Origin: Candidatus Sulfotelmatobacter sp.
GTDB taxonomy: Bacteria > Acidobacteriota > Terriglobia > Terriglobales > Acidobacteriaceae
NCBI GenBank assembly: GCA_036500765.1
Contig: DASYBM010000013.1
Coordinates: forward strand, 124,001-188,000
Direction of reading: 5' to 3'
Length of the DNA stretch: 64,000 nucleotides
Shown here: in pieces, positions 1-64,000 of the stretch
Layout: the number at the start of each line of letters is the position of its first letter
How positions within the stretch are numbered: position 1 is the stretch's first letter
Position numbers and translations under genes: made by a program
Notes under the pieces: model-generated
What the model was told of the DNA's origin: nothing
Seen by the model: only the letters and a program-made list of their open reading frames with translations
Database searches by the model: none

Positions 1-1
1 T

Positions 2-427
2 GGCAAGAATGACCGCCCGGATAGTACGATCGCGCAGTATGGCGGCGAATCGCGGAGCACTTGGGCGAATGGCTGGTGCGCGGGAGGAGGAGCGGTGTTG
101 GGCGGATGTGCCAACGGTCCCGCGCAGGCAGGTATGCCGGTTCTTACTACGCCCTGTCTCGCTTGCACCGGAACCATGGGCCGAAACCAACTTCTCGGGC
201 CCGGACAGTGGTACGCCGACATGACGCTGGCAAAGTCATTCAGAATTACCGAGGGGACTCACCTGAAGTTCGAGTGGCAGGCGTTTAACGTGTTCAATCG
301 TGCTAACTTCCTGCTGGCCACGACCGGCGGAGGGGCGCACAATAAGGTCACTGATGGCATATTTGGCGAGGCGGCAGGAACCCTGAACGCCCGCAACCAA
401 CAGTTCTCCTTGAAGCTGAGCTTCTAG
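2..427 (+). CDS. TonB-dependent receptor (Oar-like), C-terminal end, 5' partial
   Basis: The frame is open from the first bases of the window and stops at 427, so only the last ~141 residues are present. The end reads as outer-membrane beta-barrel strands: a GQWYADMTLAKSF strand, then FEWQAFNVFNRANF, and a final strand QQFSLKLSF ending in aromatic Phe, the usual barrel signature for export to the outer membrane. The N-F-N-R-x-N-F pattern near the end is typical of the large carboxypeptidase-regulatory-domain/TonB receptors abundant in Acidobacteriota. The plug and most of the barrel lie outside the window, so the substrate cannot be guessed. It is followed by a hairpin terminator and then a TPR protein on the same strand. 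Confidence 0.8.
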   Translation, partial: GKNDRPDSTIAQYGGESRSTWANGWCAGGGAVLGGCANGPAQAGMPVLTTPCLACTGTMGRNQLLGPGQWYADMTLAKSFRITEGTHLKFEWQAFNVFNRANFLLATTGGGAHNKVTDGIFGEAAGTLNARNQQFSLKLSF

Positions 428-465
428 GTCAAGGGGATGCTGTAAGTGTCGTTTATGAGGATGAT

Positions 466-498
466 GGGCTTGTTCCATTCGGGACAAGCCCTTCTTAT
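466..498 (+). terminator. Rho-independent terminator after the receptor gene
   Basis: GGGCTTGTTCC and GGGACAAGCCC form an 11-bp stem with one G-U pair and a loop of about 4 bases, followed by a T-rich tail (TTCTTATT). It lies 39 bases after the receptor stop and just before the GTG of the next gene. Confidence 0.65.
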
Positions 499-510
499 TC
501 AGAGGTTGTT

Positions 511-1545
511 GTGAGTCGTCTAGGTCAGACACTCCATTTTGCGCTTGCGTCACTGCTCTTACTGTGCACTTGCCTCTCGCTGTGTGTTAACTCCCAAGCC
601 CAAACCCAAGTGCTGGGCAATGTCGTGGGACACATCGCTGTGCTTCGGGGGGACTCGCCGCCGGAACGCATCCTGGTAACGCTTGAAGTCCGAGGCGCGC
701 CGATGGACAGCGTGTACACCGATTCCTCCGGCACCTTCGGCTTCCACAACCTAGGCCCCGATCCGTATTACGTTGTCATCAATGACGATCATTACGACTC
801 AATGCGGCGCTTGGTGGTGGTCGACGGGTCGATGCAGTCCCCGACGGTTTATTTGGAGATTACGCTGGTGCCGAAGCAGAAGGCCAAGGCTGATTCCGAG
901 ACCGGGGCGAAATCGAAAGGCTCTAATCCTGACATGATTGACGTTCGAGATTACGCCGACAAGTTTCCTAAGAAGGCGGTGAAGGAATTCGAGAAAGGGG
1001 TGAGCGCCGATGCGGAGGGCAAAGCCGATGACGCGATCCGGCACTATTTGAAGGCGATCGCAATCGCTCCCGAGTTTTATGTCGCCCATAACAACTTGGG
1101 ATCGGATTATATGAGCAAGTCTGACTTCGCCGACGCGCGGCGGGAATTTGAGCAGGTGGTCAAACTCAATCAGAGCGATGCCAACGCGTATTTCAATCTC
1201 AGCAACGTGTGCATGCTGACCGGCGATATGGCCGAAGCGCAGCGATTTCTCGACGAGGGCTTGCGTCGCCAGCCGGATTCTGCCTTTGGTCAGTTCTTGT
1301 TGGGCACTTTGAACTTGCGGACAAAGAAGCCCGCGCTGGCGGAAATTGCTTTGCTCAGAGCTATTCAACTGGATCCCACCAAGGCGCAGTATCGTCTGCA
1401 ATTGGTAAACCTTCTGCTGCAACAGGGCCGCAAAGATGCCGCCGCCGCGCAACTGCGCGAGCTGCTGACTACGCTGCCGGATAGTTCCTACGCAACGCAG
1501 GCGCGACAGGTGCTGCAAAAGCTTGACGCCAAGCCTACCTCGTAG
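511..1545 (+). CDS. Secreted TPR protein with carboxypeptidase-regulatory-like domain
   Basis: 344 residues from a GTG start. Residues ~8-30 are a hydrophobic signal sequence ending near NSQAQ, so the protein is predicted periplasmic or outer-membrane associated. Residues ~38-118 look like a CnaB/carboxypeptidase-regulatory beta-sandwich (VTLEVRGAP, TDSSGTFGFHNLGPDPYYV). Residues ~160-335 contain about four to five tetratricopeptide repeats (AHNNLGSDYMSKSDFADARR; ANAYFNLSNVCMLTGDMAEA). Such proteins act as scaffolds; no catalytic residues are visible. It follows the receptor and precedes convergent sulfatase-fold genes, which suggests a shared cell-surface role, but this is inference only. 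Confidence 0.8.
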   Translation: MSRLGQTLHFALASLLLLCTCLSLCVNSQAQTQVLGNVVGHIAVLRGDSPPERILVTLEVRGAPMDSVYTDSSGTFGFHNLGPDPYYVVINDDHYDSMRRLVVVDGSMQSPTVYLEITLVPKQKAKADSETGAKSKGSNPDMIDVRDYADKFPKKAVKEFEKGVSADAEGKADDAIRHYLKAIAIAPEFYVAHNNLGSDYMSKSDFADARREFEQVVKLNQSDANAYFNLSNVCMLTGDMAEAQRFLDEGLRRQPDSAFGQFLLGTLNLRTKKPALAEIALLRAIQLDPTKAQYRLQLVNLLLQQGRKDAAAAQLRELLTTLPDSSYATQARQVLQKLDAKPTS

Positions 1546-1593
1546 AATGAAGGTTCTTCTACTGTCGGTTCACCCGCAGTCCCCACCCAGCCG

Positions 1594-3732
1594 CTATTGC
1601 CCGTGTTTCTTGATCAGTTCGCAAAGATCGGACTTTAATTCGCAGGCCTGCTTGTACTCAGCGGTCGCCAGAGTGTTTTCATGCAACCGTTCGTAGGCGA
1701 AGCCCAGGTTCAAGTGGGTCTGCGCCAGCTTAGGGTCGAGCGCCAGGGCCTGCTTGTAGCTCACCACCGCCTCGCGCAGCCGGCCGATCCGGCTATAGCA
1801 GATGCCCAGAGAATTGTAGAGGTTGGCTTCCTTAAGCCCAAGTTCCACCGCGCGCGAGAGATGCTTGGCAGCCTCGGAATAGTTTTCTTCCTGATATAGG
1901 AGTTGTCCCAAATCTCGCTGAAGAGGCGCGAAGCTGGGCTGAATTGAAACTGCTTTTTCATAGTCGGCGATGGCTTGCTTCTTGTCGGTGCGGGCATCGA
2001 TGAATCCGAGTTGGTACCAGGCGCGGTAATTCTCAGGGTTATAGTCGATCGCCTTCTTTGACCATTGCCGGCCCTCATCCGTCTTCCCCAGAAAAATCAG
2101 AGCGCGCGCCAGGCCGAGCATGGCCTGATCAAAGTGAGGATTGAGATCGAGACACTTGCGTAGTTCGGTGGCAGCCTCGTCCCATTGTTGCTGCCCGAGC
2201 GCAGTCTCTCCCAGCACGAAGGGCACGACGTACAGTTCCGGATCTTTGTCGCGAACCTGTAGCAGCAGTGATTTTCCCTTGGCGACGTCCCCGGCGCGAA
2301 GAGCGTCTTCGGCTTCGAGAACCGAGTTGAACTCCCACAACTTGGTTTTGGGATCGGCCAGCGCGGCGAGGGCGTCGGCAGGCACCGGCGATCGGTAGGC
2401 CACATAGCCGAGCGCGCGCAATTTCTCGATCCCGTCCGCACTTAGCCCAGAGCTATTACCCGTCGTCGGTGTATAAGGTTTCTTACGCAGTTGCGTCTCC
2501 AACTTGTCTTTGAGAACGGCCACCGCTCCCGGCTGCTGTACTGCCACATTGTTATTCTCTTCGGGATCGACGCTGAGATCATAAAGTTCCGGCTGCGGTG
2601 CATCGATAAAGTGGAAACGGTTGGTTTCCAATGCATGCAGCGGACTCCACCCGAACGAACTAAAGGGATAAAAAGTTTCGCTGTAAGCTTCCGCGTCACC
2701 TGGAGGATCTTTTTGCAGAAGATCCCGGGAGGAGAACTGTTGCTCCACAGCGTCATGGATCCCCGATCCTCGCAGCAACGTCGGAGCGATAGCGGTGGTT
2801 TCCACTGGACGCGAGACTCGCCCCGGCCGAATCCCGCTACCGGCAGGCGGTTTGACGATTAGCGGCACGTGAATGGTGGAGTCGTAGATGAAGAATCCAT
2901 GCTCGTGTTCGCCGTGCTCGCCCAGCGATTCTCCGTGGTCGCTGACAAATACAATCAAGCTCGAATCATAAAGCTGGTTGCGCTTGAGCCACGCCATCAA
3001 ACGGCCGAGTTCGTGGTCAGCGTAGGCGATCTCTCCGTCATAAAGATGGCCTTGATACTGACTGTGAAAGGGCTCGGGGGGGTCGTACGGGCTATGTGGA
3101 TCGTAAAGATGCAGCCAGAAGAAGAATGGCCGCTTCGGATTCTTCTTCAAGAATGCGAGCGCATGATCCACGCTCTCTCCTGCGCGGCGATCGACGAGTC
3201 CGAGATCTCGGTTGGCGAAAGCTTCGGCGGAGAAGGCGTCATCGTAGAAGGTAAAGCCGCGAGCTAATCCCCAGCTTCGATCCAACACAAAAGCGCTGAC
3301 CACCGCGCCGGTGGCATAGCCGTTCTGCTGAAAGGCTTGTGCCACCGAGCGAAAGCGTGCGTCCAGAGGCTGCCCGGTGAAATCCTGCACGCCGTTCTGG
3401 AAGGGATACAGGCCAGTAAGGATGGCGGTGTGCGAAGGCCAGGTCAGGGGCACCTGCGAGATGGCGCGGTCGAAAACCACGCCATCATGCGCCAGGGCAT
3501 CGAGAGTCGGAGTCTGAATGTTCTTTGCTCCGTAGCAACCCAGATGATCGGCGCGCACCGTGTCAACCGTAATCAGAATGACATTCGACGCGCGCCTTTT
3601 AGAGCCCGCCGCAGCCGCAAAAAAAAATTGCGCCAGCGCGAGCACAACGAGGAACGGTGTTAGGATTCGAGCGCAAACAGGAAAAGTCGCACGATTATCC
3701 GCCAATCGGACGCCCTCTCGAAATTGAGTCAT
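1594..3732 (-). CDS. Sulfatase-fold hydrolase with C-terminal TPR domain (Thr in place of Cys/Ser)
   Basis: A possible TTG start lies at 3747, but the ATG at 3732 is preferred (712 residues). An N-terminal membrane segment or signal at ~25-45 suggests export. The alkaline-phosphatase superfamily domain spans ~50-410: VILITVDTVRADHLGCYG gives the first metal Asp, HLYDPHSPYDPP and SDHGESLGEHGE are typical metal and active-site motifs. At the nucleophile position the expected C/S-x-P-x-R is replaced by T-W-P-S-H (Thr about residue 97), so formylglycine formation is not expected. Residues ~460-700 are TPRs. It lies tail-to-tail with the upstream TPR gene and head-to-tail with the next paralogue. 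It may be a phosphodiesterase-like enzyme rather than a sulfatase. Confidence 0.85.
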   Translation of the reverse strand: MTQFREGVRLADNRATFPVCARILTPFLVVLALAQFFFAAAAGSKRRASNVILITVDTVRADHLGCYGAKNIQTPTLDALAHDGVVFDRAISQVPLTWPSHTAILTGLYPFQNGVQDFTGQPLDARFRSVAQAFQQNGYATGAVVSAFVLDRSWGLARGFTFYDDAFSAEAFANRDLGLVDRRAGESVDHALAFLKKNPKRPFFFWLHLYDPHSPYDPPEPFHSQYQGHLYDGEIAYADHELGRLMAWLKRNQLYDSSLIVFVSDHGESLGEHGEHEHGFFIYDSTIHVPLIVKPPAGSGIRPGRVSRPVETTAIAPTLLRGSGIHDAVEQQFSSRDLLQKDPPGDAEAYSETFYPFSSFGWSPLHALETNRFHFIDAPQPELYDLSVDPEENNNVAVQQPGAVAVLKDKLETQLRKKPYTPTTGNSSGLSADGIEKLRALGYVAYRSPVPADALAALADPKTKLWEFNSVLEAEDALRAGDVAKGKSLLLQVRDKDPELYVVPFVLGETALGQQQWDEAATELRKCLDLNPHFDQAMLGLARALIFLGKTDEGRQWSKKAIDYNPENYRAWYQLGFIDARTDKKQAIADYEKAVSIQPSFAPLQRDLGQLLYQEENYSEAAKHLSRAVELGLKEANLYNSLGICYSRIGRLREAVVSYKQALALDPKLAQTHLNLGFAYERLHENTLATAEYKQACELKSDLCELIKKHGQ

Positions 3733-3786
3733 CTCAGGTTTCCACAATCACTCTGTCCAAATGCGTTTCGTCCGCACCCCGCGATT

Positions 3787-5733
3787 TCATTGGGGATGCT
3801 GCGCCTTTCGCATCTCTTCATCGGCCTCCGCATTCATGCCTTTGGCAGCGAATGCCTTGGCCAGCGCCGCGTGGCTGCCCGGATCGCTTGGTTCAAGTTT
3901 AATGGCGTGGCGCAATTCGGCGACCGACTCGTCGACTTGACCCTGATAGAGCAACAACTCTCCTAAAGCTCGGTGAGCGGCAGGGTAGTCGGGATTAATG
4001 TTGATCGATTGGCGAAACGCCGCCGACGCTTCCGGAACCATCTCTTTCCTCAGGTATGCAGCGCCGAGGTTGTACGCTGCTGAAAAATTCGTGCGGTCCA
4101 ACTCGAGCGCGCGCTTCAGCGTCTGAATCGCCTGATCGAAGTCGCCGGTTCGTGCGTAAGCGAGACCCAGATTGAAAACTGCGAGTTCATACTCGGGGCT
4201 CAGTTTCAGCACGTGCTGAAATTCGCCTACCGCGAGCCGAAATTCGCGCAGGCGGTAATAGTTCAGGCCCAGCAAATAATGGACCGGCACCGACTCCGGG
4301 TCGGTTTTGAGCGCGGCGGTCAACTTCTCCGTAGATGGTTGATATTCGCCATGCTGGCTCTCGGCGATCGCGTCTGATATGAGTTCGTAGGTGTCGATGC
4401 GGTCCTTCGGGTCCGCCAAGGAAGTGTCGCTCGCGGTTGACTTTCCCCCACCAGAGAAGCCGGCGTATCCCAAAGACTTCAGCCGCTCCATCAGCGCGGG
4501 ATCAAGGCCCGTCTTCTCGGCCAACTCCTGGTCGGCGCTGAGTTGGTGAATCAGAGCGCTCAAGCGGGCCTGAAGTTCCTCGGCAACCGCCTTTTTGTCG
4601 GAATAAAGATTGTGAGTCTCCGCAGGATCCGTGCTCAGATCATAGAGTTCGGGCTTTGGGGCCTGAATGTATTGATACCTGTCAGTCTCGACCGACCGGA
4701 GTTCGCTCCAGTCGAAGTGGAGACGCGGCAAGAAAGTCTCGGCGTAGAGGCTGCGAACGTCCGCATCTTTTTTCGGCGACATCAAGGGCAGCAGATTGCG
4801 ACCTTGAACCTGCGCGGGAATCTCAAATTTCGCTACCTGCAAGGCCGTCGGCATAAGGTCGGTCAGGCTGATTAGTTCTGGTACTACCCGCGGCGCGTCA
4901 CTTCCCGGCAGATGGATGATAATAGGAACATGCAGCGTCGCGTTATAGATGAAAAATCCATGAGTCTTCTCGCCGTGCTCACCGAGGCTTTCGCCGTGAT
5001 CCCCGGTTAGCACAATCAGCGTGTTCTCGTACAAACCCTTGTCCTTCAGAAAGGCGATTAGACGCCCGACCTGCGCATCGGCGAACGCGATTTCTCCATC
5101 GTAGGGCCGATCCTTGTACTGCTCGCTATATGGCGCCGGAGGCCGGTAGGGATAGTGCGGATCATAGAGGTGCATCCAGAGAAAGAAACTACTCTTATAG
5201 TTCTTACCGAGCCAATCCAGTGCGACATCGGCTACAACGTTTCCCGGGCGTTCCATCTCTTCCAAATTCGATTCTTGCAGGCGGTTGAAATCGAAGTGGT
5301 CGTAGTAAAAATCGAAACCTTTGTTCAGGCCGAAGCGCGAATCTAGAACGGCCGATCCAAGCACTGCGCCGGTTGCATATCCGTGTTGTTTCAGCACGAA
5401 AGCCAGGGTCGCTTGACTGGGATTTAGTTTATTGCCGCTGAAATCATGCATCCCGCTGAAGATGGGATAGGTTCCAGTGAAGATCGCGGTATGCGCCGGA
5501 AGCGTGACCGGTACCGGAGTGTAGGCGCGCTCAAAGCGCACGCTGTGCGCGGCCAGCGCGTCGATGTTTGGAGTGCGGATTTGCTTATATCCGTAGCAGC
5601 CCAGATGATCCGGCCGCAACGTATCGATGGTGATGAATACGATATTCGGCGGAGGCTTGACGGCCGCCCGCAGAGAAGGAACGAGAAGAAGGCCGGCTGT
5701 GCAAAGAAGCGAAAAAAGCCGGGAAGATGCCAT
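3787..5733 (-). CDS. Sulfatase-fold hydrolase with C-terminal TPR domain, second paralogue
   Basis: 648 residues with a short signal sequence (~5-24). The catalytic fold runs ~28-370 with IVFITIDTLRPDHLGCYGY, HLYDPHYPYRPP and TGDHGESLGEHGEKTHG. The nucleophile site reads T-L-P-A-H (Thr77) instead of C/S-x-P-x-R, as in both neighbours. Residues ~430-645 are tandem TPRs (FNLGLAYARTGDFDQA; YNLGAAYLRKEMVPEA). A perfect TATAAT lies at 5745-5750 on the coding strand, only about 12 bases before the ATG, and no Shine-Dalgarno is visible, so the mRNA leader may be very short. The gene is divergent from the third paralogue 83 bases away, sharing an intergenic promoter region. Confidence 0.85.
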   Translation of the reverse strand: MASSRLFSLLCTAGLLLVPSLRAAVKPPPNIVFITIDTLRPDHLGCYGYKQIRTPNIDALAAHSVRFERAYTPVPVTLPAHTAIFTGTYPIFSGMHDFSGNKLNPSQATLAFVLKQHGYATGAVLGSAVLDSRFGLNKGFDFYYDHFDFNRLQESNLEEMERPGNVVADVALDWLGKNYKSSFFLWMHLYDPHYPYRPPAPYSEQYKDRPYDGEIAFADAQVGRLIAFLKDKGLYENTLIVLTGDHGESLGEHGEKTHGFFIYNATLHVPIIIHLPGSDAPRVVPELISLTDLMPTALQVAKFEIPAQVQGRNLLPLMSPKKDADVRSLYAETFLPRLHFDWSELRSVETDRYQYIQAPKPELYDLSTDPAETHNLYSDKKAVAEELQARLSALIHQLSADQELAEKTGLDPALMERLKSLGYAGFSGGGKSTASDTSLADPKDRIDTYELISDAIAESQHGEYQPSTEKLTAALKTDPESVPVHYLLGLNYYRLREFRLAVGEFQHVLKLSPEYELAVFNLGLAYARTGDFDQAIQTLKRALELDRTNFSAAYNLGAAYLRKEMVPEASAAFRQSININPDYPAAHRALGELLLYQGQVDESVAELRHAIKLEPSDPGSHAALAKAFAAKGMNAEADEEMRKAQHPQ

Positions 5734-5815
5734 GGGAAGTAGAAATTATACGCCAGAGCCGTCTTTACGGATCGCCCGACTGTCGTGGCTCTCAGTGTGC
5801 TAGTCTGATGCACTT

Positions 5816-7687
5816 GTGAGATGTTTTTCCTTTCCGATCGCGTTTTGCGTATTGGGGACGTTGAGTATCGCGGCCTCGGCTGCGCCTGCGAAGGCGCCAC
5901 CGCCCGACATTCTTCTGATCACCATCGATACTCTCCGGGCGGACCACGTGCATTGCTACGGCTACAACCATGGCGCGACGCCTGCGTTGGACGCGTTGGC
6001 GAAAGACGGAGTCCGTTTCACTCAGGCGTTTACCGCCAGCCCGATCACGAATTCATCGCATGCCAGCATCCTCACGGGATTGCTTCCGGGCTCGCATGGA
6101 GTCACCGATTTTGGCGTGCCTTTAGCTGCCACGCACCCCACGGTGGCCGAGTTGCTGAAGCCGCGCGGGTACCATAGCGGCGCTTTCATCGGAGCGGTGA
6201 TCCTCGATAGCAAAACCTTGGCCCCAGGATTCGATCGCGGATTCGATTTCTACGATAACTTTCCGGAACATTCTTCTACCAAATCACGCTGGGGGCGGCT
6301 CGAACGCCGCGGTATGGATGTGGTAGCGCACGCGGAAAAGTGGATGAGCGCGCACCCAGCGGGCCCGCACTTCATGTGGGTGCATCTGTACGATCCTCAT
6401 GATCCTTACGAACCGCCGCCGCCGTATTCGCAGATTTACAAAACTCATCTGTACGACGGCGAAATCGCTTACGCCGATTCGGCGCTGGCTCACTTCGTTG
6501 CGTACCTGAAGACCGGTGGCAAGTATCGCAACGCCGCGATCGTCGTGGTTGGCGATCACGGCGAAGGCTTGGGAGAGCACCATGAGGAGACACATGGAAT
6601 CTTCCTGTACGACTCTACGACCCATGTACCCCTAATCGTAAAGTTGCCTGGCGAAGTCAGCGCGGGCACCGTAGTCGCGGCGCAAGTCCGGACCGTGGAT
6701 ATCGTCCCGACGTTGCTGGAATTAGCTGGTGCTCCCGCCGCGGAGCGGCGAGATGGAGAGTCGTTGAAACCATACTTTGCCGGCAACAACGAAACGAATC
6801 GGCCCGCATTTGGGGAAACCGACTACCCTTTGCGTTTTGGCTGGGCGCCGCTAAGGTCGGTGCGGAGCGAAGGAAATAAGCTCATCGAGGCGCCACGGCC
6901 TGAGCTCTACGATCTAAAAAGCGATGCCGCCGAATTGAGCAACCAGTACGAGCCCGGCAATGCGCGCGTCGAAAAAATGCGTTCGATGTTGGCGGAAGTT
7001 CGCGCCCGAGAGGGACCACAGGACGCACCCGCAAATGCGCTGTCACTACCGGACCCGAAAGACAAGATCGAAGAGCAGAATCTGCTGCATGCTGCGATGC
7101 TCGCCGCGGAAGACGATCGCCCTGGCGATGCTCGCAAGGCACTAGAGACAGTACTCGGGCTTGATCCGAAATCGCCCACGGCATTGCGGCAACTGGGGGA
7201 ATTGGAGTTGCACGCCGGAGATTATTCGCAAGCCGCACAACACTTGAAGAGCGCAATGGAGGTTCGTCCGGAAGACGCTACCGCTGCATTCTATGCCGGA
7301 CAGGCATTGCAAAGGGTTCACGACGCGGCAGGCGCGCGAGACGCGCTCGAGGCCAGTCTAAAATTGACGCCCGGGCAGTTTCCGGCGCGTGTGCTGCTCG
7401 GCCAAGTATATCTAAACTTAAAGGATGCCAAAGCCGCCGAAGATCAGTTCGAAGCGGCGTTGCTGCTTCAGTCGAACAGCGCGGAAGCGCAGATTGGGCT
7501 CGCCGATGCGCAGCTATCCGAAGGAAAATTCGCAGAGGCGGCGCAAGCGCTGGAAACGTTGTCGAAGGCCCAGCCGAAGAATGCTGCCGTGTTCGAATCG
7601 CTGGCGAAGGCCTATTCCAGCCTAGGCAAAAAAGCGGAAGCGCAACAGGCAGAGCGGCGCGCCGCGCTTCTGCGCGGCAACAAGTAA
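5816..7687 (+). CDS. Sulfatase-fold hydrolase with C-terminal TPR domain, third paralogue
   Basis: 623 residues from GTG, with signal sequence (~5-22, ending SAAPA). The alkaline-phosphatase-like domain covers ~28-390: ILLITIDTLRADHVHCYGY, HLYDPHDPYEPPPPYS and VGDHGEGLGEHHEETHG. The nucleophile region is I-T-N-S-S-H (Thr78), further from the sulfatase signature than the other two, with even the Pro lost. TPRs fill ~415-620. All metal-ligand Asp/His motifs are kept, so an active metallohydrolase is likely. Three copies in a row with the same architecture point to local duplication followed by divergence. Confidence 0.85.
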   Translation: MRCFSFPIAFCVLGTLSIAASAAPAKAPPPDILLITIDTLRADHVHCYGYNHGATPALDALAKDGVRFTQAFTASPITNSSHASILTGLLPGSHGVTDFGVPLAATHPTVAELLKPRGYHSGAFIGAVILDSKTLAPGFDRGFDFYDNFPEHSSTKSRWGRLERRGMDVVAHAEKWMSAHPAGPHFMWVHLYDPHDPYEPPPPYSQIYKTHLYDGEIAYADSALAHFVAYLKTGGKYRNAAIVVVGDHGEGLGEHHEETHGIFLYDSTTHVPLIVKLPGEVSAGTVVAAQVRTVDIVPTLLELAGAPAAERRDGESLKPYFAGNNETNRPAFGETDYPLRFGWAPLRSVRSEGNKLIEAPRPELYDLKSDAAELSNQYEPGNARVEKMRSMLAEVRAREGPQDAPANALSLPDPKDKIEEQNLLHAAMLAAEDDRPGDARKALETVLGLDPKSPTALRQLGELELHAGDYSQAAQHLKSAMEVRPEDATAAFYAGQALQRVHDAAGARDALEASLKLTPGQFPARVLLGQVYLNLKDAKAAEDQFEAALLLQSNSAEAQIGLADAQLSEGKFAEAAQALETLSKAQPKNAAVFESLAKAYSSLGKKAEAQQAERRAALLRGNK

Positions 7688-7877
7688 TCGTTAGAGGTAG
7701 TCTTCATATGCTCGTACTGGGGCGAATCAGCCGGCAGCGCGCGGCACTCCATCGCAACTGCTTCGCTGATCCGAAGCGCTCGATCCGCTGCCTTGACCTG
7801 TCCCAATGCGAATGTTAGCTTCGATTTCACGCGTAGTCCTCGAGGAAAATCAGCCTGCCGCAGAGAAGAACCCCTCC

Positions 7878-7907
7878 TCAGTTCGGCGATCTTCAGTTCG
7901 GCGATCC
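7878..7907 (+). repeat. 15-bp direct repeat, two copies
   Basis: TCAGTTCGGCGATC occurs at 7878 and again at 7893 in the gap 7688-7929 before the FG-GAP gene. Nothing else of note was seen in this 242-base gap. Confidence 0.6.
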
Positions 7908-7929
7908 AGCCGCACATCGCCCCATTGAT

Positions 7930-10900
7930 TTGCGCCGGCGCGACTTTCTCGCGCGCTTTTGTCAGAGCGCTGGAACATTCCTGATTCCTGCGAATCTCTG
8001 GGCAAGCGGGTTGGCAAGTTTTTCATCGTTATCGTCATCGTCATTACCGCCGTCATCACTAACGCCGTCGGAAGCTGAAGCCGAGTTTCATCTACGCCCT
8101 CACTATCGAAGCGAGCGGCCGCTCGATGCCACGCTGCTCAAAGTTCAAGCCGGCCTCGACGAGTTCATCACCGAAAACAAAGTAGATCAGATTGCGGCGG
8201 TTCTGGCGGAGTGGAGCACGAGCTTGTTGCAGTCTCCGCGCCAGGCGCAGGCAGTTGCGAAAGCACTTGCCGCCGATTTCTCAGGTGCATCGCTTCGGCC
8301 CCAGGAGTCGCAGTTGGTGCGTTCCAGCGCCGGGCTTCAGGTTCGCCGGAACAAGTTCGCGAGTCAACTCGCGCTCGATCGCGGAACGTTTCTTCGAGAA
8401 TGGCTGGCCATGCTGAGTGAATTTTCCGGTATCGTGACTGCCGAATTTCAAATTACTGGAATCGATGCCTCTCCCGCGCAGTCCGCCGGGCAATGGAAGA
8501 CGCAAGTACGTTATGAGATTGTGGGCGCCGGGTCGGGTTTCTACCGCGAGCAGCGAGTGGGCGACTGGGAATTGATATGGGAAACGTCCACCTCTGGAGG
8601 TTTCCTTCTCCGAAGTTGGCGGACACTCGATGAAACGCAGGCCCGCTCCAACGCGCCCGTGTATCTGGACATCCTCTTTCCTGCGCTCGGTCATAACTCT
8701 TCCTACGCGGCCCAACTGCTGCATGGCACTGACTACTGGCGCACGGTGCTCGACGGCGCATGCGGCATCGACATCTACGGTCACAACGGCGTCTCGGTGG
8801 CCGATGTCGACAATGATGGCTTCGACGATTTCTACATTTGTCAGCCTGCGGGACTGCCGAATCGCCTCTATCGCAACCGTGGCGACGGTACGTTCGATGA
8901 CATTACCGAATCTTCGGGTCTCGGCATCCTGGAAAATACGTCCTGCGCTCTCTTCGCCGATTTCACGAACCACGGCCATCAGGATGCGGTTATCGTCCGC
9001 TCCAGTGGGCCGCTGTTATTTGTGAATGAAGGTGGCGGCAAGTTTCGTCAAAAAGCGGACGCTTTTCAATTCGCGAATCCACCGCAGGGAGCCTTCACTG
9101 GAGCAGCCGCTGCCGACTATGATCGCGATGGATGGCTCGACGTCTACTTTTGCCTTTACGCCTACTACCAGGGAGCTGGGCAGTATAGATATCCGTCTCC
9201 CTATCACGACGCCGAGAACGGTCCGCCTAACTTTTTGATGCGCAATAACCGAGACGGCACTTTTCGAGACGCTACCGAAACGTCAGGATTGAATCAGAAA
9301 AACACGCGCTACAGCTTCTGCTGCGGATGGAGCGACTACGATGGCGATGGCTGGCCGGACCTCTACGTGGTGAATGATTTTGGGCGTAAGAATCTCTACC
9401 ACAACCAGGGCGACGGCACGTTCACCGATGTTAGTGCGGGGTTGGACGCCGAAGATGTTGGGGCGGGAATGAGCGTCTGCTGGTTCGACTACGACAACGA
9501 CAGTGCTCAAGATCTCTACGTCGGCAATATGTGGACCGCTGCCGGGGAGCGCATCTCGAGGCAGCAGATATTTAAGAAGGACTCGCCCAGGGAAGTTCGA
9601 GCCCTTTATCGGAAACATGCGATGGGGAATTCGCTGCTTCGCAATAAGTTCGGGAGCGGCGGCGCGGCGTTCGGGGATACGACGACCGCTGCGGGCGTCG
9701 GAATGGGCCGCTGGGCGTGGTCCAGCGACGCGGTTGATTTTGACCATGATGGTTTCCCGGACATTTACATTGCGAACGGGATGGTCACTGGTCCGGCGCC
9801 TTCGGATTCTGCGAGTCGGGTTTCGACGTGTGAAGACCTCGACAGTTTTTTCTGGCGGCAGGTAGTGTCGCGCTCGCCCGATGAAGCCCGCGCCGCCCCG
9901 GAATACGAGCAGGGATGGAACGCGATTAATGAATTGATTCGCGCGGACAACACCTGGAGCGGCAGCGAGCGAAATGTGTTCTACGCGAACAACCGGGATG
10001 GCACATTTTCGGACGTTTCCGCGGCGGTTGGCCTGGACTTCGTGGAAGACGGTCGATCGTTCGCTCTCGCCGATTTTGATCACGATGGTCGGCAGGAAAT
10101 ATTTCTGAAGAATCGAACCGCTCCGCAGTTGCGGCTGCTCAAGAACGTAATCGAGGAATTGCCGCCGTCGATCGCGTTCCGGTTGCAAGGAACGAAGAGT
10201 AACCGCGACGGCATCGGTGCCCGCGTCACGATTGAAACTGGCTCGGGCCGCCAGACTCGCATGCTGCAAGCCGGGTCCGGCTTTCTTTCCCAGCACAGTA
10301 AGGATATTTTCTTCGGGCTAGGCGATGCGAAAGGTCCGGTGCGCGCATCGATTCACTGGCCCAGCGGACTTGTGCAGCCAGTACACGATCTTCCGGTCAA
10401 CCACCGAATCTGGGTCAAGGAAGGCGCGGAACCTTCGCGGATGGAGCTATTCACGCCGCAGGCGAACAAGCATCGACTGCCGGAGGATGGTCCGGCAAAG
10501 GTCGAAGTCCTTCCCAGCCAAGTTGAAACCTGGCTTCTTGCGCCAGTCCGCGCTCCAGATTTTTCGCTCCCGGATCGATCGGGGAAGGTCTGCCAACTTT
10601 CCGCCGCGCGCGGCAGCGTGACCCTGCTTAACTTCTGGAGCGCGACGTCGTCCAATCCGCGGGAAGAACTGGCACAGCTTCAGAAATTGTATGCCGATTG
10701 GCGTAACCAAGGTCTGCAATTGATGTTGCTCGACGCCGATATCTTGTCTGCGGCGGATCTTCCCGGTCTATTCCAATCCCTGACGTTTCCGTTCCTGCGC
10801 GCGTCGGACGATGTCGCCGCAATCTACAACATTCTGTACCGCCAGTTATTCGATCGTCACCGCGATCTGAGCCTTCCAACTTCATTTCTGATCGATCGCG

Positions 10901-11802
10901 AGGGCGACATCGTCAAGGTGTATCAGGGGCCAGTCGATTCCGGGCACTTAATACACGACATTCAGAATATCCCCCGCACCGACGAGGAGCGATTGGCGGT
11001 GGGGTTGCCGTTTCCGAGCATGCAGTACACTCTGGAATTTGGCCGGAACTATCTTTCTTATGGCGCGATGTATTATCAACGCGGGTATCTCGATCAAGCC
11101 GCAATCGCGTTCCAGCAAGCCCTGCGGGACGATCCTTCGAGCGCCGAAGCCTTGTACGGCATTGGCAGCGTCTATTTGAATCAAAACCAAAACGCCGCAG
11201 CGCGGGAGATCTTCGAGCGAGTCGTGAAGCTGCGCGCCAATTATCCTGACACCGCGCCCGACGCCTGGAACAATCTTGGCGTCATTGCCACGCGTGAGGG
11301 ACGCATGGACGATTCGATTCCAAGTTTTCTGAAAGCGCTGCGCCTCAACCCGCGTCATCTGCTCGCTCTCGACAATCTGGGCAACGCATACCGGCAGCAG
11401 AAGCGGTGGGAAGATGCCCGCAAGATTCTGGAACGCGCTATCGAGGTCGCTGCCCAGGATCCAGAGGCGAACTACAGCCTGGGGATGGTATTTGCACAAA
11501 CTGGCGACAATGAAAAAGCTTACGGTTATTTGCAGCGTGCGCTAAAGGCGCGCCCGGTTTATCCCGAAGCGTTAAACAACCTGGGAATTCTATTTCTCGT
11601 GACCGAGCGGCACGATCAAGCGGTGGAGAGCTTCTGGCAATCCATCCGCGTGGCTCCGTCATTCGACCAGGCGTACCTGAATCTTGCGCGACTTTATGCC
11701 GCGGAAGGCGCGCGGGACAAGGCTCGCAGCGTTCTGCTCGATCTGCTTCAGCAACATCCCGATCACGCGCAAGCCAAGCAAATGCTCGAACAATTGCAAT
11801 AA
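7930..11802 (+). CDS. FG-GAP/ASPIC-UnbV protein fused to a cysteine-less redoxin domain and TPRs
   Basis: 1290 residues from a TTG start; the N-terminus RRRDFLARFCQSAG resembles a Tat signal. About six Ca-binding FG-GAP/VCBS repeats (DVDNDGFDD, DYDRDGWLD, DYDGDGWPD, DYDNDSAQD, DFDHDGFPD, DFDHDGRQE) lie at ~290-720. An ASPIC/UnbV domain follows at ~745-825 (NRDGIGARVTI; IHWPSG). A thioredoxin/AhpC-like domain sits at ~865-1005 (APDFSLPDRSGK; LPTSFLIDREGDIVKVYQG), but the usual W-C-x-x-C is W-S-A-T-S-S, so thiol chemistry is lost. TPRs occupy ~1035-1290. It is probably a large extracytoplasmic binding or scaffold protein acting with the sulfatase-fold cluster; the actual ligand is unknown. Confidence 0.85.
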   Translation: MRRRDFLARFCQSAGTFLIPANLWASGLASFSSLSSSSLPPSSLTPSEAEAEFHLRPHYRSERPLDATLLKVQAGLDEFITENKVDQIAAVLAEWSTSLLQSPRQAQAVAKALAADFSGASLRPQESQLVRSSAGLQVRRNKFASQLALDRGTFLREWLAMLSEFSGIVTAEFQITGIDASPAQSAGQWKTQVRYEIVGAGSGFYREQRVGDWELIWETSTSGGFLLRSWRTLDETQARSNAPVYLDILFPALGHNSSYAAQLLHGTDYWRTVLDGACGIDIYGHNGVSVADVDNDGFDDFYICQPAGLPNRLYRNRGDGTFDDITESSGLGILENTSCALFADFTNHGHQDAVIVRSSGPLLFVNEGGGKFRQKADAFQFANPPQGAFTGAAAADYDRDGWLDVYFCLYAYYQGAGQYRYPSPYHDAENGPPNFLMRNNRDGTFRDATETSGLNQKNTRYSFCCGWSDYDGDGWPDLYVVNDFGRKNLYHNQGDGTFTDVSAGLDAEDVGAGMSVCWFDYDNDSAQDLYVGNMWTAAGERISRQQIFKKDSPREVRALYRKHAMGNSLLRNKFGSGGAAFGDTTTAAGVGMGRWAWSSDAVDFDHDGFPDIYIANGMVTGPAPSDSASRVSTCEDLDSFFWRQVVSRSPDEARAAPEYEQGWNAINELIRADNTWSGSERNVFYANNRDGTFSDVSAAVGLDFVEDGRSFALADFDHDGRQEIFLKNRTAPQLRLLKNVIEELPPSIAFRLQGTKSNRDGIGARVTIETGSGRQTRMLQAGSGFLSQHSKDIFFGLGDAKGPVRASIHWPSGLVQPVHDLPVNHRIWVKEGAEPSRMELFTPQANKHRLPEDGPAKVEVLPSQVETWLLAPVRAPDFSLPDRSGKVCQLSAARGSVTLLNFWSATSSNPREELAQLQKLYADWRNQGLQLMLLDADILSAADLPGLFQSLTFPFLRASDDVAAIYNILYRQLFDRHRDLSLPTSFLIDREGDIVKVYQGPVDSGHLIHDIQNIPRTDEERLAVGLPFPSMQYTLEFGRNYLSYGAMYYQRGYLDQAAIAFQQALRDDPSSAEALYGIGSVYLNQNQNAAAREIFERVVKLRANYPDTAPDAWNNLGVIATREGRMDDSIPSFLKALRLNPRHLLALDNLGNAYRQQKRWEDARKILERAIEVAAQDPEANYSLGMVFAQTGDNEKAYGYLQRALKARPVYPEALNNLGILFLVTERHDQAVESFWQSIRVAPSFDQAYLNLARLYAAEGARDKARSVLLDLLQQHPDHAQAKQMLEQLQ

Positions 11803-11809
11803 AACAAAC

Positions 11810-12919
11810 TTACGGCTTCGGCGTCGGAGCGGCAAGCAAATCGACGAACATCTTGTAGAACTTTTCCGGATCCAGATCCACCTGGATCTCGACGGGCTGT
11901 CCCGTGATCTTCACTTTATCCTGGGGCTTGTCTTGCTCAGTCCAACTTAGCGTGGAGCCATAACCAGCGCCGCGGCTGAGGTCCATATCCAGATAGCGGG
12001 AGTCCTTCGCGGTAATCAGGGTGGGATCGAGCCACGCCAAGGCCGCGAGTTCGTCCCATAGGTAGTTATATTTGCCATATAGACGCGAGTACGAGCCGAC
12101 ATAACGAGCAGCGGGGGAGCTGGCAGCCTTGACCCGGTCGAGCAAGTCTTGCGTGAGCCGCGTCTTTACGGAAATGTCCACAGTGGTGGCAACAATTTTC
12201 TTCCAGGGCGCCGTCAGCACGATGTGTGCCGCCTCCGGATCGAACCACAGATTGAATTCGTGGCGGGGCGTGTTGGCGAACTCCGGATCCTCCGTCTTCG
12301 GGTTCAGACTTCCGCCCATAAATACCAACTCTTTGGCCAGGGTCGCGAATTCCGGATCGATCGTGATGGCGAGCGCAAGGTTGGTCATGGGGCCGCCTTC
12401 GTAAATCGTGATCTCGTGCGGATACTTTCGGACCATGCGCACCAGAAAGTGCGCCGCGTCTTCGGCAGCCGATTTTGTTGCAGGCTTACCCTCCGGCATA
12501 TCTCCCAACTCGTCCGGCGGATGATAGCGCCGCGGAGTCCACGCGCCCACCCACGGCACGGTGCCATATTGCTGCTGCCACAATTCTGTCTCTTCTTTCC
12601 GGCGCACTAGCGGATATTCAGCGCCCGCCAGTACCGGGATGTCGGTGCGCCCAACGATCTCAAGCATGCGCAGAGTATGCGCGACTTCTTCTTTCAGCCA
12701 GGCATCTCCCGTCACCACCGTGATGCCCATAACGTCAGTCTGCGGAGATTGCACCAGCAGCAGGATCGACTGCTGATCCGTTCCTCCCGGGCCCGCCGCA
12801 TCCTGATCGACGATGATCTTGCGCTTTCCCAAGGCTTGCTGACCCCAGGCAGCGCTGCATATCAACAACAACAGTGCACCCGTTATCCAGCGCGCCAGTC
12901 TCTTGCTGAACCCGCTCAT
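11810..12919 (-). CDS. Secreted nucleoside hydrolase (inosine-uridine preferring family)
   Basis: 369 residues with signal sequence (~8-26, ending SAAWGQ). The Ca-binding N-terminal motif, usually D-x-D-x-x-x-D-D, appears as DQDAAGPGGTDQQS (~37-50), stretched and with the last Asp replaced by Gln. Other family features are present: ITVVTGDAW, MTNLALAI after GGP, LVFMGGSL, and FNLWFDPEAAHIVL (Asn and Asp substrate/metal ligands). The family hydrolyses the N-glycosidic bond of ribonucleosides. Export suggests scavenging of environmental nucleosides. The altered Asp cluster leaves the exact activity open. Converges with the FG-GAP gene seven bases away. Confidence 0.8.
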   Translation of the reverse strand: MSGFSKRLARWITGALLLLICSAAWGQQALGKRKIIVDQDAAGPGGTDQQSILLLVQSPQTDVMGITVVTGDAWLKEEVAHTLRMLEIVGRTDIPVLAGAEYPLVRRKEETELWQQQYGTVPWVGAWTPRRYHPPDELGDMPEGKPATKSAAEDAAHFLVRMVRKYPHEITIYEGGPMTNLALAITIDPEFATLAKELVFMGGSLNPKTEDPEFANTPRHEFNLWFDPEAAHIVLTAPWKKIVATTVDISVKTRLTQDLLDRVKAASSPAARYVGSYSRLYGKYNYLWDELAALAWLDPTLITAKDSRYLDMDLSRGAGYGSTLSWTEQDKPQDKVKITGQPVEIQVDLDPEKFYKMFVDLLAAPTPKP

Positions 12920-13105
12920 CTCGTCCCTCTCCCCATCAGCTCTTTAATGAGCACAAAGCCTTGCATTCTATTTTGTGGGACGCTGCTTTAGCCAGCGATA
13001 TCTTGGCAATATGTCCTCGGAAACCGTTTTTCCGAGCAACTCCAGGTTGCGAGCCGCGGGCCAGGCGGATAGAATGCCGACGAGGCGCCAGACTCGTATA
13101 TCCTG

Positions 13106-14737
13106 ATGGTATCGTCACAACCGCCTCTGCTCATGGGCTGTTCCAGCGCAGTTTCACATCAGTTCAAGGTTGCCGACGTTATCCGCCGCGTTTCCGCGCT
13201 CATTATTCTCAGTTTCCTCTTCCCGGCCCTGCACGCCCAGGAAGCGGCTTCCCTGCGCGGCGCCGTTCGCGACTCCTCTGGGACGCCGGTCGCTGGGGCG
13301 AACGTTGAGCTGCGCGCGAAGGATGCAACCGAGGCCCAAACGGTGCGCGCTGATGGCCAAGGCCACTTCACTTTTTCTGCGATGCACGGCGGGGTCTACA
13401 CTTTGCGCGCCACTATGCCGGGATATAGCGATGCGGGAATCGCATCGCTCTTCTTCGCTCCTCACGAAGTTAAGACAGTGGACCTGACGCTGCTTGGGGG
13501 AAACATCCCCGCGTTCTTTGAAAAACCACAATTCACTGTCTCGGGAGTCACGGACACGACAAATCTCGGTGGTCACGGCTCCGGCCCTCTCAAGCGAACC
13601 CGGGATGCGCTTGCGAAAGAGACTTTTTCCCTGGGCAACTCCTCGCCCAATTCCGAGCCTGCATCCGAGACCGAAAAATCATTACGTGCAAACCTGGAAC
13701 GCAATCCAACCAGCTTCGAGTTGAATCATCTCCTCGGAAAGGTGCTGCTCGAGAGCGGCAAGGCCCGCGAGGGCATACCGTATCTGGAACGTGCCACCCA
13801 ACTCGCGCCCAGCGGCAACGAAACGGTTTATGAGAACGCCTACGACTTGGCTCGAGCCAATCTGCAAGCGGGCGATTACGCGCGTGCCCGCGATAGCGCA
13901 CAATCGTTGCTGGCGCATTCCGACCAGGCTGCACTCCACCATTTACTTGCCGATGCTGACGAGAAGCTGGGGAATTCTCTCGATGCGGTGCGCGAGTATC
14001 AGCGCGCCGCCGACCTTGGTGCCAGCGAGGCTTACGTGTTTGATTGGGGCTCCGAACTTCTACTGCACCACGCCCCCGAACCTGCTGCGGAGGTCTTTAG
14101 CCGAGGCAACCGCCTGTTTCCTCGTTCCACTCGCATGCTGGTTGGCTGGGCAACGGCGTTGTTTGCGGGCGGATCGCTGGAAGAGGCGGTCGAGCGAATC
14201 TCTGAAGCCTCTGACTTGAACCCGAACGACTCGACTCCTTACAGGTTCATGGGCGCCATGCAAAGTTCGACGCGCATTCCGTCGGAGAAGATTGTCGAAA
14301 GGTTGCACCGCTTCGTCACGCTTGAGCCCGACAACGCGGAGGCGAACTATCATTACGCGGCCGTCCTCTGGAAACTGCGGAAGCCGGGGGACGCGGCCAG
14401 TGTGACGCCGGTGGAATCGTTTCTAAAAAAGGCGATTCTCCTCGATTCCGGTTTCGCCGCTGCCTACCTCCAGTTGGGCATTCTCCATTTCGAACAAAAG
14501 AATTACACGCAAGCGGTTTCCGATTACCAGCACGCCATCAAGGCGGACCCAGAGAGACAGCTCGAAGAGCCGCATTATCGCCTGGCCCAGGCTTACCGGC
14601 ATCTTGGGGACAACGCCAAGGCTGCCGCGGAGATTCAGATCTACGATCAGATCGTCAAAGAATCGGCCCAGCAAGCGGAACGCGAGCGCCATGAAATCCC
14701 CCAATTCGTTTACGCTCTGCGCGACCCATCGCCATAG
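13106..14737 (+). CDS. Secreted TPR protein with carboxypeptidase-regulatory-like domain
   Basis: 543 residues from ATG; a second ATG at 13133 is equally possible. A hydrophobic signal at ~28-44 ends at ALHAQ. Residues ~46-130 form a CnaB-like regulatory domain (LRGAVRDSSGTPVAGANVEL; GHFTFSAMHGGVYTLRAT). From ~195 onward TPRs dominate, including SAAYLQLGILHFEQKNYTQA-like units near the C-terminus. The layout matches the TPR protein at 511-1545 but with many more repeats. No enzymatic motif was found. A scaffold in the envelope is likely; the partner is unknown. Confidence 0.75.
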   Translation: MVSSQPPLLMGCSSAVSHQFKVADVIRRVSALIILSFLFPALHAQEAASLRGAVRDSSGTPVAGANVELRAKDATEAQTVRADGQGHFTFSAMHGGVYTLRATMPGYSDAGIASLFFAPHEVKTVDLTLLGGNIPAFFEKPQFTVSGVTDTTNLGGHGSGPLKRTRDALAKETFSLGNSSPNSEPASETEKSLRANLERNPTSFELNHLLGKVLLESGKAREGIPYLERATQLAPSGNETVYENAYDLARANLQAGDYARARDSAQSLLAHSDQAALHHLLADADEKLGNSLDAVREYQRAADLGASEAYVFDWGSELLLHHAPEPAAEVFSRGNRLFPRSTRMLVGWATALFAGGSLEEAVERISEASDLNPNDSTPYRFMGAMQSSTRIPSEKIVERLHRFVTLEPDNAEANYHYAAVLWKLRKPGDAASVTPVESFLKKAILLDSGFAAAYLQLGILHFEQKNYTQAVSDYQHAIKADPERQLEEPHYRLAQAYRHLGDNAKAAAEIQIYDQIVKESAQQAERERHEIPQFVYALRDPSP

Positions 14738-14769
14738 CTCTAGTAGAGGGGGCCGGACGCCTCATCCGC

Positions 14770-14791
14770 CCGCGGAGCGTAAACTCCGCGG
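14770..14791. repeat. Short perfect hairpin, 8-bp arms
   Basis: CCGCGGAG, six-base loop CGTAAA, CTCCGCGG, 33 bases after the TPR stop. It has no T tract, so it may be a repeat element or a weak terminator. The rest of the 14738-14981 gap shows nothing I can name. Confidence 0.5.
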
Positions 14792-14981
14792 CGTTTAATG
14801 TTCGCAAGCGCATCTTTGCACGCCATCGTCGCGATGGAGGTCGGCGTTCCGCGTTGCGCGCTCCGCACGCGACCCGTACGAGGGCGTCCGGGGCTCACAC
14901 CGCTGCGAGTTCTCTTTCTATTGTGTTACACTTTTTGATTCATACCAATAAACAGTCGCACGCAGGACGCCCAATCCACAG

Positions 14982-15260
14982 ATGCTTTTCTCCAAAGAGT
15001 ATGTGGGCTATCTGGCCCGCGAAGTCACAAAGAAATTGATCGCTGGCAAGTTCATCGAGACTTCGGCGGTCCCCGCCGTCTCCGAGCGGGTGAACGCAGC
15101 TTTGGTCGACGAGTTGTCGCTCGAGGACCGCATCAATGACGAGGTGCGCGTGATCCTGGAAGCCTACGCCGACGAGATGAACAAGACTGGCGCCAACTAC
15201 CAGGAAATGTTCCGCAAAGTGAAAACCGAGTTAGTGCGCAAATACAAGGCGGTGCTGTGA
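14982..15260 (+). CDS. DUF507 family protein, first of a pair
   Basis: 92 residues, almost all helical and highly charged. It reads as DUF507: MLFSKEYVGYLAREVTKKL at the start, VDELSLEDRINDEVRVIL in the middle and a basic C-terminus (RKVKTELVRKYKAVL). The family is of unknown function, about 90 residues long, and commonly occurs as adjacent paralogues. Its TGA stop (15258-15260) overlaps the GTG start of the second copy in the sequence GTGA, so translation is probably coupled. No signal or membrane segment is present, so it is cytoplasmic. Confidence 0.85.
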   Translation: MLFSKEYVGYLAREVTKKLIAGKFIETSAVPAVSERVNAALVDELSLEDRINDEVRVILEAYADEMNKTGANYQEMFRKVKTELVRKYKAVL

Positions 15261-15532
15261 GAATCAGCCGCGACAAAGTGAACGTACTTGCTCGCGCGGT
15301 TTCCGATGTCCTCAAGCAGATGGACGAGGTCGAGTTCATCGAAGACCCCAACACCATCCGCCAGGAAACACGGAAGATTCTCGAAGAACTGCTCAACCAG
15401 GAGGCGCGCATCGACGTCGCCGCCCGCCAGAAAATCGAGAGCCAGAAGCGCACCATCCTTGAAGGCTCACAGGAGTGGGACATCCTCTACCGGAAGTACT
15501 ACAACGAGGAAGTGAAGAAGCTCGGCGTGTAG
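15257..15532 (+). CDS. DUF507 family protein, second of a pair
   Basis: 91 residues from GTG. Related to its upstream neighbour: MRISRDKVNVLARAVSDVL, an acidic stretch VEFIEDPNTIRQE, and a C-terminal EWDILYRKYYNEEVKKLGV. Helical and charged with no signal sequence. The four-base overlap with copy one argues that the two are made in fixed ratio and may form a heteromer; this is inference. queG follows 36 bases downstream on the same strand and could be co-transcribed. Confidence 0.85.
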   Translation: MRISRDKVNVLARAVSDVLKQMDEVEFIEDPNTIRQETRKILEELLNQEARIDVAARQKIESQKRTILEGSQEWDILYRKYYNEEVKKLGV

Positions 15533-15568
15533 TCGTTCCGTTCCGTCCCCTCTGCCGCGAGGTGATCG

Positions 15569-16675
15569 ATGGCAAATTCCATCACCGAGATTAAAGCCGT
15601 TCTCCAGCGCGCCTCCCAGTCCGCCGGCTTCGACCTTTGCGGCATCGCTCCCGCCACCGACGCTCCTGACTTGAGTCATTTTCCCGAATGGATTGCGGCA
15701 GGCCGGGCCGGCGAAATGAAATATCTGGAAGCGCGCGACGATCATGGTGAGCTTAAGCGCTCATCGCTCGCCCGGGTCGTACCCTGGGCGCGGAGTGTGG
15801 TCGTCTGTGTTATCAACTACAACACTGCGCACCCGTACTCAACCCAGGTCCACGACTCCGCTCGCGGATGGATTTCTCGTTACGCCTGGAGCCGCGAAGA
15901 TTATCACGATGCGGTCCTCCGCCGACTGAAGCGGGTGGAAGCCGCGCTACACGAAGCTGCGGGCGGGGATGCTCTCACGACTCGCAGCTACGTCGACACC
16001 GGGCCCATCGTCGAGCGCGTCTTCGCGAAATACGCGGGCGTGGGCTGGATCGGCAAGAACACCTGCATCATCAATCAGAAAAAAGGTTCGTGGCTTTTCC
16101 TCGGCGTGATTCTTACATCGCTGGAGTTAACGCCTGACTTGCCCACCCCCGACCGGTGCGGCACCTGCACCCGCTGCATCGACGCCTGTCCAACCGATGC
16201 GATCGTCGCTCCTTATCAACTTGATTCCAACAAATGCATCTCCTATCTCACGATCGAGAAACGGGGATCGATCCCGGAGGAATTGCGTGCCGGCATGGGC
16301 CATCACGTATTCGGTTGCGACATTTGCCAGGACGTCTGCCCGTGGAACCGCAAAGCTCCGGCAACGACTGCTCAGGAATTCGAAGCCCGCCCCGGACTCG
16401 TAAACCCTGCTCTTGCCTGGCTAGCCGAAATATCCGAAGAGGAATTCCGCACTAATTTCCGCGGATCGCCTATTCGGCGGGCGAAGCGCACGGGGATTCG
16501 CCGTAACGCGGTGATTGCCATGGGGAACAGCCGAAATCGAGAATTTCTGCCTCTGCTGAATCAACTGGCCTCCGACGACGACCAAACCGTTGCTGAAGGC
16601 GCTCGCTGGGCAAAAGGTCGAATAATGGAAGCGACGGAAACCGGACCTCTGCCGCAATCGGTCCCCGCAATTTGA
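15569..16675 (+). CDS. queG: Epoxyqueuosine reductase
   Basis: 368 residues. QueG uses cobalamin and two 4Fe-4S clusters to reduce epoxyqueuosine to queuosine in tRNA, the last step of queuosine synthesis. Both ferredoxin-like cysteine motifs are present: CGTCTRCIDACPTDAI (~196-211) and CDICQDVCPW (~250-259). The N-terminal catalytic half has VVCVINYN and RSYVDTGPIVERVFAKYAG-like features with the conserved Asp, then GWIGKNTCIINQKKGSW. A HEAT-like C-terminal part (RRNAVIAMGNSRNREFLPLL) matches full-length family members. Cytoplasmic. No other queuosine genes are in the window. Confidence 0.93.
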   Translation: MANSITEIKAVLQRASQSAGFDLCGIAPATDAPDLSHFPEWIAAGRAGEMKYLEARDDHGELKRSSLARVVPWARSVVVCVINYNTAHPYSTQVHDSARGWISRYAWSREDYHDAVLRRLKRVEAALHEAAGGDALTTRSYVDTGPIVERVFAKYAGVGWIGKNTCIINQKKGSWLFLGVILTSLELTPDLPTPDRCGTCTRCIDACPTDAIVAPYQLDSNKCISYLTIEKRGSIPEELRAGMGHHVFGCDICQDVCPWNRKAPATTAQEFEARPGLVNPALAWLAEISEEEFRTNFRGSPIRRAKRTGIRRNAVIAMGNSRNREFLPLLNQLASDDDQTVAEGARWAKGRIMEATETGPLPQSVPAI

Positions 16676-16766
16676 AGTATGATTCGCCCTGTCTTCGCTA
16701 CGTACCATCTTTTCCCTACAGGAAATTCTTTGCCCTCCCGTAACTGGTTTTGTGGATAAAGCGGCA

Positions 16767-16806
16767 ACTAAACTCTGCCTAAGGGGTTCTTAATAGGCAG
16801 GTTAGT
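16767..16806. repeat. Inverted repeat in front of the secreted His/Cys protein
   Basis: CTAA...CTGCCTA and TAGGCAG...TTAG form an interrupted stem around the loop AGGGGTTCTTAA. It sits 14-50 bases upstream of the next gene's first possible start; it may be an operator or leader structure. Confidence 0.45.
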
Positions 16807-16849
16807 TCGTAAGTCTGAAGTGTATATGATTTCCCACCACATCCGAACA

Positions 16850-18211
16850 ATGCGGCGCGCTTGTGGGAAGCTAGTGGTGGTGGTTTTGGCCTGTGCCTCC
16901 TTTGCCTGCGCCTCGGCCACGCTCCTTCTCGAGGAGCCATACGGCCACATGGGATTCTTCACCGCGACTGGTCATGCTGCCGTATATCTCTCTGGGGTTT
17001 GCGCTGAAACGCCGGTGGTGCTGCGCCACTGTGCGCCGGGAGAGACCGGAGTCGTGCTCAGCCGGTACGACGGCGTCGGAGGGTACGACTGGGTTGCCAT
17101 CCCTCTAGTCCCCTACTTATATGCCGTTGAGCGGCCGGAAGACGTGCCACTGTTTGCCGACGCGAAGATGACATTGTTCCTGCGCGATCGCTATCGCCGC
17201 AAATATCTGGAAGACATCGCTCCCGACGCGAAAGATGGCAAGACTCCAGGCGGCAACTGGTACCAACTTGTCGGCTCCTCCTATGACCGCACCATTTATG
17301 GCTTCGAGATCCAAACTACTTCGAAGCAAGACGATGCGCTGATTCGCCATTACAATTCGAACCCCAATGAGTCTCATTTTCATCTCGTCTGGAATAATTG
17401 CGCCGACTTTGCCAAACATGTCCTGAATTTTTATTACCCCAAGTCTCTGCATCGCAGCCTGGTTGCCGATCTCGGCATGACTACTCCCAAGCAAATGGCT
17501 AAAATGCTGATTCGGTTTAGCGACCGGCATCCCCAGCTGCAATCTTCCCGGCTCATCATTTCGCAGGTGCCCGGCAGCATGCCGCGCAGTTCCTCGGTGC
17601 ATGGGATCGTCGAGTCTTTCTTTACCTCTAAGAAATACATCGTGCCCAGCGTCGTGGCCAGCCCCATCTTTGCGGGTTGCGTGGCTGCCGTTTACGTTGG
17701 CACGGGCGCTCGACGTTTCGAGCCGGCTCGCAACGCTATGGTATTCGTTGTAGGGGACGAGCCGCAGCCACCCCTGGACCGCGAAGATCGCCGCGCCTAT
17801 CAGCTTCAACTAAAGCATTTTCTCGCGGGCGCTTATCCCGAGAGGAGAAACAAGGCTGACAAGATATGGGAGAGGTTGCAATCGAAGGCCCAGACCGGCG
17901 TCGACGAACAGGGCAGCCCCATGCTTCAATTGCATGTTGGAGACAGCTTCGTGCAAATCGGCGCGGCTGCCAATAATGTCTTGAGCGGGCACGCTCCTCC
18001 AGAGCTTGAGCGCCAGCTTCTCATGGCTCGCCTCCAGTCGGAATTGCGGGGCCGATCCACGAGAGGGCTAACCGAAACCGATGTCGCGCGCGATTGGGAT
18101 CTGCTTCAAAAGGCGATGGGCGAGTCCGAGCCGCCTTCCAGACAAGGGCGTCCGGAGTTACAACGCCCGGCGCTTCAACACGCGGGGAATGTTAGCGGCA
18201 ACCAGCCTTAA
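16850..18211 (+). CDS. Secreted protein with permuted NlpC/P60-like (DUF4105/LRAT-like) His-Cys pair
   Basis: An earlier GTG (16820) and ATG (16826) exist, but the ATG at 16850 gives a clean signal sequence: MRRACGK, a Val-rich core, and cleavage near CASA; 453 residues. Near the N-terminus HMGFFTATGHAAVYL contains a conserved-looking His, and ~135 residues later comes VWNNCADFAKHVLNFYYP with a Cys. His first, Cys second, is the order of permuted papain-fold proteins such as LRAT/YiiX and DUF4105. If so it may be a cell-wall or lipid amidase/acyltransferase. The C-terminal half (~290-453) is helical with no recognised domain. Not identified with certainty. Confidence 0.6.
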   Translation: MRRACGKLVVVVLACASFACASATLLLEEPYGHMGFFTATGHAAVYLSGVCAETPVVLRHCAPGETGVVLSRYDGVGGYDWVAIPLVPYLYAVERPEDVPLFADAKMTLFLRDRYRRKYLEDIAPDAKDGKTPGGNWYQLVGSSYDRTIYGFEIQTTSKQDDALIRHYNSNPNESHFHLVWNNCADFAKHVLNFYYPKSLHRSLVADLGMTTPKQMAKMLIRFSDRHPQLQSSRLIISQVPGSMPRSSSVHGIVESFFTSKKYIVPSVVASPIFAGCVAAVYVGTGARRFEPARNAMVFVVGDEPQPPLDREDRRAYQLQLKHFLAGAYPERRNKADKIWERLQSKAQTGVDEQGSPMLQLHVGDSFVQIGAAANNVLSGHAPPELERQLLMARLQSELRGRSTRGLTETDVARDWDLLQKAMGESEPPSRQGRPELQRPALQHAGNVSGNQP

Positions 18212-18233
18212 CCTGCGGTTGAGCCACCAAGGA

Positions 18234-18273
18234 AAAAAATAAGAAGGCCGGCCTCACCCGGTACAGCCCTTCT
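18234..18273 (-). terminator. Probable terminator for the STN gene
   Basis: Read on the minus strand, AGAAGG and CCTTCT bracket a GC-rich loop and are followed by TATTTTTTT. It lies about 75 bases beyond the STN gene stop. Confidence 0.5.
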
Positions 18274-18347
18274 TTGATCTCGTAGATGGTTTGAAGCAAG
18301 ATCGTTTTGAGTCTGGATCCTTTTGATTCAAGGTCGCCCATTCCAAA

Positions 18348-19181
18348 TCATTGCTCTTGCTGATCCGGCTGAGGTCGTGGCGGCATACCGGCGCCCGGGA
18401 TGGGCGGTTGGCCAGGCGGTTGGTTCTGTTGCAGCTGCAACTGCCGCTGTTGCATCTCCTGAAGCATTTCCTGCGGCGTCTTCACTCCGGGCTGATCGGT
18501 GGCAGGAGGCTGGGCTTGTTCTGCCTCTTGCGCCGCCTGGTCTGCTTCCTGGTCCGCGTTGTTATCTTCCGTGGCTTCGGCCTCATTTGCCTCTGGGCCC
18601 GGCTCCTGTTGCCCCGATACCGGACTAGCCGGCACGACTCCAAGCTGCTGCTGTTCCGCGAGCGATGGGCCCGCCGGGGGCACGACATCCGATCCCGTCT
18701 TGGCCACCAGCACCACGCGGGTCAGCAGCCCCTCATTTTCAGGGGAGCCGAGTAGAACGTAGTTGAAGCGCGATCCATTCAGCAATTCGGCAACGACTTC
18801 CCGCGCCGGTCCTGGTCCCAGATGAGTCACTACTCGCTCGGGCGCCGACGGTATTTCGATGTCCGCCCCAGTCTGTTTGCGAACCGCTCGCAAAATGTCG
18901 GCCAGGGTTGAGTTCGGGGCGACAATGGTTAACTTAGAATCTTGATAGCTCACCTGCGGCGCGACCGGCGCGATCTTATCCAGCGGAACCTGGTTCTGCA
19001 GCGGTCCGGTAGGTCCCGAGGGCAAAGGAGGAGGTGGCGGCGCTGTCTTTTTCGCTTTATGCTGCGTTGTCGCCGCGCTGGCCGGGGCGACGCCCCCAAG
19101 GCACACTACGGCGACGCACAGGACTAAGCCGCAGGCAATCATGCCTTTAGCAGCCATCTTGAGTTTCGATCCCGTGCTCAT
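18348..19181 (-). CDS. Secreted STN-domain protein with proline/glutamine-rich tail
   Basis: The open frame extends further upstream, but the ATG at 19181 has GGGAGGA seven bases before it, which fixes the start (277 residues). A signal peptide (~12-37, ending ASAA) is followed by a basic/proline-rich linker. Residues ~70-150 look like a secretin/TonB short N-terminal (STN) domain: LTIVAPNSTLADILRAVRKQ, TGADIEIPS, FNYVLLGSPEN. The rest is low complexity, rich in E/A/Q/P. STN domains normally sit at the N-terminus of secretins or receptors; here no barrel follows, so this is a stand-alone periplasmic STN protein. Possible role in assembly; unproven. Confidence 0.7.
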   Translation of the reverse strand: MSTGSKLKMAAKGMIACGLVLCVAVVCLGGVAPASAATTQHKAKKTAPPPPPLPSGPTGPLQNQVPLDKIAPVAPQVSYQDSKLTIVAPNSTLADILRAVRKQTGADIEIPSAPERVVTHLGPGPAREVVAELLNGSRFNYVLLGSPENEGLLTRVVLVAKTGSDVVPPAGPSLAEQQQLGVVPASPVSGQQEPGPEANEAEATEDNNADQEADQAAQEAEQAQPPATDQPGVKTPQEMLQEMQQRQLQLQQNQPPGQPPIPGAGMPPRPQPDQQEQ

Positions 19182-19201
19182 ACAAATCCTCCCATAAACC
19201 A

Positions 19202-19226
19202 ATATTAGTAACTGTATATTAGTAAC
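19202..19226. promoter_or_regulatory. Direct repeat upstream of the STN gene
   Basis: ATATTAGTAAC occurs twice (19202-19212 and 19216-19226), separated by TGT, 20-45 bases upstream of the STN start. Read on the minus strand it gives TAATAT, a possible -10 element, so a regulator could bind over the promoter. Confidence 0.4.
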
Positions 19227-19457
19227 GAAACGCCGCCGCACCTTCGGAATCTTAGCACCTGCCCCGAACGAGCCCGGCAGACCCAGCAGCATGCGCTAAG
19301 TAAGAACGTCTTAAGATTACTCCCTTGCATGATTTAGATGCTATGGCACCAAGCGGCGAACAGGTCCAACTCGATTGCAGTCAACCATTTCCGCACACAG
19401 AAAATCTTATAGAGAGTGCAGGAAAGTAAGCGTAAACTGGGCTGGCCTGCCAACCTC

Positions 19458-20483
19458 ATGAAAGTAAAGGCGGATTTGACAATGGCATCCCTCGGCCTTG
19501 CTACGCTTCGCTGGATTCTGTTACTCGTTCTGGCATTCTCGCCTTTGAGCCTTCTTGCCCAGAGCTGCCAAACGTCGGGTGAAATGGACGAAGCTACTCG
19601 CGGAGCGATCACCGCGGCCGGCCAGCGCTATTTTGCCATGATTGCCAAGGGCGACTCGGCATCCCTGAAGCAACACGCCATCCCTAGCCTAGCCGCCGAT
19701 TTTTCCGGAATCGAGACCACAATCAAAGATCATCAGCAGGATCTTGTCGGGGCGCAGGGCACGGTGAAGTCTATATTTCTGCTCGATGGCTCAACGCCGG
19801 TGCCTCACGCAGAGTTCTTTTGCGGAGTCTTTGGCAAGAACGGCCAGACCCCAGACAGCGCCGCATTCTATCTTGACAATCTGCCTGCCGGCAAATACGG
19901 CGCGGTTCTTCTGGATGCGGCGTCTGCGAAAGGCAAAATCATGGTTTCTCTGATTCTTCAACAGGAAGGCACGGACTGGAAGTTAGGCGGGCTTTACATT
20001 AAGGCCGCTGCCGTGGCGGGGCACGATAGCGACTGGTTTCAGGCGCGAGCACGCGAATACAAAGCCAAGGGTCAGGCCCATAACGCTTATTTTTATTATG
20101 AGGAGGCGCGCAGCCTGATTTCTCCTTTGAACTTCATGAGCACCATGGCCACCGATAAACTTTTTGACGAATCGCAGAGTGGCCAGCCCGCCGATGTGCC
20201 TGCCGCCGGCAAGACCGTCGATCTGGCGACTGGAGCCGCCACCTATAAGCTCACCGCCGAGTTCCCCGAGATGGTGGGCAACGATCTGGATTTGATCGTG
20301 AAATACCAGGCTGCGGACATTTCCAATACGACTCTGACCTACCAGAACAACGTAGCTGTCATCAAAGCCGTGGTCGCGAAGTATCCAGAATTGCGCGGGG
20401 CTTTTGCGGCCGTGGTCGCCCGTGCCGTCGATCCCGCGGGCCACGAATATGGCACACTGCTGGCCATGAAAGATGTGAAGTGA
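19458..20483 (+). CDS. Secreted protein of unknown function
   Basis: The frame could start at GTG 19416, ATG 19458 or ATG 19482; the last two leave a normal signal sequence (LRWILLLVLAFSPLSLLAQS). Mature part starts with a Cys (SCQTSGEMDEATRGAI) and continues with a helical stretch resembling an NTF2/SnoaL-like fold (ITAAGQRYFAMIAKGDSASL) and beta-rich segments (GKIMVSLILQQEGTDWKLGG). A second half (~190-340) includes YFYYEEARSLISPLNFMST and a C-terminal strand region. I cannot assign it to a named family. No obvious operon partner; the next gene is on the opposite strand. Confidence 0.65.
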   Translation: MKVKADLTMASLGLATLRWILLLVLAFSPLSLLAQSCQTSGEMDEATRGAITAAGQRYFAMIAKGDSASLKQHAIPSLAADFSGIETTIKDHQQDLVGAQGTVKSIFLLDGSTPVPHAEFFCGVFGKNGQTPDSAAFYLDNLPAGKYGAVLLDAASAKGKIMVSLILQQEGTDWKLGGLYIKAAAVAGHDSDWFQARAREYKAKGQAHNAYFYYEEARSLISPLNFMSTMATDKLFDESQSGQPADVPAAGKTVDLATGAATYKLTAEFPEMVGNDLDLIVKYQAADISNTTLTYQNNVAVIKAVVAKYPELRGAFAAVVARAVDPAGHEYGTLLAMKDVK

Positions 20484-20493
20484 GAAGCAGTTT

Positions 20494-21714
20494 TCAGCTG
20501 TCAGCTCTCAGTTCTTCTATTAAGCATTCTTTAGGACTCTTATCATCTCTTAAACCGAGAAACACCGGGGCTCGAAGCTTTGGTCCGCTTCCTGCGCTCG
20601 TACCCTCAGTCCACTCGGCGAACTCAATCTCCGCCACCAATTCCGGCTTCACCCAAAATACCTTTCGCAAAGCCTCAACTTCTCCAAAGAATGGATTCTT
20701 CTTGGTCTCCAACTTTTTCAGTACCGCCGAGATCTCCGCCAACGATTTCTGATTGAAACCGCTGCCTGCTTGTCCTACATGAATCAGGCGCCCTTGCTTG
20801 TCATAGAGGCCGAGGACGATAGAACCGAAATGTGCGCGACTGCCTTCCGGTTCAGTGTATCCGCCGATTACACACTCGATCCTGTGCCGGATTTTTATCT
20901 TGAGCCAGTCTCGGCTGCGGCGTTCTTCATACGGACACTCCCGCTTCTTGGCCACAATGCCTTCCAGCCCGTTGTGCTGCGCCAGCTTAAACAGGGCCCT
21001 GCCAGATTGCGCGTGGTGGTCGGAATAGCGAACGCTGTCGCCCGTCGTCAGCAGCGACTCCAATTTGTTCTTACGCTTCTCCAACGGCACGCGCCGCCAG
21101 TCGTAGCCGTCGAGATACAGCAGATCGAAGGCGTAATAAAGAACCGTCACATCGGCGTTTCCCCCCATGCGACGGCCGCCAGGACGAAAACCGGTCCGCT
21201 GCTGGATCAGACTGAACGAGGCCCTGCCGTTCTCATCGAGGGCGACCACTTCGCCGTCCAGAATGGCCGTCTTCGCCTTGACGAGATGCGCCATGTCCTT
21301 TAACTCCGGATAGCGCGGCGTCAGATCATTCTGGTTCCGTGACACCAGCCGGACTTTGCCATCCGTGATAAACGCAATGGCGCGATATCCGTCCCATTTG
21401 ATCTCAAACACCCACTCGGGTCCATCGAACGGCTCGCCGATTGATTCCGCCAGCATCGGATGGATCTTCGCGGGCATAGGCCGCTTCACGGGTTCGGATG
21501 GACTCAACGCAGAGGGCGCGGAGGACGTAGAGGATTTTGCAGAATTTGCCTTGGGTTGCGAAGTCGCCAATCCCGGGAATTTCTTAATTGCTGGTTTGTT
21601 GCCGTTATTCGACTGCTCTGCGCCCTCTGCGTTGTTCAGTTTTTCTTGTTTTTTTTTTGCCCGCTCCCAGCGGCTTTTTTCTGATCGAGTTTTGCTACTG
21701 CATCCGCCAGCCAA
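20494..21714 (-). CDS. ATP-dependent DNA ligase domain of LigD (separate frame)
   Basis: 406 codons from a TTG that lies inside the phosphoesterase gene; an ATG at 21477 would give the bare ligase. The nucleotidyltransferase motif I is EIKWDGYRA (adenylated Lys106 with Asp and Arg), followed by VRLVSRNQNDLT, ILDGEVVALD, YAFDLLYLDG, EGIVAKKRE and WLKIKIRH, a complete ligase core. The OB-fold continues to FAEWTEGT. No primase-polymerase (POL) domain follows. LigD seals double-strand breaks in end joining, usually with Ku, not seen here. The residues before ~79 are low-complexity linker, as in fused LigD proteins. See the slippery A10 run at 21649. Confidence 0.88.
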   Translation of the reverse strand: MAGGCSSKTRSEKSRWERAKKKQEKLNNAEGAEQSNNGNKPAIKKFPGLATSQPKANSAKSSTSSAPSALSPSEPVKRPMPAKIHPMLAESIGEPFDGPEWVFEIKWDGYRAIAFITDGKVRLVSRNQNDLTPRYPELKDMAHLVKAKTAILDGEVVALDENGRASFSLIQQRTGFRPGGRRMGGNADVTVLYYAFDLLYLDGYDWRRVPLEKRKNKLESLLTTGDSVRYSDHHAQSGRALFKLAQHNGLEGIVAKKRECPYEERRSRDWLKIKIRHRIECVIGGYTEPEGSRAHFGSIVLGLYDKQGRLIHVGQAGSGFNQKSLAEISAVLKKLETKKNPFFGEVEALRKVFWVKPELVAEIEFAEWTEGTSAGSGPKLRAPVFLGLRDDKSPKECLIEELRADS

Positions 21715-22370
21715 GCTGCCTTCAATTTACCGCGGCCGGCTGGGCGGCTCTTCCACTCCGCCGATCCCGCGTCTCCCGCAACATCCGCCAGAGTCCGCCC
21801 GGTGAGCACCGAATCCTCGATCCCTTCGATGTCGTATCCTTCCACGACGTGATCGTCGTGCTTCTTGATCATGAGCCATTCGTTGCCTTTGCTTCCAGGA
21901 CGCCGGCCCTTCATTTTGATCAACGCGAAATCACCCTTGAGCCGCTTGCCGTTGAGACGAAACTTCAAATCCCCTTTGGCGATCATCGCCGCAGCTTCCG
22001 CTTCGGTGCCTGGAACGTACTTCCCATTCACCGCGACTGGCGAGAGCGGCTGCCAAGTCCCTACATCCCACACGATCACCGTTCCCGCGCCATAGTTATT
22101 CTCGGGAATATTGCCCTCAAAATCGAAATACGATACGGGATGATCCTCGACCTGCATCGCCAGCCGCTTGTCCGCCGGATCCAGCGACGGGCCTTTGGGC
22201 ACTGCCCACGACTTCAGCACACCTTCCATCTCCAGCCGAAAATCGTAGTGCAGCCGCGTCGCGTCATGCTTCTGCACGACAAAGCGATTCCCCGCCTTGG
22301 TCGCCACCTTCGCAGGAGGCTCGGGCGTCTCCTCGAACCGCCGTTTCCGCTTATATTCTTCGAGTGCCAT
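21636..22370 (-). CDS. LigD-type 3'-phosphoesterase domain
   Basis: 244 residues. Strong match to the LigD PE domain: NRFVVQKHDATRLHYDFRLE with the two His and Asp metal ligands, LKSWAVPKGPSLDP, VEDHPVSYFDFEGNIP with the third His, and GAGTVIVWD. PE removes 3'-phosphate or ribonucleotide ends before ligation. Ends in a lysine-rich tail QKKAAGSGQKKNKKN and stops 78 bases into the ligase frame. In most bacteria PE and LIG are one polypeptide, so this looks like a split or frameshifted ligD. It is translated toward the ligase and converges with nothing; the NUDIX gene diverges upstream. Confidence 0.88.
   Translation of the reverse strand: MALEEYKRKRRFEETPEPPAKVATKAGNRFVVQKHDATRLHYDFRLEMEGVLKSWAVPKGPSLDPADKRLAMQVEDHPVSYFDFEGNIPENNYGAGTVIVWDVGTWQPLSPVAVNGKYVPGTEAEAAAMIAKGDLKFRLNGKRLKGDFALIKMKGRRPGSKGNEWLMIKKHDDHVVEGYDIEGIEDSVLTGRTLADVAGDAGSAEWKSRPAGRGKLKAAWLADAVAKLDQKKAAGSGQKKNKKN
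21649..21658 (-). promoter_or_regulatory. A10 homopolymer, putative -1 frameshift or slippage site joining PE to LIG
   Basis: Coding-strand run of ten A between GGGC and CAAG. In the PE frame it reads CAA AAA AAA AAC; a -1 shift yields AAA CAA GAA AAA and enters the ligase frame without a stop. This would give a PE-LIG fusion. Confidence 0.55.
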
Positions 22371-22401
22371 AAACGCCTACATTTAACCACAGAACGAGAA
22401 G

Positions 22402-22481
22402 TAACCACGAAGGACACGAGGTTGCACGAAGGAAATCGGGGCGCGTTGACCTTCGTGCAACTTCGCGTCCTTCGTGGTTAT
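22402..22481. repeat. Large inverted repeat between ligD and the NUDIX gene
   Basis: A ~31-base left arm (AACCACGAAGGACACGAGG and TTGCACGAAGG) is matched by its near-perfect reverse complement in CCTTCGTGCAACTTCGCG and TCCTTCGTGGTTAT, with a 17-base loop. The sequence style is that of dispersed palindromic repeats seen in soil bacteria. Confidence 0.75.
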
Positions 22482-22517
22482 TGGTTCTGAGCGGTGCCAC
22501 GATAGAATCCTTTCGCC

Positions 22518-22949
22518 ATGCAACGTGAATTCCCCGAAATTCCCTTGGTCGGCGTCGGCGCCATTATCATCGAGAACTCTCGCGTCCTTCTCGTCAAGCG
22601 CGCTCACCCGCCGTTGCAAGCGCAATGGTCGATCCCCGGCGGCGTTCTCGAAGTCGGCGAATTCGTCCGCGACGCCGCCATCCGCGAGGCCCGCGAAGAA
22701 ACTGGACTCGTCGTCGAACCCGGCGAATTGCTGGGGGTCTATGACCGCATCCTGCGACATACGGACGAGCGCGTCCAATATCACTATGTATTGATTGATT
22801 TTCTCTGCCATAGGGTTGGCGGAGAACTCCAGGCCGCCGATGATGCTACGGAAGTGCGATGGTTCGCGCGCGAAGAGTTGCCGCCGCTGAACCTCGCGGA
22901 GGACACGCAGGACGTAATCCGCAAGGGATTTGAGAAGTTAGGATTCTAA
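22518..22949 (+). CDS. NUDIX hydrolase
   Basis: 143 residues. The NUDIX box is complete: G42-x5-E48-x7-R56-E57-x2-E60-E61-x-G63, the Mg-binding helix that hydrolyses nucleoside diphosphates linked to another moiety. The N-terminal beta-strand part (VGVGAIIIENSRVLLVKRA) and C-terminal DDATEVRWFAREELPPLN resemble ADP-ribose pyrophosphatase/MutT-like members. Substrate cannot be told from sequence alone. It overlaps the convergent DUF2007 gene by 12 bases at its 3' end. Start follows the inverted repeat directly; no strong Shine-Dalgarno seen. Confidence 0.9.
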   Translation: MQREFPEIPLVGVGAIIIENSRVLLVKRAHPPLQAQWSIPGGVLEVGEFVRDAAIREAREETGLVVEPGELLGVYDRILRHTDERVQYHYVLIDFLCHRVGGELQAADDATEVRWFAREELPPLNLAEDTQDVIRKGFEKLGF

Positions 22950-23411
22950 ATCCGCGCTGTCCGCAGGTTCGTCCGTGGCGGCGACGTTCGCGGCACACTC
23001 GTCCAGAATGCGATTGGCGGCGTCGACATTCTCCGGATCGACTCGCAACTTTACCCCACCAATTGCGTTGGCATTGAACCAATCCATCCGGATCATATTG
23101 TCATCAAACAGGAAGCACTCGATGCCCGCCGCGTCGAGAGCGCCCTTTGCCAGTTGGGCTTCGAGAAGGTTCCAGTAACTGCGCACCACAGTCAAGTCGC
23201 GAAATTCGGGCTCGGGCCGACGGGAATCAGGCTCCTCGTCCAGCAGATCCTGGGTAAGACCTCTGGTCGACAGTTCCGTTCGCAGCGCCTGGATCGCGAT
23301 ATCGGTGAGGCCGTCACTCTGCCGTGCAATCGCCTCCAACTCCTCATCGGTCTGGTGAGAATAGGCTTCGACCAGCCGCGCGCGTTCCTGTGCAGGATCA
23401 ATCTGGGTCAT
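22938..23411 (-). CDS. DUF2007 domain protein
   Basis: 157 residues. The N-terminal part (~1-55) is an acidic helical segment (ERARLVEAYSHQTDEELEAI) that looks like a short regulatory/adaptor region; ~75-145 matches DUF2007 (putative signal-transducing domain): VRSYWNLLEAQLAKGALDAA, GIECFLFDD, GGVKLRVDPENVDAANRIL. Cytoplasmic, no signal sequence. Function of the domain is not established. A TATGAT lies 13 bases before the ATG. The structured RNA and its terminator end 73 bases upstream on the same strand, so either could control this gene. Confidence 0.75.
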   Translation of the reverse strand: MTQIDPAQERARLVEAYSHQTDEELEAIARQSDGLTDIAIQALRTELSTRGLTQDLLDEEPDSRRPEPEFRDLTVVRSYWNLLEAQLAKGALDAAGIECFLFDDNMIRMDWFNANAIGGVKLRVDPENVDAANRILDECAANVAATDEPADSADLES

Positions 23412-23483
23412 AGCAGGAAATCATACTCCAGGGTTCTATGAGTGGCTGGCCTTATCCGTGAGAATCCGTGGCCATGGTTTCAC

Positions 23484-23535
23484 GAAAAAAATAGAACGGC
23501 CCGCAGACACTTGATCGCTCAAGGCCTGCGGGCCG
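23484..23535 (-). terminator. Strong Rho-independent terminator of the putative RNA
   Basis: CGGCCCGCAG and CTGCGGGCCG form a perfect 10-bp stem with an inner CTTGA-TCGC-TCAAG hairpin. On the minus strand it is followed by TTCTATTTTTTT. This places the end of a minus-strand transcript at about 23484. Confidence 0.85.
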
Positions 23536-23761
23536 CCCGGTGGACTGTTTGGGATTGACCAAGAGGTGGTCACTCTAACGTGGCCTCTACGGCAACTCCG
23601 GGTTCGCTTGGAGATTTTGTCTCGTCGGCGAGCCTGACCGACCTGCGTCAGGCGGAAATCAATCCTTAAATCACCGGTAGTGTGCGGGCTGTAGCTTCCG
23701 GCAATTTCGTTATACAGGTTGTACGACGAATTTGCCTGAAACCCCGCTTAGAGCAACCGCT

Positions 23762-23824
23762 CTAAGTCTCAGCCACCTCACCTGGTCTTTGATTACCCCA
23801 ACTACTGCCTTCAGAACTTGTCAT
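23762..23824 (-). CDS. 20-codon ORF with strong Shine-Dalgarno in the putative RNA
   Basis: ATG...TAG encodes MTSSEGSSWGNQRPGEVAET. GGAAAGGAGGTGGTC lies directly upstream with good spacing. The TAG stop lies in the base of the 8-bp stem at 23747-23766. It could be a leader peptide or a marker of a dual-function RNA. No biased codon run typical of attenuation peptides is seen. Confidence 0.45.
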   Translation of the reverse strand: MTSSEGSSWGNQRPGEVAET

Positions 23825-23854
23825 CCGACCACCTCCTTTCCGGTGTAATTGCAG

Positions 23855-23882
23855 ATTAGTACGAAGGCGCGCTGTGCGTCAA
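23855..23882 (-). promoter_or_regulatory. Candidate sigma-70 promoter for the putative RNA
   Basis: TTGACG (23877-23882), 16-base spacer, ACTAAT (23855-23860). The start would fall at about 23848, just before the Shine-Dalgarno of the small ORF. Confidence 0.5.
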
Positions 23883-23928
23883 CCGGCGGCAAGGTAGGTA
23901 ACGGGAGAGCCAATACGCTCCAGATGTT

Positions 23929-24318
23929 TCATCGGTTTGCGAGCGTGGCAATCTCTCCCAGTCCCGGGAGGTTTACGTCGGCAGTCACCAGCGTGAGATC
24001 AAGAACCTTGGCAGTTGCGGCGAGAAAGCGGTCCGCGGGATCGCGCTGGGGCAGAGACAAACGGCTAGAGGCCGCCACAATTTCGTGGGTTAGGGGCGCC
24101 ATTCGAAATCGGGCGGTCGCATCCGCCACCCATTCATCCAGGTCTCCCTCCAGACGCACTCGCCCCTTTTCGTGCAGAACGAGCGCTTCCCACGTACTGA
24201 TTGGCGAGAGCCACAATTCGTTGGCCGGATTGTCCAGTTCATGCTTTGTGCGCTTGCCAAGGCGATCAGGCTCACGCAAACTCCAAAGCCAGATATGAGT
24301 GTCCAGCAGGAGTCTCAA
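23929..24318 (-). CDS. vapC: PIN-domain toxin (VapC-like)
   Basis: 129 residues from TTG at 24318, which overlaps the antitoxin stop as TTGA; a longer in-frame start would run into the antitoxin gene. The PIN fold is clear: LRLLLDTHIWLW gives the first catalytic Asp, SPISTWEALVLHEKGR the Glu region, RDPADRFLAATAKV the third acidic site, and LTLVTADVNL the fourth. PIN toxins are Mg-dependent ribonucleases cleaving tRNA or rRNA. The gene is directly after a Phd-like antitoxin, the normal order. The putative RNA begins 47 bases past its stop on the same strand. Confidence 0.92.
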   Translation of the reverse strand: MRLLLDTHIWLWSLREPDRLGKRTKHELDNPANELWLSPISTWEALVLHEKGRVRLEGDLDEWVADATARFRMAPLTHEIVAASSRLSLPQRDPADRFLAATAKVLDLTLVTADVNLPGLGEIATLANR

Positions 24319-24554
24319 TCGCGCAACACTTCCCAGTCGTCTGGATCGCCAGCGGGGCTTACGATGTCGCCCAAAATTTCCATCCGTCCCTTCATCGATC
24401 CGATCCAACTGCGGTCGTTCGTCGGCGAAGGTGGGCTAACCTCAGCCACAGCCTTCCCACGGCGAGTTATGAGAATTGGCTGCCTGGTCTTCTGCACCTC
24501 GTGGAGAACGGCGAGGCATTTGGCCTTGAATTCGGAGATTGCGATTTCTTTCAT
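24315..24554 (-). CDS. Phd/YefM-type antitoxin
   Basis: 79 residues: MKEIAISEFKAKCLAVLHEV is the typical N-terminal Phd-fold DNA-binding part, then ILITRRGKAVAEVSPP. The C-terminus (~45-79) would bind and block the PIN toxin; the stop overlaps the toxin start. These antitoxins usually repress their own operon. Just upstream on the coding strand is TATGAT (24569-24574), about 15 bases from the ATG, with no Shine-Dalgarno, and a CAATTGAATTG palindrome at 24579-24589 that is a candidate operator. Confidence 0.9.
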   Translation of the reverse strand: MKEIAISEFKAKCLAVLHEVQKTRQPILITRRGKAVAEVSPPSPTNDRSWIGSMKGRMEILGDIVSPAGDPDDWEVLRD

Positions 24555-24568
24555 GACTACAATAGTAG

Positions 24569-24605
24569 ATCATAGTCAATTCAATTGGTCAACTACAATG
24601 GTTAT
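24569..24605 (-). promoter_or_regulatory. Candidate promoter/operator of the Phd-PIN pair
   Basis: TATGAT at 24569-24574 as -10, with the palindrome CAATTGAATTG at about 24579-24589 and a repeated TTGTAGT on either side. No good -35 is visible, consistent with a regulator-dependent or weak promoter. Confidence 0.35.
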
Positions 24606-26389
24606 GGCAACCCAAATACATACAGCGCGCTTCCCGCCGCAATTGCCACATACTCTTTCCCATCCACGGCGAACGCCATCGGCGAGGCGTAGACCGCGCC
24701 GCCCATCTGGAAGTGCCATAGCGGCTTGCCCGAGGCCGCATTAAATGCGATGAAATTACCCTCGGCGTCGGCAGAAAAAACTAAGCCGCCCGCCGTCGAC
24801 AGCACGCCCGACCACGTCGGAGTGGTGTGCTGAAACTTCCACTTCACCTGCCCGGTCGCGGGATCGATCGCTTTCAGGAATCCCAGATAAGGCCGGGCAT
24901 CTTCCGACGGGAAATAAGCGCTGCCGTAATAGGCGTGGCCCGCTTCGTAGGGCTGAGGAGCCGTGCTGAAAATGTCGCATTGATCGCGCGCCGTCACATA
25001 GAACAGTCCGGTCTGAGGATCGTAGGTCGGCGCCATGTAGTTCGTCGTCCCGAGCGCACCCGGACACACCGTGTGTCCCTCCAGCGTGGGAGATGCTTCC
25101 TTCTTCGCCACGGGACGGCCCTGCGCGTCTTTCGTGTCGCTCCAGGTTGTCTTGCCGTACTCCGTCGCAGAGATAAGTTTCCCGGTTGCGCGATCGATTA
25201 CGTAGAAGTACCCGTTGCGGTTGGCTTGCGCGATCCAATGTTTTGCGTCTTTGTCGATCATGATCGGAACCTGCGTGGCATCCCAATCGTGCTCGTCGTG
25301 AGGCGTGAATTGAAAATACCAATTCATCTTGCCAGTGTCGGGATCGAGCGCCAGCAGGGAATTGCTGTAGAGATTGTCGCCGGCACGCCCTTCGCCGCGA
25401 TTCGACGGCGCAGGATTTCCGGTCGGCCAGAAAATCTGGTTCGTGATCGGATCGTAAGTTCCCGTCATCCAGGCTGGCGCTCCGCCAACTTTCCAGGATT
25501 CGCCTTCCCAGCTTTCATGTCCGGGCTCGCCCGGTCCCGGGACGGTATAGAAGCGCCACTTGCGCTCGCCGGTCCCTGCGTCGTATGCATCGATAAATCC
25601 GCGCACGCCATACTCACCGCCCGAAACTCCGATCACCACCAATCCCTTCACCGCCAGTGGAGCTCCCGTGAAGCTGTATCCGATGCGATAGTCCGCAGCG
25701 ACCACGTCCCACACTACATTTCCAGTCTTCGCATCGAGGGCGATTACATGCGCATCCATCGTGCCCAGAAAAACCTTGTTGCCCAGAATCGCCAGGCCGC
25801 GATTCACGTGTCCGCAGCACGGACGAATGTCCGCCGGAAGCTGCCGCTGATACATCCAGATGGGCCGGCCCGTCTGCGCATCTAGAGCAAAGGCGCGGTC
25901 ATCTTGCCCAGTGGCATACATGATTCCATCGACGACCAGTGGCGTGGCCTCAAGTTTTCCCGTTGCTCCAGTCTGGTACACCCACTTCGCGACCAGCGTG
26001 CGTGCATTCGTGATGTTGACTTGATCGAGCGCGCTGAAGCGCCGACCGGAATAATCGCCGGAATAGGTCATCCAGTTCTGCGGTTCTTTCCCAGAATTCA
26101 CCAGTCGCTCAAAGGTGACTTGCGCGTGCGCGGGGACCACGAGACTGCCTGTGAGAAGCGCGATTGACGCGACAGCCACCTGCGCGATGGAAATGCCGCC
26201 GAGTGCAGTCCCGTGGAAGAGCGCCGCTTTAGCGCCGCGAGGAGATTTTATTATCGGGTTAGGCTTTAGCCCTTGCGGGGCTACCGCGGGCCTAAAGGCC
26301 AGCTTCTTCAGGGCCTGAAACGCGGTCCTGAAAGCGCCGCTCTTCCTCGTGAATTCTAGTGTCTCAGGCAGTGTTCTGCGTCCTCTCAT
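24602..26389 (-). CDS. PQQ-dependent quinoprotein (alcohol/methanol dehydrogenase-like)
   Basis: 595 residues. The beta-propeller with tryptophan-docking motifs runs from ~95 to the end (ATPLVVDGIMYATGQDDRAF; GKPLWHFQMGGAVYASPMAF). The vicinal Cys pair in RPCCGHVN (~190) is a hallmark of PQQ dehydrogenases, as is WYFQFTPHDEHDWDATQVP. Electrons are likely passed to the cytochrome c encoded just upstream (ATGA overlap). Oddly the signal peptide (IAQVAVASIALLTGSLVVPA) starts only after ~75 residues; the segment before it resembles translated repeat sequence (see 26217-26330). A later start near 26190 is possible but no good one was seen. Periplasmic if processed. Confidence 0.9.
   Translation of the reverse strand: MRGRRTLPETLEFTRKSGAFRTAFQALKKLAFRPAVAPQGLKPNPIIKSPRGAKAALFHGTALGGISIAQVAVASIALLTGSLVVPAHAQVTFERLVNSGKEPQNWMTYSGDYSGRRFSALDQVNITNARTLVAKWVYQTGATGKLEATPLVVDGIMYATGQDDRAFALDAQTGRPIWMYQRQLPADIRPCCGHVNRGLAILGNKVFLGTMDAHVIALDAKTGNVVWDVVAADYRIGYSFTGAPLAVKGLVVIGVSGGEYGVRGFIDAYDAGTGERKWRFYTVPGPGEPGHESWEGESWKVGGAPAWMTGTYDPITNQIFWPTGNPAPSNRGEGRAGDNLYSNSLLALDPDTGKMNWYFQFTPHDEHDWDATQVPIMIDKDAKHWIAQANRNGYFYVIDRATGKLISATEYGKTTWSDTKDAQGRPVAKKEASPTLEGHTVCPGALGTTNYMAPTYDPQTGLFYVTARDQCDIFSTAPQPYEAGHAYYGSAYFPSEDARPYLGFLKAIDPATGQVKWKFQHTTPTWSGVLSTAGGLVFSADAEGNFIAFNAASGKPLWHFQMGGAVYASPMAFAVDGKEYVAIAAGSALYVFGLP
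26217..26330. repeat. Repeat-like insertion in the N-terminus of the PQQ dehydrogenase gene
   Basis: The region contains GAAGAGCGCCGCTTTAGCGC and GGCTTTAGCCCTTGCGGGGC, a palindrome-rich style typical of dispersed Acidobacteria elements. It encodes the pre-signal extension of the dehydrogenase in frame. Confidence 0.5.
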
Positions 26390-27267
26390 TTCGCCCCCGC
26401 GCTGATCAGATAGGCCACGATATCCTCAAGCTCCTTGTCGCTCAAACTTTCGACCGCGTACTTCGGCATCGCCGACTCCCGGCTCTTGTGAAATGACAGC
26501 AGCTTGTCTTTTTGCAGCAGATGAATGTGCTCGCTCGAGTCCATGATCTGCACGCTGAAACTGTCTTCATTGAGCGTCACGCCTGAGATTTTTTTTCCGT
26601 CGGCCGTCTTCACCGTAACACTCTCATATTCCTGGGGAAATTCTTTCGTCGATTCCGTCAATCCCCAGGCCAGTCTGCGGCTGGGATTGCGCACCGAATC
26701 GACGATCGCTTCGCGCGTCCGCGATCCACCTACCGCCGTCAGCTCCGGTCCCAACCTGCCGCCTTTGCCCTCGACCATGTGGCACAGGGAGCAGTTCGCA
26801 TCGCCATAAAATAATTCCTTGCCATGGGCGGCATTCCCCGCCGCCTGCGCCGGAGCTTTCACTTCCTGGCTGCGAATGTAGGTAATGATCTGCCAGATCT
26901 CTTCGTCGGTCATGCCGATGCCCTGCCCGTTGGTCCCGTTGCCTGGCATTGCAGTTCCCGCAATGCCGTTGCTGATCACCTGAAACATGTCGGCGTCGGA
27001 GTGTGCGTGTTTCTTCACCGCCCGCGTCAAATCGGGACCGCGGCCGCCGCCATGCGCCCCTAGTCCGTGACATAGCGCGCAGTTGATACGGAACTCATAC
27101 TCTCCAGCCTTCGCCGCCTTGGCATCGCCCGCAAGAGGATTGCGATCATCGACCGCAAAGGCTACAGCGGAGATAAACATCGGCATCGCCAATAGCAGCA
27201 GCATTGTCGTGACTCGGGAAGGGGCAAAATCTCTTGCGTTCGATGAATACATGTGAAGGGATTGCAT
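26386..27267 (-). CDS. Di-haem c-type cytochrome
   Basis: 293 residues with signal sequence (~17-40). Two haem-binding CxxCH motifs: CALCHGLGAHGGGRGPDLT (~63) and CSLCHMVEGKGGRLGPEL (~160), each followed by typical GPDL/GPEL and a later Met ligand (AMPGNGTN; AMPKYAVESL). The C-terminus DKELEDIVAYLISAGAK is typical of soil class I cytochromes next to quinoproteins. It is the first gene of the pair with the PQQ dehydrogenase and most likely its electron acceptor in the periplasm. Related regions around GVTLNEDSF are beta-strands of an inserted domain. Confidence 0.92.
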   Translation of the reverse strand: MQSLHMYSSNARDFAPSRVTTMLLLLAMPMFISAVAFAVDDRNPLAGDAKAAKAGEYEFRINCALCHGLGAHGGGRGPDLTRAVKKHAHSDADMFQVISNGIAGTAMPGNGTNGQGIGMTDEEIWQIITYIRSQEVKAPAQAAGNAAHGKELFYGDANCSLCHMVEGKGGRLGPELTAVGGSRTREAIVDSVRNPSRRLAWGLTESTKEFPQEYESVTVKTADGKKISGVTLNEDSFSVQIMDSSEHIHLLQKDKLLSFHKSRESAMPKYAVESLSDKELEDIVAYLISAGAK

Positions 27268-27314
27268 GAGGCAGAAATAGTAGCATCACGCCGCTGAAAC
27301 AATTCAATAAATGG

Positions 27315-28544
27315 TCAATGTGCGAGAGATTTATTCTGAGTCTTGATGTGCTCGGAGCGAAAGCCCAAGCCAACGATGCGGGCAGGAATGCGGCGAAGCC
27401 ACGGCCACCGACGCAGCATTCTTAGCGGGAGGGGGAGAGAAATTGGCTTTGAAGCGTTCAAAACGCTCTTAATGATTCGGTTTTGTATGGCGACTTGCAA
27501 CTTCTGCGTGGCGCGAGTGGGAAAATCCCGGCGGCCTTGGACCGCCTCGAGATCGCCATCATCGACGGTCCCAGCGGCCAACTTGCCGGCCACGATATTT
27601 GCCGCGGCCACGGCATCCTGAACGGCGAGATTGATTCCCACTCCTCCCACCGGAGACATGGCATGGGCTGCGTCGCCGATGCACAACAGGCCAGGACGCC
27701 ACCACCGCTTCAATCGGTCGACCTTGACCGTAAGCAGGCTCACATCGTTCCAATCCCGAAGTTCGCCAACGCGGTCGCGCACGAACGGCGCCAGCCTCTC
27801 AACTCTTTCCTGAAATTGTTCGATCCCCTGTTTGCGGATTTCGTCGGCCGCGCCTTTGCGAATGACATACCCGCATTGCCAGTAGTCCTCGCGAGCGATC
27901 ATCACCAGTATGACCCCGGCTTCGACGCGGCCGAAAGTTTGTCCCGGATCGTCGGGATGGCGGCTGAGTCTCATCCACAGCACATCCATGGGAGCGCCGA
28001 GGTCCATCACCTCCAGATTGCCGCGTTGGCGAACAATCGAGTGGCGGCCATCGGCTCCGACGGTGAGAGCAGCTCGAATCTCGATCTCGCCGTCGGGAGT
28101 CTTCGCGCGCACGCCGGCGATCCGCCCATTTTCCTCGAAAAGATCGGTGACTTCGGCCTGCATTTTGACCTGAAAACCGGGATAGCGCCTGCCGTGCTCC
28201 ACCAGAAAGTTGAGGAAATCCCATTGGGGCATCAAGGCGAGAAACTTGCAGTGCGTGGGAAGATGAGTGAAGTCGCCGATCGTTACGGTCTCGCCGCCAA
28301 CCTGTCCCGCCAGTTCACGCACCTCCTGGTGAGGGCGCTTCAGAAAATCATCGAGCAGTCCCAGTTCGTACATCAACTCCAGCGTCGATGGATGGATCGT
28401 GTCACCGCGAAAATCGCGCAGGAAATCGGAATGCTTCTCCAGCACCATCACGTCGATGCCCGAGCGGGCCAGCAGAAAAGCCAGCATCATTCCCGCCGGT
28501 CCTCCGCCCGCGATGCAGCATCCGGTTTTTAAGGAAGTTGTCAT
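27315..28544 (-). CDS. FAD-dependent monooxygenase (phenol hydroxylase/PHBH-like)
   Basis: Start ATG at 28544 chosen over the longer frame to 28637 because the FAD fold begins right there. The dinucleotide motif is G-x-G-x-x-G in CCIAGGGPAGMMLAFLL followed by VLEKHSDF. Later, the second FAD motif LTVGADGRHSIVR, then LLCIGDAAHAMSPVGGVGIN, define a class A flavoprotein monooxygenase that uses NAD(P)H and O2 on aromatic or polyketide-like substrates. About 409 residues, normal for the family. Substrate unknown; ubiX nearby hints at a quinone or aromatic theme, but the genes are not obviously one operon (about 190 bases apart). Confidence 0.88.
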   Translation of the reverse strand: MTTSLKTGCCIAGGGPAGMMLAFLLARSGIDVMVLEKHSDFLRDFRGDTIHPSTLELMYELGLLDDFLKRPHQEVRELAGQVGGETVTIGDFTHLPTHCKFLALMPQWDFLNFLVEHGRRYPGFQVKMQAEVTDLFEENGRIAGVRAKTPDGEIEIRAALTVGADGRHSIVRQRGNLEVMDLGAPMDVLWMRLSRHPDDPGQTFGRVEAGVILVMIAREDYWQCGYVIRKGAADEIRKQGIEQFQERVERLAPFVRDRVGELRDWNDVSLLTVKVDRLKRWWRPGLLCIGDAAHAMSPVGGVGINLAVQDAVAAANIVAGKLAAGTVDDGDLEAVQGRRDFPTRATQKLQVAIQNRIIKSVLNASKPISLPLPLRMLRRWPWLRRIPARIVGLGFRSEHIKTQNKSLAH

Positions 28545-28729
28545 CCCTAATCTGAGATGGCGATTTGCCTTCCGACGCAAGCGGGAAATTCCGTTCTCCC
28601 GCCCGTACATGTCCGGCGGGCATCTGCCGCGGTGCACCTTCGGCTCTCTACACTGAAATCCTGTCCTCAGATGCCGAGATTACTGGAAGGTGGACAGTTT
28701 TTTCCCTAGACCGACAAGTGATTGATCCG

Positions 28730-29404
28730 TCAGCCTTTCCAATGAAAGGCGTCGGGCTGGGGAAGGCCCACATGGGCCAGCACGCGGTAAGCAAACTCGC
28801 GCGCCATCTCATCTAAAGAAGCAGGACCGTAATAGAAGGCCGGAATCAACGGGAATATGGTGGCTCCGGCGTCGGCGGCCCGGTACATGTTGCGGATGTG
28901 GATCTTATTGAGTGGCGTTTCGCGCACGCACAGCACCAGCGGCCGCTTCTCTTTCAACGAGACGTCGGCCGCGCGTTCGATGAGTTGGGCGGCGACGCCG
29001 TTGGCAATGCGGGCCAGCGTGCCTACGCTGCAAGGGATGACGATCATGGCGTCGGCAGGATAAGAGCCGCTGGCCACGTTCGCTCCGATGTCGGCGTTGG
29101 ATTGGAGCGCGATTTTATTGGAAACGATTTTGGGCGATGCGCGGCCGCCGGAAATCCGGCGGGATACGCCGGTGGAGGAAGTTTCGAGAAGAAGTTGACC
29201 GATCAGGTTGGAACGTCCAGCGATGCCCAATTCTTCGGCCATGACGCGCAACGCGCTGTCGGAGGCGATGAAGTTAACGGTTTGGACGCGCGCGTCGCGT
29301 GCCACGGCGAGCAGCAACTGCCGCAGAAAAATGGCCCCACTGGCGCCGGTAGTGGCGATGGTCAGATTTTGCGCGAAATGCTGGCCCGACGAAACGTTCG
29401 GCAA
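28730..29404 (-). CDS. ubiX: Flavin prenyltransferase
   Basis: The TTG at 29404 has AGGAG six bases upstream and leaves 224 residues, close to the family size; longer frames exist up to 29476. Family motifs: TIATTGASGAIFLRQLL (FMN site), a Ser-rich segment, and IVIPCSVGTLARIANGVA with LLIERAADV and PLVLCVRETPLNKIHIRNM. UbiX prenylates FMN to make the cofactor of UbiD-type decarboxylases. No ubiD is seen in the window. Cytoplasmic. Confidence 0.9.
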   Translation of the reverse strand: MPNVSSGQHFAQNLTIATTGASGAIFLRQLLLAVARDARVQTVNFIASDSALRVMAEELGIAGRSNLIGQLLLETSSTGVSRRISGGRASPKIVSNKIALQSNADIGANVASGSYPADAMIVIPCSVGTLARIANGVAAQLIERAADVSLKEKRPLVLCVRETPLNKIHIRNMYRAADAGATIFPLIPAFYYGPASLDEMAREFAYRVLAHVGLPQPDAFHWKG

Positions 29405-29513
29405 AACGGCTCCTGAGAGGCAGCGAAAGAACTGCCCCGGTTCTGGAGCATAGGTAGACGTTGCCACAGAAGTCAAGAGAACAAGGAGCTCAAAAGCCCG
29501 AAGCGCAAGAGCC

Positions 29514-29562
29514 GAAGCTAGAAGCTAGAAGCTAGAAGCTAGAAGCTAGAAGCTAGAAGCTA
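29514..29562. repeat. Tandem heptamer repeat, seven copies of GAAGCTA
   Basis: Exact copies of GAAGCTA run from 29514 to 29562, ending three bases before the start codon of the next gene. Seven-base units so close to a start are suited to phase variation by slippage. Confidence 0.9.
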
Positions 29563-29565
29563 ATC

Positions 29566-31176
29566 ATGTCCTCGACTGCCAATCTTCGATCTCGCCGTAG
29601 CGCCGCTCAACTGCAAGCGCTGGCGGGAGTGGAGCGCGAGATTCGCGCTCAGGATTCGCATAGCCGCAGAAAATATCTGCGCGAGTTCAACCAAGCTTTT
29701 CGCAGCTATGACTCCTTGCTCGATGCGACACAAATTCAGACGGCTCTGCATTCCGCCGACATCGTTCTCATCGGCGACTACCACGCGTTGCCGGTCGCAC
29801 AACGCCACGCCGCATCGCTGATCGAGCAGCGCGCGCTCGCCGGGGATCGCCGGGTCGTGTTGGGAGTCGAAACCATCTACGCCCGCGACCAGCACATTCT
29901 CGACGAATGGTGGCGTCGCGACATTGACGAAAACGAACTGCGCCAGCGCATCCGCTTCGATCTCGACTGGGGATACGACTGGGTGCCATTCTACGAACTG
30001 CTCGTCACTGCGCGCGATCACGCCGAAGCGCTCTATGGCCTCGACTGCATGCCCCGCGAGGATCTCCGCAAAATCGGAGCCCGCGACCGTCACGCCGCGG
30101 CCAAACTGGCCGAAATTCGCCAGCGCCATCCCGATGCAGTCATTTTTGTGCTCTTCGGCGAATCGCATCTCGCTCCAGGACACTTGCCCCGTGAGTTACG
30201 CGCGCAGCTGCCCGGCGCGAAGATCCTTACCGTCTTACAAAACATTGACGCGCTCTACTGGCGTGCCGCCGGAGAGCGCACCGATAGGGTGGAAGGCGTC
30301 CGCGTCAATGATGAGGTCGTGTGCGTCTTCAATGCCACTCCGTTGGAAAAATATGAAAGCTATCGCCTGTTTCTCGACCAGTGGAGCCGGTGCGACGACA
30401 GCCCGGACTTCGCCCCTACCATTTACAACCTGATCGACAGCCTGGCGCGTTTCCTCGAAATCAACCGCTACTCGCCGCATAACGGTACGCAGCCGAAATT
30501 TCTGGTGGACCTGTTGCCGGAAGTTTATGGCAAAGCATCGGAGGATCCGATGCTGCTCGGGCTATTGTCGCGGAAAGGCATCGCCGGAGCGGAACTCGAA
30601 TCCATGCTGGTGAGCGTCGCCGAGCGTGGCAGCGCTTACCTCGCGCCGGTGAACGCCTTCGTCGTCCATGAGTTTCACATGATGCACGCTACAGAGGATG
30701 CAGCGCGTTTTCTACATCAGGCCTGCCAAGGTTTGCCGCAGCGCCGCAATGGCGACTCTGCGAAGTGCGCCGCGTCGAATGGTGACGGGGCGAATCCTCG
30801 CAGGACTCTGATCGATGAGTTTTATGTCCGCCTGATGGAGCATGCGGTCGCTTATTTCGGATCGAGAATCCTCTATCCTTCGAGGCCAGCGCCCGAAGAA
30901 CAGTCGCCCTTATCCCGCGCGGCCTGCGAGAAAGCGGCACAGGCCGCAAGCCGTGCCGATAAAAACAAATTCGAGTCGTCTGCCCAAGAGTTGGGCTACC
31001 GTATTGGGGCGCAGATTTACGACGCCTACCTCGCTGGCAAGGTCGCGCCTCGCGGGCTGCGCCGCCTGTTTCTCGCTCACCTGAACGAGCCGGGCATGGC
31101 CCGCAAAGTCTGCGCCGCCGTCCTGGCCAAGCTCCGTTCGATCTCCAGACCGAAAACCCGCTTGGCGCACGCCTGA
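29566..31176 (+). CDS. ChaN/DUF399-like haem-binding family protein
   Basis: 536 residues. The N-terminal ~50-260 matches the ChaN (Tiki-like) fold: ADIVLIGDYHALPVAQ contains the GDxH-type site, RRVVLGVETIYARDQ and FVLFGESHLAPGHLP a second His. ChaN proteins bind haem or act in iron uptake and resemble metalloproteases of the TIKI/erythromycin-esterase superfamily. The C-terminal 250 residues (LPEVYGKASEDPML; RTLIDEFYVRLMEHAVAYFG) is helical and not recognised. No signal sequence is obvious, so it may be cytoplasmic. The heptamer repeat immediately before the ATG could control its expression. Confidence 0.75.
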   Translation: MSSTANLRSRRSAAQLQALAGVEREIRAQDSHSRRKYLREFNQAFRSYDSLLDATQIQTALHSADIVLIGDYHALPVAQRHAASLIEQRALAGDRRVVLGVETIYARDQHILDEWWRRDIDENELRQRIRFDLDWGYDWVPFYELLVTARDHAEALYGLDCMPREDLRKIGARDRHAAAKLAEIRQRHPDAVIFVLFGESHLAPGHLPRELRAQLPGAKILTVLQNIDALYWRAAGERTDRVEGVRVNDEVVCVFNATPLEKYESYRLFLDQWSRCDDSPDFAPTIYNLIDSLARFLEINRYSPHNGTQPKFLVDLLPEVYGKASEDPMLLGLLSRKGIAGAELESMLVSVAERGSAYLAPVNAFVVHEFHMMHATEDAARFLHQACQGLPQRRNGDSAKCAASNGDGANPRRTLIDEFYVRLMEHAVAYFGSRILYPSRPAPEEQSPLSRAACEKAAQAASRADKNKFESSAQELGYRIGAQIYDAYLAGKVAPRGLRRLFLAHLNEPGMARKVCAAVLAKLRSISRPKTRLAHA

Positions 31177-31242
31177 ACTCAGATGTTCTCCAAAATGCTA
31201 ATCTAAACCTCGTCCGCCTAAATGCTAAGTGCTAACTAGAAC

Positions 31243-31992
31243 GTGAACGCAGAATCCATCCGCAAGCTTTTCGAAGAGGTGCGTCGCGGCAAACTTACGC
31301 CCGACGATGCCGTCGATCGCATGCGCCATTTGCCCTTCGAGGATCTCGGCTTCGCCAAAGTCGATCATCATCGAGCGCTGCGGGCCGGTATGGCTGAGGT
31401 CATTCTCGGGGAAGGTAAAACTCCCCAGCAGGTCGCGGGAATCTTCGCCCGGCTTTCGAAACATGGAGCCAACGTTTTAACCACGCGTGCGACCGAAAAA
31501 CAATTTGTTGCAGTCCAGAAGAAAGTTCGCGGCGCCGAATATCGCGAACTCGCTCGCGCCATCGTTCTACAGCGGGATCCCACCAAATATGGGAAGGGCA
31601 TTATTGCAGTAGTTTCCGCCGGAACCAGCGATATCCCCATTGCGGAAGAGGCAGTCGTCACCGCCGAAATCATGGGCAACGAAGTGCAGCATTTTTATGA
31701 TGTCGGAGTCGCCGGCATCCACCGTTTGCTGGCGAATCGTGAAGCCCTGACCAAAGCCCGTGTCGTGATCGTTTGCGCCGGCATGGAAGGAGCGCTGCCC
31801 AGCGTGGTTGGAGGACTGGTCGGCGTTCCCGTAATCGCCGTACCCACCAGCATCGGTTATGGCGCGTCGTTCAAGGGACTGGCCGCCTTGCTCGGCATGC
31901 TCAACTCCTGCGCATCGAACGTGAGCGTGGTCAACATCGATAACGGATTCGGCGCGGGATACGTGGCCTCGCTCATCAATCGGCTGCCTTGA
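31243..31992 (+). CDS. larB: Nickel-pincer cofactor biosynthesis protein LarB
   Basis: 249 residues from GTG. Typical LarB: N-terminal [18 protein letters not shown] domain, then an AIR-carboxylase-like (PurE-like) domain with [43 protein letters not shown] and [20 protein letters not shown]. LarB carboxylates and hydrolyses nicotinic acid adenine dinucleotide, the first step to the nickel-pincer cofactor of lactate racemase-type enzymes. larC and larE are not in the window, so the rest of the pathway must lie elsewhere. Follows the ChaN-like gene by 66 bases on the same strand. Confidence 0.92.
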
Positions 31993-32003
31993 AAGCCGCA
32001 TCC

Positions 32004-32036
32004 CAAAAACAAAAGGGCGCGACTCTCGCCGCGCCC
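32004..32036 (-). terminator. Terminator for the BON gene
   Basis: GGGCGCG and CGCGCCC form a 7-bp stem with a nine-base loop; on the minus strand the tail is TTTTGTTTTTGG. It ends the BON transcript between converging larB and BON. Confidence 0.65.
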
Positions 32037-32054
32037 AGGTTCACCGACACTAAC

Positions 32055-32840
32055 TTAAGATTTTCCCTCAATCTGAAGCTTGTTTTCCACGCTGAACGCG
32101 CCGGAGATTTGGTTGGCTCGGATTCCGGCAAGTTCCTTGTCCATTTTGCTGTCGACCGAACCGTAGAGCGTCACGTGCCCGTTCATCACGATGATTCGTA
32201 TCGGTCGCGCCGGGTCCGCCGCATACCGATTTAGAACTGAGTCGGCATAGATCGCGCGCCACGCCCGCACGCGCAGACCGTCGTCGAAAAACGAAACCGG
32301 CTCGACCGAGACGTTGTTGATCACGTCCTTCACCCCAGGCATGTTCGCGATGTCGGCCAGAGCTTCGTCGCGGCCGATGCCCGTGCGATCCTGCCCCTCG
32401 ACCGTCACCACGCCGTCCTTCACTCCGAGCGCGAAGTAATCGAACGTATTGTCGTAGCCTACGCGCACGTACCGGAGCTTGGTCGCAAGTTTCTGCTCGA
32501 GTTGCGCGTCCGGCACGTCAGGACCGGCGACAGTGAGGAGGTTGCGAACCCCCTGCACATTCGCGGTCTTGCGGGCAGTCTTGGCCGCGTCGAGTTTGCG
32601 CTGGTAAAGATCGACGGTGCCCGTCAGGACCACAATCCCGTCTTCCACGCTTGCTTTGACACTGCCAAACTGGCTCTTGCCGGCCAGTTTCTGCGTCAGA
32701 GTTGTTTGAATTTGATTGTCGTAGCGGGCCGCTGCGGACGGTTGCGCCAACGCCATCGCGCTCATCAGCCCGATCGCCAGAATCGCACCCACCAGCCTCC
32801 CAAAAGATTGCTTACCTGCATTCATTTTTCTTGTAGTCAT
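32055..32840 (-). CDS. Secreted protein with three BON domains
   Basis: Starts at ATG 32840 with GGAGG and eight-base spacing; the GTG at 32849 would sit on the Shine-Dalgarno. About 261 residues. A signal peptide (~14-32, ending ALAQP) is followed by three BON modules, each with the pattern D(N/G)xxVTLxGxV: VEDGIVVLTGTVDLYQRKLD (~65-85), KDGVVTVEGQDRTGIGRDEA, and MNGHVTLYGSVDSKMDKELA. BON domains bind phospholipid surfaces; OsmY-like proteins protect against stress. Probably periplasmic. A 9-bp palindrome lies upstream at 32875. Confidence 0.85.
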   Translation of the reverse strand: MTTRKMNAGKQSFGRLVGAILAIGLMSAMALAQPSAAARYDNQIQTTLTQKLAGKSQFGSVKASVEDGIVVLTGTVDLYQRKLDAAKTARKTANVQGVRNLLTVAGPDVPDAQLEQKLATKLRYVRVGYDNTFDYFALGVKDGVVTVEGQDRTGIGRDEALADIANMPGVKDVINNVSVEPVSFFDDGLRVRAWRAIYADSVLNRYAADPARPIRIIVMNGHVTLYGSVDSKMDKELAGIRANQISGAFSVENKLQIEGKS

Positions 32841-32874
32841 TGAGGTCACCTCCGACCCGTTGACATTTCTTTAC

Positions 32875-32896
32875 GAATTAACCATCTGGTTAATTC
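32875..32896. promoter_or_regulatory. Perfect palindrome upstream of the BON gene
   Basis: GAATTAACC-ATCT-GGTTAATTC, 9-bp arms, 35-56 bases from the BON start; a good operator candidate. It sits next to TGACATTTCTTTACGAAT (32861-32878). The rest of the 32841-33197 gap holds no recognised gene. Confidence 0.5.
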
Positions 32897-33197
32897 ATTC
32901 GATGCCGAGGGATAACGCCGAGATGCATGAGCTGACGACGCTGGGCATCGATGGCGCAGAACTTTTTGCGATGTAGCGGGTTCACACGAATACGGAGCCG
33001 AAGTGTGTTTGCCGGCGTTGCATTTGAAGAGAATTGCACTCCAACGGCAGCCCTCTAAAGTAACCAACCTAAAGGCTGGCCCGGAAAACCGCCATTTCGG
33101 GACCCGCCATTTTCGGGATTACTCCCGTACCCTTTCGACCGAGTACCCAAGCGTTCTACCATGCTCATGACCGCGAATTTCGAGGGGGAATTCGAGG

Positions 33198-35753
33198 ATG
33201 GGCGAAGGTGTCTCCCAATCAGGAAGAGCGGACATTTCCCGCGCCAGCAGGCTGAAAAAAGCTCTGGAGAGCGGAGCTCCGCCTGCCTTCGTACCGGCGG
33301 AAAATGCCGACACGTCCGCCGATGGTTCCTGCTCCAAGTTCTCCTGTCCGCTGCCCGCCTTGGATGAAGTCCCCGCGAGCGGTCCAGACAAAGCCGACCC
33401 TCGGCTGCAATTCCTGGAACAAATGTTTCAGGCGTTTCCCGATGGATTGAGTATTGCCGACACCGAACATCGAGTGCTCTGGGCCAACGAAACCTTTGCT
33501 CGCATGTTCGATTACGCAGCGGGTGAGGTCATAGGCCAACCTCTGGAGAATCTCGTTGTCCCGGCGGATCGTTTGGCGGAGTCGGAGTGGGTGTCGGAGG
33601 CGCTCACCAGGGGTGAGCGCATTACGCTGGAAACGCAGCGCAGGAAAAAAGATGGAAGCCTGCTCGACGTTTCCGTCTCCTGTGCGCCTCTGCTGCTGGA
33701 CGGTCAGATGGCGGGCTTCTACGCCGGCTACCACGACATTTCCGATCGCAAGCGCGTAGAGGCGTTGAGTTCGGCGCTCTACCGGGTCGCCGAAAAAAGC
33801 AGCAGCGCCCACGATCTGCAACAGTTCTTCGCAGCAGTGCACAGTATCGTCGATGAATTGATGTACGCACGCAATTTCTACATTGCGCTCTACGATCCCG
33901 CCACGGAGTTGCTGACATTCCCTTATTTTGTCGATGAGCAGGATTCTGCGCCGCCCCCGAAAAAGCTGGGTCATGGGCTGACCGATTACCTCATTCGCGT
34001 GGGAGAGCCGCTACTGGCTACGCCCGAAGTGCTCCAAGCCATGGAGGATCGCGGCGAAGTAGCCCGAAACGGATCTCGCTCTCTCGACTGGATGGGCGTG
34101 CCACTCAAAGTGAACAACCATACTTTCGGGGGGTTAGTTGTGCAGACCTATTCGAAGAACATCCGCTATGGCGAGCGCGACAAAGAAATTCTCACGTTCG
34201 TGGCACGGCAACTAGCGAGCGCGGTTGAGATCAAGAGAAACGAGCAGGCGCTACGGCGCTCTGAGGCCCGCTATCGCTCTCTGGTGCAAAGTTCGGTGTA
34301 TGGCATTTACCGGTCGAGTCTGGAAGGAAGATTTCTGGACGTGAACCCCGCGCTGATCACAATGCTGGGATACAGCTGTGCCGAGGAAGTGCTCTTACTT
34401 GATCCGGAAAAAGATGTCTTCGCAAACTCCGAAGAACACACTCGGCTAATCGATGAGTTCCGCAAACGCGGACGCCTCGACGGGATTGAATTGAAGTGGA
34501 AGCGTAAAGACGGCGGCGCCATCACGGTGCGGATCAGCGGGCGCGCGGTAAGCAGCGCTGACGAGCCCGCCGACGTACTAGAGGCGATTGCCGAGGATGT
34601 TACCGACCGTCGCGTGCTCGAGGATCAGTTCCGTCAGGCTCAGAAGATGGAAGCTGTGGGCCGGCTGGCGGGTGGCGTGGCCCACGACTTCAACAATCTG
34701 CTGATGGTGATCAGCGGATACGCCGAAGTCATGCTCGCAGCTCTGGAACCAGAGCATCTGCTGCGCGAGAAGGCTGAGGCCATCCAGCAGGCGGCCGATC
34801 GCGCTACTACTCTGACCCGGCAGTTGCTGGCTTTCAGCCGCAAGCAACTGCTCGAGCTCAAAGTTGTCGACGTCAACGCGATTGTGCAGGACATGGAGCG
34901 GTTGCTACGCCCCCTGATCGGCGAAACCGTGGAATTCTCGACCTGCCTAGCCCGGGATGCGGCGCATACGCGGGCCGACGCCGGGCAACTGGAGCAAGTG
35001 TTGATGAATCTGGTGGTCAACGCCAAAGACGCCATGCCCAACGGGGGAACGCTCAGTCTGGAGACGTTAAATATTGTCGTGGAAGAAACACATCGCCGCG
35101 GCCAGACGTTCATCCGTCCCGGTGACTACGTCATGCTCGCCGTAACCGACACTGGCACTGGCATGGACAAGGAAACGCAGTCGCGAATCTTCGAGCCGTT
35201 CTTTACAACGAAGGAGAAAGGCAAAGGTACTGGGCTCGGTCTCTCCACGGTCTACGGGATTGTGAAGCAGAGTGGAGGATATGTATTGGTGCAGAGCGAG
35301 GAAGGCCGCGGTACGACTTTCCAGATTTATCTGCCCCGAGTGGAAGGCGTTGCCGAAAAGCAGTCTCCTCCAGTGACCCAAAATATCCTTGGCGGCACGG
35401 AGACGGTTTTATTGGTGGAAGACGAAGAATCGGTCCGTCAGTTAGTCAGGGAAACTCTGACCTTGAAGGGATACACCGTGATCGAAGCGGAAAGCGCCGA
35501 GGCAGGAATTGCCGCGGCGTCACGACATCAAGGCAGCATCGATTTGGTGATCACCGATGTGGTTATGCCTGGGATGGGCGGCCGCGAACTGATTAAGCAA
35601 TTGGCGGAATCCCGCCCGGAATCGAAAGTCCTTTATGTCTCAGGTTACACCGAGGACGCGATCGAAGGAAGCATAGAGCGAGGCGCCGCGTTTCTGCAGA
35701 AGCCCTTCACCCTGCAAAATCTGTCGCGCAAAGTCAGGGAAGTGCTCGGGTAG
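33198..35753 (+). CDS. Hybrid sensor histidine kinase (PAS-GAF-PAS-HisKA-HATPase-REC)
   Basis: 851 residues, cytoplasmic, no transmembrane segment. PAS ~70-190 ([20 protein letters not shown]), GAF ~200-345, second PAS ~360-465 ([20 protein letters not shown]), HisKA ~480-550 with the phospho-His496 in [11 protein letters not shown], an ATPase domain ~590-715 with DTGTGMDKE and [12 protein letters not shown], and a receiver ~730-850 with [10 protein letters not shown] and phospho-Asp787 in [13 protein letters not shown]. The hybrid arrangement implies a phosphorelay to an unseen Hpt or regulator. Stimulus is unknown; the soluble PAS/GAF parts suggest an internal signal. Confidence 0.95.
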
Positions 35754-36025
35754 AATCACATTGTCATTCCGAAAGAGGCGACGGCTCTCGGGCTCCTCCA
35801 AGCTGGCAGCCACTCATGTTCCGCGCTGGGACGCTCGGAACGGCGAACATTTCGAATCACCTTTTGCAATTCCTACAAGCGGGGTGGTGTTGGCGCCCAG
35901 CCTGGTTCCTTGCAACTTTTTCACGACCTAAGCGTCTTATCTGGTGGAAGATAGATGGCAAAATAAATCAGTCCACGATGGACTCGCGTACAAAAAACGT
36001 ACTCGCGTATAAAAGAAGCGTTCTC

Positions 36026-36985
36026 ATGCTGATCAAGAAGGCCGCAGACATTCCATCTTCGGAAATCACTCCGCGGAGTTTGTATCTCAATCGCCGTCAG
36101 TTTCTGGCCGGGGCGGCCGTCGCAGGAGCTGCAGTCGCGACCGGCTTTGGCATCCGCGAGATGGCCTCGCCTTCGACCACCGCGCTAGCCGGCAACAAAA
36201 TCGACGGCATCAAGAAAAGTCCATTCAGCACGACCGAAACCATCACTCCTTACAAGGACGTCACTACCTACAACAACTATTACGAGTTCTCCACCGACAA
36301 AGACGGCCCGGCGCGGTTGGCCAAAAATTTCCGCACGCGCCCCTGGAAAGTAAAGATCGACGGCCTAGTCGATAAGAAACAAGAGCTCGACATTGATGCG
36401 ATCCTCAAGATGGCTCCGCCGGAGGAGCGCATCTGCCGTCATCGCTGCGTCGAAGGCTGGTCGATTGTCGTTCCCTGGGTCGGTTTCCCGCTGAGCGAAC
36501 TGATCAAGCGGGTGAACCCTACGAGCAAGGCAAAGTTTGTCGAGTTCACCACGATTCTCGACATGACTCAGATGCCCGGCCAGCAGCGCAATGTGCTGCA
36601 ATGGCCCTACGTCGAGGGCCTGCGCATGGATGAAGCCATGCATCCGCTCGCGCTGCTCTGTTTTGGGATGTACGGGGAAGACCTCCCCAATCAGGATGGC
36701 GCGCCGCTGCGCATCGTGGTTCCGTGGAAGTATGGTTTCAAGAGCGCCAAGGCGATCGTGCGAATCCGTTTCACCGAGAAGCAGCCGCTGAATACCTGGA
36801 ACATTTCCGCGCCGACGGAGTATGGTTTCTATTCCAATGTGAATCCAAGCGTGGACCATCCCCGCTGGAGTCAGGCCACAGAGCGCAGGCTCGGCGAATT
36901 CCGCAAACGCCCCACGTTGATGTTCAACGGCTACGAACAAGTAGCCAGCCTGTACAGTGGAATGGATTTGAAGAAAAATTTCTAG
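36026..36985 (+). CDS. msrP: Methionine sulfoxide reductase molybdopterin subunit MsrP (YedY)
   Basis: Start ATG 36026 is chosen because the Tat motif [16 protein letters not shown] then falls at ~25; the frame runs to 35816 but that part is unlike the family. About 319 residues. The Mo-ligating Cys sits in RHRCVEGW (~141), after [10 protein letters not shown]. Other features: [29 protein letters not shown]. MsrP repairs oxidised methionine in periplasmic proteins, taking electrons from MsrQ, encoded next. Exported folded through Tat, consistent with the signal. Confidence 0.92.
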
Positions 36986-37096
36986 TCGTCAGTCGTCGGT
37001 CGACAGCCACCCGTGGCTTCGGCTCTTCATAACGACGTCTGTTCCGGGGACCTCATTGGTTTGCTGAAGACCGTCGACTGACGACCGAGAACTGGC

Positions 37097-37708
37097 ATGC
37101 GCTACCTCAAACCCGTGCTCCTCCTGGCCTGCCTCACTCCACTAGCCAATCTCGTATGGCGCGCCTTGCATTCCCAGCTTGGCGCCAATCCTATTGAGAA
37201 GATCACGCACACCACGGGCGACTGCACGCTGACCTTTCTGCTGATTACGTTGTCGATCACGCCGCTGCGCAAACTCACGCGGCAGTATTGGCTGATCGGC
37301 CTGCGCCGCATGCTAGGGCTGTTCGCGTTTTTCTATGGCACGCTGCACCTGATGACTTATGTCTGGCTCGACAAATTTTTCGATGTGCACGAAATGCTGG
37401 CCGACATCGCCAAGAGAAAGTTCATTACCGCCGGCATGACGGCTTTTGCCCTGATGATTCCGCTGGCCCTGACGTCGACCAAGTGGTCGATCCGCAAACT
37501 CGGCGGCAAGCGCTGGCAAGCCCTGCATCGCCTGATTTATTTCAGCGCCGCCGCCGGAGTCATCCACTACATCTGGCTGGTCAAAGCCGACCTGAAGAAA
37601 CCTCTGGAATACGTCGCGGTGCTGGGCGTGTTGATGCTATATCGGGTCGTGGGATGGTTCAGCGCGCGCAGCGCAGTAATCCCCAAGTTGGAGGCGACAG
37701 AAGGATGA
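37097..37708 (+). CDS. msrQ: MsrQ haem-binding membrane subunit (YedZ)
   Basis: 203 residues with six hydrophobic segments (LLLACLTPLANLVW; TLTFLLITLSITPL; LGLFAFFYGTLHLMTYVWL; GMTAFALMIPLALT; RLIYFSAAAGVIHYIW; VAVLGVLMLYRVVGWF). The conserved His residues in YGTLHLM and GVIHYIW bind haem, as in ferric-reductase-like membrane proteins. It passes electrons from the quinone pool to MsrP. Lies 111 bases after msrP on the same strand, and a bidirectional terminator follows, closing an msrPQ unit. Confidence 0.92.
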   Translation: MRYLKPVLLLACLTPLANLVWRALHSQLGANPIEKITHTTGDCTLTFLLITLSITPLRKLTRQYWLIGLRRMLGLFAFFYGTLHLMTYVWLDKFFDVHEMLADIAKRKFITAGMTAFALMIPLALTSTKWSIRKLGGKRWQALHRLIYFSAAAGVIHYIWLVKADLKKPLEYVAVLGVLMLYRVVGWFSARSAVIPKLEATEG

Positions 37709-37764
37709 ATCGCCGGACGGTTCATGGAGGGGCAGCACCTTCGGTTGTCAGTGGAGGCGGTATC

Positions 37765-37805
37765 GGAAAACAAAGGGCGCGGCAACCAACTACCGCGCCC
37801 TTTAC
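37765..37805. terminator. Bidirectional terminator between msrQ and the lipoprotein
   Basis: AAAGGGCGCGG and CCGCGCCCTTT are perfect 11-bp arms with a ten-base loop (37772-37803). On the minus strand the tail is TTTGTTTTCC. Confidence 0.7.
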
Positions 37806-37822
37806 TAACTCTTTCTTACTGC

Positions 37823-39472
37823 CTACTTTTGCTGCCGGCGCTTGAGCGCCTTAGGCTTTGTTCCTGGCTTCAGGCTCAACACCTTCAGGTGTCGTGTGGC
37901 CGCGTTCGAACTGGCGCTGGCAGTTTGAGTCCCGAGCAGTCCCAGGGACACGAAGGTACCATCGCTGTCGATAGCTACGGCAGTTGGGGTACCCGCTCCG
38001 CCGTTCACAACATAGGTGATGAGGTCATAGGAATTCGATCCCGCCGCGACCGTACCGCGTCCTGAGACGGTCGAGTCGGCTGAATATGTGGACGAGAATG
38101 AGTTTCCAAAGCTGGTTGACCCTTCGTCGTTGACGTCGATCTTGCCGGGACTGAAGGTGCCGCTGGTATTGGTGAACTCGGCGATGTCGTCTTCCTCCGT
38201 ATCAGAGTTGAAGTTAAACCCTGTCAGATTCATCCCGTACCCTTGCCCCGACGCCAATGATGGGCTCCCGCCTTGCAGATAAGCGACCCCGTCGGTCGCC
38301 CCGCCGCCGTCAACTTCCAGAATCTGAAGGCCGCCGCTCGACGGATATACGGCGAACTGGCAACTGCTGCACCCGCTTCCACTGTCACCCTTCACAAAGC
38401 CGTTCATCGTGATCAGCGAGCGTCCTCCGGTGAGCGTGCTGTAGCCGCCACTAAAGCCGGGCACTTCGAAGGCCGTACCGGCATCGTTGATATCCTGCAC
38501 CGAAGAAGTGGTGATGTTCCCCGCCCCGTCGGTGACCAGCAGACCTACAGACGTGAACGGTGATCCAACTACAATGTCGAAGCCTGCCACCGCGAATACG
38601 TTATTGCCGGTGGGAATTGACGACGATTGTGAGAAAACTTCGCCGCTTACTACAGGAAGAGAATCGATTTCAATAAACTTCAATTCGGTGGGGCTTACCG
38701 GGTAGACATCAAAGCTGTAGGTGTTGCCGGCCGTGGTGATTGTGGCCGTGCCCGGAACCGTGCCTAAGTTGATTGAGCCACCGGTGATAGCGGTGCCGCT
38801 GGTTCCGTAAAGGGAAACGCAGTTGCTGTTAACGTCTTCAATCCCGGTGATGTTGCCACTAGAGTCAACAGTAAAGGCTCCAACCGTGGCGAAGGGTAGA
38901 GTGCCGCCGACGCTGCCATTGCCGCACACGGCCCCGGTTCCATTAGTGCTGGTGCCGCTGAAATTGAAAACGTAAGATTGCCCATTGATGCTGCTCTGCG
39001 CGACTGTGGTCTGCAATTCCAGCGTGCCGCTGCCACTGCCGTTGCTGTCGAACTCCGTGATCAGGCCGCCCTCGCTCGACGTGAGAACAAAGTCAAAGTT
39101 GAAAGTCCCTGCTGCGCTTGTCAGGGTGATCAGGCCGCTACCGCTTGATGGCCGTCCGTCCGCGCCGACGCTGTAGCTGCCTGCCGTGATCGCTTGGGCC
39201 GGAGCCACACCGATTGCGGGATCGTTAATATCCATGGTGCCGCCACTGATTCCGCCCTTGCCATCTGCGGTGAAACTTCCGGTAACTGCCAAGAGTTCGC
39301 CGGTTGTGCTGTCGCTGCCGGTCGTCGAAAAGACGTAGGTGCCGCTCAAGTTGCTGTCGCTGAATCCCCCGGTCGGAGGCGCCGAACCCGAGCCGGAACT
39401 GCTTCCGCAACCTGCGAGTGCGGCGAGTGAGGAAAGAATGATGGCTAGAACGAAGCGATTGCGTAACGGCAT
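37823..39472 (-). CDS. Secreted lipoprotein with repeated beta domains
   Basis: 549 residues. The signal LAGCGSSSGSG has a lipobox (Cys ~22), so the protein is a lipoprotein. The rest is a series of beta-rich modules with a repeated pattern G(T/S)YVFSTTGSD, FTADGKGGISGGTMDIND and LIT(E/Y)-type strands, about four to five copies. This architecture is frequent in Acidobacteria and Myxococcus surface proteins; function not known. Upstream lies ACATCTCTTTACGAAT (39604-39619), shared with the BON gene. The tail is basic (KPKALKRRQQK). Confidence 0.75.
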   Translation of the reverse strand: MPLRNRFVLAIILSSLAALAGCGSSSGSGSAPPTGGFSDSNLSGTYVFSTTGSDSTTGELLAVTGSFTADGKGGISGGTMDINDPAIGVAPAQAITAGSYSVGADGRPSSGSGLITLTSAAGTFNFDFVLTSSEGGLITEFDSNGSGSGTLELQTTVAQSSINGQSYVFNFSGTSTNGTGAVCGNGSVGGTLPFATVGAFTVDSSGNITGIEDVNSNCVSLYGTSGTAITGGSINLGTVPGTATITTAGNTYSFDVYPVSPTELKFIEIDSLPVVSGEVFSQSSSIPTGNNVFAVAGFDIVVGSPFTSVGLLVTDGAGNITTSSVQDINDAGTAFEVPGFSGGYSTLTGGRSLITMNGFVKGDSGSGCSSCQFAVYPSSGGLQILEVDGGGATDGVAYLQGGSPSLASGQGYGMNLTGFNFNSDTEEDDIAEFTNTSGTFSPGKIDVNDEGSTSFGNSFSSTYSADSTVSGRGTVAAGSNSYDLITYVVNGGAGTPTAVAIDSDGTFVSLGLLGTQTASASSNAATRHLKVLSLKPGTKPKALKRRQQK

Positions 39473-39658
39473 AACATCCCCCTGGAAGAGTTTTGGCGCA
39501 GAGCTGGGTCTTCTGAGCTCAGGTTAGCACGGTTGAGTTACCGCTAGCTTCAACCCGAACCCAGACGATTAGTAGCGCGGGAAGAAAAATATTTTCGAGA
39601 TTTACATCTCTTTACGAATCAGTTTTTCTTGTGAAACGGCCTGGTACAACGAATCCCG

Positions 39659-40714
39659 TCACCGAGGGACTTCCGCCACCTGCGCGGCCAGACCGCGTAA
39701 GGACTCTTCATACGGAGCTCGCGCGATCCCTTTTTCTGTGATGATGGCCGCCACGTACTTTGCCGGCGTCACATCGAACGCTGGATTCTCTACTTCCACG
39801 CCGTCCGGCACCATCCGTTTCCCGGCGATGTGCGTAACTTCGCGACCGTTGCGCTGCTCAATCGGAATCCGGCTACCATCAGGACAAGCGAGATCGACAG
39901 TCGAAATCGGCGCGGCTACATAGAATGGAATGCCGTGCTCCTTCGCCAGGATGGCCACCGTGTATGTGCCGATTTTGTTGGCCACATCGCCGTTAGCCGC
40001 AATGCGGTCGGCGCCCACCACAATCGCCCCGATCTTGCCCTGGCTCATCATCGCCCCGGCCATGTTGTCGGAAATCACGGTGGTCGGGATGCCGTCTTTC
40101 ATCAACTCCCACGCCGTGAGCCGCGAGCCTTGCAGAAACGGACGGGTCTCGTCGGCGTACACATGAATTCTCTTTCCCTGCTCAACGGCCGCGCGGATCA
40201 CACCCAGCGCCGTGCCATATCCCGCCGTTGCCAGCGCTCCAGCGTTGCAGTGCGTGAGCACTCCGCCCGAGCTGGGCATAAGCGTTGCGCCGTGGCGTCC
40301 CATAGCCTGGTTGGCCGCAATGTCTTCCGCGTGCATGCGCTGGGCTTCTTCGATCAGGTCGCGCCTGATTTGCGGAATGGATCGGATGCGGATGTTCTCG
40401 AACTTTTCCTGCATGCGTCGAATCGCCCAGAACAGATTTACCGCCGTCGGCCGCGTCTTGCCGATGAGATCGCAGATCTGGTCGAAGTCGCGCTTCAGAT
40501 CTCCGATAGATTCCGCGCCGGAATTGTTTACGCCCAGCGCGATTCCCATAGCGGCCGCCACGCCAATCGCGGGTGCGCCGCGCACCACCATGTTGCGAAT
40601 GACATCGGCGACCTGCTCATGCGTCTTGCAGGTCACATAAACTTCTTCCATGGGCAGCTTCGTTTGATCGATGAAGCGTACGCCTTGGTCGGTCCATTCC
40701 AGGGTTTGAATCAT
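39659..40714 (-). CDS. mtnA: S-methyl-5-thioribose-1-phosphate isomerase
   Basis: Starts at ATG 40714 ([12 protein letters not shown]); the longer frame to 40816 begins in junk. About 351 residues. Family motifs: [38 protein letters not shown] with the catalytic Cys, [35 protein letters not shown] with the catalytic Asp. MtnA interconverts 5-methylthioribose-1-P and 5-methylthioribulose-1-P in the methionine salvage pathway. Lies 28 bases after pyrE on the same strand, so probably co-transcribed. No other mtn genes in the window. Confidence 0.93.
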
Positions 40715-40742
40715 AGGTCGGTCGTTGGTCAGTCGTTTGTCG

Positions 40743-41348
40743 TCAGTCGTTGCTCGTTGGTCGATGCATGCCGGCGTCGGTTTCGTCGTTTTGCAGCACG
40801 TGCTCTTTGCGTACATCGTTCGCCGTGAAAATCGAACTGAACGGAGCGGGTGCAGCCGCCTTTTCTACGTTCGGACGTCCCTTCGCTTCTTCCCGCTCCA
40901 CCAGGCAGATCACGCCGACCACGTCGAATCCGAACTCGCGCGCCGCCTCAATCGCCAGCACGGTCGATGCCCCGGTGGTGCAGACATCATCGACAATCAC
41001 GACTCGCGCGCCCTTCTCGCGGAAACCTTCGATACGCCGGCCGGTGCCGTGCTGCTTTTCGGCCTTGCGCACCAGAAATCCATCTAGTTCGCCGCTCACC
41101 ACGGCGACCGCGACCACAATCGGATCCGCGCCCATGGTGAGCCCGCCAATGGCCCGTGCGTTCCATCCCCGCTGCCGGATTTCCTCCAGGAAAACTTCCC
41201 CGGTTAGTCGCGATCCCTTCGCGTCCAGCGTAGTGGTTCGGCAGTCGATGTAGTAATCGCTGGTCCCGCCCGAAGAAAGTTTGAAGTCGCCCAGGCGAAA
41301 CGACTTGTGGGCAAGGGTGCGGAGCAGTTTCTGACGCGCCGAAGGCAT
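40743..41348 (-). CDS. pyrE: Orotate phosphoribosyltransferase
   Basis: 201 residues. Start [14 protein letters not shown]; core: [31 protein letters not shown], and the PRPP-binding loop [18 protein letters not shown] with the catalytic acidic pair. It makes orotidine 5'-phosphate in pyrimidine synthesis. The C-terminus is extended by ~20 residues ([17 protein letters not shown]) beyond typical PyrE. First in a two-gene unit with mtnA, which is not a usual functional pairing. The 41349-41503 gap upstream shows nothing. Confidence 0.92.
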
Positions 41349-41503
41349 GAAAATCTACGATATCACGAGGGAAGGCTTCGGGCTCTCGGCTTCCGGCGCA
41401 CAAATGCGCGGCGAACGGGGCCTGCATGTTAACCTGAAATATTGCGGTCAGTTCGACGACGTGCCGCGGCCGGCTTCTCTCAGACTTAATTCGAGGTACG
41501 ACA

Positions 41504-43846
41504 TTGCAGAGTTTGCTCAGGTTTTCACGTTCCACTTATTCTGGACTTCTTCTTTCAGCGCTTGCGATCATCGCCTTCACAGCAGCCTCGTTCGCCGACG
41601 GCACTCGCACCTGGGAGCAGTCAAAATTCGAAGACCTCACTAAAGGTACGGCCACCGGCGTAGCCATCCGCAGCTCCGGCGGTCTGGAGCTGGCTCCGTC
41701 GTTCAAATTGCTGTACGCGACGCCGTCGACCTACATCTGGGCCGTTGCCGCGGATGATGCGGGAAATGTCTATGCCGCGACCGGCTCTCCGGCGCGAGTC
41801 TACCGAATCGCGCCGGATGGACAGGCGACCATCGTGTTCGAGCCGAAGGAACTTCAGGTCCAGGCGCTCGTTGTCGCGCCTGGCGGCGTAATCTATGCAG
41901 CCACGGCGCCCGACGGAAAGGTCTACAAGATCGAGCATAAGCCCCGGCAAAAAGCGGTCGCGCCCAAGTCAGACAAGAGTTCAGACAAGATTTCCGATAA
42001 CGACACTCCGAAAGATCCCGCGAAGCCTGCGCTCGACCCAACCTGGAGTTCGTCAGAATACTTGGCGCCCGGCACCAAGTACATCTGGGATCTTGTTCTC
42101 GATAAGTCTGGAAATCTCTACGTTGCCACCGGCGATCACGGCGAGATCTACAAAGTGACGACGAAGGGCGAGCACTCCGTTTTCTTTAAGAGCGACGACA
42201 CCCATATCCGGGTGCTCGCGCTCGATGCTCAGGGCAACCTGATTGCCGGCACCGATGGCAGCGGCTTGATCTACCGGATCTCTCCCGCGGGCGAGGGATT
42301 TGTACTTTACAGCGCTGCCAAGAAGGAAATCACGGCGCTGGCTCTCGATCGCGCGGGCAATATCTATGCCGCAGGGGTAGGCGAAAAGCGTGCCGGAGCG
42401 GCGACCTCCCCGGCCGGCACAACTTCTTCGATCATGACCATGAGTTCAAGCGCCGCGTCAAGCTCCTCGCCAACTCCGGGAATGACTCTCACGCTGACGC
42501 CCAGCCCGTCCCCGGCAGGCCAGTTCTCATTTCCCGGCGTCGGCGCAAGCGGCGGCTCCGACATTTATCGAATTGCCCCTGACGGTTCGCCGTCGCGGCT
42601 GTGGAGTTCACATGAAGACATTGTTTATGCCTTGGCCTTCGATTCGCATGAGCATCTACTGGCCGGAACGGGAAATCGCGGCCACATTTTCGCCGTGCAA
42701 CGTCAGGATGAATTTTCCGATCTGCTGAAATCTCCGGCCTCGCAAGTGACCGGCTTCGCCAAGGCTCCCGGTGGGGGGCTCTACGCCGCCAGCAGTAACC
42801 TGGGAAAGATTTTTGTCCTGGGTCCGGGTCCAGAAAACGAAGGCACGTACGAAAGCGATGTGTTCGACGCAAAAATATTTTCGCGCTGGGGCCGAGCCGA
42901 GTTCCGCGGCACCGGCAACGTCGAGCTGTTGGCACGCAGCGGCAACGTCGACAATCCCGACCGCAATTGGAGTGCATGGAAGCAAGTGAATCTCGCCAAG
43001 GATTCTGAGACTGGGGTTCCCGCCGCACGCTACGCCCAGTGGAAAGCCGTGCTGCACGCGGGAAGCATGCGGCCCGAGGTCGACACCGTTACCTTGAACT
43101 ACCTACCGAAAAATGTTGCGCCGGAGATCGAGGACGTTTCGGTGCAGGTAGGAGTTCGCTATCAGCCAATCCAGAAATCGGCCGGCCTTAATCTGGGCGC
43201 CGACCTGAGCGGATCATCGGGTGGACATTTCGAGTCGCCGGTGCCGAGCACGCACGACCGCGAATCCATTGGAGTGAAGTGGAACGCGCATGACGAGAAC
43301 GACGATCAGCTCGTGTATTCCGTCTACTATCGCGGCGATGGTGAGACACGCTGGCTCCTTTTAAAAGATAACTTATCCGACAAAGCGTATTCTTTTGACG
43401 CCAGCCTGCTGCCGGATGGCGGCTATATAGTGGAAGTCGTGGCTTCGGATGCGCCGTCGCACTCTCCCGGCGAGGCCCTGACTGCGACCAGAGAGAGCCG
43501 CCGCTTTGAGGTCGATACGACATCCCCGCGCATCGAGAACCTGGCAGGGACCATTGAAGGCTCGCAGATCCACGTGCGCTTCCGCGCAGAGGATGGATTT
43601 TCTACGATCAAACGCGCCGAGTATTCCGTCGATGCCGGCGACTGGAAATACGTGGAGCCGGTCGGCCAACTGTCGGATGCGAAAACGGAAGACTATGATT
43701 TCAAAGTGGCGCTGGAGTCGGAGCGGGACTCGGTGATTAACTCGGCCATGGGTTCGGGGAAAGACGAATCCGAGCACGTGGTGGTGGTCCGGGTCTACGA
43801 CAAGTACGACAACATGGGTGCCGCGAAGACTTTGTTGAAACGCTGA
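41504..43846 (+). CDS. Secreted beta-propeller protein of unknown function
   Basis: 780 residues from a TTG with GAGG nearby. Signal peptide ~12-30 (LLLSALAIIAFTAASFADG). Two blocks of repeated strands of the SMP-30/PQQ-like propeller type: IWAVAADDAGNVYAATGSPA, YIWDLVLDKSGNLYVATGDHG, LALDRAGNIYAAGVG, IVYALAFDSHEHLLAGTGNRG, about six blades (~70-430). A C-terminal region (~570-770) looks like fibronectin/immunoglobulin-like modules (SYSVYYRGDGETRW; GGYIVEVVASDAPSHSP). A Ser/Thr/Pro linker separates blades ~290-340. No catalytic residue assigned. Presumably cell-surface or periplasmic. Confidence 0.75.
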   Translation: MQSLLRFSRSTYSGLLLSALAIIAFTAASFADGTRTWEQSKFEDLTKGTATGVAIRSSGGLELAPSFKLLYATPSTYIWAVAADDAGNVYAATGSPARVYRIAPDGQATIVFEPKELQVQALVVAPGGVIYAATAPDGKVYKIEHKPRQKAVAPKSDKSSDKISDNDTPKDPAKPALDPTWSSSEYLAPGTKYIWDLVLDKSGNLYVATGDHGEIYKVTTKGEHSVFFKSDDTHIRVLALDAQGNLIAGTDGSGLIYRISPAGEGFVLYSAAKKEITALALDRAGNIYAAGVGEKRAGAATSPAGTTSSIMTMSSSAASSSSPTPGMTLTLTPSPSPAGQFSFPGVGASGGSDIYRIAPDGSPSRLWSSHEDIVYALAFDSHEHLLAGTGNRGHIFAVQRQDEFSDLLKSPASQVTGFAKAPGGGLYAASSNLGKIFVLGPGPENEGTYESDVFDAKIFSRWGRAEFRGTGNVELLARSGNVDNPDRNWSAWKQVNLAKDSETGVPAARYAQWKAVLHAGSMRPEVDTVTLNYLPKNVAPEIEDVSVQVGVRYQPIQKSAGLNLGADLSGSSGGHFESPVPSTHDRESIGVKWNAHDENDDQLVYSVYYRGDGETRWLLLKDNLSDKAYSFDASLLPDGGYIVEVVASDAPSHSPGEALTATRESRRFEVDTTSPRIENLAGTIEGSQIHVRFRAEDGFSTIKRAEYSVDAGDWKYVEPVGQLSDAKTEDYDFKVALESERDSVINSAMGSGKDESEHVVVVRVYDKYDNMGAAKTLLKR

Positions 43847-43851
43847 TGGAT

Positions 43852-45147
43852 TTATCCGGCGGCGAGATATACATAGCGCAGTACGAACAGCGCCGTCAGA
43901 ATCCAAATCACGACACTCACTTCGCGTAACTTCCCGGCTGCCACTTTCACCAGCGTGTAAGAAATCAATCCGAAACTTAGACCGGTGGCGATACTGAACG
44001 TCAGGGGCGTGGCCAGCAACGTGACGAAAGCTGGAACCGCTTCGGTAAATTCTTTCCAGTCGACCCGGCCTATGGATTCTGTCATCAGCGCGCCGACGAG
44101 CATTAGGGCTGGGGCCGTTGCATATCCGGGGATGGCGGCAGCCAGTGGCGAACAAAAAACCGCGAGAAGAAAGAAGCCGGCGACGAACACATTGCTCAAC
44201 CCGGTGCGCGCCCCCGCAGCAACTCCGGCCGCACTTTCAATGTAACTGGTTACAGTGGAAGTCCCGGTCAACGAGCCGATGATCGTGCCTACCGCATCCG
44301 AAACCAGAGCGCGGCCGACTCGCGGAATCTTACCGTCCTTCACGAATCCGCCTTGCTCACTGACTCCAACCAGCGTCCCGACATTGTCGAACAGATCGAC
44401 AAACTGAAAGACAAATGCGATTTCAAGCAGGCCCAGGTGAAGAGCGCCGCGCACGTCGAGTTGCAGCCATGTGCTGGAAGGATGCGGCAATGAAAAGATC
44501 GAGCTTGGCCAGGCGGACATGCCGCGAAAAATCCCAAGCAGCGTGGTGGCAAAGATTCCGATCAGGATCGCGCCATTGACCTTGCGTGTCATGAGAATGA
44601 GCATGATGGCCAGCCCGACGCAAGCGAGCTGAGTCTCGCGATCGGAAAAGCTGCCGAGGCCGACGAAGGTCGCGGAGTTTGCGACTACCACCTTGGCATT
44701 GCGCAAGCCCACAAAGGCAATGAACATCCCAATGCCGCCGGCGGTTGAGTACTTGAGGCAATCCGGAATGCCGTTGACGATTTGCTCGCGAACCCGCACC
44801 AGCGTGAGGATCACGAAAAACACCCCGGAAATAAAAATGACGCCCAGCGCCGTTTGCCATGGCACATGCATGCCCAGGCAGACGACATAAGTGAAATACG
44901 CGTTCAGCGACATTCCGGGCGCCAGCGCAATAGGATAGTTGGCGTAAAGTCCCATGACGAGGGTGGCCGCGGCGGCAGCCACGCAGGTTGCGAAGAGCAC
45001 GCCATCAATCGGCATCCCTGTTTTCGCGAGGAGTTGCGGGTTCACGACCACGATGTATGCCATGGTTATGAAAGTGGTTAGGCCGCCGAGAAATTCGCGG
45101 CGCACCGTAGTCCGATTCTCGGTAAGGCGGAAATAGCGTTCGATCAA
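43852..45147 (-). CDS. NCS2-family purine permease (AzgA-like)
   Basis: 431 residues with about 12 transmembrane segments. Features of the AzgA branch: LGGLTTFITMAYIVVVNPQL, ANYPIALAPGMSLNAYFTY, VNGIPDCLKYSTAGGIGMFI, VFQFVDLFDNVGTLVG, and SLTGTSTVTSYIESAAGVAA, the substrate-site segments for guanine/hypoxanthine uptake by proton symport. It ends five bases from the convergent propeller gene. Fits with the nucleoside hydrolase at 12 kb as purine salvage, but the genes are far apart. Nothing was seen in the 115-base gap upstream. Confidence 0.92.
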   Translation of the reverse strand: MIERYFRLTENRTTVRREFLGGLTTFITMAYIVVVNPQLLAKTGMPIDGVLFATCVAAAAATLVMGLYANYPIALAPGMSLNAYFTYVVCLGMHVPWQTALGVIFISGVFFVILTLVRVREQIVNGIPDCLKYSTAGGIGMFIAFVGLRNAKVVVANSATFVGLGSFSDRETQLACVGLAIMLILMTRKVNGAILIGIFATTLLGIFRGMSAWPSSIFSLPHPSSTWLQLDVRGALHLGLLEIAFVFQFVDLFDNVGTLVGVSEQGGFVKDGKIPRVGRALVSDAVGTIIGSLTGTSTVTSYIESAAGVAAGARTGLSNVFVAGFFLLAVFCSPLAAAIPGYATAPALMLVGALMTESIGRVDWKEFTEAVPAFVTLLATPLTFSIATGLSFGLISYTLVKVAAGKLREVSVVIWILTALFVLRYVYLAAG

Positions 45148-45262
45148 TGAGTTTCCCTGGTTGCGCGGTGTTTGTCTGAAGAAATGAAGCCGACATTCTA
45201 CGGCATCCGCTGCGGAGAGGACCGCAAAGATACTTCTGTTCTTGATCTGTTTCTTGCAGGAA

Positions 45263-46537
45263 TTAAGTTGGATCGGTGGTCGCCGAAGCCTCCACTTCGC
45301 TGCGAATGTCGCTGAGTTCTCCTGCCTGCCGCAGTTCCGGAAACATCCAGGCCCACACGACGATCACGACCAGAGTTCCAATTCCGCCCAGTACGACTGC
45401 CGGCACAGTCCCAAACCATTGCGCGGTCACGCCCGATTCAAATTGCCCGAACTCGTTGGAGGTCCCGATAAAAATCATGTCGACCGCAGTGACCCGCCCG
45501 CGCATCGCATCCGGAGTCGCCAATTGCGTAAGGGTCGCGCGGATAATCACGCTGATCATATCGCTCGCGCCCAGCAGCAGCAGCGCGATTAACGACACGA
45601 TCAGGCTGCGCGAAAGTCCGAAGACAATCGTGAGAACTCCAAATCCCGCCACCGCCCACAGCAGCGCCAGTCCCGATCGTCCGCGTAGCGGCCAATGCGC
45701 CAGCAACACGGCCATGACGGCCGCGCCCACGCCCGGCGCAGCGCGCAGCAACCCCAGTCCCCACGGCCCCGTATGCAGAATCTCACGCGCGTATACCGGC
45801 AACAATGCAACCGCCCCTCCCAGAAGAACGGCAAACAGGTCCAGTGAAATCGCGCCCAGGATTAGCTTCTTGTTCCAGATGTAGTGCAGTCCCGCAAACA
45901 CCGTCTTGAGCGACATGGGTTCCCGCGGACGCGTTTTCGCCTCAGGCCTGATCCAAAATGATGACACCGTAGCTCCCGCCGCCGTCAGAAGGGCAATCAC
46001 ATACACCGCCGCCGGCCCGTGAAACGCCGCGTAGAGAATTCCGCCAAACGCCGGACCAAGAATGGTTGCGGCCTGAAAGACGCTGGCATTCCACGCCACA
46101 GCATTCGGAAAATGTTCTTCGGGCACAAGCTGGGGCAGAATCGCTCGGCTGGCCGTGCTGGCAAACGATCGCACCACGCCGATCAGCACCAGCACTACGT
46201 AGATCGAATTGACCGACGTAGCGCGATGGGTCAGAGCTAGCAACAACGCGAAGCACACGGCATAGCCGGCATAACAGGCCGAAAGAACGTTTCTTCGTTC
46301 GAAGTGGTCGGATGCATGCCCGGAAATTGGGAACAGCAAAATTCCCGGCAGAAACTGCGCGAGACCGACATAGCCCAGATCGAGCGGCCGCTTCGTGATC
46401 TCGTAGACTTGCCAGCCCACGGCCACGGCCTGCATCTCGACTGCCGCGACAATCAGAAATCGGGCGATCTCGAACAGCACGAATCCGGGATGCGAGAAGG
46501 CGGCGCGTCCGGCCCTGGCGTCGGCGTTGGCAGGCAT
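45263..46537 (-). CDS. MFS transporter (MFS_3/EntS-like)
   Basis: 424 residues with 10-12 hydrophobic segments. FLIVAAVEMQAVAVGWQVY and GLAQFLPGILLFPISGHASD give the MFS signature with the loop-2 motif modified to GHASDHFERR. Later segments: AVAWNASVFQAATILGPAF, LLLLGASDMISVIIRATLTQ, WAWMFPELRQ. This subgroup exports siderophores or drugs; no substrate can be named. Directly upstream is pncB on the same strand (about 150 bases); a link is possible but weak. Confidence 0.88.
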   Translation of the reverse strand: MPANADARAGRAAFSHPGFVLFEIARFLIVAAVEMQAVAVGWQVYEITKRPLDLGYVGLAQFLPGILLFPISGHASDHFERRNVLSACYAGYAVCFALLLALTHRATSVNSIYVVLVLIGVVRSFASTASRAILPQLVPEEHFPNAVAWNASVFQAATILGPAFGGILYAAFHGPAAVYVIALLTAAGATVSSFWIRPEAKTRPREPMSLKTVFAGLHYIWNKKLILGAISLDLFAVLLGGAVALLPVYAREILHTGPWGLGLLRAAPGVGAAVMAVLLAHWPLRGRSGLALLWAVAGFGVLTIVFGLSRSLIVSLIALLLLGASDMISVIIRATLTQLATPDAMRGRVTAVDMIFIGTSNEFGQFESGVTAQWFGTVPAVVLGGIGTLVVIVVWAWMFPELRQAGELSDIRSEVEASATTDPT

Positions 46538-46685
46538 GAGCTATTTACTGTGCCATAGAAAGCGGTGCATGTGCAGACTTCGCGAAGATTGGTTAGCAGT
46601 TAGGTTTCTGCGTCTTGCGTTCTCGGCGTTCTTCTCTCTGCGAACTTCGCTGTCACAGTTTTATCGGGCAACGGTTCGAGGCGCA

Positions 46686-48071
46686 TCACGTGATTACCGG
46701 CGTATTTGCAATTCCCGCAGTGCCGAACACTCTCCGGTAACGCTCAACTTCCGCTGGCGGACCCAAAGCCTTGGAATAATTATCGGAGAGCTTCACTGCC
46801 GGACGCCCTTCGACGTTCGAAACTTTGCAGATCAAGCTGATGGGGTCAAAACCGTCGCGGTTGTTGGGATTGCATCCGCGAAAATCGTTGGTCAGCAGCG
46901 TGCCCCATCCGGCGCTGAAGCGAACGCGCCGCCCCGGCGTCCACTTGTTGCGGTCTTCAAAATCCGCCGCGCTCGCAAAATCGGCGGGCGTAACGCCTTT
47001 TGCCAGCGTGCCGCCAAAATAAGCGTGCAGCCCCAGAATCTGATCGACATCGAGCATGTCCGACGCGATCAACAATTTCTCCCTCGGATCTCTCCCATGC
47101 GTCTTTAGCCACGCAATGTATTCATCTCCGGCGATATATGGATCCTTGCTGTCGACGCGCTGCCCGGTCCAGTCCGCTACCCATTCGGGTGCCCCGGCAA
47201 GAAACTGCGTTGTTCCAAACGTATCGGGCAACATCACGCGCAGGGCGCCCTCGTAGGTCTGCTGCCATAGTTCCAGCACGCGGTATTGCGATTCCTTCAG
47301 CGCGGCGTCATCTGGCGCGAGCGCAGCGACGACCATGGGAATTTCGTGGGCGTTGGTCCCAATCGCTTCCAGGTCATGTTTGTGCGCCAGGAACGCATTC
47401 GACGTTCCAATAAAATTGCTGTCCAGGTTTGCTGCCATGGCCACGACAACATATTCCTGCCACAAAAAACTGTGGCGGCGGCGCGTGCCGAAATCGGCCA
47501 CGCTCAGTCCCGGGACGCCGCGCAGCCGTTCAATCTTGCTCCACAATTTCGTCTTCGCGCGAGCGTAAAGAACGTCGAGGCCAAACTCGCTCAGCGTTTT
47601 CAGCGCAGCTCGCGTTTTTAACTCGCCAAGAATCGCCAGCGCATACAGCTCCCACATCGTGGTTTCCGTCCACGTGCCTTCAAAGACCAGGTGGATCTGG
47701 CCATCGCGCACCGACAGCCGATAATCTGACAGTCGAAAGTCCTGCTCCAGCCACTCTAAAAATCCCGGCTCGAAAATTCCGCGGCGGCCGTAGAAAGTAT
47801 TGCCCGCCAGCCACACCAGTTCCGATTTTCGAAAGCGCAGCCCACGAACGTGCTGCAGTTGAACCTTCAGCTCTTCAATGTTGATGATGTCCGCCATGCG
47901 CACCGAAGCGTGCCGGTTGATCAGCGAGAATTCCACTCGCGTTCTGGGAAAATGCTTCCAGATAAATTGCAGCATGAGCAGCTTGTAGAAATCCGTGTCA
48001 AGCAGCGACCGCACCACTGGATCGAGTTCCCAATTGTGGTTATGCGCGCGTTCTGCAAAGTTGACGATCAT
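46686..48071 (-). CDS. pncB: Nicotinate phosphoribosyltransferase
   Basis: 461 residues. Signature segments: [59 protein letters not shown] with the conserved His, [40 protein letters not shown] with the phosphoribosyl site. PncB salvages nicotinic acid to NaMN for NAD synthesis. Size is normal for the bacterial enzyme. No transcript partner evident; a promoter was not clearly seen in the 48072-48264 gap, which is mostly repeat-like CGGCTTCAGCC sequence. Confidence 0.93.
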
Positions 48072-48264
48072 CGAAGGGAAGGGGCCCTCATTTCGGCTTC
48101 CGACTCCCGCTCTCGGCTCCGGAACGTCGTCGATCCATCTTGCCGTGGAAGCCGAAAGCAGGGGGTCGGAAAGATGACAGTCTAGCAGTTTGCGCGGCAG
48201 ACGGGTTTTGGGAAGGGCTCGGCTTCAGCCGTGCCGCTAGGTACTCGACGGGTGAATACCGGCT

Positions 48265-48951
48265 TCAGCCCCTGAGGGTCCGCAGAATGTCGCAAGGTTC
48301 CGGACGCTCCGTGTAATCCTCGTTCGCCGACGCATGGAGCACGGTCCCGTCGCGGTCGAGAATGTACGTCGCCGGAATCGGCAACTCCCAGCTTTCATCG
48401 CCATTCGTAAATGGCAGATTGACGAAGGACTGCCGATATACCGCTTCCTGAGCTTGCGGCACGCGATATGTCAGCCCAAATTGTCGCGCGACCTTGTTGC
48501 CGGTATCGGAAAGCAGCGGGAAGCGTAGCTTGTGCTGATCGTGCATGAAGAACGATTGCCTCACGGTTTGCGGAGAAATGGCGACCAGCGTTGCACCCGC
48601 CTCCCCGATCTGCGGCAGAATCAGATTTACGGCCTCCATCTGACCGACGCAGAATGGGCACCATCGCCCGCGGATGAAGCAGATCACCAATCGTCCGTTG
48701 GCAATCAGGGTGGAGGAAGAAATGATCTCGCCGTCATGGTTGGGAAGTTCGAATGCCGCCGCTTGCGCACCGACCGGCAGGGTGTTGGCAGCGAGATGCT
48801 GCTCCTTGAGTTCGGCAACGGCCTGCGCATGAATATCTTGCGTCTGCGGTGAAACGTACTTGGCAATGAGTTCCTTGCGCTCGGCAAAAGTATCGCGCAA
48901 GGGGCGAATATCAAGACTGGGACTCGACTCTTCGAGAGAGCGCCATTTCAT
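48265..48951 (-). CDS. Peroxiredoxin-like AhpC/TSA protein
   Basis: 228 residues. After a ~70-residue helical N-terminus comes the thioredoxin-fold domain: FELPNHDGEIISSSTL, VICFIRGRWCPFCVGQMEAV with a C-x-x-C pair (Cys ~97 and 100) and a nearby Arg, PQIGEAGATLVAISPQTVRQ, FPLLSDTGNKVARQFGLTYR, IPATYILDRDGTVLHA. The P-x-x-x-T/C peroxidatic arrangement is shifted, so it belongs to the AhpC/TSA-like group with GRWCPFC seen in many proteobacteria. Removes peroxides. The stop codon falls in a CGGCTTCAGCC-type repeat. Cytoplasmic. Confidence 0.85.
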   Translation of the reverse strand: MKWRSLEESSPSLDIRPLRDTFAERKELIAKYVSPQTQDIHAQAVAELKEQHLAANTLPVGAQAAAFELPNHDGEIISSSTLIANGRLVICFIRGRWCPFCVGQMEAVNLILPQIGEAGATLVAISPQTVRQSFFMHDQHKLRFPLLSDTGNKVARQFGLTYRVPQAQEAVYRQSFVNLPFTNGDESWELPIPATYILDRDGTVLHASANEDYTERPEPCDILRTLRG

Positions 48952-49006
48952 TGCAGTTAGACCGCCCGCTGGTAGCTGGGTACTGACCCTGATCCCTGAT
49001 CCGCTC

Positions 49007-50410
<1,404 letters not shown>

Positions 50411-50447
50411 AAATGTATCCAGATATTTTAGCAGCCATGCTCACGTA

Positions 50448-50471
50448 GGGGCGGACGCGTTCGTCCGCCCC
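50448..50471. repeat. Palindromic element upstream of ffh
   Basis: GGGGCGGACG-CGTT-CGTCCGCCCC, 10-bp arms, in the gap between ffh and the deacetylase gene. Confidence 0.85.
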
Positions 50472-50548
50472 GCGTGAGCCCCGGGACGCGTAAGCTGACA
50501 TTGGTTCGGTCGCAGAAGATGTAATTATGACCCGCCGGTCAGCCGGCA

Positions 50549-50570
50549 CCCCGGACGAATGCGTCCGGGG
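50549..50570. repeat. Palindromic element, third copy
   Basis: CCCCGGACG-AATG-CGTCCGGGG, identical in core to the copy inside ffh. It lies just past the end of the deacetylase gene. Confidence 0.9.
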
Positions 50571-50590
50571 CCACGTAAGCGGGTGGTGGC

Positions 50591-51628
50591 TTATTCACCA
50601 AGAACTTCTTTCGCCGCGACCACCGTGTTGCAGTGAATGGTTACCGTGTCTTCGACATTCTGCGCGTAGCCGCCGGCGTAGGTCACCATCACGGGAATGT
50701 CGCGGGCGCGGCACACGCGGAAGACGAGTTCGTCGCGCTTCTTCAATCCTTCAATCGTGAGATCGAGGCCGCCAAGCTGATCTTCACGGTAAGGATCGGC
50801 GCCCGCGACGTAGCACAGCATATCCGGCTCAAACTGGCGCAGGCCGGAACTGAGAGCGTTGTCGAGCCACGCCAGATAGTCGTCGTCGCCGGTGCCATCG
50901 GGCAGGTCGACGTCAATCGACGACGGCGGCTTCCACAGCGGATAGTTGTTGTGCTGGTGCAGAGAGATGGTGAAGACGTCGCCGGGGTGGGCTGCGCGCA
51001 GCTTAGTTGGCCTCACACCGTCTGGCCTCACACCGTAATGTGGCGCATTTGCAGGCTGCTCGACGGTCGATGCCGAAGACGATGGCAGCAGCGCGCTCGC
51101 GGTGCGGGTGCCGGCAAAAATCGCCGCAGTGCCGTTGCCCTGGTGCACGTCGCAATCCACCGTCATGGCGGTCTGAATTTTGCCGTCGTGCTGCATGCGC
51201 CGGATAGCCACGGCCACGTCATGGATCATGCAGAAGCCCTCGCCGTGATCGGGGAAGGCGTGGTGAAATCCGCCGCCAATGCTGATGCACGCGCGATCGG
51301 TCAGACACCGGCGTGCGGCCAGAATCGATCCGCCCGCCGCCAGCCAGAATGCCCTGACCAGCTCCGGTGAAAATGGAATCTCAAGCTCCTGCGCCTCCCG
51401 CGGGCTGAGCGTGCCGGCCTTCAGCTTCTGGACATACTCGGGTTTGTGGACGAGAAGAATGTCCTGGTCGGTCGCGGGCTGGGGTTCGAGGAAGTCTTTC
51501 GCATCGGCGATGCCCGTGGCGACCAGGCGATCGCGAATACGACGGTACTTTTCCGCGGGGAATACATGATCACCGATAGGCAAGTAATACGCGTCGCTGT
51601 AGATGAGCTTGAAGGGCAGCATCCGCAC
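50591..51628 (-). CDS. Histone-deacetylase-family (acetoin-utilisation-type) hydrolase with insertion
   Basis: 345 residues. Class of zinc deacetylases: GGGFHHAFPDHGEGFCMIHD with the catalytic His pair, TAMTVDCDVHQGNGTA with the zinc Asp and His, ADPYREDQLGGLDLT with the second zinc Asp, and VTYAGGYAQN with the transition-state Tyr replaced region. Acts on acetylated amines or lysines. Between AIFAGT and VFTISLHQ, where relatives run straight on, about 40 extra residues are inserted (~173-213), containing GVRPDGVRPT encoded by a 15-bp direct repeat. The insertion is in frame and the motifs remain. Upstream palindromes suggest repeat activity. Cytoplasmic. Confidence 0.88.
   Translation of the reverse strand: MRMLPFKLIYSDAYYLPIGDHVFPAEKYRRIRDRLVATGIADAKDFLEPQPATDQDILLVHKPEYVQKLKAGTLSPREAQELEIPFSPELVRAFWLAAGGSILAARRCLTDRACISIGGGFHHAFPDHGEGFCMIHDVAVAIRRMQHDGKIQTAMTVDCDVHQGNGTAAIFAGTRTASALLPSSSASTVEQPANAPHYGVRPDGVRPTKLRAAHPGDVFTISLHQHNNYPLWKPPSSIDVDLPDGTGDDDYLAWLDNALSSGLRQFEPDMLCYVAGADPYREDQLGGLDLTIEGLKKRDELVFRVCRARDIPVMVTYAGGYAQNVEDTVTIHCNTVVAAKEVLGE
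51008..51037. repeat. 15-bp tandem repeat inside the deacetylase gene
   Basis: TGGCCTCACACCGT occurs twice, 15 bases apart, giving the repeated five residues GVRPD/GVRPT in frame. Confidence 0.8.
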
Positions 51629-51630
51629 AC

Positions 51631-52032
51631 CTACTTCTTGCGTCCAACCTGCACCGTCGGCGCCACCATCGGCCTTCGCACGGGCACGATCGCGCCCTTG
51701 GCCGGATCGGCGGCGGCGTTGGCGCGGGTGAGCACTTCCTGCTGGATGTATTGCACGAATTCCTGAATCTGGCGCTGCATCTCTTCCATGCGTTCGCGCA
51801 TTTGCAGGATGATGGCCATGCCGCTGATGTTCACGCCCAGGTCGCGCGCCAGCGACAGAATGAACTCGAGGCGCTGCAAATCTTCGTCGGTATAGAGGCG
51901 GGTGTTGCCCTCAGTGCGAGAGGGTTTGAGCAGGCCTTCGCGCTCATAGAGTCGCAACGTCTGCGGATGAATTCCATACATCTCGGCCACCGCCGAGATC
52001 ATGTACGCGCCTTTGGATTTTCGTTTGGTCAC
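51631..52032 (-). CDS. hspR: MerR-family regulator, HspR-like
   Basis: 133 residues. The winged helix-turn-helix begins YMISAVAEMYGIHPQTLRLYEREGLLKP, then TEGNTRLYTDEDLQRLEFIL, closely matching HspR rather than metal-sensing MerR, and GVNISGMAIILQMRERMEEM is the coiled-coil helix. HspR represses dnaK-type chaperone genes by binding HAIR boxes. A HAIR-like site (59272-59292) overlaps the dnaK promoter in this window, supporting the call. It is followed after three bases by the deacetylase on the same strand, so the two may be co-transcribed. The C-terminal basic tail (VGRKK) is usual for HspR. Confidence 0.82.
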   Translation of the reverse strand: MTKRKSKGAYMISAVAEMYGIHPQTLRLYEREGLLKPSRTEGNTRLYTDEDLQRLEFILSLARDLGVNISGMAIILQMRERMEEMQRQIQEFVQYIQQEVLTRANAAADPAKGAIVPVRRPMVAPTVQVGRKK

Positions 52033-52173
52033 AGGGCTTTCTCGGTCATAACATCTTTGCCAGTTCTAGATCTCTCTTGATATTAGATCACGAGCATTTT
52101 TTCTTCCTAATGCAGCCAATAGAATCATGCCAAACCTCTGCGGCGTAGGCGCATCCAAGTTTCGGAGGCTATT

Positions 52174-52623
52174 ATGGACGAAAATAACGCAATCAGTGTG
52201 ATTGAAAATCTTATCGAAACCTGCAAAGACGGACAAAAAGGCTATCAGGACGCCGCGCAGCACGTGAAACGAAGCGACCTCAAAACATATTTCAACGAGC
52301 AGAGCCTGGAGAGGGCGCGCTTTGCCGGCGAACTCGAAGCGGAACTGGTACGTTTAGGCAAGCCGGACAAGAAAGTTTCCGGGTCGGCAGGCGCCGCTGT
52401 GCGCCGCGCCTGGATCGACACCAAAGTTGCTCTCGGAGGCGGCGACAAGACCATTCTGGAGTCGGTGGAGGCTGGCGAAGACAATGCCAAAGAGGCTTAC
52501 CAGAAGGCACTAAGCGGATCGTTGCCCGGCAACCTGATGGAGATCGTCCGGCGGCAGGCCGAGAGCGTACAGCGTGCTCATGACAAGGTGAAGAGCCTGC
52601 GCGACATGGCGAAGGCGGCGTAA
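52174..52623 (+). CDS. PA2169-family (DUF2383) four-helix protein
   Basis: 149 residues. Helical-bundle pattern ENLIETCKDGQKGYQDAAQH, YFNEQSLERARFAGELEAEL, RRAWIDTKVALGGGDKTILE, EAGEDNAKEAYQKALSG matches the DUF2383/PA2169 group related to ferritin-like folds. Role unknown; often found with stress genes. Ends with a strong terminator (52644-52675). It is divergent from hspR with a gap of about 140 bases. Confidence 0.85.
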   Translation: MDENNAISVIENLIETCKDGQKGYQDAAQHVKRSDLKTYFNEQSLERARFAGELEAELVRLGKPDKKVSGSAGAAVRRAWIDTKVALGGGDKTILESVEAGEDNAKEAYQKALSGSLPGNLMEIVRRQAESVQRAHDKVKSLRDMAKAA

Positions 52624-52643
52624 TCACTAGCGGCAGAAAGCGA

Positions 52644-52675
52644 AGAGGACCGGAAGTTCCCCGGTCCTCTTTTTG
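52644..52675 (+). terminator. Rho-independent terminator
   Basis: AGAGGACCGG and CCGGTCCTCT form a perfect 10-bp stem with a 7-base loop, followed by TTTTT. It ends the DUF2383 transcript. Confidence 0.85.
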
Positions 52676-52701
52676 TTGCAGCGGAATTTCAGCCAGTTAG
52701 A

Positions 52702-54114
52702 TTACGCGGCGGGTTGTGCTTTCGATTCCGGCTTCGCCGTCCAGCCCGACGGCTTCAGCGCGTGGTTGACGAAGTAAACGAGGAAGCCGGCCGCGATCAG
52801 GATCATCCCGAAGGCGAACGAACTCATATTCCAGATCTGCTCGTGATCGCTGCGCACCACGGCGAAGCTGAGCAGGAGCATGGGCGGAATGCCGATGGCA
52901 ATCGCCCCAAACAGGCCGCCCGGCACGCGGAACGGCCGCTTTAGATTCGGCTCGCGGAAGCGCAGAAACGCCAGCGCCATGAACTCCAGCAGCAGACTGG
53001 CACCATAGAGCAGGATGTCGATCGTGACCAGCCGGGCAAAGCCCAGGCCTAAGCACATCGCCCATCCGATGGCGAGCGCAATAATGGCAACCCACGGCGC
53101 CCGTGATTTTTTGTGGAGCTTGCCGAAGACTGCCGGGAGCATGCCGTCCTGAGCCATCGCCAGGGGAAGCCTCGAGTAGCTCATGACCAGCGCGTTGAAC
53201 ATGCCGAAGGCGCTAATCATGCCCCCGAGCACGACACCGATGCGCAGCAATGGGCCACCCACCAGCGAGGCGATATCCGCCCACGAACCGGTTTCCCAGG
53301 CGGTCGGCTTCAGGCCGGTCATCCACATGGCCGCGAAGGGCAGCACGTAGCTGGCGGCCACAATGCAGACCGCGACCAGCATCGCCCGCGGGTAGGTGCG
53401 CTGCGGCTTCTCGACTTCGGTAGCGATGGTCGAGGCGTTGTCCCATCCCATGTAGTTCCACATGCAGATGAGCAGGCCGCCGAGAATGTCGACGGTTGAA
53501 GTAGTCGGCTTCGTGACCGCGTGCACAAGCGCGCCCGCCTTGAACGGAGCGAGCACGATGATCGCCACAAACGGCGCGGACAGCGCCAGGAATAGCCATA
53601 GCGAGGTGAGGGAAACCACCTTGACTCCCGCAATATTCAGCAGCGCGCAGGCGATCACCACCGCAAGCGCAACCCACCATCCTCGATTGCCGTCCTGAAA
53701 CCATGGGAACATTCGCGTCAGGTAGGTCACGAACAGTGTGGGATAAATCGCCATGTCGAAAATGGACGCCACCAGCGAGAGCCAGGCTTCCTGAAATCCC
53801 CAGAAGTTGCCCATAGCGCGGCGCACCCAGGCATAGTAGCCGCCTTCGAACGGCAGCGCGCTCGAAAGCTCGCCAATCATGAATGCCGTGGGCAGGCTCC
53901 AGAGCAGCGGCGTGAGCAGCAGAATCAGAATCGCGCGGCCATAGCCGGCGCCGTGCACGATGTCTTCCGTGCCATAGGTTCCACCTGACACCATAAAGAA
54001 GGTGGCGGCGACCAGGGGCCAAAGCGTGAGACGGACGAATTTTTTCCGGTTGGGGACCGCGGTAAGAGGCTGGGGATTTTCGAGTTGTCGACGCGGAGCG
54101 CTAGCTGTTGCCAA
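52702..54114 (-). CDS. APC-family amino-acid permease
   Basis: 470 residues, 11-12 transmembrane segments. LWPLVAATFFMVSGGTYGTEDIVHGAGYG is the first helix with the unwound GG site, then ALPFEGGYYAWVRRAMG, LLICMWNYMGWDNASTIATE, VLGGMISAFGMFNALVMSYS, all APC superfamily landmarks (substrate Gly/Ser/Trp positions). Substrate cannot be stated. It converges with the DUF2383 gene. The 54115-54540 gap upstream contains no gene I can support; it includes an A/T-rich patch near 54290-54320. Confidence 0.88.
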   Translation of the reverse strand: MATASAPRRQLENPQPLTAVPNRKKFVRLTLWPLVAATFFMVSGGTYGTEDIVHGAGYGRAILILLLTPLLWSLPTAFMIGELSSALPFEGGYYAWVRRAMGNFWGFQEAWLSLVASIFDMAIYPTLFVTYLTRMFPWFQDGNRGWWVALAVVIACALLNIAGVKVVSLTSLWLFLALSAPFVAIIVLAPFKAGALVHAVTKPTTSTVDILGGLLICMWNYMGWDNASTIATEVEKPQRTYPRAMLVAVCIVAASYVLPFAAMWMTGLKPTAWETGSWADIASLVGGPLLRIGVVLGGMISAFGMFNALVMSYSRLPLAMAQDGMLPAVFGKLHKKSRAPWVAIIALAIGWAMCLGLGFARLVTIDILLYGASLLLEFMALAFLRFREPNLKRPFRVPGGLFGAIAIGIPPMLLLSFAVVRSDHEQIWNMSSFAFGMILIAAGFLVYFVNHALKPSGWTAKPESKAQPAA

Positions 54115-54540
54115 TTTCTATGTCTTCCTCCTCAAGCGACTCACTCTCACCACCGCGTCTCTCTTGGTCTTCAGCATAAAAAAAGACTGAGGACTTTCTG
54201 TCGCGGCTCCCGGGTTCGATGCGATTCCCGGGCATTTCGGCGAAGTTAGTTCGCATTTTTGAGATTACGGGAAATTTCCACAGATGCAAGATTTTTTTGA
54301 TTTATTTTTGCGAAATTTTGTAGGCGGAAGCCGTGACCGAGGTAACCAGCGCACCAAGTCGTGGCGGCTAACCAACGACGGCTTCCGTGGAGACATTGCT
54401 CGCAACGTCTCTTGCTGGCGCTGTGGCCGCTTATGGTTTGTTGGCGACGCTGGGCAGACACGGAGCGAGCTACGTCATTAGTGGTTGCACCGCGGGCAGC
54501 AGCTCGTTATCATGCCGCGAAAGTTTCTAGGAGGAGTTCA

Positions 54541-55005
54541 ATGAGACTACCGTTTCTCGCTGTCGTATTTTCGCTGGTTGCGTTCTTTGCGTCGCAGCCA
54601 TTACAAGCACAAAACGCCTTTACGCCCGATCAAGTCAAGTGGGGCCCAGCTCCGCCATTCGTGCCGCCGGGTGCGCAGCTCGCTGTGCTTGAGGGTAATC
54701 CCATGGCAGCATCCGGTGACTACACCATCCGCCTGAAAATGCCGGCTGGGTACAAAATCGCGCCTCACACCCATCCCTTACGAGAAAATGTCAGCGTGAT
54801 TTCCGGCACTCTGAAAGTTGGCATGGGGAATGCGTTCGATGCCGGCAAGATGATGGATTTCGGTCCCGGCAGCTTCGCTTATATGGACCCGAGCGTGCCT
54901 CACTATGTCGAAGCGTCAGGAGAAACCGTGGTCCAGATTCACGGGCAGTCGCCGGTAAAGTTCAACTACATCAATCCGGCGGACGATCCCAGCATGAAGA
55001 AGTAA
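54541..55005 (+). CDS. Secreted cupin-domain protein
   Basis: The open frame begins at 54361, but the ATG at 54541 follows AGGAGG with good spacing and starts the signal peptide MRLPFLAVVFSLVAFFAS; about 154 residues. Cupin motifs: KIAPHTHPLRENVSVISGTL with the His pair and the Glu, GPGSFAYMDPSVPHYVEASG with the second His. Exported small cupin. Could bind a metal and a small substrate. Converges with dnaJ through a repeat. Confidence 0.8.
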   Translation: MRLPFLAVVFSLVAFFASQPLQAQNAFTPDQVKWGPAPPFVPPGAQLAVLEGNPMAASGDYTIRLKMPAGYKIAPHTHPLRENVSVISGTLKVGMGNAFDAGKMMDFGPGSFAYMDPSVPHYVEASGETVVQIHGQSPVKFNYINPADDPSMKK

Positions 55006-55020
55006 GTGAAATTGACTTTT

Positions 55021-55135
55021 CATCCTGACGCTTTTGCGGGCCGAAGAGCCCGGAGCGAAGTCGAACGGATCTATGCAGTGATTGCAGCGCTATTCTGGTC
55101 AGCAATTGCATAGATCCTTCGATTCGTTAAGGATG
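55021..55135. repeat. Large palindromic repeat between cupin and dnaJ
   Basis: TCATCCTGACG ... GGATCTATGCA ... TGCATAGATCC ... GGATGACA, an imperfect palindrome of more than 100 bases. It probably serves both converging genes as a terminator as well as being a dispersed repeat. Confidence 0.7.
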
Positions 55136-55174
55136 ACAGTGCGCAATAAAGGAAGCTTTAAGAGATCTGAAGTT

Positions 55175-56422
55175 CTAAACTTTAGCCCACAATTCCGCCC
55201 GTGGGTCCTCCGGGTTCAGCTTAGCCAACTCCCGCAGCAGTTCTTTGGTGCGCTCGTCGCGCGGCATGGGGACGGTGACCGTGATCTCGACGATCTCATC
55301 GCCGCGGACGCCTTCTTTCGTGGCTGACGGTACTCCCTTTTCCCGCAGACGCAGTTTCTGTCCGGACTGTGTTCCGGGTGGGATCTTCAGCAGTGCCCGC
55401 CCGTCAATCGTCGGCACTTCAATCTTCGCTCCCAGCGCCGCTTCGGTAGAACTAACCGGAACGGTCAGGTAGATATCGTCGCCGTCGCGGCGGAAGAGAG
55501 GATGCTCCTCGGTGCGGATAATCGCGTAAAGATCGCCAGCCGGCCCGCCGTGAACTCCGGCGTTTCCCTTGCAGGGCAGGCGAATGCGCTGCCCATCGCG
55601 CGTTCCAGCCTTGATGCGTACTTCGAGCGGCTCGGTTTTCATGACGGTGCCTTCGCCGTGACAGGTGGGACATGTGGTCAGATTTTTGCCCGTCCCGTGG
55701 CAGCGCGGACACTGCACGTTGAACTTCATCCGGCCGCCGGTCTGAGTGATCTGCCCGGTGCCGTTGCACTCGGGACACTTGCCGGGGGCTTCCAGCGAGC
55801 CCTGGCCGTGGCAGGTCGCGCAAACATCCTGGCGCGAAATGTTCAGCCGCATGACGCCGCCGCGGATCGCCGTCCAGAAGGGAACGTTGACTTGATATTC
55901 CAGGTCGGTCCCGGGTTCAGGGCTTTCCTCAGCGCCTGCGGCGCCTTGCCCGCCGCCGAAGATCGAACCAAAAATGTCGCGGAAACTGCTGCTGCCGCTT
56001 CCCCCGCCGCTCCTTCGGGACCCGCGCGCGGCGCTGTCGACCAGATCGGAAAAATCAAAGCCGCCGAAATCGAAGGGAACACCCTGGCCGCCGTCGGGTG
56101 CGCTGCCTCCGGGAAATCCGCCAGGAAAACCTCCGCCTGCCGATGCGCCGCCAGCCCGCGCATAAGCCTCAGCCGTTGCGGGATCAATATTGTCGGAGTA
56201 GAACCCGACCTGATCGTAGATTTTGCGTTTCTTGGGATCGCTCAGGACGTCGTTGGCCTCGGAGAGCGTCTTGAACTTCTCCTCCGCCGCCTTGTCCCCG
56301 GGATTCACGTCGGGATGGTACTTGCGCGCCAGCTTGCGAAACGCCTTGCGGATCTCGTCCGCCGAAGCGCTCTTCTTCACGCCGAGAATTTCGTAGTAGT
56401 CCTTTTTGGGGGGAGTCGCCAT
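55175..56422 (-). CDS. dnaJ: Co-chaperone DnaJ
   Basis: Start ATG 56422 ([13 protein letters not shown]) is preferred over a TTG nine bases earlier. J domain ~7-75 with HPD in [11 protein letters not shown]. Gly/Phe/Ser-rich region ~80-160. Zinc-finger domain has all four CxxCxGxG units: [33 protein letters not shown]-terminal domains follow with [21 protein letters not shown] and [13 protein letters not shown]. About 415 residues. It stimulates DnaK ATPase. Unlike a standard dnaKJ operon, two small genes lie between it and dnaK. No grpE in the window. Confidence 0.96.
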
Positions 56423-56476
56423 TGAGTTCAATCAGAGATGAGAGCATCTTAAATCGGACTTGTATTGATCCGAGTC

Positions 56477-56659
56477 TTAATTCAGAATCCTCCGCCTCTG
56501 TTTATCTTCCACAACGATTTTCAAATCCTCGAGTTCGGCCTCGTCCACATAAACGGGGACGCGCCGCGTCCCGGTGTCACCCTCGACAAAAACGAGCCAC
56601 CGCCGCTCATCCTCGGCAAGGCTCAGAAAATACGTTTCCCCATTGACCTGAAAATCCAC
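56477..56659 (-). CDS. Small protein of unknown function between dnaJ and the GIY-YIG gene
   Basis: 60 residues from GTG at 56659, chosen because GGGAGGT lies seven bases upstream; the frame is open to 56674. VDFQVNGETYFLSLAEDERR and VPVYVDEAELEDLKIVVED indicate a beta-rich acidic protein. No family recognised. It has a good Shine-Dalgarno and lies 54 bases before dnaJ on the same strand, so it is probably expressed with the chaperone locus. Confidence 0.55.
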   Translation of the reverse strand: MDFQVNGETYFLSLAEDERRWLVFVEGDTGTRRVPVYVDEAELEDLKIVVEDKQRRRILN

Positions 56660-56683
56660 TTCGATACCTCCCAACCGTGAACT

Positions 56684-57013
56684 TCATCGATCCTTGATTG
56701 CTTCTCCAGCGAATGCCATCTGGGCGCCCCACTTATCGGCCAAGTCTTCCCATCGTGGATTCTTTGCCTCGATCAACGCAATCTTCTTGGCTCGCGCCCA
56801 GCCCTTCAGCTGTTTCTCGCGGCCGATAGCCTTGTGAACGTCGTCGAAACCTTCGTAATACACCAGCCGATTGCATCTGTACTTGCTGGCGAACCCTTCA
56901 ATCTCGCCGCGCTTGTGCTGCAAGGCACGGCGGTAAATGCTATTCGTCATTCCAATGTAGAGCGTCCCTGAGCCGCTGCAAACGATGTACACGAAATACT
57001 CGTGATCCTTCAT
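56684..57013 (-). CDS. GIY-YIG nuclease-domain protein (UPF0213-like)
   Basis: The frame is open to 57163 but the family starts at ATG 57013 (MKDHEYFVYIVCS). About 109 residues. GIY-YIG pattern: YFVYIVCSGSGTLYIGMTN, SIYRRALQHKRGE, FASKYRCNRLVYYEGF, AIGREKQLKGWARAKKIALI, all characteristic of the UPF0213/YhbQ small nucleases. No extra DNA-binding domain, so homing activity is not implied. The frame upstream of 57013 is made of palindromic repeat sequence. It lies in the dnaK-dnaJ interval on the same strand. Confidence 0.82.
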   Translation of the reverse strand: MKDHEYFVYIVCSGSGTLYIGMTNSIYRRALQHKRGEIEGFASKYRCNRLVYYEGFDDVHKAIGREKQLKGWARAKKIALIEAKNPRWEDLADKWGAQMAFAGEAIKDR

Positions 57014-57030
57014 CGGACACCACACAACTG

Positions 57031-57246
57031 TCATCCTGAGCGAAGTTGCCGTCCGCGAAGCGGGCGGCAACGCAGTCGAAGGACCCCCTACAGCTTGACT
57101 TACTACAGACTTTTCAGGGAGTTTCAACCACGAACCCGTCAGCATCGTGAGAACTCCTCGCAACGCTTATCTCACTACAAACGGGTACGGGGTCTTCGAC
57201 TCCGTGGCTGCTTCGCTTCGCGAACCAGCCACTCCGCTCAGGATGA
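57031..57246. repeat. Large inverted repeat between dnaK and the GIY-YIG gene
   Basis: TCATCCTGAGCGAAG near 57031 with AGTCGAAGGACC reappears reversed as GGTCTTCGACT and CTCAGGATGACA at 57190-57246. The style is that of well-known dispersed bacterial repeats. Confidence 0.75.
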
Positions 57247-57266
57247 CAAACAATTCGTGTCAACTC

Positions 57267-59198
57267 TTACTTCTTGTCTTCCACGTCCACGTATTCAGCG
57301 TCGATGACGCCTTCGTCTTTCTTCTGGCTTTGACCGTTGCTGCTGGTCTCGCCACCGGCAGTCGCACCGGGCGTTGGACCTGCTCCCGGCGTCGGCTGAG
57401 CGGCTTTATACATCTGTTCCGCCAGCTTGTGCGATGCCGCGGTCAGCTTCTCGCGGGCCTTGTCCATGGTCGCTTTGTCGTTCGACTCCAGCGCCTTTTT
57501 GGCGTCGGCGATGGCGTTCTCGACATCTCCGCGCTCTGAGCCGGAGATCTTGTCGCCCTGCTCCTTCAGCATCTTCTCGGTGTTGTAGACCATGCTGTCG
57601 AGCTGGTTCTTGGCCTCAATCGATTCGCGTTGCGCCTTGTCTTCCGCCGCGTGTGCGTCGGCTTCTTTCGCCATGCGCTCGACTTCTTCCTTCGACAGGC
57701 CGGAAGACGACGTGATGGTAATCTTCTGGTCTTTTTGCGTGGCCATATCTTTCGCGGTCACGTTCAGAATGCCGTTGGCGTCAATGTCAAAAGTCACTTC
57801 GATTTGCGGTACGCCGCGTGGCGCCGGTGGAATCCCGGTCAGGTGGAACTTGCCCAGAGTCCGGTTCTGCGCCGCCATCGGACGTTCACCCTGCAACACG
57901 TGCACTTCAACCGAGGTCTGGCTGTCGGCCGCGGTCGAGAACGTCTCAGTTTTTTTGGTTGGAATCGTCGTGTTGCGCGGGATCATCGGCGTCGCCACGC
58001 CGCCCAACGTCTCAATCGCCAGCGACAGCGGAGTCACGTCGAGCAGGAGCAGATCTTTCACTTCGCCGCCCAGCACGCCACCCTGAATCGCCGCGCCGAT
58101 CGCGACCACTTCGTCAGGATTCACGCCCTTGTGGCCCTCGCGCCCAAACAATTCTTTCACCAGCCCCTGGATGCGCGGCATGCGCGTCTGTCCGCCGACC
58201 AGCACCACTTCGTTGATCTTGCTGGAATCCACGCCCGCATCTTTCATGCACTGCTTGCAGGGGCCGACCGACCGCTGAATGATGTCTTCCACCATCCCCT
58301 CGAGCTTCGCCCGAGTCAGCTTCTGCACCAGGTGCTTCGGGCCGCTGGCATCCGCCGTAATGAACGGCAGATTGATTTCGGTCTCCATCGTGGTCGAGAG
58401 TTCGATCTTCGCCCGCTCGGCTGCGTCGCGCAGACGCTGGAGCGCCATTTCGTTGCCCTTGCCGCGAAGATCGAGCCCTTCGTTTTTCTTGAATTCGTCA
58501 ATGAGCCAGTCGACGATGCGCTGGTCGAGATTGTCGCCGCCCAGGTGCGTGTCGCCATTGGTGGCTTTCACTTCGATGACGCCGCCGCCGACTTCCAGAA
58601 TCGAAATATCGAACGTTCCGCCGCCGAAGTCGTAGACCGCAATGGTCTCGTCTTTTCCCTTGTCGAGCCCGTACGCCAGCGCCGCCGCGGTCGGCTCGTT
58701 GATGATGCGCTTCACGTCCAGCCCGGCGATCTGCCCGGCGTCTTTGGTCGCCTGCCGCTGGGCGTCATTAAAATACGCAGGCACGGTGATGACCGCCTCG
58801 GTCACTTTCTCGCCGAGATAATCCTCTGCCGCCTTCTTCAGCTTCTGCAGGATCATCGCCGACACCTGCGGAGGCGTGTACTCCTTCCCCTGCGCCAGCA
58901 CGGCGACGTGGTCGCCCGACTGCACCACCTTGTAGGGCACCATCTTGATCTCTTCCGAAACTTCGTCGTAGCGCCGCCCCATGAAGCGCTTGATCGAATA
59001 AACCGTGTTCTCCGGGTTAGTGATAGCCTGCCGCTTCGCGACCTGCCCCACCAGCCGTTCGCCGGTCTTGGTGAATCCTACGACCGAAGGCGTAGTCCGC
59101 CCTCCTTCTTCATTAGGAATCACTTTTGGCTCGCCGCCCTCCATGACCGCCACGCAGGAATTGGTAGTTCCCAAGTCAATTCCGATAATTTTTCCCAT
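57267..59198 (-). CDS. dnaK: Molecular chaperone DnaK
   Basis: 643 residues. [21 protein letters not shown] is the phosphate-binding start. [20 protein letters not shown] and [20 protein letters not shown] give the ATPase core, GVMAIDLL-like hinge and [18 protein letters not shown] the substrate-domain linker, and the C-terminus ends [18 protein letters not shown]-dependent Hsp70. The gene has AGGAGGAG seven bases before the ATG and a sigma-70 type promoter overlapped by a HAIR-like site, consistent with repression by the HspR-like protein. Confidence 0.98.
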
Positions 59199-59262
59199 AC
59201 AATACTCCTCCTAACTTGATAAGTGCTTTAAAATCAGTCCCGATATGATTGCGCCTTAAGCC

Positions 59263-59291
59263 ATGCTAAGACTTGAGTGAGTCGCTGTCAA
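59263..59291 (-). promoter_or_regulatory. Promoter of dnaK
   Basis: TTGACA (59286-59291), 17-base spacer, TAGCAT (59263-59268), which places the start about 60 bases before the ATG. Confidence 0.7.
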
Positions 59292-59292
59292 G
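59272..59292. promoter_or_regulatory. HAIR-like operator overlapping the dnaK promoter
   Basis: Coding-strand CTTGACA-GCGACTC-ACTCAAG matches the HspR consensus CTTGAGT-N7-ACTCAAG at 12 of 14 arm positions. It overlaps the -35 box and spacer. Confidence 0.72.
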
Positions 59293-59364
59293 ATTTAGAT
59301 GCACTGAGGAAACAGGAGGATGCGGGCAAAAGCTTCGCCGGAGCAAAATCACAGCCGACTTGGA

Positions 59365-59404
59365 TTGACATGTGCTCCACATGCAAGTATGCTTAACACA
59401 TGTC
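59365..59404 (+). promoter_or_regulatory. Promoter and operator of the second toxin-antitoxin pair
   Basis: TTGACA (59365-59370), 17-base spacer, TATGCT (59388-59393). The arms GACATGTG (59367-59374) and CACATGTC (59397-59404) form a palindrome across the promoter and the antitoxin start, a likely self-repression site. Confidence 0.65.
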
Positions 59405-59627
59405 CAAGATGGTTCAACTTCGCAATGTGCCGGACGAGCTCCATCGCAGCCTGAAGGCCCGTGCCGCCTTGGCAGGGATGTCTTTGTCGGACTACTTATT
59501 GTCAGAAATTCGAGAGATCGCAGAGCGGCCGACTCTAGCCGAATTGCGGGAACGGTTGCATCGACGCAAGCCGGTGAACGCCGAACTTCACACCGTCCGC
59601 ATTCTTCAGGAAGAACGCCGGAACTAG
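59400..59627 (+). CDS. Antitoxin (FitA/VapB-like ribbon-helix-helix)
   Basis: 75 residues. MVQLRNVPDELHRSLKARAA followed by LAGMSLSDYLLSEIREIAE is the ribbon-helix-helix of FitA-type antitoxins. An alternative start at 59409 (MVQL) is equally possible. The predicted transcription start falls almost on the ATG at 59400, so the mRNA may be leaderless; no Shine-Dalgarno is present. The stop TAG overlaps the GTG of the toxin by one base. Confidence 0.88.
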   Translation: MSKMVQLRNVPDELHRSLKARAALAGMSLSDYLLSEIREIAERPTLAELRERLHRRKPVNAELHTVRILQEERRN

Positions 59628-60019
59628 TGATCGTACTGGACGCATCCGCTGCAGTCGACTGGCTCCTGCACACACCCGCTGGCCTCCGGATCGAGACGCG
59701 GATCTACTCGCAAAACGAATCTCTGCATGCACCGCACTTGATCGATGTCGAGGTCGGGCAAGTCTTGAGACGATTGGCACGCGAAGGCACGGTTTCCACG
59801 AACCGCGCTGCGCAGGCAATCCAAGATCTGCTGGACCTTCGTCTGGCGCGCTATCCTCATTTCGTGTTGCTGCCCCGTATTTGGCAGCTTCGGAATAATT
59901 TTTCCGCCTATGACGCGGCCTATGTCGCGCTGGCGGAGGAACTCAACGCCACTCTGGTGACGCGCGACGCCGGAATGAGTTCTGCGCCGGGACGCTCAGT
60001 TTCGATTGAGTTGTTTTAA
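59627..60019 (+). CDS. vapC: PIN-domain toxin (VapC-like), second copy
   Basis: 130 residues from GTG at 59627, immediately after the antitoxin stop. VIVLDASAAVDWLLHT gives the first Asp, PHLIDVEVGQVLRRLA the Glu, NFSAYDAAYVALAEEL the next Asp, ATLVTRDAGM the last. A Mg-dependent ribonuclease toxin like the pair at 24 kb, but the antitoxin type differs, so these are independent acquisitions. Located between dnaK and the Tat sugar isomerase. Confidence 0.92.
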   Translation: MIVLDASAAVDWLLHTPAGLRIETRIYSQNESLHAPHLIDVEVGQVLRRLAREGTVSTNRAAQAIQDLLDLRLARYPHFVLLPRIWQLRNNFSAYDAAYVALAEELNATLVTRDAGMSSAPGRSVSIELF

Positions 60020-60096
60020 TATCGGCTCGATGTCCGGTCGATGTCCGGCGGTTGGAGAGACGAGGGCCGCGCCACTCCGTCTACAATACCCTCGCC

Positions 60097-61056
60097 ATGT
60101 ACACGCCCCTCAACCGCCGCCAATTCCTCTACACCGGAGCCGCAGCCAGCATCGCGGGGTCGACAGCAGGCAAGCTGCTTGTTCGCCCAACTCCCACGCC
60201 CGAGCGTAAGTTCTACGCCAATCTGAACCTGGGACGGCTGGGGTTTCAGGCGAGTTTCCCCGAGTCCGTGGAGCTGGCTACCAACCATGGTTTCGAGGGA
60301 GTGGCTCCCAACGTGGGTTATTTCGCTTCGCTGAACGACGATGCATTGCAGCGTCTCCTCGACGATCTGCGAAAACGAAGGCTGAGGCTCGGGGCGGCTG
60401 ATTTGCCGGTGGATTTTCGGAAGGATTCAGCGACCTTCGATGCCGATTTTGCGAAACTTCCCGCCGCCGCGGCCGTTCTGGAAAAGGTAGGAATTTTGCG
60501 GGTCAACACCTACATTCTGCCTTGCAGCGACGACCTCACTTACTTGCAGAACTTTCGCGAGCACACCCAGCGTCTGCGGCAATGCGCGCAAGTGCTCGCC
60601 GACCACAATCAGAAACTCGGCCTGGAGTATGTCTCACCGCGGACACTGTGGCGCAGCCAGCGGCAACCCTTCATCCACACTATGAGCGAAACCAAGGAAC
60701 TGCTCGCCGCCATCGGCACGAATAATATCTGCATTCAGCTCGACAGCTGGCATTGGTTCAACGCGGAAGAAACTGCGCAGGATATTTTGTCGTTGCGCGG
60801 GCAGGATGTAATGGCCGTCGATTTGAACGATGCCCCGGCCGGCCTCACGCTCGATCAATACCACGACGACCATCGCGAGTTACCTGCTGCCACCGGAGTG
60901 ATCCCGATCAAACAATTTCTCGATGCGTTGCTCCAGATCGGCTATGACGGTCCCATCCAGGCCGAACCGTTTAACGCCGCCCTGCGCGCAATGCCCATCG
61001 ACCAGGCCTGCGCCGCAGCTTCCGCTGCATTGAAAAAAGCGTTCAGTCTGACTTAG
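60097..61056 (+). CDS. Tat-exported sugar phosphate isomerase/epimerase-like (TIM barrel) protein
   Basis: Start ATG 60097 (MYTPLNRRQFLYTGAAASIA), a Tat-type signal with RR; the longer frame from 60052 is unlikely. About 319 residues. TIM-barrel features: LGFQASFPESVELATNHGFE, LGLEYVSPRTLWRSQR, NICIQLDSWHWFNAEETAQD with conserved Asp/His, VMAVDLNDAPAGL, IPIKQFLDALLQIGYDGPIQ. Xylose-isomerase-like AP-endonuclease-2 superfamily; often act on sugars. Substrate unknown. Export of an enzyme of this kind is common in Acidobacteria and Planctomycetes. Confidence 0.83.
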   Translation: MYTPLNRRQFLYTGAAASIAGSTAGKLLVRPTPTPERKFYANLNLGRLGFQASFPESVELATNHGFEGVAPNVGYFASLNDDALQRLLDDLRKRRLRLGAADLPVDFRKDSATFDADFAKLPAAAAVLEKVGILRVNTYILPCSDDLTYLQNFREHTQRLRQCAQVLADHNQKLGLEYVSPRTLWRSQRQPFIHTMSETKELLAAIGTNNICIQLDSWHWFNAEETAQDILSLRGQDVMAVDLNDAPAGLTLDQYHDDHRELPAATGVIPIKQFLDALLQIGYDGPIQAEPFNAALRAMPIDQACAAASAALKKAFSLT

Positions 61057-61152
61057 CCGAGATGCGGGCTGACGCGTCAGTGCCCGACTCGCCTCGGCTC
61101 CGGAGGGCGAGAAAAAATCAAGTTATTTTGAAATGCGCGGTACTGGCCGGCC

Positions 61153-63966
61153 TCACTCCGTTTCCACCTTCCACAACGGCTCTCCGCCCAACGAATGGTA
61201 GAAGCCCCATCCGGCAATTGCCACCACGCTCAACAGCGCCGCGATCGACGTTGGCATGTACCACGCGGAGATGTCGGCGGAAAACGGCACATTGATTAAC
61301 ATGTCGATGGTGAAGATCGCGCAAGCCAGCGGTATCAGGCCAAAGCGCAACACAATCAGCAGCGCGATGCCATACACCAGAATCTGGGCTGGCAGTTCGA
61401 TCGACATATAGGAACTGCTCAGTCCTCTGGGTACGGCAAAGATTGCAACAAAGGCAATGGCTGCTATCCATTCCTTGCGCAGCAACACCTTCAACCCAAG
61501 CAGTAAAAGAAAGAAGACAAGCGTGCTTTGAATCGACTGCGGCCATTCCCGCAGCCATCCTCCCAGCGCGACGCGTCCGCCCATGAGCACGTCGGTCGAG
61601 CCCATGCCCGGCGCTGCGCCCATGTGCATCATCGGGATGTAGCGAATGTCAAAGACCAGAATCCATCCCACACCCAGAGCCACGCCAAGCAGAATGTCTC
61701 GTCCTACCACGGGATCGCGCCACGTCCCGGCCAGCAGCCGACTCCACGAGATGATTGTCTTCGGCCATTGCCGTCGCACCCAGGGCTCCACGGCCATGTA
61801 CAAAGTCCACATCACTGCCGACAAAAATAACGCTGTACTCAGCGCAATGATTGAGAGGCCGAGCGTGTCGCCGATGTCAGGAAGATGGCTGCGGCAGAAA
61901 AACAACGCCATCTCCATCAGGAATATGACGATCGCCAATCGAAGTGCACCCCGTCGATCTCCGCGGCCGTGACGATAGTTTCTGCGGGCCAGTAAAACCG
62001 ACCCCACTAAGGCCGAAACCAGCAAGCAGATCCTGATGATGCGTTCCAGTTTTTCGCCGAAGCTTTTTGTTTCCGTGCTGATCATCCGCTCGGGCTTGGT
62101 CCACTCGCCGATCAGGGCAAAAGCTACGGGCTTGCCTTGGAACGACGCCGCTTCCACCCGCAGCGGGCGTGTTGTTCCCGGCCATACCCCGGTCCAGGCC
62201 ACGCGCGTATCGGAAGAGGCCAGCGAGTTCCAGAGCGGCGGCGCGGGCTGAAATTTGGATTCATCAATACCAGCCGCGTTAAACAAAATGTTCCAGTCGT
62301 AGGCCGTTCCGGCGGGCGCAACCGCAGCGTCGGCTGCGTCTTTCTTGTCTGTCACTTTGTTTTTGTCCTGTAACTTCTCCGCCGGGATCGCCTGAAAATA
62401 GGTCAGCCGCCCCTGCGGATCGAGCCGCACATTGATCATGCCCGAGAGCACCGGCGGGGGATCATCCCAAGTCAGGACCCCCGGTGTCAGCAGATTGTCC
62501 CGGAAGCCGTTCGCGACCATGTCGTCCGGACTCTGCCGATACCAGTACGACAGCAGCGAAGGTCGAGCGGTGAGTACCGCGTTCCAATCGGGATGTGGTT
62601 TGTCATTCTTCTCCACCCAATCCTGGAAGTCGCCATCGATGTTGAGTCCATGAGCACTGTCCGCTGGCCGCCCGTCATACCCCAGCCGAGCAATCACCTC
62701 GCGGGATTTCTGCGTGAGAACTTCCGGAGTCAGATCGAGCCCCATCTTGTCGTAGGAGTTGTAATGAACAGAGAAGTAGATGGCTGCCACCAGTCCCAGC
62801 AGAACCCCCGCCAATATGGCGATTGCGACTCGTGGACGCAGTCCCTCGGTTTCTCCCGAAGCCGCCACCAGTTGGGGCGAGGGCGTTTCTCCCGCGGCCA
62901 GCGCCGCGGCCAATGGATCGCCGCCCGGCAGCGCCGCAGCTACAGCCAGCGCCGTCGCCGGACGCGCGGCTGGTTCGATCTCCAGGCAGCGTAGAATGAC
63001 CTTCTCCACGATCGGATCGAGATCCTTCACTACCGAAGACGGCCGGCTCGGTGTGCGGTCGGCTGGAGCGGCCAGCGCGCCCACAGTCTTTTCCGCAAAT
63101 GCCCGCTTGCCGGTGAAGACCTCATACAACACCAGCCCAAGCGCGTAAACATCGCTGCGCGTGCTGACTTCTTTGCCCGCCAGCTGTTCGGGCGCCATGT
63201 AGGCCGGAGTGCCGCTGCGCACATCCGCGGCGCGGATGTCATCGGCGATTCCCGCGAGACCGAAATCCGTGATCACAACCTGCCCGCGCCCGTCGAGCAT
63301 AATGTTGGCCGGCTTCAGGTCGCGATGCAGCACGCCCTTAGCGTGCGCGGCGGCGAGTCCCGCGCAAAGATGGCGGGAGATGTCGAGCGCCTTATCTGGC
63401 GGAAGTCTTCCGATTCGCCGCAGCAGGGAAGCGAGATCTTCGCCATCTACATATTCCATCGTGAAAAACGTTTGACCATCTACCTCGCCCACGTCGTAAA
63501 CGCGGCACACGTTGGGATGCGAGACCCGGCGCGCGATACGCACCTCATTGCGAAAGCGCTCTAACAGGCTTTCGTCCCGGGCCGCTTCATCGGGCAAGAA
63601 CTTCAGCGCGACTGCCTGCCCAAGGGTAAGGTCATCAGCCCGATAGACCTCGCCCATGCCGCCCTTGCCGAGCAACGCGATGATTCGATAGCGCCCCAAC
63701 AGAAGGCGTCCGGGAAGAAAGCGGCCTTCGTTCAGCGAGTACTCAGCGGAACTGGAATTCCGAGACGAAGACTGCCCCGACGAAGGCTGCAAGGACGAAG
63801 GCCGTCGTGACGAAGATCCAGAAGCCGGCCGCGGAGGCAGTGGGGAAGTCTGGGTGGCAAAGTCGATAGTGGCCGCATCGCCGCTATTTGCGACCGGCGC
63901 TCCGCAGGACGAGCAGAAGCGCATGTTCCCGGACAATTCAGTTCCGCAAGCAACGCAGTTGGCCAT
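61153..63966 (-). CDS. Membrane Ser/Thr protein kinase with N-terminal zinc ribbon
   Basis: 937 residues. Zinc ribbon: C4, C7, C18, C21 (MANCVACGTEL... FCSSCGAP). A Ser-rich linker precedes the kinase domain at ~90-350: LLGKGGMGEVYRA, AVALKFLPDE with the Lys, VLHRDLKPANIML, ITDFGLAGIADD, YMAPEQLAGKEVSTRSDVYA. A transmembrane segment at ~375-400 (IAILAGVLLGLVAAIYF) is followed by an extracytoplasmic region (~405-625) and then a multi-helix membrane portion (~630-930). This is a Hanks-type kinase, widely found in Acidobacteria, that signals across the membrane. Ligand and targets unknown. The start lies near the window end. Confidence 0.93.
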   Translation of the reverse strand: MANCVACGTELSGNMRFCSSCGAPVANSGDAATIDFATQTSPLPPRPASGSSSRRPSSLQPSSGQSSSRNSSSAEYSLNEGRFLPGRLLLGRYRIIALLGKGGMGEVYRADDLTLGQAVALKFLPDEAARDESLLERFRNEVRIARRVSHPNVCRVYDVGEVDGQTFFTMEYVDGEDLASLLRRIGRLPPDKALDISRHLCAGLAAAHAKGVLHRDLKPANIMLDGRGQVVITDFGLAGIADDIRAADVRSGTPAYMAPEQLAGKEVSTRSDVYALGLVLYEVFTGKRAFAEKTVGALAAPADRTPSRPSSVVKDLDPIVEKVILRCLEIEPAARPATALAVAAALPGGDPLAAALAAGETPSPQLVAASGETEGLRPRVAIAILAGVLLGLVAAIYFSVHYNSYDKMGLDLTPEVLTQKSREVIARLGYDGRPADSAHGLNIDGDFQDWVEKNDKPHPDWNAVLTARPSLLSYWYRQSPDDMVANGFRDNLLTPGVLTWDDPPPVLSGMINVRLDPQGRLTYFQAIPAEKLQDKNKVTDKKDAADAAVAPAGTAYDWNILFNAAGIDESKFQPAPPLWNSLASSDTRVAWTGVWPGTTRPLRVEAASFQGKPVAFALIGEWTKPERMISTETKSFGEKLERIIRICLLVSALVGSVLLARRNYRHGRGDRRGALRLAIVIFLMEMALFFCRSHLPDIGDTLGLSIIALSTALFLSAVMWTLYMAVEPWVRRQWPKTIISWSRLLAGTWRDPVVGRDILLGVALGVGWILVFDIRYIPMMHMGAAPGMGSTDVLMGGRVALGGWLREWPQSIQSTLVFFLLLLGLKVLLRKEWIAAIAFVAIFAVPRGLSSSYMSIELPAQILVYGIALLIVLRFGLIPLACAIFTIDMLINVPFSADISAWYMPTSIAALLSVVAIAGWGFYHSLGGEPLWKVETE

Positions 63967-64000
63967 AATTTTCCCGTACAGTTTAACTCAGGCGTCGGGC

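What the first reader, a model, noticed from the sequence alone, without database searches (positions are those of the whole stretch)
23484..23848. Unassigned structured RNA of ~365 nt with its own promoter and terminator
Seen: on the minus strand a TTGACG-N16-ACTAAT promoter, then at least four strong stems (8-bp stem with GGTT loop at 23747-23766, long stem 23700-23736, 7-bp stem 23632-23653, hairpin 23557-23571) and a very strong hairpin with a T tract at 23484-23535. The stretch is otherwise gene-free. Inference: this is a functional RNA. I do not recognise tmRNA, RNase P, 6S or SRP features in it. It could be a free RNA or the 5' leader of the DUF2007 gene that starts 73 bases after the terminator.
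Basis: partly seen in the sequence, partly recalled or inferred. Interest (0 to 1): 0.78.

Follow-up and report, generated by a model that had tools for sequence, protein, structure and literature searches.

The report
Ribosome-loading RNA with tiny ORF
A stand-alone bacterial RNA in this window carries an unusually strong ribosome-binding site, a reading frame of 20 codons and a conserved fold around its stop codon; it is a distant relative of an actinobacterial small RNA for which no function was found, and the same kind of RNA turns up in several bacterial phyla.

Summary
The RNA is real and free-standing, but not simply non-coding. On the minus strand at 23848-23484 lie a conserved promoter, a 20-codon ORF (23824-23762), a structured body and an intrinsic terminator. 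A covariance model (R2) built from 37 relatives, none of the window's genus and none actinobacterial, finds the window's copy at 67.9 bits (E 5.6e-20) and a Nocardia Ms_IGR-5 RNA at 45.9 bits (E 4.2e-14; 142.7 bits with Rfam's own model). The window's copy scores only 19.4 bits against Rfam's Ms_IGR-5 (cut-off 45), so it is a divergent lineage of a wider, multi-phylum superfamily. Shared: a ribosome-binding site complementary to most of the 16S tail; a short ORF open in 171 of 172 loci (13.7 expected) with a stop at one fixed place in 170 of 171; two helices, P1 and P2, around the stop codon, with covariation. No neighbour is shared across clades, so the DUF2007-leader idea fails. Best mechanism, inferred: translation gates the fold, because a ribosome at the stop codon excludes P1/P2. 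The cellular output is unknown. Homology is near certain; the mechanism is a hypothesis.

The parts
23877..23882 (-). -35 box TTGACG
   Evidence: conserved in the genus; TTGAC-N15-19-T....T found upstream in 106 of 171 loci, 1.7 after shuffling
23855..23860 (-). -10 box ACTAAT; transcript start predicted near 23848
   Evidence: conserved in most of the genus alignment; the start site itself is inferred
23827..23839 (-). extended Shine-Dalgarno sequence AAAGGAGGTGGTC
   Evidence: strongest predicted 16S-tail duplex of 42,654 sampled 20-mers of the window, -22.1 kcal/mol. The 12-mer AAGGAGGTGRTC occurs once in the genome, here, but its reversed control occurs 5 times, so a 12-mer count alone shows nothing
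23762..23824 (-). short ORF, 20 codons plus TAG: MTSSEGSSWGNQRPGEVAET
   Evidence: present in 30 of 30 genus loci read; frame open in 171 of 172 distinct loci
23774..23779 (-). GAGGTG, second Shine-Dalgarno-like element, 9 nt before the stop codon
   Evidence: GAGGT[GA] in 39 of 39 best loci of R2, but the pattern and the model were partly built on it. Duplex -11.4 kcal/mol; 2.2% of window 20-mers do as well
23770..23777 (-). P1, 5' strand GGTGGCTG
   Evidence: rewritten with compensation in L210, L211, L278 (read by eye)
23762..23764 (-). stop codon TAG, inside P2
   Evidence: a stop at this place in 170 of 171 loci, three stop types
23760..23768 (-). P2, 5' strand GACTTAGAG (competes with the local hairpin 23766-23747)
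   Evidence: covariation in relatives; in the window 8 of 9 positions pair
23747..23766 (-). local hairpin CTTAGAGC-GGTT-GCTCTAAG
   Evidence: stem kept in 26 of 26 genus sequences with one G-U change, so it is hardly tested by covariation
23563..23571 (-). internal anti-Shine-Dalgarno-like GACCACCTC, can pair with 23835-23827 or with GAGGTGG at the ORF end
   Evidence: duplexes of -20.9 and, with flanks, -19.7 kcal/mol; by eye not universal in relatives
23557..23565 (-). P2, 3' strand CTCTTGGTC
23548..23556 (-). conserved joining segment AATCCCAAA between P2 and P1
   Evidence: alignments A1 and A3
23539..23547 (-). P1, 3' strand CAGTCCACC
23484..23536 (-). intrinsic terminator: hairpin plus T tract
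   Evidence: a run of 4 or more T within 90 nt of the 3' motif in 98 of 136 relatives that could be checked

Best explanation
A free-standing RNA gene, single in its genome, homologous to actinobacterial Ms_IGR-5 (Rfam RF02471) and belonging to a superfamily spread over several phyla. Shown by comparison: sigma-70-like promoter, Shine-Dalgarno sequence complementary to most of the 16S tail, short ORF whose frame and stop site are selected while its peptide is not, and helices P1 and P2 that pair the end of the ORF and its stop-codon region with the segments just before the terminator. Inferred: a ribosome loads at the extended Shine-Dalgarno sequence, translates about 20 codons and halts with the stop codon in the A site, where GAGGUG lies at Shine-Dalgarno distance from the P site and may hold it. 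That ribosome covers the 5' strands of P1 and P2. Without it, GGUGxCUG is taken by the RNA's own CACC segment and the structure closes. The fold, and so whatever the RNA does in trans, is gated by translation. The output (a target, a protein partner or ribosome retention) is not known.
For: Homology: R2 67.9 bits on the window, 45.9 bits on the Nocardia locus, which is Ms_IGR-5 at 142.7 bits; RF02471 over its cut-off in two genomes of the window's order (47.7 and 47.0 bits) and in an Eisenbacteria genome (61.4 bits). Translation: frame open in 171 of 172 loci against 13.7 expected, 1 and 7 in the other frames, stop at +15 in 170 of 171; ribosome-protected reads on Ms_IGR-5 in two mycobacteria (PMC4974804, passages). 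Structure: A3 85.1% of cells paired against 22-48% when slid, 51 double-side cells against 16.3 shuffled, 0 of 500; 78 other loci 88.7%, 86 against 16.4, 0 of 500. Peptide free outside RNA-constrained codons: the codon after GAG GTG is GCT, ACT, TCT or CCT and can pair opposite in 37 of 37 rows if either of two neighbouring bases is allowed; P1 rewritten to GGUGGUGAC/GUCACCACC (L210) and GGUGGUGUC/GACACCACC (L211). 16S tail of relatives UGGAUCACCUCCUUU. Free-standing.
Against: No expression or structure data for the window's organism. Footprints in mycobacteria need not mean translation; the authors say so of such RNAs. The minimum-energy fold of the window RNA does not contain P1; with P1 and three pairs of P2 enforced it is 4.1 kcal/mol less stable. 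Selection: in A3 the outer P1 letters were required by my search patterns, so only its inner pairs and P2 are real tests there; one summary measure is weak (pairs changed on both sides 7 against 5.1, reached by 36 of 500 shuffles). In A4 the inner P1 pair is unpaired in 21 of 73 rows, and in L279 P1 is down to about four pairs (by eye). P2 is weak at the U and A of the stop codon (19 and 13 of 37). GAGGUG as a ribosome holder is not exceptional in strength. The 12-mer loading site is no rarer than its reversed control in the genome or in eight relatives. No output was found. The 16S tail was read in relatives, not in this genome, where the pattern search found no 16S copy.
Confidence: 0.45

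Rival explanations
1. It is the mRNA of a functional micropeptide; the structure only tunes its translation.
For: Reading frame and stop site are almost invariant; within the genus MTSS...RPGEVAET is well kept.
Against: Across phyla little but GAG GTG is shared; the codons after it change with the opposite RNA strand (EVA, EVT, EVS, EVP, EVVTS, EVTLL, EVALF). Length runs from 11 to 22 codons.
Confidence: 0.22
2. It is an ordinary base-pairing sRNA that acts through the conserved C-rich joining segment AAUCCCAA; translation is incidental or only opens the RNA.
For: AAUCYC is strongly conserved between P2 and P1.
Against: Does not explain the selected frame and fixed stop. No target search was made here.
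Confidence: 0.2
3. It is a 30S decoy or parking RNA: the long 16S-tail complement holds small subunits, and the ORF is a by-product.
For: Strongest 16S-tail complement in the window.
Against: A decoy needs no stop codon at a fixed place and no P1/P2 around it; the 12-mer itself is not rarer than its control.
Confidence: 0.08
4. It is a cis-acting leader (attenuator) of the gene that follows: DUF2007 in the window, thiG in a related clade.
For: DUF2007 starts 73 bases after the terminator and follows in 9 of 30 genus loci; a thiG-like gene follows on the same strand in 24 of 135 loci, one clade by their ORF type.
Against: The following gene differs between clades and is often on the other strand; 74 flanking proteins of diverse relatives share no family in more than 3; a terminator-like end is common.
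Confidence: 0.04

Closest known systems
Ms_IGR-5, Rfam RF02471 (Actinobacteria sRNA)
   Same: Same order of parts: ACAC..GGAAGGAGGUGGUC, GUGAGGUGGCUG, P2 with the stop codon, AAU..CC..CAGUCACC, terminator; short ORF (MDSSRTREVAVR in Nocardia farcinica L201, read by eye); recognised by a model built without it.
   Different: The window copy scores 19.4 bits against a cut-off of 45; it has roughly 150 nt more inside P2 and an internal anti-Shine-Dalgarno-like segment. As printed, the Rfam structure pairs the ORF end with the 5' segment, not with CAGUCACC (P1 here).
CC2171, Rfam RF01867 (Caulobacter sRNA)
   Same: Consensus starts with GAAAGGAGGUGAUCCAGUG and has a closing helix just before a terminator-like hairpin; 25.5 bits on L098; read by eye, its consensus holds an open frame.
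   Different: Below its cut-off of 75; its closing helix (CAUUGUC/GACAAUG) lies next to the start codon, not the stop. Only a lead.
Leader-peptide attenuators such as trp or whiB7 leaders (recalled, from no call)
   Same: Translation of a short ORF decides between folds; intrinsic terminator.
   Different: No downstream gene conserved across clades; free-standing.
tmRNA, RF00023 (features recalled)
   Same: Structured RNA with a short ORF translated on it.
   Different: No tmRNA found in the window by ARAGORN or Rfam; initiation by a Shine-Dalgarno sequence.

Membership tests
RF02471 Ms_IGR-5 as curated | score at or above the gathering cut-off (45 bits) | tested here: not met
   window 19.4 bits; L002 25.7, L003 25.5. 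Met by relatives L061 47.7, L062 47.0 and L136 61.4
RF02471 Ms_IGR-5 as curated | shared ancestry with Ms_IGR-5 | tested here: met
   R2, built from neither, finds both
extended superfamily described here | extended Shine-Dalgarno; short ORF with a stop 15 nt after the first G of GAGGUG | tested here: met
extended superfamily described here | P1 and P2 | tested here: met
   covariation in relatives; in the window P1 can form with a bulge, P2 with one U-U mismatch, though the minimum-energy fold lacks P1
extended superfamily described here | ORF is translated | not testable with these tools
   selection on the frame; footprints in mycobacteria reported
RF01867 CC2171 | score at or above the gathering cut-off (75 bits) | tested here: not met
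   no match listed at window 23400-23960 (E <= 10) or in G000 (E <= 1); 25.5 bits in L098
cis-regulatory leader of DUF2007 | conserved downstream gene | tested here: not met
   9 of 30 genus loci, some loci cut short; other genes in other clades
tmRNA | recognisable tmRNA (tRNA-like domain and tag) | tested here: not met
   no tmRNA in the window; no Rfam match at gathering

The most novel reading that the evidence does not exclude
A widely conserved class of free-standing RNAs whose fold reports whether a ribosome has loaded and reached a stop codon: an internal ribosome sensor that uses one Shine-Dalgarno sequence to load, a second one to hold the terminating ribosome, and its own anti-Shine-Dalgarno mimic to take over when ribosomes are missing.
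Probability: 0.25. Interest if true: 0.9.

Novelty: new variant of a known kind. Interest (0 to 1): 0.72.

Why it matters
Ms_IGR-5 is filed in Rfam as an actinobacterial sRNA, and the passages found here give it no function. This finding turns it into one lineage of an RNA also found in genomes labelled Acidobacteria, Zixibacteria, Eisenbacteria, Binatia and other Deltaproteobacteria, Spirochaetia and Sumerlaeota, with one match in each matching genome of four searches, a reading frame and stop site under selection, and a testable two-state fold. Several bench tests (start, stop and P1 swap mutants) follow directly.

Tried and rejected
Rejected: leader of DUF2007; tmRNA and Rfam families at gathering score; a purely non-coding RNA; the miRNA, CRISPR-repeat and plasmid ctRNA matches (far below their cut-offs). 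RNAalifold on the genus alone gave little covariation (3 of 53 pairs), because the conserved parts hardly vary there; its pairing of GAGGUGG with CCACCUC is an alternative to P1 that I cannot exclude as a second state. The pairing of the Shine-Dalgarno sequence with the internal anti-Shine-Dalgarno segment was followed by eye and is not universal. CC2171 as a proteobacterial relative stays a lead; its matches in 6 control genomes may be the antisense of the 16S 3' end, which I did not check. Matches of R2 under 30 bits (12 of 76, 5 of 7, L280) should not be trusted singly, though L211 (28.8 bits) reads as a true copy. Rarity of the 12-mer loading site as evidence: dropped, because the reversed control is as common. 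Literature: four papers hold Ms_IGR-5 or ncMSMEG15794c; I read passages only; the original Ms_IGR-5 paper (DOI recalled) is not held. Searches for the sequence motifs (10 papers, by title unrelated) and for related concepts (none; 15 of 87 listed; 5) showed no study of this RNA's function in their listings; of those papers I saw titles and abstract starts only.

Full report
Observation. The 365-nt stretch folds at -154.8 kcal/mol, z -6.0, and 0 of 100 shuffles do as well. Nothing in the window reaches an Rfam gathering score, and ARAGORN finds no tRNA or tmRNA.

Conservation in the genus. By blastn 36 of 61 genomes have a match at E <= 0.01, 33 of them among the 37 of the same genus, own included, some in part only. 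There is one match in its own genome. In the aligned copies the promoter, the 5' end ACACCGGAAAGGAGGTGGTC, the block AGACCAGGTGAGGTGGCTGAGACTTAGAGC..GCTCTAAGC and the 3' block GAGTGACCACCTCTTGGTCAATCCCAAACAGTCCACCGG hardly change, while the middle varies.

A short ORF. After the Shine-Dalgarno sequence an ATG opens a frame of 20-22 codons in 30 of 30 genus loci, with length changes in whole codons. In the window it is MTSSEGSSWGNQRPGEVAET, 23824-23762.

Link to a known family. Ms_IGR-5, RF02471, matches below threshold and along the whole RNA: 19.4 bits in the window, 25.7 and 25.5 in L002 and L003, none listed in L012, L017 and L022; the cut-off is 45. The same Rfam model passes its cut-off in 2 of 41 genomes searched, both of the same order (47.7 and 47.0 bits), and in an Eisenbacteria genome (61.4 bits). 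Of seven further labelled relatives it listed matches of 24-38 bits.

Reach. Model R1, from the genus, found 37 of 396 Acidobacteriota genomes. Model R2, from 37 diverse sequences, finds 76 of 396 Acidobacteriota genomes at E <= 0.001, 64 of them at 30 bits or more, and 42 of 44 listed in the window's family; 36 of 98 in the phylum of the Zixibacteria genome G453; 8 of 149 in the phylum of the Spirochaetia genome G456, one of these probably spurious; and 7 of 148 in the phylum of the Binatia genome G454, of which 3 reach 28 bits. Each matching genome in these four searches has one match. It is patchy outside the window's family.

Independent test of homology. A3 holds no actinobacterium and, by kinship table, titles and ORF type, no row of the window's genus; the nearest row to the window is L034, another genus of the family, 77% over 101 bases. 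R2 finds the window copy at 67.9 bits, E 5.6e-20, as the only match in 64 kb at E <= 10, and the Nocardia farcinica locus at 45.9 bits, E 4.2e-14, which is Ms_IGR-5 at 142.7 bits by Rfam.

The frame is selected. Among 172 distinct loci (regular expression: extended Shine-Dalgarno and GAGGT[GA].CTG, which asks neither for a start nor for a stop) the frame that contains GAG GTG is open from a start codon 4-15 nt after AAGGAGG in 171; shuffling the letters between gives 13.7, and the other two frames 1 and 7. A stop codon stands exactly 15 nt after the first G of GAG in 170 of 171 (TAG 145, TGA 13, TAA 12, CAG 1). A stricter listing gave 168 of 171 (L090 lacks the stop, L113 is cut, L134 lacks a common start). 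These loci are related to each other, so they are not independent events; the spread over phyla is what carries weight.

The peptide is not. The codon after GAG GTG is GCT, ACT, TCT or CCT. In 37 of 37 rows of A3 its first base can pair with one of two neighbouring bases opposite (34 with one, 26 with the other); as U pairs with both A and G this is a lenient test. In loci found by model alone, P1 is rewritten: GGUGGUGAC/GUCACCACC in L210, GGUGGUGUC/GACACCACC in L211, GGUGACUC/GAG..UCACC in L278; L279 keeps only about four pairs. Their peptides end EVVTS, EVVSS, EVTLL and EVALF, with the stop still at +15 (for these four I read frame, stop and pairs by eye, because the script's pattern missed them).

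Structure. P1 pairs GGUGxCUG with CAGx'NACC just before the terminator; P2 pairs the last codon and stop region with the bases just before AAUCCC. On A3: 85.1% of cells paired against 22-48% in slid controls, 51 cells changed on both sides against 16.3 after shuffling, covariation score 0.283 against 0.150, none of 500 shuffles as high; the number of pairs changed on both sides is less striking, 7 against 5.1, reached by 36 of 500. A caution: the letters GGUG.CUG and CAG..ACC were asked for by my patterns, so in A3 six P1 pairs never vary and test nothing; P2 was not selected for, and it carries the signal. On 78 other loci aligned by the model: 88.7%, 86 against 16.4, 0.274 against 0.148, none of 500, and 8 pairs against 5.1 (2 of 500); this alignment is fitted to the structure and leans to it, and the inner P1 pair fails in 21 of 73 rows there. 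P2 is weakest at U and A of the stop codon.

Ribosome complementarity. The 16S rRNA of five relatives ends in UGGAUCACCUCCUUU. AAAGGAGGUGGUC pairs with most of that tail; the variable letter in GGUGRUC is A or G, both of which pair with the opposite U. The duplex (-22.1 kcal/mol) is the strongest of 42,654 20-mers sampled every third base on both strands of the window. AAGGAGGTGRTC occurs once in the 5.04-Mb genome, at this RNA, but the reversed control occurs 5 times; in eight relatives the 12-mer occurs at 1-4 places each, no more rarely than the control overall, and 5 of 18 places are the antisense of 16S. So the site is unusual by strength within the window, not by rarity of the word. GAGGUG, 9 nt before the stop, is complementary to the anti-Shine-Dalgarno CACCUC at a distance that suits a ribosome with the stop codon in its A site; its G and A lie outside P1 and yet stay (39 of 39 best loci, checked, and by eye in L210, L211, L278, L279). 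Its strength is ordinary: 2.2% of window 20-mers pair as well. The position argument is mine and untested.

Context. DUF2007 follows in 9 of 30 genus loci. Among 135 loci of relatives with a downstream ORF, a thiG-like gene follows on the same strand in 24, of one clade by their ORF type; the next largest groups hold 6, 5 and 4 (thiG named from its appearance and its sequence). No Pfam family occurs in more than 3 of 74 flanking proteins of diverse loci. So the gene is free-standing across clades, while within a clade its place is kept.

Literature. Ms_IGR-5 was seen by RNA-seq in S. lividans (PMC8079986, passage) and among transcription units of S. avermitilis (PMC8780764, passage), as ncMSMEG15794c in M. 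smegmatis (PMC10454040, passage), and with ribosome-protected reads in M. abscessus and M. smegmatis (PMC4974804, passages), whose authors say that such RNAs lack clear evidence of translation. No functional study came up.

Mechanism. Shown: promoter, loading site, selected frame and stop, P1/P2, terminator, one copy, no neighbour fixed across clades. Inferred: translation of the ORF decides whether P1/P2 can close. Unknown: the output. The window's lineage adds an internal anti-Shine-Dalgarno-like segment (-20.9 kcal/mol with the loading site) that could close the loading site as well; it is not universal. Against: the minimum-energy fold of the window RNA lacks P1, and enforcing P1 and three pairs of P2 costs 4.1 kcal/mol.

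Noticed in passing
L098:2351-2528: Caulobacter sRNA CC2171 (RF01867) matches the same interval as Ms_IGR-5 (25.5 and 27.0 bits); its consensus also holds AAAGGAGGUGAUCCAGUG and, by eye, an open frame.
   Followed up: partly
L200 (IMGVR_UViG_3300050020_000295): One viral contig in the IMG/VR scan carries a copy of this RNA (80.3 bits with R2); it may be host flank of a prophage.
   Followed up: no
L009:1268-1317: A second, opposite-strand copy of only the promoter and 5' end of the RNA (80% over 50 bases) lies about 180 bases from the full copy.
   Followed up: no
L040, L044, L045 and 21 further loci: In one clade a thiG-like gene follows the RNA on the same strand in 24 of 135 loci examined.
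   Followed up: partly
window 23929-24554 (-): A Phd/YefM-type antitoxin and a PIN-domain gene lie directly upstream of the RNA; both also at 6 of 30 genus loci.
   Followed up: partly
window 20494-22370 (-): Two adjacent genes hold the ligase and the 3'-phosphoesterase domains of a LigD-like DNA repair enzyme as separate proteins.
   Followed up: no
L142:2677-2722: An Acido-Lenti-1 RNA (RF01687, 45.7 bits) lies about 2.5 kb from the copy of this RNA.
   Followed up: no
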